Positions 1-30,030 of a stretch of 30,030 nucleotides of DNA are shown here, one piece after another. Origin of the DNA: a virus. The stretch's first letter is position 1, and each line of letters opens with the position of its first letter. Position numbers and translations under genes: made by a program. Under the pieces are notes generated by a model, which was not told the origin of the DNA, made no database searches, and saw only the letters and a list, made by a program, of their open reading frames with translations. The DNA lies in the IMG/VR virus record IMGVR_UViG_3300008107_001022, positions 1 through 30,030 of that record. One strand, given 5' to 3'.

Positions 1-114
1 TCAGATAATCGCCTTACGTGTTGAATATTTGGAATCCTGTTTCCGTCAATTTGTTTAAACATTGACAAATTGTTTGTTTTGTAAACCTTGTTTACTTCTT
101 TTGCTTGTTGCACG
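1..114. repeat. Terminal direct repeat, left copy (circle join)
   Basis: These 114 bases are identical to 29917-30030 at the other end of the window. The repeat runs to both ends and lies inside one open reading frame, which continues unbroken when the ends are joined. The simplest reading is an overlap left by assembling a circular or circularly permuted genome of about 29,916 bp. A true short terminal repeat of the virion DNA is possible but not shown. Confidence 0.95.
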
Positions 115-158
115 TGGTTACTATTGTTCGCCATTGGTGCTGCTGTTGTATTAAACAT
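1..158 (-). CDS. ParB-like protein, N-terminal part (continues at 30030)
   Basis: This is the 5' part of the ParB-like gene that continues at 29250-30030 after closing the circle. The chosen start is the ATG at 158, which adds 15 residues (beginning MFNTTAAPMANNSN) to the part seen at the right end and gives a full protein of 274 residues. The GTG seen at the right window edge is an internal codon, not the start. The gene begins 17 bases after the stop of the ERF gene (176), so it is the second gene of the ERF operon. The part lying in 1-114 is the same DNA as the right end of the window. Confidence 0.85.
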   Translation of the reverse strand, partial: MFNTTAAPMANNSNHVQQAKEVNKVYKTNNLSMFKQIDGNRIPNIQHVRRLS

Positions 159-175
159 ATATTTATTTATATTGG

Positions 176-703
176 TTACTGATTAATTAATAACAATGAT
201 TTCTTTTGTACTTCGTTTAAATCGAACTTCGCTTGTAGTTCTTCAGCGGTAAATTCACCTGCTCTTATTGCTTCAATAGCTTTTAAAAAGCGTTCGCCTT
301 CAATCTTAGGTTTCTTTTCCGTGTTTACGGCTTTTACTTGTTCACCTGCTGCATCCGTGTCTTTGTCCGTTACGATTCCTAAAATAGTTGAAAGGCAGTA
401 ACGTCTGTAATATGTTATTCCAGAACCAAAACTTTGATAATCGTTCATTCCTTTTAACTGAATCATTGGTATATCGGTTTTACTTTCTATACTTTCACCG
501 CTTTCGCAATGGAATAACACGGTAACTATTTGTTGCCCGTTAATTAGTTGGGTGAATCCTAATCCGTGTTTTTTTAATAACGGGTTAATCACTTCAAAGA
601 TTTTAGGAAGGTCAGCGTAAGAATATCCATACCCTTGCGTTCCTTTGTGAATTACTGGCACTTCCTGTTGAAATGCTGCTAAACTTTTAAATAAATTTTT
701 CAT
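176..703 (-). CDS. erf: ERF-family single-strand annealing protein
   Basis: Anneals complementary single-stranded DNA for phage recombination and genome circularisation. The 175-residue protein has the usual ERF-superfamily signs: YGYSYADL near residues 25-32, LLKKHGLGF near 42-50, and the SFGSGITYYRRY box near 91-102 followed by ILGIVTDKDTDA. Length fits the family core. The frame is open up to 802, but that extension would translate through a good promoter (726-755); the ATG at 703 lies just after a CAATTAAAATTT leader and starts the conserved region. It is the first gene of an operon that continues with the ParB-like protein and the YqaJ-type exonuclease, its likely partner. Known from the family: annealing role. 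Inferred: the pairing with that exonuclease. Confidence 0.9.
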   Translation of the reverse strand: MKNLFKSLAAFQQEVPVIHKGTQGYGYSYADLPKIFEVINPLLKKHGLGFTQLINGQQIVTVLFHCESGESIESKTDIPMIQLKGMNDYQSFGSGITYYRRYCLSTILGIVTDKDTDAAGEQVKAVNTEKKPKIEGERFLKAIEAIRAGEFTAEELQAKFDLNEVQKKSLLLINQ

Positions 704-725
704 AATATAAATTTTAATTGTTTGA

Positions 726-755
726 CAAATATAACTATATTTTTTAATATAACAA
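726..755 (-). promoter_or_regulatory. Bacteroidota-type promoter of the ERF/recombination operon
   Basis: On the minus strand a TTG (753-755) is followed after 19 bases by TATATTTG (726-733), matching the Flavobacterium consensus TTG-N17-23-TAnnTTTG. It sits 22 bases upstream of the ERF start. Its 30 bases are almost identical to the promoter at 5898-5927 (three differences), including the AT-rich spacer. Confidence 0.8.
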
Positions 756-771
756 TGGATAATAAAATAAT

Positions 772-1131
772 TTATAAAAATTTTCTTAATCCTGCAGCAC
801 ATCGTCCAATGCTGTTTGCTCTTTCCTGAAGGCTTTTAATTTGCTCTTGGATAGTTTCCTTGCAATCGCTTGTAAAATAGCCGTTAGACGTAGCTATTAA
901 CGGAATAATACCATTCGTACGAATATAGTTTACCATTTTACGCAATCTCGGTTGACTCATTTTGGTTTTAAATCCCCTTGCAGATAAAAATTCGTTCATC
1001 CGTGTTACGATTAACTCGGCTTTGATAGGGTTATCTTTTTTGTAGTTTCTAAATCCGTGAACTACTATTGGAAGTATCTCCATTTCTTCGTTCGTTAACT
1101 CGTGCGTGTGTTCTTCAAAATTTGTTATCAT
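772..1131 (-). CDS. Winged-helix-like DNA-binding protein (putative)
   Basis: A 119-residue protein with no certain family. Residues 56-90 (KTKMSQPRLRKMVNYIRTNG, then a short hydrophobic strand and NGYF) look like a recognition helix followed by the wing of a winged-helix fold. The tail (ETIQEQIKSLQERANSIGRCAAGL) forms a helix with the RAxSI pattern common in phage winged-helix proteins near replication genes. It is the last gene of the replication block, separated from ERF by the promoter at 726-755. A role in replication control or in regulating the ERF operon is inference from position only. Confidence 0.6.
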   Translation of the reverse strand: MITNFEEHTHELTNEEMEILPIVVHGFRNYKKDNPIKAELIVTRMNEFLSARGFKTKMSQPRLRKMVNYIRTNGIIPLIATSNGYFTSDCKETIQEQIKSLQERANSIGRCAAGLRKFL

Positions 1132-1141
1132 AGCTTAAAAA

Positions 1142-1393
1142 TTAAAATCCCATTAAATCTTGATATTCAGCGCTAAATTCTAATTGATATTCTGCTAACA
1201 TCATTTGGTCAATATGGTCTTGTGCTATATCGCCATTTAGTTTGAATCGTGTTTTTCTAATTTCACGTTCTTTGGCTTCTGCGTTTTCAATGTTGCGTAA
1301 AATCATTTTTAAAGTGTTTCGTAAATGGTTCTCATCCATTAAATCAACATCAATCTTTTGTCCTGTTTTTGTGGTCCAGTAATACTTTTTCAT
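1142..1393 (-). CDS. Hypothetical protein, 83 aa
   Basis: I do not recognise this protein. It is charged, largely helical (residues 20-50 rich in Glu, Lys and Arg), with a short aromatic N-terminus (MKKYYWTTKTGQ). It starts after a CAATTAAAATTT leader like those of the ERF and zinc-finger genes, and a lone TAATTTTG box at 1416-1423 lies upstream without a matching TTG, so a weak promoter is possible. It lies between the NinG-like nuclease and the winged-helix-like protein, 10 bases before the start of the latter's stop-to-start gap, consistent with one transcript. Confidence 0.7.
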   Translation of the reverse strand: MKKYYWTTKTGQKIDVDLMDENHLRNTLKMILRNIENAEAKEREIRKTRFKLNGDIAQDHIDQMMLAEYQLEFSAEYQDLMGF

Positions 1394-1433
1394 AACTTAA
1401 ATTTTAATTGTTTTTCAAAATTAACTATTCTTT

Positions 1434-1961
1434 TTAATATAGGTCTATTTCTTTAATCTTTTTTTTGTAAATAGCTATTATTTCTTTTAGTTCGTCTTTT
1501 GTAAATTTCCGTGTTTTCTTAGCATCTTGTTCAAGTTGTTGAACCCACTTTTCTCCATGGTGTTTAACTAAAAAACTTCGATATTCAATTAAATTACCGT
1601 GTTTATGTTGGTTACAATTAACGCACTGCGCCCAAACGTTTCTTTCATCAAACCTAACCGCCCAATGATTATTAGCATTCATGTAATGCCCTGCATCAAA
1701 TTTGCTTTTTAATTCATACCCACAGGAACAACAATAACCGCCCCTTGCTTTTAGCCTAATATATTTATTAAACACTTGTTGGGCTAATTTAAGATAGTCG
1801 CTTAATGTCATTAAATCTAACTTCGCTTTTGCTTTCGTCTTTTTCCATTGCTTCGCCTTTTCGGATTCTACCCAAACACGGACGCATTCAGGTTCTAAAC
1901 AAAACTTTTGATTAAACCTAACTTGCTCAAATTTATTCTTACAATTTTTACAACGTGGCAT
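1434..1961 (-). CDS. ninG: NinG/Rap-like recombination nuclease
   Basis: Resembles lambda NinG (Rap), which acts on recombination and replication-fork junctions. The 175-residue protein begins with a zinc-ribbon (C4xxC7, C21, C26), then a basic helix (residues 35-50), then the diagnostic core: CCSCG near 77-81, DAGHYMNANNHW near 89-100, NVWAQCVNCNQHKHGN near 108-123. The core looks like an HNH-type metal site. It overlaps the downstream end of the coiled-coil gene by 14 bases. A NinG-like nuclease next to a helicase and ERF/exonuclease genes gives the phage its own recombination kit. Branch specificity cannot be read from the sequence. Confidence 0.88.
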   Translation of the reverse strand: MPRCKNCKNKFEQVRFNQKFCLEPECVRVWVESEKAKQWKKTKAKAKLDLMTLSDYLKLAQQVFNKYIRLKARGGYCCSCGYELKSKFDAGHYMNANNHWAVRFDERNVWAQCVNCNQHKHGNLIEYRSFLVKHHGEKWVQQLEQDAKKTRKFTKDELKEIIAIYKKKIKEIDLY

Positions 1962-2241
1962 CTTTCATTTTTAATTGAATTTCTAAATCTTTTACTTTAA
2001 ACTTTTCTTCCATTAATAGCTTTTCAAGTCGAAAGTTTTGCTGTAATGCTACCCTTAGTTCTTTTTCTATTGCATCGTAACTAATCTTTACTTCTTGTAA
2101 GTCTGCTAAACTACGTTCCATTGAATCTATTAAATCGGTTCTTGTTCCGTGTTTTTGTTTGATTTCTTCAAGGCTTAGTTTAATCTTTAAATAGGTTGTA
2201 TCTAAGTTTACTTTTCCTGTTATAATAGTTAATTCGTCCAT
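1948..2241 (-). CDS. Coiled-coil hypothetical protein, 97 aa
   Basis: I do not recognise the family. From about residue 20 the protein is almost all heptad-like helix (LSLEEIKQKHG, LADLQEVKISYDAIEKEL, LLMEEKFKVKDLEIQLKMK), which predicts a coiled coil. It lies two bases after the helicase stop and overlaps the NinG-like gene by 14 bases, so it is probably translated with both. A helper of the helicase or of NinG is possible but not shown. Confidence 0.72.
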   Translation of the reverse strand: MDELTIITGKVNLDTTYLKIKLSLEEIKQKHGTRTDLIDSMERSLADLQEVKISYDAIEKELRVALQQNFRLEKLLMEEKFKVKDLEIQLKMKDATL

Positions 2242-2243
2242 AA

Positions 2244-3254
2244 TTAAAATGGTATATCGTTATTTTTCATCTTTTTGCTAAACGAAAGTAATTCTTTTCC
2301 GTTTACTATATCGGGTTCAATTAAAGGAAGTTTAGTTGGAAACTGATTGCTAATTACATTTCGTTGTTCACTTGCGTAATATTTCGTGTAATTGTTGTTT
2401 TCAGCATCCTGAAAATAGTAAGTCAATCTATCTTTGTCAAAGTACATTTTAATACTTCCGACTTCGCCTATTGAACGGGGTTTAATTTTATTGAAGTAAA
2501 TTATTACTTCGTTGCTTAAAATATCCTCACGATGTACGGTTATCATTGATTTGCCCGAGTTGAACCATTCCGAACCACCTTTTAAATCGTAAGGACTTGG
2601 GGCAGGTCGTTTTCCGTTTTCCTTTTCCGTTAACTTAGGGTGAATAATCGTGTGTAAATGCAAGTTGTTTTCTTCTGCTATATGGTTTCTTAATGGTAAA
2701 ATGTATTCTAAATATTGTGCGTAACCTCCGTGTTTTTCGTAATCGTGGCTCATATCCTTCCAACTATCAATCGAAGCTGTGTGTAATCCTTCGTCAGTTT
2801 TGCTTAACTTAATAGCCCATTCCCAAAAATCCTTAGGACTTAATTTTCCTTTTGTGTCGCTACGTGTAACAATATGAAAGTGTCGCATAACCCATTCCAT
2901 AGCGTGTGTTATTTCAATATCCGTAATTACGTTTTCTGCATTTGGATTAAAACTTTTACCCGTCTTTTTGTGAATTAAATCCGCTACAATTTCAACGTTG
3001 TTACCTACGTCAGGAAAGTAAACTAAATGCTTCCACCCGTAAAATTTCGAAGTGTTTACTAAAAGTTCCATAAGAACTTGAGTTTTACCGCTCATAGGGT
3101 AACCCGTCCAGTCGGTGCAATTACCTAAAGTCATCGAGTAATGTTTGTGTAATTGTTCCCAACCTAAAAACATTCCTTTCTTGTGGTAGTTATCACGATG
3201 TTTGTAAATCTTTTCTACTATATCGCCTTGTTCCGTTATCTTAAATCCGTTCAT
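2244..3254 (-). CDS. Replicative helicase-like RecA-fold ATPase (twinkle/DnaB type, no primase domain)
   Basis: Probably unwinds the phage DNA at the fork. The 336-residue protein has Walker A at residues 51-58 (GYPMSGKT), a Walker B strand ending in D163 (TASIDSW), a sensor-like histidine in IIHPKLTE near 203-210, and a C-terminal KIKPRSIGEVG...MYFD segment (about 256-273) as in the helicase half of T7 gp4, twinkle and DnaB. There is no zinc finger or Toprim primase region, so priming must come from the host or another protein. The start ATG overlaps the stop of the initiator-like gene by four bases (ATGA), which suggests coupled translation of initiator and helicase. Confidence 0.85.
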   Translation of the reverse strand: MNGFKITEQGDIVEKIYKHRDNYHKKGMFLGWEQLHKHYSMTLGNCTDWTGYPMSGKTQVLMELLVNTSKFYGWKHLVYFPDVGNNVEIVADLIHKKTGKSFNPNAENVITDIEITHAMEWVMRHFHIVTRSDTKGKLSPKDFWEWAIKLSKTDEGLHTASIDSWKDMSHDYEKHGGYAQYLEYILPLRNHIAEENNLHLHTIIHPKLTEKENGKRPAPSPYDLKGGSEWFNSGKSMITVHREDILSNEVIIYFNKIKPRSIGEVGSIKMYFDKDRLTYYFQDAENNNYTKYYASEQRNVISNQFPTKLPLIEPDIVNGKELLSFSKKMKNNDIPF

Positions 3255-3865
3255 CGTAAATGAGGTAAGTTAAATTTTTCTTCTTGTGGCTTAGGTTGAT
3301 TAACATATTTCTCAAAGTTAGCAGGTCTTAAGAAATGGTCGGGTGTTGCGTTCTTATTTTCTATTACCCATTCATTTTTTACCATATTTGAAAATGCGTA
3401 ACTCCATTCCTGAGTAGTGTATTTATCCAAAAGTTTTTTAAGGTTACTTTCAGTTTGGTTATTTAAGGTTCTAAACTTAGCTTGTGGTTTTTCGTGTTTT
3501 GTAAATTCTAAGTTAAACCAATTCAAAAAACTATTTACACGTTCCTGAAAAGGAACATTAACAAGTTGTTCTTTCTCTTTCTCTTTCTCTTTCTCTTGTA
3601 CCGAAGGGGCTTCAATACCCCCTTGCGTACCCCCTTGCGTAGGGTCTATTAAAGGGGTGTTTGTTTTATCCTCATAACCTTTAACTTGTGCGTCTATTGA
3701 ATGTTTTTGACTAATATAAGCAAACTTTGCTAAGCCCGTTAATTCAACTTCAACTCCTGTAAATTGTCTTTTAAATAAAGCATCGTAAAAAGCTAACCTA
3801 TCTTTATCGTTTAGTTCCGAAGCTACATCATAATAACTTCTATAAAACTTAAATCCCTTTCTCAT
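3251..3865 (-). CDS. Replication initiator / helicase-loader-like protein
   Basis: The 204-residue protein has three parts. Residues 1-60 (KGFKFYRSYYDVASELNDKDRLAFYDALF) match the start of DUF6291-type phage replication proteins. Residues about 66-100 form a low-complexity linker with a TQGGTQGG repeat and an alternating EK tract. Residues 105-195 end in a segment (WVIENKNATPDHFLRPANFEKYVN) like the C-terminal domain of phage replisome organisers and DnaD-like loaders. Position directly before the helicase with an ATGA overlap supports a loader or initiator role. The exact role and origin are not visible. The linker is encoded by short tandem repeats that could vary in length. Confidence 0.75.
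   Translation of the reverse strand: MRKGFKFYRSYYDVASELNDKDRLAFYDALFKRQFTGVEVELTGLAKFAYISQKHSIDAQVKGYEDKTNTPLIDPTQGGTQGGIEAPSVQEKEKEKEKEQLVNVPFQERVNSFLNWFNLEFTKHEKPQAKFRTLNNQTESNLKKLLDKYTTQEWSYAFSNMVKNEWVIENKNATPDHFLRPANFEKYVNQPKPQEEKFNLPHLR
3571..3596. repeat. Hexanucleotide microsatellite coding for the EK linker
   Basis: Four in-frame copies of ttctct/ctttct on the plus strand (GAGAAA on the coding strand) encode the alternating Glu-Lys tract of the initiator-like protein. Changes of one unit keep the frame, so linker length could drift. Confidence 0.8.
3617..3640. repeat. 12-bp tandem repeat in the initiator linker
   Basis: Two exact head-to-tail copies of acccccttgcgt (3617-3628 and 3629-3640) encode TQGG twice in the linker of the initiator-like protein, close to the EK microsatellite. 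Confidence 0.85.
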
Positions 3866-4043
3866 AATACCATTTTACTAAATAAGGCAATAACTTTTCA
3901 ATGTCGTTTCTATTTAAACCAACACCGCCTATATCTTTTCCGTCTTTATAAATTTGAAATAACATTGTAGTTCCGTCAGAAACCAATAAACTTTCTCCAT
4001 TTTCAGGGCTTAATTTGCAATCAATTTTTAACCAATCTTCCAT
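3849..4043 (-). CDS. Hypothetical protein, 64 aa
   Basis: Unrecognised small acidic protein with a beta-rich middle (ESLLVSDGTTMLFQIYKDG) and a helical end (IEKLLPYLVKWYYEKGI). It is the first gene of the replication transcript that begins at the promoter 4160-4192, and is preceded by a hairpin and U-run about 20 bases before its ATG, so its expression may depend on attenuation. Its 3' end overlaps the initiator-like gene by 17 bases. Confidence 0.7.
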   Translation of the reverse strand: MEDWLKIDCKLSPENGESLLVSDGTTMLFQIYKDGKDIGGVGLNRNDIEKLLPYLVKWYYEKGI

Positions 4044-4062
4044 TTTGTAAATTTTAGTAAAT

Positions 4063-4092
4063 AAAAAAAACCCCTTAAATCCTTTGGGGCTT
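4063..4092 (-). terminator. Terminator-like hairpin in the leader of the replication transcript
   Basis: On the minus strand AAGCCCC (4086-4092) pairs with GGGGTTT (4068-4074) around a short loop, followed by a run of eight U (4063-4070). It lies between a promoter (4160-4192) and the first gene (start 4043), not after a gene. Its 5' arm shares bases with an alternative 8-bp stem (4088-4095 with 4142-4149), so the two cannot form together. Confidence 0.75.
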
Positions 4093-4149
4093 CACGTCCA
4101 AATTCATTAAGAGGTTCAATAACGTCTTTAGGTTCTATAGTGTGAAGCC
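4088..4149 (-). promoter_or_regulatory. Putative attenuator: antiterminator stem in the leader
   Basis: GGCTTCAC (4142-4149, minus strand) and GTGAAGCC (4088-4095) form a perfect 8-bp stem close to the predicted 5' end of the leader. Pairing uses the same GAAGCC bases that the terminator stem at 4068-4092 needs. The layout (promoter, stem, overlapping terminator, U8, start codon) is that of a transcription attenuator. The trigger (ligand, protein or translation) is unknown; no leader peptide with ATG is visible. Confidence 0.5.
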
Positions 4150-4159
4150 GAACCGTTTA

Positions 4160-4192
4160 CAAATATACAAACTATTTTTTAATCTTCTTCAA
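4160..4192 (-). promoter_or_regulatory. Promoter of the replication transcript
   Basis: Minus-strand TATATTTG (4160-4167) with TTG at 4190-4192, spacer 22 bases, within the range for Bacteroidota. The predicted start is near 4153-4156, just before the leader hairpins. The upstream box lies in the end of the small ORF 4179-4292. Confidence 0.65.
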
Positions 4193-4292
4193 AATTCTTA
4201 TAATAATTATTTGATATGTTAACACGGGTTCGCCACCGCTTAATAATACGATATCCAATTTTGTGCTGTGGAGTAAATAACCTTGTTTTCAC
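4179..4292 (-). CDS. Small basic protein, 37 aa
   Basis: Open frame from GTG 4292 to TAA 4179. The product begins VKTRLFTPQHKIGYRIIKRW and ends in an acidic NFEED. Its GTG overlaps the stop of the preceding small ORF as GTGA, as in a coupled operon, and together the two fill what would otherwise be a gap of about 330 bases. I know no family for it. Its 3' end covers the upstream box of the promoter at 4160-4192. Confidence 0.5.
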   Translation of the reverse strand: MKTRLFTPQHKIGYRIIKRWRTRVNISNNYYKNFEED

Positions 4293-4378
4293 CAATACTT
4301 AATTATAAAGTGAATAACTAAATACCAAAATAAACCACCTACAAAGAAATAAAAGAAACAGCCTAAATAATTTCTCAT
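4289..4378 (-). CDS. Very small membrane peptide, 29 aa
   Basis: ATG 4378 to TGA 4289. The peptide is nearly all hydrophobic and aromatic after MRNYL (CFFYFFVGGLFWYLVIHFII), so one membrane helix is predicted. The ATG overlaps the stop of the preceding gene (4375-4602) by four bases (ATGA) and its own stop overlaps the next GTG, which supports real translation. Function unknown; short hydrophobic peptides of this kind are common in early phage regions. Confidence 0.5.
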   Translation of the reverse strand: MRNYLGCFFYFFVGGLFWYLVIHFIIKYW

Positions 4379-4602
4379 ACGTTAGATTTTATTGTTACTA
4401 CGTCTTTATTTACTACGAAATTTCTCGTCTTTTTGTACTCTTGCATAAACTGAAGATAGCGTTTCGCTCCGTTTGCGTCCATTACCATATCTTCGAAGTA
4501 TTCTTTACCTTGCATTAATTCGTCTTTTAGTCGGTCAATCATCGACTCTAAAACATCAAAGTTCGTGTACTCAAAAACTATCGTTACTTTTTTAGCTTTC
4601 AT
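4375..4602 (-). CDS. Hypothetical protein, 75 aa
   Basis: Unrecognised. A short beta strand (KKVTIVFEYTNFD) is followed by two helices (LESMIDRLKDELMQGKE, AKRYLQFMQEYKKTR) and a final strand. It overlaps the gene before it (4592-4804) by 11 bases and the next by ATGA, so it belongs to a chain of coupled small early genes. Confidence 0.68.
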   Translation of the reverse strand: MKAKKVTIVFEYTNFDVLESMIDRLKDELMQGKEYFEDMVMDANGAKRYLQFMQEYKKTRNFVVNKDVVTIKSNV

Positions 4603-4804
4603 TTTTAATTCTTTTATGTTTTCCTGTTCTTAATATATCGCAGTAATTGATTCCGTGTTTTTGTGCGTACTTTAAAACGTATTCTTCGCAATACTCCAAC
4701 ACGGACGAAGTGTAAAGATATTTATCATTAATACTTACAATGTAATTAACGTATGTACTACCCTTGTACGTCTGAACTATTTTTCTAATCCACCTATATT
4801 TCAT
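4592..4804 (-). CDS. Hypothetical protein, 70 aa
   Basis: Unrecognised small basic protein. The first residues (MKYRWIRKIVQTYKGSTYVN) lead into YIVSINDKYLYTSS and a helical stretch. Its first 18 coding bases lie inside copy 1 of a perfect 54-bp tandem duplication (4786-4894), so a second copy of its start (MKYRWI) lies 54 bases upstream and reads only 11 codons before a stop. The start used here is the one followed by a full frame. Confidence 0.68.
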   Translation of the reverse strand: MKYRWIRKIVQTYKGSTYVNYIVSINDKYLYTSSVLEYCEEYVLKYAQKHGINYCDILRTGKHKRIKNES

Positions 4805-4894
4805 ATTAAATACTTTGTAAGTTCATAAATTTCTCGTGTTAATCCACCTATATTTCATATTAAATACTTTGTAAGTTCATAAATTTCTCGTGTT
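4786..4894. repeat. Perfect 54-bp tandem duplication across a gene junction
   Basis: 4787-4840 and 4841-4894 are identical, head to tail. The unit holds the last 13 codons or so of the HExxH gene, its TGA overlapping an ATG (ATGA), and the first six codons of the next gene. The right copy ends the HExxH gene at 4855; the left copy starts the 70-aa gene at 4804. Between them the duplication leaves an 11-codon mini-ORF starting at 4858. Complete identity implies a recent event, or an assembly or replication slip. Confidence 0.95.
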
Positions 4895-5265
4895 TCTTGT
4901 TCCGCCCAAGATATCATTTCTTCTTCGAGTTCAATATCTTCATTAAACCTATTAAAAGAAACGTGCATTAATTCGTGATAAAGATTACAAATCAAATCCA
5001 ATTCGCTGTTACACCTGTTTAAATTAATAAAACAAAACATTCTATCCGTTAATTTATATTCACCTTCGTGCGGTATATGATTCGCCCATCCGCAAATATA
5101 ACTACCTTCATTCGTGTTTGGGTGCTTTCTGCAATCAGTTAAATTCAATCCGTGCATTTCTTCAACTCCATAATAGGTAAAAATGGAACACGCATCTACA
5201 TTCATTAACAAATCGTAATTATCCCTATTTATCACCAACATAACTCCAAGTTTTATTGTCATCAT
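4855..5265 (-). CDS. HExxH metallopeptidase-like protein
   Basis: A 136-residue protein with a clear zinc-peptidase motif, H97-E98-L-M-H101 in NLYHELMHVSF, followed by an acidic helix (IELEEEMISWAEQE, about 111-124) that could give the third metal ligand. This is the layout of small phage HExxH proteins and of ImmA/IrrE-type peptidases, but there is no companion repressor pair next to it. ATGs at 5265, 5262 and 5241 are all possible; 5241 would cut the overlap with the upstream gene from 41 to 17 bases. Its last codons are inside a 54-bp tandem duplication. Substrate unknown. Confidence 0.7.
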   Translation of the reverse strand: MMTIKLGVMLVINRDNYDLLMNVDACSIFTYYGVEEMHGLNLTDCRKHPNTNEGSYICGWANHIPHEGEYKLTDRMFCFINLNRCNSELDLICNLYHELMHVSFNRFNEDIELEEEMISWAEQETREIYELTKYLI

Positions 5266-5407
5266 TCCACCTTAATGTCCGTGCTTTAGCGTGACAAACT
5301 TTCATATAATGCTGAATATCCATTCTACCGGTATTGTTTTTCTTTTGCTCCAACCAATAATCAATTATTTCAATCAAAGTCGGATTTGCTTTTTTAGGCT
5401 TTCTCAT
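5225..5407 (-). CDS. Hypothetical protein, 60 aa
   Basis: Unrecognised small basic protein (MRKPKKANPTLIEIIDYWLE, later KVCHAKARTLRWNDDNKTW). Its ATG overlaps the stop of a 48-residue membrane protein by four bases and its end overlaps the HExxH gene. The basic content would suit nucleic-acid binding, but that is a guess. Confidence 0.65.
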   Translation of the reverse strand: MRKPKKANPTLIEIIDYWLEQKKNNTGRMDIQHYMKVCHAKARTLRWNDDNKTWSYVGDK

Positions 5408-5550
5408 CGTATTAAAATAAAAAGTGATAGCAATGCTCCAAACGTTCCAATAAATAGCGTTAAACCAAACGTAACGACCCTTAAAAACTCTTTGTGTTCA
5501 TCATTGGCGGGTGTAACTTGGTCTAACAAGTCTAAAAAGTAATTTTTCAT
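5404..5550 (-). CDS. Small membrane protein, 48 aa
   Basis: ATG 5550 to TGA 5404. Residues 1-23 are polar (MKNYFLDLLDQVTPANDEHK) and residues 25-47 form one membrane helix (VVTFGLTLFIGTFGALLSLF). The stop overlaps the next ATG (ATGA), and the start follows an AT-rich leader like those of its neighbours. The size and single helix would fit an anti-holin, a superinfection-exclusion peptide or another membrane modulator; nothing decides between these. Below the usual 60-residue cut-off, so easily missed. Confidence 0.65.
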   Translation of the reverse strand: MKNYFLDLLDQVTPANDEHKEFLRVVTFGLTLFIGTFGALLSLFILIR

Positions 5551-5606
5551 AGTTAAAATGTTTAATTGTTAAATGTGCGTTATCGAGCCGCACCCCTCGT
5601 TTTAAT

Positions 5607-5873
5607 TTAATATCTTAATTCAATACTTCCTGCTGCAGGTAAAAAATTGTAGTTTCCATTTTTAAAATTATCATTTACTCTTGCTTCAATTTCTCTTTTT
5701 GTATATCCTGTTAACTCATCTATTTCAGTTTCAAAAGTTTCTTCTAATTTTTGTATGTTTTTTGGCATTCCAAATAAAGACCATAATAATTTTTCGTCTG
5801 CGGATGGAGTAAATAAATTATCATTTTTGTAGTATTCTACTCCTGTTTCTACGTGTACTAAAGTTGCTTTCAT
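5607..5873 (-). CDS. Hypothetical protein, 88 aa, first early gene after promoter
   Basis: Unrecognised. An N-terminal strand pair (KATLVHVETGVEYYKNDNLF) is followed by an acidic helical region (KLEETFETEIDELTGYTKRE). It is the first gene after the strong promoter at 5898-5927 and heads the small-gene early block, which suggests early expression. Between its stop and the next start (5551-5606) lies a short hairpin-prone stretch around gccgcacccctcg without a U-run. Confidence 0.68.
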   Translation of the reverse strand: MKATLVHVETGVEYYKNDNLFTPSADEKLLWSLFGMPKNIQKLEETFETEIDELTGYTKREIEARVNDNFKNGNYNFLPAAGSIELRY

Positions 5874-5897
5874 AATTGTTTTTCTTAATTGTTTCTA

Positions 5898-5927
5898 CAA
5901 ATATATGTATACTTTTTAATATAACAA
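5898..5927 (-). promoter_or_regulatory. Bacteroidota-type promoter of the small-gene early block
   Basis: Minus-strand TTG (5925-5927), 19 bases, TATATTTG (5898-5905). Only three bases differ from the promoter at 726-755. It lies 25 bases upstream of the gene starting at 5873 and downstream of the late terminator (5967-5993), so it restarts transcription for the early block. Confidence 0.82.
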
Positions 5928-5966
5928 GTTTTTTTTCAGTTTTTTTTAAAATATTTTTTCTAAAAC

Positions 5967-5993
5967 TAAAAAACCCCTACCGAAGTAAGGGTT
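5967..5993 (-). terminator. UUCG-loop intrinsic terminator after the lysis genes
   Basis: On the minus strand AACCCTTAC, loop TTCG, GTAGGGGTT forms a 9-bp stem with one G-U pair, followed by a run of T. The UUCG tetraloop makes it very stable. It ends the late transcript after the gene at 6044-6265 and also lies about 40 bases downstream of an orphan promoter (6035-6064). Confidence 0.9.
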
Positions 5994-6029
5994 CTCGTTA
6001 ACAATTAACCTATCAATTATGAAGAAATC
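5967..6029 (-). ncRNA. Putative small RNA of about 60 nt
   Basis: A consensus promoter (6035-6064) is followed on the same strand, with no gene between, by the UUCG terminator (5967-5993). Transcription from near 6029 would give an RNA of about 60 nt with a small GTTAA-TTG-TTAAC hairpin (5997-6009) before the terminator. Its function is unknown; the promoter could also just read into the early block if termination is incomplete. Confidence 0.45.
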
Positions 6030-6034
6030 AGGTA

Positions 6035-6064
6035 CAAATATAGTTACTTTAATCTTCTTAACAA
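6035..6064 (-). promoter_or_regulatory. Orphan promoter facing a terminator
   Basis: Minus-strand TTG (6062-6064), 19 bases, TATATTTG (6035-6042): the same spacing and -7 box as the promoters at 726 and 5898. It overlaps the last codons of the 6044-6265 gene and has no start codon before the terminator at 5967-5993. Confidence 0.65.
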
Positions 6065-6265
6065 TACCTTTTTAATAATATTGCCTACAAATTTTAATAA
6101 ACCGCCTTGTGCGTCAACTTTCACCTCAACGTTGTCAGCGGTTTTATTAACTTGTACATCAAGTTTTTTAGAATCGTAGTTAACTTTTAATTCTCCGTCT
6201 TTACGTTCAACATTAACATCTATGTTATCCGTGTCAACATTTACGTTTAAATTTTTCTTTGCCAT
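6044..6265 (-). CDS. Hypothetical protein, 73 aa, last gene of the late block
   Basis: Unrecognised. Residues 5-55 are an alternating strand-like, highly charged sequence rich in Val, Asp, Asn and Lys (NVNVDTDNIDVNVERKDGEL), ending in an amphipathic basic tail (LLKFVGNIIKKVLLRRLK). It starts in a TAATG overlap with the endolysin stop, so it is coupled to lysis. The tail could touch the membrane; a lysis accessory role is possible but unproven. Confidence 0.65.
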   Translation of the reverse strand: MAKKNLNVNVDTDNIDVNVERKDGELKVNYDSKKLDVQVNKTADNVEVKVDAQGGLLKFVGNIIKKVLLRRLK

Positions 6266-6783
6266 TATGCTTCGTTTGTTGTTATTACTCCTTTGGGTGC
6301 TAATTTAATCTTTCTTACGCTTGTAGGTTGTGCAACTTTCCAAGCTGTCCTACGTGCTTTGTGTAATCTACTTTTAGCGATTCGTGACACACTTACTGAA
6401 TTACCTTGATTGCCGCCTAAAACGTGGTAATGTGTTAAATCTTCTCCTACGTAAATCCCTACGTGACCGCCACCAGTTCTTTTAAATGTTAAGATATCAC
6501 CTAACATTGGTTCGGTTACAGGGTTACCCCACGTTGCCCACGATAAAGCCCATAATGGTTTATCTACTACGTCAAGACCTGCCATTTTACAGCAGTAAGC
6601 TACGAATAAACCGCACCACGGGATTTCATCTGAATTGTAAACACTTGCTAATTTTAGTTCACGGGCCCAAGATAAGATAACAGGATTGTGTTCTTTGCCT
6701 ACAATTTCAGTTACTCCAAGTTGTTTAACAGCTTGAACTAAAACACGGGGTGCTTTTTGTTCTTTTAACCAATCGTAGTTCAT
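6265..6783 (-). CDS. Endolysin, TIGR02594/NlpC-P60-like peptidase
   Basis: Cuts peptidoglycan peptide bonds at lysis. The 172-residue protein fits the TIGR02594 family: catalytic cysteine C57 in PWCGLFVAYC, histidine H107 in GGGHVGIYVGED, and the GGNQGN segment near 123-128, in the order expected for a CHAP/NlpC-like papain fold. There is no signal peptide or separate wall-binding domain, so release should need a holin. It overlaps the small membrane protein upstream by four bases and the next gene by one, forming a lysis cassette. Confidence 0.88.
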   Translation of the reverse strand: MNYDWLKEQKAPRVLVQAVKQLGVTEIVGKEHNPVILSWARELKLASVYNSDEIPWCGLFVAYCCKMAGLDVVDKPLWALSWATWGNPVTEPMLGDILTFKRTGGGHVGIYVGEDLTHYHVLGGNQGNSVSVSRIAKSRLHKARRTAWKVAQPTSVRKIKLAPKGVITTNEA

Positions 6784-6992
6784 TCTATTTCTAATTCGTC
6801 TTTCGGTACAATAGCAAAATTATTAGTGTCAATAATTTGTCTTGTAGCCAGGTGTTTATCTTTTCCATAACAAGCGTATAAACGTGCTTTTAAATCTTGT
6901 ACTTCCGTATGCGTGTAAAATAGCCATAATGCTAAAACTCCAGTAGCTCCGTGTTTTTTTATAGTCTGTAAAAACTTGTCAATAGGTAACAT
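6780..6992 (-). CDS. Holin candidate, 70 aa
   Basis: Small protein with one short hydrophobic segment (ATGVLALWLFYTH, about residues 16-28) followed by a charged tail, in a four-base overlap with the endolysin start. The layout resembles small single-span holins of the BhlA/UviB kind, but similarity is loose and the hydrophobic stretch is short. Position is the main reason for the call. Confidence 0.5.
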   Translation of the reverse strand: MLPIDKFLQTIKKHGATGVLALWLFYTHTEVQDLKARLYACYGKDKHLATRQIIDTNNFAIVPKDELEIE

Positions 6993-7225
6993 TAGATTTC
7001 GTATTTTGGAAGTTCTACGTTATTGACCCAATCAATAATATCTTGGTCGTTCCAATCAGTCGCATAAGTGTACCCGTTAAAATCGATTCCAAAAATTGCA
7101 GAAGGTGTCGTTAACAAAACGCTTGCGCTGCATACTCTGTTAATAATATCGTCAGTTACTATTGTAACCGTTACTGTTGGATTAATAATCTCAACGTTAA
7201 ATTGTGGGAATTTATAAGTTGCCAT
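6992..7225 (-). CDS. Hypothetical structural-region protein, 77 aa
   Basis: A beta-rich small protein (MATYKFPQFNVEIINPTVTV...PKYEI) of a kind often seen next to tail-fibre genes of Bacteroidota phages. It abuts the holin candidate by one base and follows the lectin-like tail protein by 12 bases. A virion or fibre-accessory role is inferred only from position. Confidence 0.62.
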   Translation of the reverse strand: MATYKFPQFNVEIINPTVTVTIVTDDIINRVCSASVLLTTPSAIFGIDFNGYTYATDWNDQDIIDWVNNVELPKYEI

Positions 7226-7237
7226 TTTTTATTTTTA

Positions 7238-8050
7238 TTATGTTAAAGTTGTTCCTGTTACGGTGAATGTTCTTACGGGGAAGTAAGTATATGCTACTGA
7301 TGATGTTTTAGTTGCTATATTCATTACACCTATATTATTTAAAATATATGCTGATGTAGTTGCATTTAAAACGGTTGTTGAACTCCAATAAACCCTTCCT
7401 GATGAAGATAAATTAAAAGGAGAGTAATTTAATAAATTATTTTGGTCATTAGCAAAGTTCATAAGATTCATTATCTCCTTCATATTTGCCAATCTCCAAC
7501 CACTTGTAAATGTTCCAACTGAATAAGAAAGTGAATTATCAACTGCTTGATTCCAAGTGTTACCCGTTGCAATAGCCACTCTTGAAATACCTAACACAGT
7601 TGAACCATCGTAAGTACTCCAATCAATTACTATATTGTTTGTATAAGTAGTTCCGCCTAACTCGTCCGTAAAACGATTCGTGTTTCCGAATGGATTGTTG
7701 CTTGCTAATGTTGTAAAGGAAGCCCCCCTACCTGCTTCAATGTCGCCATCGTCTCCAGTTCTATAAGACGTTGTTTGACCTGTTTTTAATAACGTTGCAC
7801 CGACAGGAATCGGTGTGCAAGTAAAGTTCTGAACAGCTGGCCAAGTGTTTGGTGTTCCGTCGCTATCAGTTATTGTAATATCAGGCAATATTAATGTACC
7901 TCCAGACGCAACTGTTACATTGTAAGTATCATCACTATTTTTAACAGCAGCGTTAGCACCTGCTCCGCTACAGCTAAAATATTCTTGTGCTACTCCCCAA
8001 CCTATATCGTTATTACAAGCACCTTCTCCCCATCCTATATCATTTGCCAT
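7238..8050 (-). CDS. Receptor-binding/tail-fibre protein with C-type-lectin-like (DUF1566-type) C-terminus
   Basis: Likely sits at the tail tip and binds the host surface. The 270-residue protein starts with two copies of a DIGWG motif (residues 4-8 and 15-19) and a Cys-containing segment, then a beta-rich region (about 35-90) with an ASGGTLILPDI stretch like those in other phage appendage proteins. The C-terminal 90 residues have the DUF1566/Lcl pattern: WRLANMKEIMNL (185 on), YWSS (221-224), a Gly-containing strand and YFPVR (about 256-260). This fold is used for binding in phage tail proteins and is the target of diversity-generating retroelements elsewhere; no reverse transcriptase is present here. 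Confidence 0.75.
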   Translation of the reverse strand: MANDIGWGEGACNNDIGWGVAQEYFSCSGAGANAAVKNSDDTYNVTVASGGTLILPDITITDSDGTPNTWPAVQNFTCTPIPVGATLLKTGQTTSYRTGDDGDIEAGRGASFTTLASNNPFGNTNRFTDELGGTTYTNNIVIDWSTYDGSTVLGISRVAIATGNTWNQAVDNSLSYSVGTFTSGWRLANMKEIMNLMNFANDQNNLLNYSPFNLSSSGRVYWSSTTVLNATTSAYILNNIGVMNIATKTSSVAYTYFPVRTFTVTGTTLT

Positions 8051-8061
8051 AATTTAATTTT

Positions 8062-8697
8062 TTAATATGTTTTACTTAATGTGAAAATATCTGAATAAAT
8101 ACTATTGTTAGCGTTGTTAGTACTAAATTGAGCCGTTATGTCTAAAGTATTATTTATTGTAGTGCTAAACGTTGTTGAGTTAACCGTGTTCCAAGCAAAC
8201 CCCTCTTGAGTTCCCGAAGCAGCTTTTAAAACGTGAAATTGTGACAAAACAACTATTGAAGCAGTCCCAGCAGCACCTATTGCCCTAACAGTAAAAGTTG
8301 TTGTTAAATACCAAACTTGATTAGTAATTGAAGGCATTGTTAACGCTCCCGAACTTCCTAAAGAAACCGAACCCGTTTTTAATCTTATTGTTATCGTGTT
8401 TCCGTTTTGTGCGCTCATTAAACCGCCCATATCTAAACGAAAAGAATCCCCAACTTGAAAACTATTTGCAGGAACTGTTAACGAACCTACTCCGCCATCT
8501 ATTAACGTTAGTTCACTTGTCGTTGCTGTTATCGTAGTGCTGTTTGCTGTTTGAGCAAAAACACGAAAATTAACATTGTTTCCGTTTACTCTTTTAGTAA
8601 CGTAACCACCCCCTAAAACCTCAGCAATAGGAATTAAGTCAGTTTGTGCTAAACTACTTCCCTTTGCTGTTAGTTCCGATATCTTTACTTTTGCCAT
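8062..8697 (-). CDS. Tail appendage/spike-like structural protein
   Basis: A 211-residue Ser/Thr/Asn-rich, beta-rich protein. The start (MAKVKISELTAKGSSLAQTDLIPI) is the KISELp-a-t-DLiPi signature seen at the N-termini of many phage fibre and spike proteins, where it attaches to the particle. The rest (about 50-211) looks like a jelly-roll appendage domain ending in IYSDIFTLSKTY. It lies next to the lectin-like receptor-binding protein, so both may build the adsorption apparatus. Confidence 0.7.
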   Translation of the reverse strand: MAKVKISELTAKGSSLAQTDLIPIAEVLGGGYVTKRVNGNNVNFRVFAQTANSTTITATTSELTLIDGGVGSLTVPANSFQVGDSFRLDMGGLMSAQNGNTITIRLKTGSVSLGSSGALTMPSITNQVWYLTTTFTVRAIGAAGTASIVVLSQFHVLKAASGTQEGFAWNTVNSTTFSTTINNTLDITAQFSTNNANNSIYSDIFTLSKTY

Positions 8698-8761
8698 TGA
8701 CCTTATTTAAATAAACGAGTAACTTCTCTATATTTTCCTTTTTTGGTTTGTATGTTTTCAT
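8654..8761 (-). CDS. Possible small basic protein, 35 aa
   Basis: ATG 8761 overlaps the connector stop as ATGA; the frame runs to TAG 8654 and overlaps the spike-like gene by 44 bases in another frame. The product is Lys-rich (MKTYKPKKENIEKLLVYLNK). The coupled start and the otherwise empty 60-base gap support it, but its long overlap and small size leave it uncertain. Confidence 0.35.
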   Translation of the reverse strand: MKTYKPKKENIEKLLVYLNKVNGKSKDIGTNSKGK

Positions 8762-9270
8762 AAAATCCAACCACCGTAATTAATATTATCACTTGGGTAA
8801 ACGTCTCCTGGTTCGTTTGCGTCGTACTCAGGGAATAATGCAGAATTATTTGTTATGTAGTCTAAATATCTTGAAGTGTATCTATCCGCTAAAGTTTTGT
8901 AATATTCACGCAAGTAGTCTACTTCGTTTTTTTCTACGTTTTCCGCATTCTCACTTGAATGTTTATAAACCCCTTTGTTAGCGATTGTATAAGCTGCATT
9001 CGGCATATATTCGTACATAGCCCAATAAATCAGCATCCATTTAACGTGACCCTCTAATAAAAATTTGTAATCTTCATTTCCTGCGTCGTTTACCTCGTTA
9101 TCTTCAATCAGTTGTTTTAATTTGTCAACTAACTTAGTTCCTAAATAATTTTCTATTTGAACGTCTTGAGCAATTTTAATAAACTGAATAAATTTATCGG
9201 TGTCTACATTGCCGTTTAAAGCCGTGTAACGAACTATATCATCTCGTGTTATAAAAAGTATTTCAGCCAT
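8758..9270 (-). CDS. Head-tail connector-like protein (DUF6712 type)
   Basis: A 170-residue, mostly helical protein (FITRDDIVRYTALNGNVDTD, then helices around 25-60 and 70-90, ending YGGWIL) that matches the DUF6712 kind of Bacteroidota phage protein, related in form to gp6-like connectors below the portal. It shares one base with the portal gene stop-start, which supports a neck role. Placement at the portal ring is inference from family and position. Confidence 0.7.
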   Translation of the reverse strand: MAEILFITRDDIVRYTALNGNVDTDKFIQFIKIAQDVQIENYLGTKLVDKLKQLIEDNEVNDAGNEDYKFLLEGHVKWMLIYWAMYEYMPNAAYTIANKGVYKHSSENAENVEKNEVDYLREYYKTLADRYTSRYLDYITNNSALFPEYDANEPGDVYPSDNINYGGWIL

Positions 9271-11030
9271 TATTGAAAACGTTTGTTAGTTGGTAAAAAA
9301 CCATTGTAGGGCATATCCTTTGGAAGTGTACTAACTTTAGAATCGTTTTTAACTATATACCCAAGTTTTTCTGCTTTTCTTACCGCTATTTGTTTAAGTT
9401 CTTTGCTATTTACGTCTATTGCTTTACCGCTAAAAGTTGCATAAACTCGTTTATTCCAACGATGATGACAATTACCACCACCTTTATAAAACCAAATTGA
9501 ATAAAGGTCTTTTCCTTCAGGACCCCAACCCTCATTAACTACTTGCGTGTCCATGTTTTTAATATCTTCTTTTCGGTAAATCTTACCTGCTGCAATCATT
9601 TTTTTGCAAAACTCACGGCTTTTAGCAGTAGTTTCTCCTGCATAAACATAACGAGTTAAAAATTTTATCCCGTCTATAACCTCATCTTGTTTACTTGTAA
9701 TGTTTGGTCTTGCGTCACCAGTTGAAACTAAATTTACTATTTTACTTAATAACGATTGTTTAAGACCTTTAGAAAGCGTTTCGTTCTCTTTGTCGTCCGT
9801 TTCATAGTCAACACTAAATTCGTCTATTAAAATAGCGTTTTCGGGTTCGTCTTCGCCTAAATCAATTAACGCTTGCGCTATTACTGAATCCTTACTTAAC
9901 ATTGTTCCCGTTTCTTCTGCTGCTTGTTCTTCGGTTTGTACGTTTTCCAAATCCGTAAACTCTAAAGGCTGCAACGTTCTAAAAGCCAATTTAAGCGATA
10001 TTCCGTTAAAAGCTAATATTCTATCCAATGAAGCTATTAAAAGGTCTTGAAATGGCTTAATAACCATATTATCAAACAATATACTTGAGTTCCTTAGTTC
10101 ATCAGCATTCGAACTAAACCCATTACCCGAAGCAATACCAAAAAGAAGCGGGGAAGTTACGTTATGACCTAACATAATTTTACGTAAACATTCTTCACTT
10201 AAATAAGTGTAATGCTCGGGAGCGTCGTTTAATGGTATATCTTCAACCGTAGTTTTGTTTTCTACATTATCATTAAAACTTACTATTACTTTTCGTCCTT
10301 TAGAACCCGTTAACTTTCCTAAAACTTGTTGGCTTATTTCGTCCTGCATTTCGGGGGTAGGGACCCCATTAGAAAAATTCACGATTTTGGTCCCAGAGAA
10401 AGAATTCTGCACCTCATTTATTAAATAATTCGACACCTCTTCTTCCAATAGCGCATAGCTTAAAGCACCTTGATAGTCAACGTAACTAAAATACTTCATT
10501 CCTAATGAATAGGGTTGAATATAAAGTATTTCTATTTCATCGTTTGAAAAACCAAAAGCACTAATTCGTTTAGGTGGAAACTTTTTAATGTCTTCCCAAT
10601 TATCAGAATAATAATAAGCCTCTATTTCTCCGTCTTTATTGCACTTTTCAGGCGCTAATAATTGAACTGGAATATGGTAAGTCTTTAAAATCTTTGTATG
10701 CGATTTATCGTAATGAACTTGAATAGCGCATTGCCCTAACGCTTTTAATTCAAAACATAACTTTCGTAAGCAGTCTTGATTAAATAAAGTCATCATTTGA
10801 GCGTACTCATTCGGCTTTCTATTAGCGTCTAAGGCAAATAACCCACGGCCGTAAATTAAACGGCTTATATTGTTTATAATTGCGTTATTCGTTGTACTGT
10901 TTTTGTATCTATCTATAAGAAAATTAAAATATGAGTTCGACTCCCCGTAAGTAACCGAGTCTTCTCGTTTGGATTCTACTACTTGAGGTGGTTCGTATTT
11001 CGCTAAATTTATAACGTGAAAATTATTCAT
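9270..11030 (-). CDS. Portal protein with a C-terminal minor-head (MuF-like) Cys/His domain
   Basis: Residues about 1-390 are a portal: an early SNSYFNFLIDRYKNSTTNNA helix, ISRLIYGRGL, and the LLFGIASGNGFSSNADELRN segment near 296-316 that is standard in siphovirus portals. After an acidic linker (about 365-410) comes a second domain (about 425-560) with RYVYAGETTAKSREFCKKM, AGKIYRKEDI and a GGGNCHHRWNKRVY end, resembling the Cys/His-rich end of MuF/SPP1 gp7 minor head proteins. At 586 residues it is longer than a plain portal. The portal forms the vertex ring for packaging; the second domain may sit inside the head. No separate minor head gene is seen, which fits a fusion. Confidence 0.82.
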   Translation of the reverse strand: MNNFHVINLAKYEPPQVVESKREDSVTYGESNSYFNFLIDRYKNSTTNNAIINNISRLIYGRGLFALDANRKPNEYAQMMTLFNQDCLRKLCFELKALGQCAIQVHYDKSHTKILKTYHIPVQLLAPEKCNKDGEIEAYYYSDNWEDIKKFPPKRISAFGFSNDEIEILYIQPYSLGMKYFSYVDYQGALSYALLEEEVSNYLINEVQNSFSGTKIVNFSNGVPTPEMQDEISQQVLGKLTGSKGRKVIVSFNDNVENKTTVEDIPLNDAPEHYTYLSEECLRKIMLGHNVTSPLLFGIASGNGFSSNADELRNSSILFDNMVIKPFQDLLIASLDRILAFNGISLKLAFRTLQPLEFTDLENVQTEEQAAEETGTMLSKDSVIAQALIDLGEDEPENAILIDEFSVDYETDDKENETLSKGLKQSLLSKIVNLVSTGDARPNITSKQDEVIDGIKFLTRYVYAGETTAKSREFCKKMIAAGKIYRKEDIKNMDTQVVNEGWGPEGKDLYSIWFYKGGGNCHHRWNKRVYATFSGKAIDVNSKELKQIAVRKAEKLGYIVKNDSKVSTLPKDMPYNGFLPTNKRFQ

Positions 11031-11355
11031 AAACTATAAAAGTGTTTGTTGTCGCATTACTTACATATTGACCGTTATTAACTGAGAAACTTACAATAGG
11101 TTGGTCGGTGCAAAACACCTTACCCCTAAAAATTAAATCTCCATTGTTAAGTAATTCAACGTTATAAAACCTATTTTCTATTAAAGCGCATTCAACGTTT
11201 AAGATTTGGTAATAATCTTTGTCAACCACGCTATCTATATTGATTGTTACTGGGTCGTTTGTGCTATCGTCCGTAAATATTAAAGTGTCGAACGTCGTTG
11301 AACGTGGCACGATAACCAATGGTTGAGGGCTTAAAGTTGTTGTTAATACGTTCAT
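11023..11355 (-). CDS. Hypothetical structural protein, 110 aa
   Basis: A beta-rich protein (LVIVPRSTTFDTLIFTDDST, then several short strands, ending NTFIVYE) between the tail tube and portal genes, overlapping the portal start by eight bases. Size and strand content suggest an immunoglobulin-like virion protein such as a head decoration or neck component. No named family can be given. Confidence 0.65.
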   Translation of the reverse strand: MNVLTTTLSPQPLVIVPRSTTFDTLIFTDDSTNDPVTINIDSVVDKDYYQILNVECALIENRFYNVELLNNGDLIFRGKVFCTDQPIVSFSVNNGQYVSNATTNTFIVYE

Positions 11356-11393
11356 ACTTTATAAACGTTTGTTTCGTGTTTCTGTTTCTAAAA

Positions 11394-11421
11394 ATGAAAA
11401 ACCCCACCAATTTAGGCAGGG
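11394..11421 (-). terminator. Terminator-like hairpin after the tail tube gene
   Basis: On the minus strand AACCC-TG-CC, loop, GG-TG-GGGTT followed by TTTTC: a stem of about seven base pairs with an internal TG/TG mismatch. It lies between the tail tube gene (stop 11450) and the next gene (start 11355) and may reduce read-through to the portal. Confidence 0.7.
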
Positions 11422-11449
11422 TTAATCTATGCTTGGAGAAAAGAAAATT

Positions 11450-12025
11450 CTAAGAATCAACTATTGTTGCTCCGTTCAAAATTGTTGTTGCCAAGTCGCT
11501 TTCAGAACTTGTATTTAAGAAATTGGCGGGCAAATTCTCCATGCCCGTAAAAGTCAAAGAATAACCTGAAAAATCACCCATCTGCGCCCCACTCGATACC
11601 GTTCCCGCAGTTACGTCGCAACCTCTTTGCAATCCTGCAATAAAGAAATTATTATCTCGTGTTCTTACAATAATGTGAGGTCGTCCGTATGCTAACAATT
11701 TAACTGTTTTGTGAGTTTGAACATCTTGCTTTTTTAATTGAACCGTTAAAACTTGCTCAAAAAACGTTGTTCCGTTATCTCTTGAAGTTTGTATTGTTTG
11801 CTCAAAAGAGTTAGCCCCTTTCAATTCAAATTTGTAAATAGTTGAAATATTCGCAATATCTGAAATCGTGTCCTCATATCCTGCCGCTATTGAGTAAGTA
11901 ACGTCACCACCCAATGTTGACGGGTCGGGATTGAAATCTCCAAAGTTCACTATGTAAATTGCGTCTAATCCTGAAACCCCCGATTTGCAAGCTTCTAATC
12001 TTCCGTGTGCTATGTCGCAGCTCAT
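11450..12025 (-). CDS. Major tail tube protein
   Basis: Forms the stacked rings of the tail tube. The 191-residue protein begins with MSCDIAHGRLEACKSGVSGL, an opening that I associate with tail tube proteins of Bacteroidota siphoviruses, followed by a beta-sandwich-like region (YKFELKGANSFEQTIQTSRD, VLTVQLKKQD) and a C-terminal GYSLTFTGMENLPANFL segment. It sits between two intrinsic terminators, just after the capsid gene, as expected for a product made in high amount. The tube implies a siphovirus; no sheath gene is present. Confidence 0.82.
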   Translation of the reverse strand: MSCDIAHGRLEACKSGVSGLDAIYIVNFGDFNPDPSTLGGDVTYSIAAGYEDTISDIANISTIYKFELKGANSFEQTIQTSRDNGTTFFEQVLTVQLKKQDVQTHKTVKLLAYGRPHIIVRTRDNNFFIAGLQRGCDVTAGTVSSGAQMGDFSGYSLTFTGMENLPANFLNTSSESDLATTILNGATIVDS

Positions 12026-12051
12026 ATCTTTTTATTTTTTTTATGTTTAAC

Positions 12052-12080
12052 AAAAAAGGGTGGCGTTTATTTCACCACCC
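12052..12080 (-). terminator. Terminator after the major capsid gene
   Basis: On the minus strand GGGTGG (12075-12080), 11-base loop, CCACCC (12058-12063), then six T (12052-12057). It lies 21 bases after the capsid stop. Since no consensus promoter is visible before the tail tube gene, partial read-through is likely. Confidence 0.9.
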
Positions 12081-12100
12081 TCGATTAATTTATAGTTAGA

Positions 12101-13036
12101 TTAGATTCCGTAAGTAACACAATCTTGAGCAAAACCATATTTAGCATCCGCAGTAAATCGCATAACTACACGAACGTTTTGAGAACCGTCAAGGTCACCC
12201 ATATCCAAAACTCTTACTTCGTTCAAGTCGCTCATTAATCCTGTAGCGAAGAACAAGTTAGAAGTTTGAGTTAACAATGCTGTGTTAGTTGCAAGACCTG
12301 GAGCCAAGAATACTTTAACACCGTCAAAATAAAGGTCGTTTAAAGTTTGGTTAGTTCCTTTGTTATCGTAACCGTTAGCACCTACTCCGTTAGCAGCAAA
12401 ACCACCCAATGCACGAACGTAAGCTCTATAGATGTTAGAAGAAACGTAAAGTGTCAAATCTTCTTTTCCGTACAATGCAGCAGGTAAAGCGTCAATGATT
12501 AAACCTAATTGAGTAACAACGTTAGTAGCGTCTACAGTTGTACCAGCGATTTTTTGACCTGCAGGCAAAGAAGCGTCTACGTCTAATTGTCTCATAATTC
12601 CTGAAAATTCACCTGCAGAAGCGTTGTTACCATCCCAAATAACTAATTCCATTTGTTGAGCAACTTTCTCAGCAGCGTGTGCAATTAAGAAGTCAGCAAA
12701 AGATTTTGGCAATACGTCAAACGCAGAATAACCCATTTGAACCGCATCCCAATCTGAACGGAAGTCAGTTTTACAAAGTTGTAAGTTAACTTGGAATGTT
12801 TCAGGCTGCAAAATTCTTTCAGTCAAAGTAACTGTAGACGTTGGGTCGAAATCACAAGTTCCGTTTTTAATAATTGAGTCAGTAGCTACTCGTTTAATAA
12901 CTTGCTTATACTTAACGTTAGGCATAATTGTAATTCCGCCTTTTTCTAATGTTGGGCAGCTCAATAAAGCAGCTGCAATGTACTTACCTGCGAACTCGCC
13001 AGCGTAAGTAGTTGAAATTGAAGTTGTTGTTGGCAT
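12101..13036 (-). CDS. Major capsid protein (HK97 fold)
   Basis: Builds the head shell. The 311-residue protein has a short N-terminus (MPTTTSISTTYAGEFAGKYI), an early conserved ITIMPNVKYKQVIKRV segment, a long helix (DFLIAHAAEKVAQQMELVIW, about 115-135, spine helix position) and a beta-rich C-terminal part with VRVVMRFTADAKYGF. It is preceded by a scaffold-like gene and followed at once by a strong terminator, the usual setting of a capsid gene. There is no long N-terminal delta domain, so scaffold function must come from the separate upstream gene. Confidence 0.85.
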   Translation of the reverse strand: MPTTTSISTTYAGEFAGKYIAAALLSCPTLEKGGITIMPNVKYKQVIKRVATDSIIKNGTCDFDPTSTVTLTERILQPETFQVNLQLCKTDFRSDWDAVQMGYSAFDVLPKSFADFLIAHAAEKVAQQMELVIWDGNNASAGEFSGIMRQLDVDASLPAGQKIAGTTVDATNVVTQLGLIIDALPAALYGKEDLTLYVSSNIYRAYVRALGGFAANGVGANGYDNKGTNQTLNDLYFDGVKVFLAPGLATNTALLTQTSNLFFATGLMSDLNEVRVLDMGDLDGSQNVRVVMRFTADAKYGFAQDCVTYGI

Positions 13037-13061
13037 TTTATTTTATTTTAAAATTTATATA

Positions 13062-13634
13062 TTACTTGTTTAGTTTTTCCAAAACTGAGTCCATAATTGA
13101 ACGAGGTCTTTTAGAAGCAAGTTTTACTCTTTCAATTGGGTTCGTGTTTTCGGGATTAAATGAAATAGGCTTCGGCTCTTCGCTTAATTCTACTTCTTCA
13201 ACTTTGTTTACTTTAGATAACTCAGCTTTTAAAGTTTCGTTTTCTTTTTTCAATGCTTCGATTTCTGAAAAGAAAGATTCTTTAACTACGCTTTCAATTG
13301 TTTTCTTTGGGGCAGGTGCTGTTGTTTCGTTAGCTTCTACTTCTACCTCAACTGTTGGTTCTTCTTCCATTGCTGGCTCCTCTTCCATTTTCTCCTTAAC
13401 TTCTTTAATCATTCCCTCAACTTCTACGACTAAAATACGTCCGTCTTCCGTTTCGTACTCACCTACAGGAACAGGTATTTTTTGGTCATCTTCCGTAACT
13501 ACGAAAACTTCCATTTCAGGCTCGAATGCGTCAGCTTCTAAAACTGTTACACCGTCCATTAATTTCATTCGTTCAAGTTTTACTTCCATTCCTAAAAGAA
13601 CTCGAACTTTGTTTAAGATTTGATTTGTATTCAT
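13062..13634 (-). CDS. Scaffold-like head assembly protein
   Basis: The 190-residue protein lies directly before the capsid gene. Residues 10-70 form a beta-rich domain (VLLGMEVKLERMKLMDGVTV, PVPVGEYETEDGRILVVE), residues 75-105 are a Glu-rich stretch, residues 115-145 a predicted coiled coil (EIEALKKENETLKAELSKV), and the end is basic (KLASKRPRSIMDSVLEKLNK). Acidic linker, coiled coil and short basic tail are typical of scaffolds that bind the capsid through the tail. The start at 13634 overlaps the preceding gene by 62 bases; it is kept because the whole N-terminal segment looks conserved, though an ATG at 13589 would reduce the overlap to 17. Confidence 0.72.
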   Translation of the reverse strand: MNTNQILNKVRVLLGMEVKLERMKLMDGVTVLEADAFEPEMEVFVVTEDDQKIPVPVGEYETEDGRILVVEVEGMIKEVKEKMEEEPAMEEEPTVEVEVEANETTAPAPKKTIESVVKESFFSEIEALKKENETLKAELSKVNKVEEVELSEEPKPISFNPENTNPIERVKLASKRPRSIMDSVLEKLNK

Positions 13635-13977
13635 TTTTGTTTCTTCCTACTAAATAGGCATATATTTTTTTAACACTATCTAAATCGTTAAATGCTTTGT
13701 CAAATTTTGCATCTACATTTACACCTAAATTTGCAGCTGCTTTTTTATAATCTTCCTTTAAGTTTATGTATTTTGATGCATCAACACCATAAACATCTCT
13801 AAATGCAAATATTTCTTTATCAAGTCTTGAACCTTCATCTTTAATAGCTTTTGTTGCTTGAATTATTTTTGCAAACTCTTTTTCTAAATCTTGAATTAAC
13901 CCTAATTCAACTTCGTGTTTAGCTAATTGAGTTTCCTCTTTAAATAGTTTATTATAAACTGTCTTTCTTGTGTTCAT
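13573..13977 (-). CDS. KHEVEL-motif helical head-region protein A, 134 aa
   Basis: I know no named family. The N-terminus (YNKLFKEETQLAKHEVELGL) carries KHEVEL at residues 20-25, followed by a long helical region and a NLGVNVDAKFDKAF segment. A second nearby gene (14230-14694) has the same motif at the same place and a similar LGININ segment, so the two look like paralogues, and the head protease carries KHEIEL. Setting and helices suggest an assembly factor or internal head protein. It overlaps the scaffold-like gene by 62 bases. Confidence 0.68.
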   Translation of the reverse strand: MNTRKTVYNKLFKEETQLAKHEVELGLIQDLEKEFAKIIQATKAIKDEGSRLDKEIFAFRDVYGVDASKYINLKEDYKKAAANLGVNVDAKFDKAFNDLDSVKKIYAYLVGRNKNEYKSNLKQSSSSFRNGSKT

Positions 13978-14018
13978 AGTTATGTTTTAAACGATTAATA
14001 AATTATGCTGTTACTTTT

Positions 14019-14219
14019 TTATCCATTTTGACGTATTGTTGTCCTTACTCCATTTACGTCAGTTGTCGTTACTTGTTGAGGTGTTACACTCGCTGTTTTA
14101 CCAATTCCTTGAGCGTGTAAAGTTCCGTCACAACATTTTTTTGAGTAAGTGTTATCCTCACATAAACAACCACGTCTGCCACCTTTTGGGCTTGCTTTGC
14201 TAACTGTTCTTTCTGCCAT
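14019..14219 (-). CDS. Small Cys-rich head-region protein, 66 aa
   Basis: The core RGCLCEDNTYSKKCCDGTLHAQGIG (residues 16-40, four Cys) is a pattern I recognise from small proteins encoded near capsid genes of Bacteroidota phages; function is unknown. The four cysteines may bind metal or form disulfides. The ends are polar and low in order. It lies between the two KHEVEL-motif genes. Confidence 0.68.
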   Translation of the reverse strand: MAERTVSKASPKGGRRGCLCEDNTYSKKCCDGTLHAQGIGKTASVTPQQVTTTDVNGVRTTIRQNG

Positions 14220-14229
14220 TTTAGTTTAT

Positions 14230-14694
14230 TTAAATTGTTGGTTTTTGCAAAGTATTTACATATTTAAGGTAAGCGTTTGCGTCATTTTGTATTCTTGAAG
14301 AAAGTGTGTTAGAAGATTGTAAACCGCTTAAATCAACTAATTCATTAATATTTATATTTATACCTAATTCACTTTTAGCTTCATTAACTTTTTTAGTTAC
14401 TATTTCTATTTCAGAACTTACTAAATCTTCTTGTTTTCTTAATTCTTGTGCTATTTGCGAAACGCCTTGAGATTGTCCTTTTAATTGATTTATTGTTTTT
14501 TCTATTTCTCTAATAGCAGTATAATAATTATCTAAATCTTTCCCCGATTGTGAAATTAAAGAAGTATATTTTTTTAATTCAACTTTCAATTTATCTGCAA
14601 TAGCTAATTCAACTTCGTGTTTACCTAACTTTACCTCGTTAGCGTTTTGCTCCATTTTAGCAATCTTCTTAAAAATGTCGTTTAACTTGTTCAT
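14230..14694 (-). CDS. KHEVEL-motif helical head-region protein B, 154 aa
   Basis: A mostly helical protein (coiled-coil-like through about residues 30-115). KHEVEL lies at residues 25-30 in VKLGKHEVELAIADKLKVEL, as in protein A (13573-13977), and both share an LG(V/I)N(V/I) segment later on. Its ATG overlaps the protease stop by four bases, so it is translated with the protease. Likely an assembly helper or protease substrate; this is inference from position and motif. Confidence 0.68.
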   Translation of the reverse strand: MNKLNDIFKKIAKMEQNANEVKLGKHEVELAIADKLKVELKKYTSLISQSGKDLDNYYTAIREIEKTINQLKGQSQGVSQIAQELRKQEDLVSSEIEIVTKKVNEAKSELGINININELVDLSGLQSSNTLSSRIQNDANAYLKYVNTLQKPTI

Positions 14695-15272
14695 TTTAGT
14701 AATTCTTTTAGTTTATTAATTATTTCTTGTTTTTCGTCTTTCTCTTGGCTCATTTCGTATTTATCAGCAAAGTAACCCTCTATTGAAAAGCCTTTTACCT
14801 TTCCTGCTTTAACATCGTTCCAAATATCTTCGTTGTTTACTTTCATTGAAATCATCCAAGTTCCTTTAGGTAGGTTAAATCCGTACTCTTTAGATTTGTC
14901 CATTTCAGGGTTATCAATTACCCAACTTTCAACAACACTCATTCCGTTTAACTTTTCTTTGTGTTCTAACGTTGCGTTGTTTTGATTAGAACGCATTAAG
15001 AACAATTCAGAAGCCTTTTTAATAGTGTCCTCACTGAAATAAATGTAGTACCCGTTTCCGTCTTTATCCGCTCTTAAAATTTGTTTGTTAGGAACTAAGG
15101 CAGCACCCATTAAAATTTTCTTTTCGGTATCTACTTCTTTAAGTTCGATTTCGTGTTTTGAAAGGGCTATAAAGTTTTCTTCGATTGCTGGAGAATGAAC
15201 AACGCTAACTGCGTGTATTCCTGTTTGTAAATCGTTCTCGTCAATGATTAACTCGATTATTTTCTTATCCAT
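14691..15272 (-). CDS. Prohead protease (XkdF-like)
   Basis: Processes head proteins during maturation. The 193-residue protein begins MDKKIIELIIDENDLQTGIHAVSVV, then has SPAIEENFIALSKHEIEL (28-44), ILMGAALVPNKQILRADKDG (53-72), YYIYFSEDTIKKASELF, NATLEHKEKLNGMSVVESW (about 98-116), GTWMISMKVN and KVKGFSIEGYF, the standard block order of XkdF-like putative head proteases (PF14550). In that family the His of LEH and the Ser of GFSIEG are the likely active-site residues. It lies after the tape measure gene rather than next to the portal, and its KHEIEL box is shared by two neighbours. Confidence 0.8.
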   Translation of the reverse strand: MDKKIIELIIDENDLQTGIHAVSVVHSPAIEENFIALSKHEIELKEVDTEKKILMGAALVPNKQILRADKDGNGYYIYFSEDTIKKASELFLMRSNQNNATLEHKEKLNGMSVVESWVIDNPEMDKSKEYGFNLPKGTWMISMKVNNEDIWNDVKAGKVKGFSIEGYFADKYEMSQEKDEKQEIINKLKELLK

Positions 15273-15284
15273 AATTTTTAAACG

Positions 15285-17240
15285 TTATAATGTTGCATTT
15301 TGTAACCTATTTCTTTCAAGGCTTAATCCGTTTGCTACGTCACCACTTACTACATATGCTCGTGTTGGTTGCTGTTGGATTTGTGCTAATTGATTAACTC
15401 CCGAACTTCCGATAACATTAAAATTAGGAGTCATTACAGCACCACCACCACCTGCAGGCGCACCACCACCACCACCCGAAGAACCACCGCCTTCGAATTT
15501 TTGAGAAGCAATTTTAGCTACGTTTACTAAACCTGCAGCTATTGCCATTCCTGCAGCAATACCACCTCGAACTGGTGAACTTGGGTCGGGAACTGGCGTA
15601 AATTGAGAAGCATAAGCAGCAGTTGCACTTTGATACGTCGAAATAATTGCCGTTGCTATATTTGCAGCCTTTTGAATTTGGAATGCTCTACGTGCCGCCT
15701 TTTCTGATTTTTTACCAAACAATTCTGTTAAACTTGCGATTGAACTTAAACCCGATAATGTCATTTCAATAGCAAAATCCTTATTTCGTTTTTTAAGTGC
15801 AATATCTTTTTCCGCTGCTTCTTTATTAGCTTTATCGATTTCGTCTAACTTGTCCTTTTCAATTTTTGCTAACTCGTCTGCTGTTTTCTTTGCTTCTTCT
15901 TGTTCTAATAAAGCAAACTTCGTATTTATGTCAGCTATTTCCTGTTGGTGTTGAATTAATAATTCTTTATCACTTTGGTTCGCAGCGTCCGCCTTTTTAT
16001 AAAGTTCTTCAAATTTATTATCTAAGGCTTGTAATTCTTTTTCTTTAGCATCAGTAATTTGCCCTTGTCTTTCTTGTTCTAATGCGTCGTGGTATTCCCT
16101 TAATTTATCGTTATATTCTTTTTCAGCTTGTAATTTTTTGTCTTGTTCGTCTTTTTGTGCGTCTATTGATTTTTGAGCATTCGCCTTATCCATTTCTTTA
16201 ATGGTATTTTGGAACCCTGCCTTTTGGTTTTCTAAATCTTTAATGCTTTTTTCTATTTCCTTTCGTGTTTCCTCATTTTCTTTTTTAAGGGCTGGAACAT
16301 CAAAAATTGAACCTGCAATAAAACCACTAAACTGGCTTTGCATATCGTCCAACGTTTTGCCTAAATCGAAACTAACTAATTTACCTAACCCTAAGGCCTC
16401 AGAAACTTTGTTCGCTCCTTTTATAGCCATATCAATAGGCATCAACATTAACTTAGGTAGGAATAATGCAGCATCTAAAGTAAAATCGACTATTTTCTTA
16501 GTCATATTATAATTCTGAATCGCTGCTGCTTCTTCTGCTTTACTTGTTTTTAAAACATTTTCAAGTTCTATTTTGCCTTTTTCAATAGCCGTATTAACTT
16601 GCTTAATTTTAATGTTTAAGATTTCTCGTTCGCTTTTACCTTGTAACTTTAATACATTGTCTTGAGCATCTAAAGTCGTTAATTGTTCTTTTGCTGTTTC
16701 AAAGTTTTTATGGCTTTCTTCGTTTAACTTTTGTTGTTCTGCTGTTACACCACTAACTGCAGCTTTAATATCATCCCAATAAGCTACAACAGTTCCTAAC
16801 GCAACTAAAAATAAACCGATACCAGTTGCTGCTAAACCCGTTCTAATTCCTTTTAATGCGTCAAGTGCTACCGTTCCTAATTGTTTAAAAGAGTCTTTGG
16901 CTTCCATTAACCCCTGTAGCCCTTGTGAAAGTGCCATAACGGATTGAAGCCTAACCATTGTTTCTTGAAGCGATTTACTTTCTACCCCAATTAAACCTAA
17001 TGCACCTTCAAACGCTTGGAATCCGTCTAAAACACCGCCTACAGATTTGCTTAACGCGTTAAATTTAGCGTCAGGATTAAATGAGTCTACTAAGTCTTTT
17101 GAGAATCCTATTTGGTCTTTTAAATCTGCTGCTGCTTTAGCTGCTTTAATAGCTTGTTGGGAAGTTTCACCGTATTGAGCCGAAACGTTTTGAAGTTCCG
17201 CAACCGCTTCTTTATATTGAATTACCCTTTTTTCTGCCAT
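15285..17240 (-). CDS. Tail tape measure protein
   Basis: Sets tail length and fills the tube. The 651-residue protein has an N-terminal helical part (DLKDQIGFSKDLVDSF; GGVLDGFQAFEGALGLIGVE), a hydrophobic segment (GIRTGLAATGIGLFLVALGT, about 137-156), long charged coiled coils (about 165-245 and 320-475), a second Ala-rich helix region, a Gly-rich tract (about 578-597) and an end (PTRAYVVSGDVANGLSLERNRLQNATL) typical of Bacteroidota phage tape measures. At 651 residues it predicts a tail near 100 nm by the usual 0.15 nm per residue rule. The first residues seem shorter than in relatives, and the small gene 17212-17388 overlaps its start by 29 bases. Confidence 0.85.
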   Translation of the reverse strand: MAEKRVIQYKEAVAELQNVSAQYGETSQQAIKAAKAAADLKDQIGFSKDLVDSFNPDAKFNALSKSVGGVLDGFQAFEGALGLIGVESKSLQETMVRLQSVMALSQGLQGLMEAKDSFKQLGTVALDALKGIRTGLAATGIGLFLVALGTVVAYWDDIKAAVSGVTAEQQKLNEESHKNFETAKEQLTTLDAQDNVLKLQGKSEREILNIKIKQVNTAIEKGKIELENVLKTSKAEEAAAIQNYNMTKKIVDFTLDAALFLPKLMLMPIDMAIKGANKVSEALGLGKLVSFDLGKTLDDMQSQFSGFIAGSIFDVPALKKENEETRKEIEKSIKDLENQKAGFQNTIKEMDKANAQKSIDAQKDEQDKKLQAEKEYNDKLREYHDALEQERQGQITDAKEKELQALDNKFEELYKKADAANQSDKELLIQHQQEIADINTKFALLEQEEAKKTADELAKIEKDKLDEIDKANKEAAEKDIALKKRNKDFAIEMTLSGLSSIASLTELFGKKSEKAARRAFQIQKAANIATAIISTYQSATAAYASQFTPVPDPSSPVRGGIAAGMAIAAGLVNVAKIASQKFEGGGSSGGGGGAPAGGGGAVMTPNFNVIGSSGVNQLAQIQQQPTRAYVVSGDVANGLSLERNRLQNATL

Positions 17241-17388
17241 TATATTTTACTTTAAATTCTCTATAAGACTGTTTCCAAATATCCTTTACACTTGATTTTA
17301 CTTCGTGTTTTCCTTTGGCTATTTCTATATTCTCAGAAACTCCAACGAACTCGCTAATTTTTAACATATCAATTATTCCCTTTATCAT
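17212..17388 (-). CDS. Small KHEV-containing protein before the tape measure, 58 aa
   Basis: ATG 17388 overlaps the stop of the large tail gene (17385) as ATGA, which is why this start is preferred over the longer frame to 17451. The product (MIKGIIDMLKISEFVGVSEN, then IAKGKHEVKSSVKDIWKQSY and a basic end) contains KHEV at residues 27-30, the start of the KHEVEL motif found in head-region neighbours. It overlaps the tape measure start by 29 bases. Tape measure genes are often preceded by assembly chaperones; this one is short and unrecognised. Confidence 0.6.
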   Translation of the reverse strand: MIKGIIDMLKISEFVGVSENIEIAKGKHEVKSSVKDIWKQSYREFKVKYNGRKKGNSI

Positions 17389-20087
17389 GCTGATTGTATT
17401 ACTGTTAATGTTTGAGTTGTTCCATTTACATAAGTTGTTGTAACTACCCATTGCCTATCTAATCCCGTTGTATTTACTGGTGTAACTAACGTGACATTTT
17501 TTGTTTCTACGTTTCCAACAGCCCAAGTTTGATTAGGTACAATAATACCTAACGTTGGTGGGTCGCTTGTTACTATTGCGCTTTGGTTTCCTTCTCTATA
17601 AGGAACAAGTAAAGTAATAAAATTAATTCCGTTGTTTACTAAATCTACGTTACCTAAACTAATATTTCTAAAATCATTGTAAAGTGTTAACGTTGCTTCT
17701 CCGCTTGTCAACTCTAATTTTATATCATTAATGATATAACGTTTGTCTCTAATTATTAACCTATCGTTTAATTGAAGATTTGTAACAATGCTTAAAGGCA
17801 ACATCGCTTTAATTGTAGTTAATCTTTGTTTAAGGTTATATAAATTTGATAGATAATTAAAATAGTAAGTAGCAAATAAACCATTTTGTTCCGTGTTTTT
17901 TGTAATTATTGAATTATCAGCCCCGAAGTTTAACGAGAAGTTGTTACCGCCTGTTACTACGTCTTGACCGAATAAAGTATAGTTTGTTAAATTTACGTTT
18001 GTTGTTCCGTTGTAAAATTGAATAGGAACTGGAAGCGTTCCCGTGTTTCCATATAAATAAAGTAAAGTTGGTTTAGGAATGTAACTTTGATAGTTTTGAT
18101 TTAAAAAATAACCTAAAATAGCCGTGTTAGTTGTTACAGTTCCAACAGCTTCAAAAAATAACAAGTTTTCGAATGGGCTTTCTATTTTGTAGTCTCCACC
18201 GTCATAACTATAAACGTTATCCGTATCTCCGTACTCTGAGTTAGAAATAGCAAAGTAATTTCTATTTGTAAATGATTCGCTTTTTTGATACCTAAAACCA
18301 ATATTTCTAAATAAAGGAACTCGGCTTAATTCTGCTGTTTCTGCATCCGTGTATTTTGTTACGTCAATAGTCGCCCCGTTATTATACCAATCTTCTAAGG
18401 GTAAAACTTGAAATTGTCTTTCGGCTAAACCTACGCAAGTCATATTAAATTGTCGCATAATACCTGTAAAGAAGTCTGTTATCTTCATATCAGGTAAATG
18501 GTTTCTTATATCTAAATCTGCCGTTAAAACGTTTAAATTCGTGTTTATAGTTGAAATATTACCGTAACTTCCAAATATATCAGCAGGGTTAAAGAAATAA
18601 GCTGCATAACTAAAGTCCATATCAATAGTCATAGCAACATTTGATTTTAATTGAAAACTAAACGTCTCGTTATTGTTTGGAATCGGAACTATGTTTGTTG
18701 ACAAAATACCACCATAAACTAATATTTGGTAAGTTCCAACCGTTGTAATATTAATAGTTGAAAAGTAACTTCCGTTTTTAAATATATCTAAATAAGCCGT
18801 TTCAGCACTTGACTTCGTGTTTACAATTAAATCTATATTTATTTGGAATATTTGCGAACTACTTGCTGCTGCAGAATCTATTGTTATTGTGCTATTTGGA
18901 ATGTCAACATAACTTTGAACGTTATAATTATTTTCAGGAACCGTTGTCGTTGAAACCGTGTCAAATGTTACGTCAGAAATTTGAGTAACGAATTTCATTA
19001 ACTCAGCGTTCTTTGCTTGTAAAAATAATTTAGTAAATCGCTCATCACTAAAGAAACTACCTACAAAGTTTAAATCAAAGTCGTTTTGTATTGCGTCAAA
19101 TAAACGAGCAACTTTAACCGCAGGGAATAATTCACCATAATTTAAACCACCAATAATATTCGTAATATCAGTTGCCGTTCCGTCTGCGTACGTCCAAAGT
19201 TTACTATTTGCAATTAAAGGAAACCTAACATCGTAGTCCGTTGCTGTGTCCGTTATTCTATTAAGTACGTTTGTACCGTTATAAGTAAACGCTAAAGAAT
19301 TTAAGTTAAGTTGGTTAATCTTTGTTTCTCCAAATATGTCTTTAAGGTTTGTAAGCTGCCCGTAAAACGTAATTGAATAATTATCTGCATTGCCGTTTTT
19401 TGTGTTCGCCTTTTCGAGCGATATAACTCCAGTTCTAAACGGAATAAAATCTATTTCAATATATGCAGGTCGTTTTAAATTATAATCTATTGTTCCGTCA
19501 ACATCGTTTTGATAAAAATGCTCAAATATTCTATTATTGACTATACTTGCAGGAACTGTAAAACTTTGACTAAAATCAGTTCTTATTGAAGCAAGGTCGC
19601 TCAATGTTTGAACGTTTAACGTTATGTTTATTTTCTCATCGTCGAATAATTCAAGTCTTTCATATTGTAAATCCGTACACGGTCCTGTAACTAAATATTC
19701 AAGTGTTTCGCTTTCTCCGAAAACTTCCCAATCAGTTAAAAACGGGTAGTAAACATCGCTTAAAGAATAATAAGTATAAGTAACTCCGTTAATCGTTATT
19801 TCTATTATCCATTGTGTTCCGTCCCAATAAATATAAATTGAAGGGGTAAAATAGGAATTTTCAGTTATTAAATAATCCCCGTCTTCCGTCGTTATGTAGT
19901 CTCCGTCTTCCGTTATAATATAGTCACCTTCCGTTAAACCTGCATTAAATGAATATTCGGGTCTTCCGTTTAAAAAATCAATTCTTGGAACGTCAACTGT
20001 TTGCGATTGCCCGTTAAGTGTAAACGTTACTCGAATGCAATCTATATCGGTTACTTGTCTGCCTATGTATATTTGTACCGTTCTCAT
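17385..20087 (-). CDS. Large tail protein (distal tail/baseplate-like), 900 aa
   Basis: The largest gene. It has an N-terminal beta-rich region, three copies of an eight-residue (T/E)(E/D)GDYxxT repeat at residues 52-75, a segment (VQTLSDLASIRTDFSQSFTVPAS, about 157-180) and long stretches of tail-protein-like beta sequence, ending in a domain (about 840-900) with TSDPPTLGIIVPNQTWAVGN. Such large proteins next to the tape measure usually form the tail tip and carry or anchor the adsorption proteins. It starts in a TAATG overlap with the gene before it. No enzyme motif was found. Confidence 0.72.
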   Translation of the reverse strand: MRTVQIYIGRQVTDIDCIRVTFTLNGQSQTVDVPRIDFLNGRPEYSFNAGLTEGDYIITEDGDYITTEDGDYLITENSYFTPSIYIYWDGTQWIIEITINGVTYTYYSLSDVYYPFLTDWEVFGESETLEYLVTGPCTDLQYERLELFDDEKINITLNVQTLSDLASIRTDFSQSFTVPASIVNNRIFEHFYQNDVDGTIDYNLKRPAYIEIDFIPFRTGVISLEKANTKNGNADNYSITFYGQLTNLKDIFGETKINQLNLNSLAFTYNGTNVLNRITDTATDYDVRFPLIANSKLWTYADGTATDITNIIGGLNYGELFPAVKVARLFDAIQNDFDLNFVGSFFSDERFTKLFLQAKNAELMKFVTQISDVTFDTVSTTTVPENNYNVQSYVDIPNSTITIDSAAASSSQIFQINIDLIVNTKSSAETAYLDIFKNGSYFSTINITTVGTYQILVYGGILSTNIVPIPNNNETFSFQLKSNVAMTIDMDFSYAAYFFNPADIFGSYGNISTINTNLNVLTADLDIRNHLPDMKITDFFTGIMRQFNMTCVGLAERQFQVLPLEDWYNNGATIDVTKYTDAETAELSRVPLFRNIGFRYQKSESFTNRNYFAISNSEYGDTDNVYSYDGGDYKIESPFENLLFFEAVGTVTTNTAILGYFLNQNYQSYIPKPTLLYLYGNTGTLPVPIQFYNGTTNVNLTNYTLFGQDVVTGGNNFSLNFGADNSIITKNTEQNGLFATYYFNYLSNLYNLKQRLTTIKAMLPLSIVTNLQLNDRLIIRDKRYIINDIKLELTSGEATLTLYNDFRNISLGNVDLVNNGINFITLLVPYREGNQSAIVTSDPPTLGIIVPNQTWAVGNVETKNVTLVTPVNTTGLDRQWVVTTTYVNGTTQTLTVIQSA
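19863..19934. repeat. 24-base repeat, three copies, in the large tail gene
   Basis: Three imperfect 24-base units encode EGDYIIT/EDGDYITT/EDGDYLIT. The plus strand shows ccgtcttccgt-like blocks at this spacing. In-frame gain or loss of units would change a surface loop or linker of the tail protein. Confidence 0.8.
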
Positions 20088-21175
20088 TAGCTAATTGAGT
20101 TTATAACATCGTAAGCCATTTCAAATTCCATTTGATAGTTAATTGTTTTCGTGTTTATGGATTTAAACTTCTCAATAGATTTAGTTCGTAACATTGCTGG
20201 GTATCTATTAACCCTAATTGTTTCACTTAATAAAAGTTCTTCAATTACTTGTTTGTAATTTTCATTAACCCAACCCGTGTTAGCTTTTATAATTCGTTTT
20301 GCATTCGTGTTAAATGTTTGGTATTGTGGTTGGTATAAACTATAATTTGGGAATGGAACGGGGTTTGTTTTAAATTTATTATTTTCCATTTCTACGTTCT
20401 CGGTCGAAACCTTATAAAAAAACTCACTTTGCCAACCCCCAAAACGATTTACAAATTCAATGAATACTGGCTCATATCTGCATTCACATTGTGGAACAAA
20501 ATAATAAGTTCCGTATGTGGTTATAATAGGCGGAATCCCAAATTCATATGTAAATATTTCAACTATATTACCGTCCGCTTCCCAACCTGAATAAACTTTT
20601 TCAATATACCTAACTGAATCATCCGTAATAATATCTGTTTGTGTTGCCCCCGTGTTTAAATTAGTATATTTTACTTGCCAACTATCCCCTAAAGGTAAAT
20701 TAACAGCATTTAATGTTAATGAACCAGGAGAAGAATTACAGTCGTAATAGTAAGTGTTGGAACCCCCGTAATTACTTAAATCAGTTAATAAAATTAATTG
20801 CCCTGTATAGTTCGACTGGTCTTCAAAATAACCGAACCCGTCAAATGCTTTGTCAGTTGTAGCGTCTAATAAAGTTTCAACACCGCCTAAAGTGTAATAT
20901 CTTTTGTAACGTACATTGCAATATGAATAATCATCCGCTAATGCGTTTGTACTACCACCGCTTCCCGATTGCGAAAAGTCAAAGAACTCACGAATAAACG
21001 GGGCAATATTATAATAAGTTTCTAATTGGTTTGAACTTGGAATTTTCTTACTTAATGAATAAGTAGGAGCGGCAGGTGCTGCCCCCGTTCCGTTCCATAA
21101 AAACAATTCTAAACGTGTGCTTTCTTGAGCAAGTTCGTCTATCGTTACAATATATGGGCTTCGTGCAAATATCAT
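20087..21175 (-). CDS. Tail structural protein, 362 aa
   Basis: The start MIFARSPYIVTIDELAQEST followed by LELFLWNGTG is a pattern I associate with tail-module proteins of Bacteroidota phages. The rest is aromatic and beta-rich, with a Cys pair in VPQCECRYEP (about 228-237) and a conserved-looking end (TINYQMEFEMAYDVINSIS). Between the tail completion and large tail genes, it is probably part of the tail tip. No enzyme motif is visible. Its start overlaps the previous gene by four bases. Confidence 0.7.
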   Translation of the reverse strand: MIFARSPYIVTIDELAQESTRLELFLWNGTGAAPAAPTYSLSKKIPSSNQLETYYNIAPFIREFFDFSQSGSGGSTNALADDYSYCNVRYKRYYTLGGVETLLDATTDKAFDGFGYFEDQSNYTGQLILLTDLSNYGGSNTYYYDCNSSPGSLTLNAVNLPLGDSWQVKYTNLNTGATQTDIITDDSVRYIEKVYSGWEADGNIVEIFTYEFGIPPIITTYGTYYFVPQCECRYEPVFIEFVNRFGGWQSEFFYKVSTENVEMENNKFKTNPVPFPNYSLYQPQYQTFNTNAKRIIKANTGWVNENYKQVIEELLLSETIRVNRYPAMLRTKSIEKFKSINTKTINYQMEFEMAYDVINSIS

Positions 21176-21738
21176 TTTCTAAATGTTTGGTTCATTATGT
21201 CATTAAATAAATCTTCAACCTCAAAACCGTAACTTTCTATTAGGTCATCAGGTAGGTTCTTAAAAGCTGCTTCGAATGGTTTAGTAAAAAATAAACTTGG
21301 CTTAATTCCAGTCATATAAATACTTCGAGCAATTAAAAATTTTAAACTTTTACGGCTCATAAATTGTCCGCCTTTTCCTCGTGGTGCAATACCCCTGCGA
21401 ATAATCCATTTATCTAAACTTTTAGTCAATCCGCCTTTTGGCCCTGAACCACTACCAAATTTAAATGGTGAGTTTGGCGCATTTTGTTTTCCTTTGTTTT
21501 TTGCTCCGTCGGGAAGTGCGTTTGGGTTAGCACCTCTAACACCTTGGTCTTGATAAAACCCGTATTCTTCCATATCGAAATAAATACCGATTGAGTTTGG
21601 AAAGGCTTTTGCTTCGCCCTTAATTGAGTTGTAAAGTTTTTTGGAAGCGTTTTTTCCAGTTGTCGTTAAATTCTTTTTTGCTTGACTAACAACGTGCTTT
21701 ATAAATCGGTCTAAAGTTTCTTGCCTGTTATCCATCAC
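21172..21738 (-). CDS. Tail completion/neck protein (HK97 gp10-like)
   Basis: A 188-residue protein with helix RQETLDRFIKHVVSQAKKNL, then LYNSIKGEAKAFPNSIGIYF, EEYGFYQDQGVRG (about 57-69) and a basic Gly-rich loop, ending in helices around IKPSLFFTKPFEAAFKNLP. The order of a long helix, a strand pair, the YGxxxdxGvrG-type turn and 'ps.F...a' helix is that of HK97 gp10-like minor tail proteins. Two possible ATGs (21738, 21735); it overlaps the preceding gene by 11 bases. Confidence 0.68.
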   Translation of the reverse strand: MMDNRQETLDRFIKHVVSQAKKNLTTTGKNASKKLYNSIKGEAKAFPNSIGIYFDMEEYGFYQDQGVRGANPNALPDGAKNKGKQNAPNSPFKFGSGSGPKGGLTKSLDKWIIRRGIAPRGKGGQFMSRKSLKFLIARSIYMTGIKPSLFFTKPFEAAFKNLPDDLIESYGFEVEDLFNDIMNQTFRK

Positions 21739-22186
21739 AAACCGTCATTTCGTTGCCTATCAAATAATCAAAAGTCATCGTCCAACCTGCTAAGTTATTT
21801 TCAAACCGTTCAATAAATGGTTCACAAGTTGGGTTTCCGTCAATGATTCCTAAATTTAAAAAGTAGTCGCCACGAGTTAGTTTTTCGTAAACACGATTTA
21901 ACATTGTTATTTGTGTGTTCAATACGTCTTGCTCGTTGTCGTTACCTACAAAAATGTCAGTTGTTTCGTCTTTTGATATATCTACTACGTCCATTGCAAT
22001 AATAGAAATATTATAACGAATAACATTACTTTCAAACGTTGCATTATTTACAATGATATGGGCCAACGGGAATATAGTTTGTTTAGCTAAGTCGATTCTA
22101 AAAATATCACCTTGCGTAACCGTGTTCACTAAGTCAGTTGCTTCTAACTCAGATTTAATAATGTTTAAAATTCCGTAGTAACTCAT
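21728..22186 (-). CDS. Tail terminator/completion-like protein, 152 aa
   Basis: The 152-residue protein has an N-terminal helix (SYYGILNIIKSELEATDLVN), a strand ladder (PLAHIIVNNATFESNVIRYN, ISIIAMDVVDIS), a helix (LNTQITMLNRVYEKLTRGDYF) and a closing strand (GWTMTFDYLIGNEMTVC). This order resembles tail terminator proteins such as lambda gpU. It lies between the gp10-like gene and the tail chaperone-like gene, in the right place for tail closure. Confidence 0.62.
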   Translation of the reverse strand: MSYYGILNIIKSELEATDLVNTVTQGDIFRIDLAKQTIFPLAHIIVNNATFESNVIRYNISIIAMDVVDISKDETTDIFVGNDNEQDVLNTQITMLNRVYEKLTRGDYFLNLGIIDGNPTCEPFIERFENNLAGWTMTFDYLIGNEMTVCDG

Positions 22187-22208
22187 AATCCTTTTTTAAA
22201 TTGTCTAT

Positions 22209-22952
22209 TTAATTCACGTTGCTCAATTTCGATTTTTTGTTTTTCGAAAGTAAGGAAGGTAAGTGCTGTTGTAAGTCGAAGTCGGGTAACTTCTTCAAAC
22301 TTTGTGATGTCTCCTTTAGCTGCTGCATATATGCTTTGATACCAGCCCCATTGTTTGCTAAATTGAGTTCTTTCGCTAAAGTCGTTGTCATTTCCTTGCT
22401 CGTCAGTATCTCCGTCTCCAAATAAGACAGGGTAGCCCCTAACAACTCGTTCTCTAAATTGTAAAAAAAAACCTTTGCGGCTAAGGCTATATCTAAACTA
22501 ACGTTTTCCATTATTTCGGAATAGTTAGCAGAACTTTCGTAAGGCTCAATCTTATATTTGTCTCCGTGTTTTTCTACTATTGGGCGATACATAACAGCCA
22601 TTGCCTTGTGAAACGTTCCTATATCGCTTATATTAGCTTCTAAGTCTATATATTCACCCCAACTCATATTTTCTAAGTTAGGAATAAACCCAAATTCAGT
22701 ATCTAATACTTTAAATCGGTTTTTAAATTCGCTTTTTTGTTGGAACATCGTAGCAAAATGCTGGCTTAAAACTTCGATTTCTTTAAACTGAATTTTAACA
22801 ACGTCCTTTAGTTCAATACCGCAAAAACATTGTATCATTTTTTCAGCTAAAAAAACTTCGTCATTCGTGTTTTTGGCAATAGCTAAAAATTTTTGATAGT
22901 GCTTTAAAGGTATCTCACTAAGTTTTGTTGGAACGATTAATTCTAACTTCAT
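22209..22952 (-). CDS. Tail assembly chaperone-like protein, 247 aa
   Basis: A helical 247-residue protein starting MKLELIVPTKLSEIPLKHYQ, with CFCGIELKDVVKIQFKEIEV (about 47-66), FIPNLENMSWGEYIDLEANI (about 100-120) and FHKAMAVMYRPI (near 125-137). The WGEyiDLe and MaVlyRPi blocks recur in the tail modules of Bacteroidota phages at the position of G/T-type tape measure chaperones, so that role is suggested. The frame is open to 23000, but the ATG at 22952 fits both the conserved start and the small gene ending at 22954. I saw no slippery site making a second product. Confidence 0.62.
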   Translation of the reverse strand: MKLELIVPTKLSEIPLKHYQKFLAIAKNTNDEVFLAEKMIQCFCGIELKDVVKIQFKEIEVLSQHFATMFQQKSEFKNRFKVLDTEFGFIPNLENMSWGEYIDLEANISDIGTFHKAMAVMYRPIVEKHGDKYKIEPYESSANYSEIMENVSLDIALAAKVFFYNLENELLGATLSYLETEILTSKEMTTTLAKELNLANNGAGIKAYMQQLKETSQSLKKLPDFDLQQHLPSLLSKNKKSKLSNVN

Positions 22953-22953
22953 A

Positions 22954-23133
22954 TTATTTAAACGTTTTATTATGTTTCTTGTAGTACACGGCAATTGCAT
23001 ACGCTTCGCCTAACATCATTAAATGCTTTCTTATGCTTTGAGCGTCGTTAAAAACTATCTTTACACGTTTACCCGTTCGAATATACACATAATGCTCAAC
23101 TTCCTGGGCCATTATCGGTGTGTCATCTGTCAT
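22954..23133 (-). CDS. Small hypothetical protein, 59 aa
   Basis: ATG 23133 (in TAATG with the large terminase stop) to TAA 22954, one base before the next gene's start. The product (MTDDTPIMAQEVEHYVYIRT, then KRVKIVFNDAQSIRKHLMML and a Tyr/Lys-rich end) is well formed and fills the gap completely, so it is probably real though below the 60-residue cut-off. No family recognised; position between terminase and tail genes. Confidence 0.7.
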   Translation of the reverse strand: MTDDTPIMAQEVEHYVYIRTGKRVKIVFNDAQSIRKHLMMLGEAYAIAVYYKKHNKTFK

Positions 23134-24293
23134 TAACGTAAATTATATGTGCCGTAATTTCTTTTTAATCCTAAAGTTTCCATTTCGTGGTAGCGTAAAG
23201 CATCTATAGCGTGGTTATTATTATCGATAGGTTTGTTCAATCGTGTTCCTGCTTTGTCAACATCCCAACAATAAGCCCTTAACTCTTTAATTAAATTAAC
23301 GCTATTTGCCGTTATTAAATATTCTTGTTGTTGCATAACATCGATTCCGTAATTAATCGAATCCTTACCTTTTGTAACGCCTTTAATTGTTATTCCGTAG
23401 CGTCTTATTTCGTCTATTGATTTAGGTTCGGAACTATCAGCGTAAACTGGTACGTGTTTTGGAAGTCTTTTAGCTATATCGCTGTTTAACATTCCTGTTT
23501 GGTAAACTAATTCATTTAGAATCCGTGTTCCGTTATAATTGTAAATCTCTATCGCTGAAGTAGGGTCGTTCGTGTAACCAAAGTCTAATCCTATTCCGAT
23601 TAACTTAGCTTCTGCAGGTAGTACGTCTATTTGTTTCCAGTTTGAGAATATAACACCTTCTAACATTCCTATTTCACCTAATCCGTAAACACGCCACCAA
23701 TTAGCCCAATAACTACTCGTTTCAGCTTTTAAACGATTCTTTTCTATTTGTTCAACTATTGATTTGTCTAAGGCTTCGTTGTCTTTGTAGGTTAAGATTA
23801 TAAACTCTGAGTCGGGTTCGTCTTTTAGTTCCGTATGCACCCAAAATTCATTAGCAGGGTTAAAGTCTAAATAAACAGCTTTCTTTGTACGTATTGCTAA
23901 CTCGTTATAACTTTCAAAGGTTATGTTATTACATTCGTTTATATAAAGTACGTCACGTCTTGCACCCCTTAATTTACTTGAGTCATCAGCACTAAAAAAT
24001 TCAAAACTTGAACCGTTTAAAAATTGATAAGTTAAAAGTGATTTGTTAAATTGTGCTTCGTGCCATTTACTCATCCACTTCATTATTTTAATAAAGTCTT
24101 TTAAAGCCCCTCGTCTTAAATGTGGTATTGATTCAGCTACAACGCTTATTTCTATTCCAGGAACAGCAGAAGCACGGGCAATTAACACGGCTAAAATTCC
24201 GTACGTTTTCGCAGCACTTGTGCCACCTTGAACAATACGAACCCGCTTTTTTAACTTAAGTATTTTATTCGTCGAAGTCGTCCGCTGAAACAT
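23133..24293 (-). CDS. terL: Terminase large subunit
   Basis: Packages DNA into the prohead. The 386-residue protein is of the Terminase_3/PBSX type: Walker A at 23-30 (GGTSAAKT), Walker B ending in catalytic E120 (DVLYINECN), a coupling-like LDFNPANEFW near 142-151, and nuclease acidic residues D227 (GIGLDFGYTNDPTS), D286 (VYADSSEP) and D364 (NNHAIDALRYH). All active-site residues are present, so it should be functional. It starts within the small-subunit gene (29-base overlap). The packaging type cannot be decided from sequence; the circular assembly would fit headful packaging or joined ends. Confidence 0.93.
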   Translation of the reverse strand: MFQRTTSTNKILKLKKRVRIVQGGTSAAKTYGILAVLIARASAVPGIEISVVAESIPHLRRGALKDFIKIMKWMSKWHEAQFNKSLLTYQFLNGSSFEFFSADDSSKLRGARRDVLYINECNNITFESYNELAIRTKKAVYLDFNPANEFWVHTELKDEPDSEFIILTYKDNEALDKSIVEQIEKNRLKAETSSYWANWWRVYGLGEIGMLEGVIFSNWKQIDVLPAEAKLIGIGLDFGYTNDPTSAIEIYNYNGTRILNELVYQTGMLNSDIAKRLPKHVPVYADSSEPKSIDEIRRYGITIKGVTKGKDSINYGIDVMQQQEYLITANSVNLIKELRAYCWDVDKAGTRLNKPIDNNNHAIDALRYHEMETLGLKRNYGTYNLR

Positions 24294-24597
24294 CGGGGAA
24301 GATTGGTTGTTCTACTATTGTTTGTTCTATTTGTTGAAGTGGCGCTCCGTATCCTGAATCCATTAACGCTTTATAGGCTGCTACATCACCCTCACGTGCT
24401 TTTTTTATTAGTGCTAAAGTCATTAAATCTTCTTGGCTCATTGTTTCTTCTTGGTTAGTTAAAGGGTTCTTTAGCTTTTGATTAACTTCTAACCAATACT
24501 TTGCTATTGTGCTTCTATTCTTTGCTCCTTTAGGTCTGCCGTTAGGGTTTCCGCTTTCGCCTTTTTGCCAACGTGGCTCTATATCTTTATTTGCCAT
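24265..24597 (-). CDS. terS: Terminase small subunit-like protein (DUF5681)
   Basis: The 110-residue protein has the DUF5681 start WQKGESGNPNGRPKGAKNRS (residues 9-28), basic and likely DNA-binding, then helices and an acidic end (DVSADDFDE). Its place directly before the large subunit, with a 29-base overlap, makes it the likely small terminase that recognises phage DNA. The DUF5681 N-terminus is known from phage genes at this position; recognition itself is inferred. Confidence 0.8.
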   Translation of the reverse strand: MANKDIEPRWQKGESGNPNGRPKGAKNRSTIAKYWLEVNQKLKNPLTNQEETMSQEDLMTLALIKKAREGDVAAYKALMDSGYGAPLQQIEQTIVEQPIFPDVSADDFDE

Positions 24598-24620
24598 TGT
24601 GATTGTTGTATTCTCGTTGT

Positions 24621-25814
24621 TTATTTTAATTCAACTCCGTTCTTTTTAATAACTAAAGTCGGGTCTAATTTTTTCATTCGGTCAATGATAACTTGGCAAT
24701 ACTTCGGGTCTAATTCCATTCCGTAACATTTGCGTTTAAGTTGGTGAGAAGCAACCATTGTTGAGCCACTGCCCAAAAAGAAATCTAAAATTAATTCATT
24801 AATGTTTGTTGAATTATTTATACTTCTTTCGCATATTTCTAAAGGCTTTTGTGTTGGGTGTTGCATTTGTAAACCTTTCATTCTATTTACTTGCCAAACT
24901 CCATTTTGCCTTTCGTGTAATTCTCGCCTTCCAATCATTCCAAATATTGCCCATTCACTATCACCATAAGCACCTTTTAAATCACCTAAACCGGGTCCGC
25001 CTTTATCCCATACTACAACACTTTTAATTTTACCAATATTTTCACAAACTTCTTTAAAATCATTAAAGCAATCCCACCTGCACCAAATATAAAAATGTCT
25101 ATTATTTTCTAAAAATAATGGGATTAAACTTAATGCGTCTTGTCCTACATTTGTATTCTCATCGTTTAAAATTTGTGTGTCAGTTCTTTTTTGTTTTACT
25201 TCGCTTTTCTTACTATCCCAGGCATTGCTTTCATATGCCATTCCATAAGGCGGGTCGGTAAAAACTAAATCAGCTTTTTGTCCGTTCATTAGCTTTGCCA
25301 CTTGGTCGCTATCCGTACTATCTCCACAAAGCAATCTATGTTCTCCAATTTCGTAAAGGTCTCCTAATACTATATCCGTGTTTATCTCGTTAGGTATTTC
25401 GTAGTTATCTTCTTCGGCTTCAAGTTCTTCTTGAACGCTTAAATCAACAGGCAAATCTAAACCCCAATCGTCTAACTTTTCAGCGTCCCATTCATTTGCT
25501 AAACTATCCCAATCCCATTCTCCAAAACCTACGTTATCTTTTATTAAAAATTCGTTTTTTTGTTCCTCCGTCCATTCGTCTGCTACTATAATAGGTATTT
25601 CTTTTAATCCTATCTCTTTACAGGCTTTTAAACGCATATTACCACCTAAGACAACGTATTTATTATCTACATCAGTAAAAACGACTAAGGGACGTTTATT
25701 TAGCATATCAGGGAACTCCTGTATTGACTTAACTAACTTTTGGAATTTTCCGTCTTTTATTATTCTTGGATTCTTTGGGTTAGGTTTAACCTCACTTATT
25801 TTAACTAACTTCAT
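24621..25814 (-). CDS. ParB-like domain fused to a DNA methyltransferase
   Basis: Residues 1-100 are a ParB/Srx-like domain (PNPKNPRIIKDGKFQKLVKS, VVLGGNMRLKACKEIG near 54-69). Residues about 145-390 are an N6-adenine or N4-cytosine methyltransferase: LLCGDSTDSD, TDPPYGM (DPPY at 187-190), HPTQKP (319-324) and LDFFLGSGSTMVA (343-355). The DPPY box before the AdoMet box is the beta-class order. No restriction enzyme is near, so it probably modifies phage DNA to escape host restriction. The target site cannot be read from sequence. Confidence 0.9.
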   Translation of the reverse strand: MKLVKISEVKPNPKNPRIIKDGKFQKLVKSIQEFPDMLNKRPLVVFTDVDNKYVVLGGNMRLKACKEIGLKEIPIIVADEWTEEQKNEFLIKDNVGFGEWDWDSLANEWDAEKLDDWGLDLPVDLSVQEELEAEEDNYEIPNEINTDIVLGDLYEIGEHRLLCGDSTDSDQVAKLMNGQKADLVFTDPPYGMAYESNAWDSKKSEVKQKRTDTQILNDENTNVGQDALSLIPLFLENNRHFYIWCRWDCFNDFKEVCENIGKIKSVVVWDKGGPGLGDLKGAYGDSEWAIFGMIGRRELHERQNGVWQVNRMKGLQMQHPTQKPLEICERSINNSTNINELILDFFLGSGSTMVASHQLKRKCYGMELDPKYCQVIIDRMKKLDPTLVIKKNGVELK

Positions 25815-26015
25815 TTAATTAGGGTTGTATTTATATATTTCAAATTCGTCTTTTTCTACTGCGTGTATTTCTAATGAGTATAATTTATAATCTATAAACA
25901 GGCAATAGTTTATTTCAGATACTTTCATTATTAAGCGTAACGCATTCCATTCTTGTTTGTGTTTTGTTGGGTTCATAAACACTATGTAATAATCACTGCT
26001 TAATGTTAGGCTCAC
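25815..26015 (-). CDS. Hypothetical protein, 53-66 aa
   Basis: Unrecognised. The longer form starts at a GTG (26015) one base from the stop of the gene before it; an internal ATG at 25976 would give 53 residues (MNPTKHKQEWNALRLIMKVS). The rest is a mix of strands (NYCLFIDYKLYSLEIHAVEK). It ends one base before the methyltransferase start, so the genes are joined in one transcript. Confidence 0.6.
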   Translation of the reverse strand: MSLTLSSDYYIVFMNPTKHKQEWNALRLIMKVSEINYCLFIDYKLYSLEIHAVEKDEFEIYKYNPN

Positions 26016-26414
26016 TTACTTTGATTCGTCTTTATATTCGTTATATACTTTTTTTAAATCGTCTATACGTTGAATAACGCAACTCGGACAGCTTGTAAGT
26101 TCGTTTCTGACTTGAAAGATTCTTGAATGAATTTTAAATAGTTCTACTTGTTCAATCGGGGTTACTCTATCCGTGTTTTTGCTAAACCATTCATCTAAGT
26201 AACTAAATTCGTTTTCTTCTAAACACAAAGGCTTTTTATACGGGAATATCTGATTTAATTTAGCTTTACGTTCATCGCATCCGCAATCTTCTCCTAATAA
26301 CCATTTAGCAACTTTTGCTACTCCAGTTACTTCTAAAACCTTTTCTACTGTATCTCCTAATCCTTCGCTTTTAGCCGCTAATATTTCGGCTTTTGTTCGT
26401 CTTTTTCTTGTCAT
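26016..26414 (-). CDS. Conserved Cys-rich phage protein, 132 aa
   Basis: Basic N-terminus (MTRKRRTKAEILAAK), then GDTVEKVLEVTGVAKVAKWL, GEDCGCDERKAKLNQIFPYK (about 41-60) and a C-terminal SCPSC pair (about 108-112). The GEDCGCdeRkeklN block is one I associate with proteins near terminase genes of Bacteroidota phages. The four cysteines probably bind zinc. No known function. It lies four bases before the sigma factor's stop-side neighbour, in the same transcript. Confidence 0.68.
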   Translation of the reverse strand: MTRKRRTKAEILAAKSEGLGDTVEKVLEVTGVAKVAKWLLGEDCGCDERKAKLNQIFPYKKPLCLEENEFSYLDEWFSKNTDRVTPIEQVELFKIHSRIFQVRNELTSCPSCVIQRIDDLKKVYNEYKDESK

Positions 26415-26418
26415 CTTT

Positions 26419-26949
26419 TTATTTTATTAATTCGTAATCTGCATTAACATAGTCTAAATAATCTTCGTGAACGTTATCTTTAATTCGCTCCTTGCAATTC
26501 TTTAACGTGCAAAAAATACTCCGTAAACTTATATTAGTTCCGTTGGATATTTCTCGCATTGATTTATCTGAGTCTTTATATAAGTTAAATAACATTTGGT
26601 CGTACCATTCCCACGTCTTTACTTCGCTATCTACTTTTTTTAGTAATCTTGAAAAGCCTTCGTGTTCTTCTAATTCGTCTATTTGTTCCAAAGTTAATAT
26701 ATTGTCTAAACCAACTTTTATTATTCTGCTCTTTTGCCTGTGAAAATCAACAAACAAAGAGCGCAACGTTAAATAAACATAATACCTATTTACCTGCCCG
26801 TTTACAATAACCGCTTTCTCTTTATTCTTATTGATAAAACGAATATACATTTCTTGAACTAAGTCCTCAGCGTAAAACTCCTCACCAAAACTTTTAATCG
26901 TCTTAATGTATTCTTTATGGTGCTGGGCGACTTGTTCAATCCAGTTCAT
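26419..26949 (-). CDS. Phage RNA polymerase sigma factor (ECF-like)
   Basis: Probably directs host RNA polymerase to late promoters. The 176-residue protein has a region-2 signature AEDLVQEMYIRFINK (about 27-41), a linking helix (YYVYLTLRSLFVDFHRQKSR), and a region-4-like HTH (MREISNGTNISLRSIFCTLK, about 131-150). Size fits a two-domain ECF-like sigma. The frame is open to 26979, but the ATG at 26949 begins the conserved helix (NWIEQVAQHHKEY) and has an ATAAATTTCT leader also found before the zinc-finger gene. It lies after a terminator and heads the genes for DNA modification, packaging and virion. Confidence 0.82.
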   Translation of the reverse strand: MNWIEQVAQHHKEYIKTIKSFGEEFYAEDLVQEMYIRFINKNKEKAVIVNGQVNRYYVYLTLRSLFVDFHRQKSRIIKVGLDNILTLEQIDELEEHEGFSRLLKKVDSEVKTWEWYDQMLFNLYKDSDKSMREISNGTNISLRSIFCTLKNCKERIKDNVHEDYLDYVNADYELIK

Positions 26950-26983
26950 AAATAAATTTCTATAACCCAGTATAAACAAAAAA

Positions 26984-27024
26984 TGCCTAAAGTACCGCTT
27001 TTTTTATAAGAGATACCAAAGGCA
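26984..27024 (-). terminator. Terminator-like hairpin between zinc-finger and sigma genes
   Basis: On the minus strand TGCCT...GGTA pairs with TAC...AGGCA across a loop of about 18 bases with an internal mismatch, followed by six T. It is weaker than the other terminators. Because it precedes the sigma gene, read-through or a separate promoter is needed there; a weak TTG...TACTTTAG (one mismatch) lies within the same stretch. Confidence 0.6.
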
Positions 27025-27046
27025 ATTTCGTTAGTTCTTTTTAGTT

Positions 27047-27403
27047 TCACTCTGCTAATTTATGCAATTTTCTTTTATAGTTTAACAAACGACCCAACCC
27101 ACGTGAACAAGTGTCTAACCTATAAACGTATTTTTCGCTCAATTCGTGTAACAAACCTTTCTTACAGGTCATTATCATATCTGAATGTAATCTCATTCGT
27201 GTTTGCATCCCTTGTATCATATCTTCTATTATTCCCATACGGTCTTCTACTTCGTCTTTATCTATAGCTAATCCTTTACCATCGCAAGACATACAAGTAA
27301 AATCAACAGGGTTTTGTTCATAAGGGATATGCGTATCGTTCAAATCGATTGTTACATAACCATCACCATCACACTCCGGGCAATTCATAAATAAATTTCT
27401 CAT
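27047..27403 (-). CDS. DnaJ-type zinc-finger protein, 118 aa
   Basis: Residues 9-45 carry two CxxCxGxG-type knuckles (CPECDGDG, CMSCDGKG), the zinc-binding repeat of DnaJ central domains, followed by a long helical tail (MGIIEDMIQGMQTRMRLHSD, then KYVYRLDTCSRGLGRLL). There is no J domain, so it is not a DnaJ; a protein- or RNA-binding helper is possible. ATG 27403 follows the CAATTAAAAATTT leader; an ATG at 27388 (MNCPECDG) is also possible. It is the first gene after the promoter at 27434-27462. Confidence 0.7.
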   Translation of the reverse strand: MRNLFMNCPECDGDGYVTIDLNDTHIPYEQNPVDFTCMSCDGKGLAIDKDEVEDRMGIIEDMIQGMQTRMRLHSDMIMTCKKGLLHELSEKYVYRLDTCSRGLGRLLNYKRKLHKLAE

Positions 27404-27433
27404 AATTTTAAATTTTTAATTGTTAATTGTCTA

Positions 27434-27462
27434 CAAATATACTTAAAAGAATAACACTACAA
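27434..27462 (-). promoter_or_regulatory. Promoter before the zinc-finger and late genes
   Basis: Minus-strand TTG (27460-27462), 18 bases, TATATTTG (27434-27441). It lies just after the recombination operon's terminator (27465-27497) and 31 bases upstream of the zinc-finger start, so it begins a new transcript. Confidence 0.75.
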
Positions 27463-27464
27463 AC

Positions 27465-27497
27465 AAAAAAGCGGAATTTTTTACGTTCCGCCTTAAA
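27465..27497 (-). terminator. Intrinsic terminator of the recombination operon
   Basis: On the minus strand GCGGAA (27486-27491), nine-base loop, TTCCGC (27471-27476) and then six T (27465-27470). It lies three bases after the HTH gene's stop. Confidence 0.88.
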
Positions 27498-27499
27498 AT

Positions 27500-27703
27500 T
27501 TATTTACTAAAGAACTCTCCTAACTTTTCGATTGACCTACTCGATAAGTTACTTCCGTTTAAAAACTTATGAAGATTAGGTTGTCTTATACCTACTTCTT
27601 TTGAAAAAGCATTTAGGCTGATTTCGTGTTTTTGTAGGTAAAAACGAACCATCGAACGGGTAACTTCATTCGCTTCGCTTAAAACTTTTGCCTGCTCTCT
27701 CAT
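27500..27703 (-). CDS. Small HTH regulator (XRE/Cro-like)
   Basis: A 67-residue protein whose second half is a helix-turn-helix of the Cro/XRE type: LNAFSKEVGIRQPNLHKFLN (about 31-50) followed by a closing helix (SSRSIEKLGEFF). It has no dimerisation or peptidase domain, so it resembles Cro more than a full lysogeny repressor. It is the last gene of the ERF operon, overlapping the DUF736-like gene by four bases. It may shut off early promoters, but no operator was found. Confidence 0.8.
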   Translation of the reverse strand: MREQAKVLSEANEVTRSMVRFYLQKHEISLNAFSKEVGIRQPNLHKFLNGSNLSSRSIEKLGEFFSK

Positions 27704-27942
27704 AAGTTACTTAAAAAATCGTCAAAATCTTTGTTACCGTAGTTAGGTTTTGAACCTTGCGTTTGTTCCTGTACGGGTTTAAAACTTAACGACTGAAATT
27801 TACCTTTTTGTCCGTCTTTTACCCAACTACTAATGTAATATTCTACTCCACCGATTGTAGCTTTTCCTTGATAATGCGGATGCGTTTCTTTTTCTCTTTT
27901 GTCGTTAGTGAATAACGCTCCGCTGTTGTCTTTTTTTTCCAT
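27700..27942 (-). CDS. DUF736-like phage protein, 80 aa
   Basis: The start (NSGALFTNDKREKETHPHYQGKATIGGVEYYISSWVK) is the pattern of DUF736-type proteins in phages and plasmids: 'NsGaLF' then 'dYtGk..i.G.eyyisaW' and 'kG.f.sLsfkp'. These often occur beside replication or recombination genes; function unknown. The disordered tail (VQEQTQGSKPNYGN) ends in DFDDFLSNL, an acidic tail like those of single-strand-binding proteins, so a role on single-stranded DNA is possible. Confidence 0.78.
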   Translation of the reverse strand: MEKKDNSGALFTNDKREKETHPHYQGKATIGGVEYYISSWVKDGQKGKFQSLSFKPVQEQTQGSKPNYGNKDFDDFLSNL

Positions 27943-27956
27943 TTTTACTTATTTAT

Positions 27957-28394
27957 TTAAAGTTTTACAAATTCTACTGATTCTGAATAATAACCATTAC
28001 TATTTCCAAACCAACGAATATCTACATATCCTTTTATAGTTGCTAATTTATAAAAAGTCCAAGTATAAGATTCAGGTTTACTTTCTCCAAACTCATTTTT
28101 ATAACTAAATTCATAGTCTGGATTTCTACCTTCTTCTAACTTAAAAGATTCTTCAAAATTTTTTACAAAATCATCATTACTTACTTCCTCAGCTATTAAA
28201 ATCGGGTTACCTATTAAATCATTTAAATCTCCATTAATATCATCAATAGTAACAGCTTCGCAACAATCTTGTTCGTGATACATTTTATATTGAGTTCCGT
28301 CATTACAAGTAAATAAAATTTCATCTAATTCGTCATCTACACGAATATATAATAAAGTTTTACCCTTTAATTCTTTTATATCTATATATTCCAT
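27957..28394 (-). CDS. DUF7448-like protein, 145 aa
   Basis: An acidic protein with [27 protein letters not shown] (about 31-57) and [15 protein letters not shown] (about 59-73), then [20 protein letters not shown] (about 108-127) and [15 protein letters not shown]. These are the main blocks of DUF7448-type phage proteins; no activity is known. It lies in the recombination operon between a small hypothetical gene and the DUF736-like gene. Confidence 0.75.
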
Positions 28395-28396
28395 TT

Positions 28397-28582
28397 TTAC
28401 TTTGTTTTAATATATAACCTTTTAAATCTTTCAACCGAACAACAAAACTCCGTTATAGGGTTTGTTTCGTGTTGTCTTATAGTTTCGTACCAAACTTTAT
28501 CCTTTTTAAAGTCTTTGATTTGTACTATTTGCTCTCGGGTCGTGTTTTTGTAGTAACGCATTACTTTTAAATCTTCATTCAT
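28397..28582 (-). CDS. Hypothetical protein, 61 aa
   Basis: Unrecognised small basic protein ([20 protein letters not shown], then [19 protein letters not shown] and a basic end). It overlaps the exonuclease gene by four bases and ends two bases before the DUF7448-like gene, so it belongs to the recombination operon. Confidence 0.68.
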
Positions 28583-29250
28583 AATTCATTAATTAAATTG
28601 TTATAATACTCACGTGCTAATTCTATTCGTTCTTTAATTTGTTCTATTACGCTTTCGTCTTTTGCTATTTTAAAGACTTTTACACGCTTTTCTTTCGGGA
28701 TATGGTCAAAGTTATGTTTCTTTTGCACAAAATCTCTTACATCCAAACTTTCGTCTATTAGGTTTTGTTTCCAATGTTCTCTCCTTACTTCGTCTTCTAC
28801 TATCTGAAAAGGTGTATTTACAAGGCAGTAACAAAGTAATGCTTCCGTTTTGCCTGTTAACCATAAATATCCCTGCAGCTGAAAATAGTAATCCTTGTTT
28901 GGAATATCATCTTCAAAGAACGGGAAGGTTGTAGCATCCCAAGAAGTTTTCACGTCCAAAAGTATTTCATTCGTGTTTACATCGGGTGTTCCAGTTATCC
29001 ATTCGTTTGTTATGTTTTCATCGTTTTTGTAAATAAAGCCTAAATCTAAAACATCGTTAACGAGTTCAATGGCTTCGTTTTCGCATTCGTTACCTTTATC
29101 CGTGTATCTACTCCAAAATTCCTTAAGGATTCCGTATTTATGTTCAATTGCAAGTTCCTGAATGTAGGTTTTGCAAGTCTTTGATAAAACTTCCCCTTTG
29201 GTTTTTGGGGAAGTCATAATCTTTCCTAATTGTGATGCTCGGATTTTCAT
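28579..29250 (-). CDS. YqaJ-type recombination exonuclease
   Basis: Resects DNA ends so the ERF protein can anneal strands. The 223-residue protein has the PD-(D/E)XK nuclease core: an acidic helix (KGNECENEAIELV, 52-64), GTPDV with D90, LLDVKTSW with D99 and K101, and YYFQLQGYLWLTG (121-133) with Q124, the order of YqaJ/lambda exonuclease-type enzymes. It starts one base from the ParB-like stop and belongs to the ERF operon, so annealase and exonuclease are made together, like the lambda Red pair. Confidence 0.85.
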   Translation of the reverse strand: MKIRASQLGKIMTSPKTKGEVLSKTCKTYIQELAIEHKYGILKEFWSRYTDKGNECENEAIELVNDVLDLGFIYKNDENITNEWITGTPDVNTNEILLDVKTSWDATTFPFFEDDIPNKDYYFQLQGYLWLTGKTEALLCYCLVNTPFQIVEDEVRREHWKQNLIDESLDVRDFVQKKHNFDHIPKEKRVKVFKIAKDESVIEQIKERIELAREYYNNLINEL

Positions 29251-30030
29251 TAGTATCGTAGACTTATTTTGTTTCTACTTTTGTAATTGTAAATATCTTC
29301 AATCAATGTTTTATATTGTTCACGATTAGCACAATCAACTAATGCTGTTGGTTGTAATCTTAGTTTATGCATAAATTCATTAAAATCAAAGTTTTTATTT
29401 TGAAATAATACAATCATTGTTCCAACAAAAGCTGAACGATTATAACCAACGTAATAAGATTTAATCATTCGTATTTTATTAACCCAATCTTGTGCTAAAT
29501 TAAAATCCTTTCCTTTCCACGTTCCTTCTTGAAAAACTTCAACCATATTATAATTTTTATAATTATCTTGTCTTATTTTCTGATTAATATCAGACGAAGA
29601 AGAACCTGAAATGTTAGAACATAATGCTATACAATCATTAAAAGAATAATCATCATTTTTTTCAACAAAGTTTTTAAGTTTAATATAAGATTCAATTCCC
29701 ATATTTGCATAACCTTCCATAAAATCTTTTTTAGTCCAATTCTTTTGGTTAAGATTAAGCGTATGAACTTCATTAAGTGAATATCCGTCTACGATAATAT
29801 AGTAAACAAATGATTCAGCTTCTTTGGCTGCCATTAAACGATGTTGTCCGTCAATTACTTCCATTCGTTCATTAACTAAAATTGGATTACACTTCATTCC
29901 ATAAACACGAATTGAATCAGATAATCGCCTTACGTGTTGAATATTTGGAATCCTGTTTCCGTCAATTTGTTTAAACATTGACAAATTGTTTGTTTTGTAA
30001 ACCTTGTTTACTTCTTTTGCTTGTTGCACG
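29250..30030 (-). CDS. ParB-like nuclease-domain protein (C-terminal part; starts at 158 across the join)
   Basis: The visible part holds a ParB/Srx-like domain: IPNIQHVRRLSDSIRVYGMK, PILVNERMEVIDGQHRLMAA and a helix-strand end with NLNQKNWTKKDFMEGYANMG. The DGQHR box is the ParB-type nucleotide-binding motif. The C-terminal half (about residues 130-274 of the full protein) is not recognised. Joined across the circle it is 274 residues. It lies between ERF and the exonuclease in one operon, so a role in recombination or DNA handling is more likely than partition; no ParA or parS was seen. Confidence 0.82.
   Translation of the reverse strand, partial: VQQAKEVNKVYKTNNLSMFKQIDGNRIPNIQHVRRLSDSIRVYGMKCNPILVNERMEVIDGQHRLMAAKEAESFVYYIIVDGYSLNEVHTLNLNQKNWTKKDFMEGYANMGIESYIKLKNFVEKNDDYSFNDCIALCSNISGSSSSDINQKIRQDNYKNYNMVEVFQEGTWKGKDFNLAQDWVNKIRMIKSYYVGYNRSAFVGTMIVLFQNKNFDFNEFMHKLRLQPTALVDCANREQYKTLIEDIYNYKSRNKISLRY
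29917..30030. repeat. Terminal direct repeat, right copy (circle join)
   Basis: Identical to 1-114. It lies wholly within the ParB-like frame. Confidence 0.95.

Follow-up and report, generated by a model that had tools for sequence, protein, structure and literature searches.

A conserved leader RNA with an intrinsic terminator and a predicted kissing helix precedes the replication operon in freshwater phages and cultured Flavobacterium phages

Introduction

In the window, that is, the whole stretch of 30,030 nucleotides analysed here (IMG/VR virus record IMGVR_UViG_3300008107_001022), a promoter on the minus strand is followed by an intrinsic terminator, and a replication operon starts directly behind the terminator. 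This order raises the question of what the RNA between promoter and operon does. An earlier note had read it as a transcription attenuator or riboswitch, in which a perfect 8-bp stem and a terminator exclude each other through common bases. Comparison with relatives shows a conserved RNA with a terminator, a loop-loop helix as judged from covariation, and a fixed place before the operon; this leader probably decides whether the replication genes switch on.

Structure of the leader

Promoter, terminator and operon (ATG at 4043) are present as the earlier note had claimed (Table 1). The -7 element fits the Bacteroidetes promoter consensus TAnnTTTG (PMC7366714), and an element of the TATATTTG type recurs at equal spacing in relatives that were retrieved by protein, independently of the promoter pattern. 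The 8-bp stem is helix Pb, a perfect complement of 4149-4142 and 4095-4088, which are the sole copies of the 8-mer; neither a second copy nor a complement occurs elsewhere in the 30,030-base record. Pb is predicted to be a loop-loop (kissing) helix between the 14-nt loop of Pa (eight paired nucleotides and AYYAUA) and the 10-nt loop of Pd (eight paired nucleotides and two more). Since Pb joins the Pa loop to the Pd loop, it has no base in common with Pc or Pd, and mutual exclusion of stem and terminator through common bases is not borne out. All four helices are compatible on paper, and all of them are conserved.

Table 1. Features of the leader and the operon in the window
Feature	Position	Strand	Remarks
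Candidate -33 element TTTG	4193-4190	-	
-7 promoter element TATATTTG	4160..4167	-	fits Bacteroidetes TAnnTTTG
Pa 5' arm GGTTC (5' hairpin)	4150..4154	-	99.4% of cells paired; compensatory changes in 5/5 pairs
Pb 5' arm GGCTTCAC, inside Pa loop	4142..4149	-	8-bp stem of the earlier note
Junction ACTATA, consensus AYYATA	4136..4141	-	conserved, unpaired
Pa 3' arm GAACC	4131..4135	-	covariation count
Linker TAAAGACGTTATT	4118..4130	-	TTATT nearly invariant across types A and B
Pc 5' arm GAACCTCTTAA, conserved terminator stem	4107..4117	-	98.2% of cells paired; compensatory in 10/11 pairs
Internal loop TGAA facing GGAT (4082-4079)	4103..4106	-	conserved, unpaired
Pd 5' arm TTTGG	4098..4102	-	99.7% of cells paired; 4/4 counted pairs compensatory
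Pb 3' arm GTGAAGCC, inside Pd loop	4088..4095	-	covariation count
Pd 3' arm CCAAA	4083..4087	-	covariation count
Pc 3' arm TTAAGGGGTTT	4068..4078	-	covariation count
U tract of intrinsic terminator	4063..4070	-	T at all eight positions
AT-rich 19-nt spacer before start codon	4044..4062	-	without promoter, without third copy of the kissing sequence
First operon gene, 64 aa	3849..4043	-	no known family
DUF6291 protein, replication-initiator position	3251..3865	-	PF19808, E 1.9e-9
Helicase-like protein, replication module	2244..3254	-	phrog_239 primase/helicase, E 3.9e-13

The window leader folds with an MFE of -22.2 (z = -1.3), and 22 of 200 shuffled sequences fold equally well; its terminator is absent from the list of a generic terminator scan of the window. 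A descriptor combining hairpin, kissing and terminator ranks the leader at the top of the window, tied in score with one site within a coding region, at 37 versus 33 for the best of 20 shuffled windows. Because the energy alone is unremarkable, the question was settled through relatives. In nested MFE folding of the growing transcript, Pb is the best fold at 74-86 nt; once 90 nt are made, the terminator takes this place. Pb can thus form first, and this folding predicts its displacement as the terminator arm emerges, so that a kinetic competition is possible.

Other units and repeats were noticed in the same material. On the minus strand of the window, a second promoter-leader-terminator unit (TATATTTG ... 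GAACCCTTACTTCGGTAGGGGTTTTTT, 6042-5969) lies behind lysis-type genes, with near-identical counterparts in the relatives L014 (1982-2056) and L126 (4058-4132); in the L055 and L344 versions of this kind of unit, GCTTTCA/TGAAAGC complementarity with the terminator loop is seen. A further promoter, hairpin and terminator of unrelated sequence, with an 8-bp loop complementarity GTTCAGGT/ACCTGAAC, occurs on the minus strand of L398 at ~8926. Two perfect 54-bp tandem copies at 4786-4893 of the window lie around the sites where the 4592-4804 gene starts and 4855-5265 ends, and are either a recent duplication or an assembly artefact. The 56-bp repeats at 696-751 and 1386-1441, 86% identical and upstream of genes, are probably repeated promoter regions.

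Covariation among relatives

IMG/VR was scanned with the helicase (2244-3254), and 80 of the 268 relatives detected were retained. When blastn was run with the leader alone, the leader was found before the same operon in many of these relatives, with changes that preserve pairing. RNAalifold on an alignment of 30 leaders returned the helices Pa, Pc and Pd, with double changes in 18 of 20 pairs; a pattern of conserved unpaired bases matched at least 120 stretches, and model R1 recognised 157 leaders at high score. We aligned 99 distinct members to a model without Pb, so that Pb is independent of the alignment. Over the 28 pairs of the four helices, 98.4% of cells are paired, compared with 68.6% in shuffles and 31-50% when partners are slid by one to three columns. 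Both sides change in 25 of the 28 pairs, with 770 compensatory cells against 212 in shuffles. Pb by itself is paired in 97.5% of cells (69.8% shuffled, 28-42% slid), with compensatory changes in six of its eight pairs. Covariation in related phages, which the earlier note had named as a check, is thereby found in Pb and in the other conserved helices. The terminator pairing that it drew fared otherwise: the letters AAGCCCC (4092-4086) and GGGGTTT (4074-4068) are present, but 64% of cells are paired versus 71-78% when slid 3'-ward, and the terminator pairing that relatives keep is GAACCTCTTAA/TTAAGGGGTTT (Pc), capped by TTTGG/CCAAA (Pd).

Pb is nearly all Watson-Crick, and Pc accepts G-U freely, with about 13% of its cells changed on one side only. 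Tolerance of G-U in Pc, together with a U tract and a promoter on one strand, points to an element at the RNA level rather than at the DNA level. Linker, junction and internal loop are conserved and unpaired. None of the Rfam 15 families matched the window leader at the gathering threshold or the relatives L013, L020 and L026 at E up to 2, and with L317, L319 and L428 (E up to 1) there was only a chance hit elsewhere. From these comparisons, the window leader (4167-4063) is a member of a structured RNA family for which no Rfam entry was found. The family occurs in more than 200 phage contigs as well as in Flavobacterium phages from culture, and matched changes preserve its shape in over a hundred related viruses.

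The relatives also bear on attenuation by a leader peptide. No peptide with a normal start had been seen by the earlier note; an ATG frame of 10 codons (4107-4075, MNLDVKPQRI) is present, and its overlap with the terminator speaks for such a mechanism. However, when a conserved leader peptide was sought in the 157 relatives, the frame was not kept: its length is 2, 4, 10, 16, 34 or others, and 29 of the 157 have no ATG there. As a conserved mechanism, leader-peptide attenuation is refuted by this variation, and we regard it as extremely improbable.

Position before the replication operon

Downstream of the leader, the window operon encodes DUF6291, helicase-like, NinG and ERF proteins. Across the 157 leaders, the median distance from the matched core to the first downstream ATG frame with at least 30 codons is 20 nt (quartiles 19 and 21; 5th to 95th percentile 12-22). 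The genes behind the leader are those for initiator, helicase, NinG and ERF proteins, also where the first gene is of another family: in 34 of 98 loci the first gene is itself a member of the initiator cluster, in six it encodes an HNH endonuclease and in most others a small protein, and relatives of the 64-aa first gene of the window stand first in 14. Of the 98 loci, 86 have the initiator cluster as such and 84 have the helicase. A gene for a DnaA C-terminal-like helix-turn-helix protein (L044:2576-3010; PF08299 just below the cut-off), the clusters of which occur in 60 of the 98 loci, ends immediately before the leader promoter. Within the DUF6291 gene of the window (~3642-3617, minus strand), tandem copies of ACGCAAGGGGGT are possible replication-origin iterons.

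A distance of 18-22 nt to the start codon, which leaves no space for a further promoter, argues for a leader acting in cis. On the other hand, a full unit from promoter to terminator, folded from its first nucleotides and ended by a strong U tract, would also suit a stand-alone small RNA of ~90 nt that acts in trans while the replication genes are transcribed from elsewhere, and phage leaders with short and read-through forms are known (IsrK; PMC4825925). Against such an RNA, the spacing persists when the next gene family changes, and no promoter fits between terminator and start codon. Moreover, the 8-mer lacks a second copy or complement in the window record. When 1 kb around type A leaders, the type of the window, was searched for further copies or antisense targets of Pb, the start-site copies of L131, L139 and L165 were the only ones above chance. 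In the sister leader described below, the start site carries a copy that matches. We therefore regard the small RNA as unlikely, though less so than the other alternatives, and a leader in cis is preferred.

A sister leader with a third copy of the kissing sequence

Before helicases that are 92-94% identical, the type A leader is replaced in some phages by a type B leader of the same topology: a Pa loop of 6-7 nt is fully paired in Pb, the linker has ATTATT, and the complement lies in the terminator loop. A pattern scan detected type B in 111 contigs with 58 unique leaders; the Pb complement was required by pattern and parse, and the region behind the terminator was left free. Model R2, with its alignment A4, gave 97.9% pairing over 26 pairs in 65 type B sequences.

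In 45 of the 58 type B leaders, an exact copy of the kissing hexamer or heptamer, named A', is located at the ribosome-binding site about 10 nt before the start codon; 13 of the 58 have no 6-nt A' copy. A' matches the kissing sequence of its own leader in these 45 cases, compared with 11.2 expected on permutation among leaders, and it tracks the variants AAGCAG, AGGCAG, GGGCAG, ATGCAG, GAGCAG, GGACAG, GTGCAG and GGTACAG. In L321 and L322, A' matches the terminator loop perfectly at the place where Pb5 retains no more than a G-U. Across all rows of A4, including those without A', pairing of A' amounts to 75.6% versus 10-32% when slid. With this third copy at the ribosome-binding site, the terminator loop has two rival partners. 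Among the 95 type A leaders that lack a third copy, 91 have a T run of at least 6; runs of at most 5 are found in 20 of 47 type B leaders with A' and in 4 of the 95 type A leaders, so that type B with A' has the shorter runs (Mann-Whitney p = 4e-6, relatedness ignored).

Some phages have two leaders, either type A and type B or two of type B, before different genes (L143:1580 and 3949; L193:1920 and 4289; L162:1892 and 21; L092:2803 and 7319; L414:1245 and 4693), and the element thus resembles a portable cassette. In L139, L165, L417, L354 and L419, a leader is followed immediately by a gene for an HNH (NUMOD4) or GIY-YIG endonuclease, and the kissing sequence is repeated at the start site of that gene.

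The A-B-A' layout of type B resembles seqA-CI-seqC of P4 (PMC4825925), which would favour immunity or copy sensing of the P4 or IsrK kind, in which terminated leaders of one phage act via Pb on the nascent leader of another. In these leaders, however, A and B lie within one RNA and would pair in cis, and tyrosine and serine integrase domains, sought in the whole record, were not found. Among close pairs, Pb changes no faster than Pa, Pc and Pd, and thus gives no sign of diversifying specificity; diversifying selection on Pb was rejected on this ground. Immunity is accordingly rated as improbable. The family may also represent one fixed shape, a stabilised terminator or a small RNA, with no switch. 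A constitutive terminator stabilised by kissing would merely insulate upstream genes from the replication operon or fix the level of read-through, and the conservation and compatibility of all helices agree with it. In that case the promoter ahead of the terminator would be purposeless, and the conserved unpaired linker and junctions as well as the A' copies suggest more than insulation; we rate this possibility as low, between the small RNA and immunity.

Cultured phages and bacterial genomes

Blastn of the window region against named phages gave no match. The cultured phages VK58, FCL-2 and snusmum9-1 have the layout of the window with different sequences. The snusmum9-1 leader matches R2 at E 1.6e-4, and about 115 Flavobacterium phage records carry DNA similar to the snusmum leader region. 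The leader structures of VK58 and FCL-2 were read by eye without model support, R1 scoring 17.3 bits on VK58, the best of its locus. No R1 match above 24.2 bits was obtained in 80 bacterial genome contigs with pattern hits, nor any R1 match in 296 Bacteroidota genomes. Among 397 Flavobacteriaceae genomes, R1 matched a single one, where a 1.9-kb stretch carries the hit ahead of a replication-type gene. Weak R2 hits in five genomes were rejected, the four readable ones being plain terminators.

Proposed mechanism and known systems

The leader is best read as a kissing-loop cis switch of the replication operon, acting on termination in the window and on termination and start-site masking in type B; we hold this to be rather more probable than all other readings together. 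The comparison indicates that transcription starts at the Bacteroidetes promoter, with the RNA beginning about at hairpin Pa, and that the fold consists of Pa, a linker that stays single-stranded and the hairpin of the intrinsic terminator (Pc, Pd and the U tract), Pb linking the loops of Pa and Pd. If the fold is left unaltered, RNA polymerase would presumably halt at the U tract; the replication genes would be expressed from read-through transcripts only, and the state of the Pa-Pb-Pd kissing complex would decide on read-through. In type B, the start site would be accessible while the terminator loop kisses Pa (ON), and upon loss of the kissing the loop would mask the start site (OFF). Flavobacterium has no Shine-Dalgarno sequences, and its initiation is tuned by structure near the start codon (PMC6847099). 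This structure-sensitive initiation, together with the two rival partners of the type B terminator loop (the Pa loop or the start site), leads us to infer that kissing means ON. By analogy, kissing would also be ON in the window, where Pb would precede and hinder the terminator arm. The switch might be triggered by a metabolite, by leader RNA in trans, or by a protein of phage or host that binds the conserved linker and junctions. The window carries only the terminator platform, with no A', and the translational half is suggested for relatives only.

Of the known systems, the leader would work most like a kissing-loop riboswitch platform, as in the cobalamin riboswitch, and like phage leaders of the P4 and IsrK kind. 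In the cobalamin riboswitch of the env8 type, a loop-loop helix of a 5' and a 3' hairpin likewise governs access to the start site, although there the kissing loop itself contains the ribosome-binding site, and the kissing state is OFF (PMC10907184). In the leader, an intrinsic terminator forms the 3' hairpin, type B has the ribosome-binding site as a separate third element, and there is neither a cobalamin aptamer nor an Rfam match. P4 CI/seqA/seqC and Gifsy-1 IsrK are also phage operon leaders with complementary segments and a terminator; the P4 leader controls replication genes by termination, and IsrK has terminated and read-through forms (PMC4825925). The P4 segments act through a processed trans RNA, whereas Pb connects a pair of loops within a single short RNA, and sequence and host group are unrelated. 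A third complementary segment of the P4 type is absent from the window and most type A leaders and present in most type B leaders. Terminator attenuators and riboswitches share with the leader the promoter, structured leader, terminator, short spacer and operon, but the leader has neither a conserved leader peptide nor a conserved antiterminator that uses terminator bases. Of the reading in the earlier note, the layout of a leader with its own promoter and a terminator before the operon stands, as does the 8-bp stem, whose covariation marks it as functional; the argument from exclusivity is not supported. Phage c4 antisense RNA is a structured phage RNA in an operon leader too, a likeness to the window leader. 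It is a listed family (RF01695; PMC2864571). Its phages are Proteobacterial ones, and the leader family has no Rfam match.

With confidence a little short of even, the leaders may form an undescribed, phage-specific class of switch, in which the ribosome-binding site and a kissing hairpin on the 5' side share the terminator loop, one loop of six to eight nucleotides sets both termination and translation, and the platforms are exchanged between close relatives. RNA control of replication-gene expression in Bacteroidetes phages is almost undescribed in the literature searched. The RNA is compact, its covariation is unusually clean, and it is common in freshwater phages and occurs in cultured Flavobacterium phages, and thus termination, kissing and start-site masking are directly testable. 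The swap between a terminator-only and a start-site platform in otherwise similar phages offers a natural comparison for the evolution of RNA switches.
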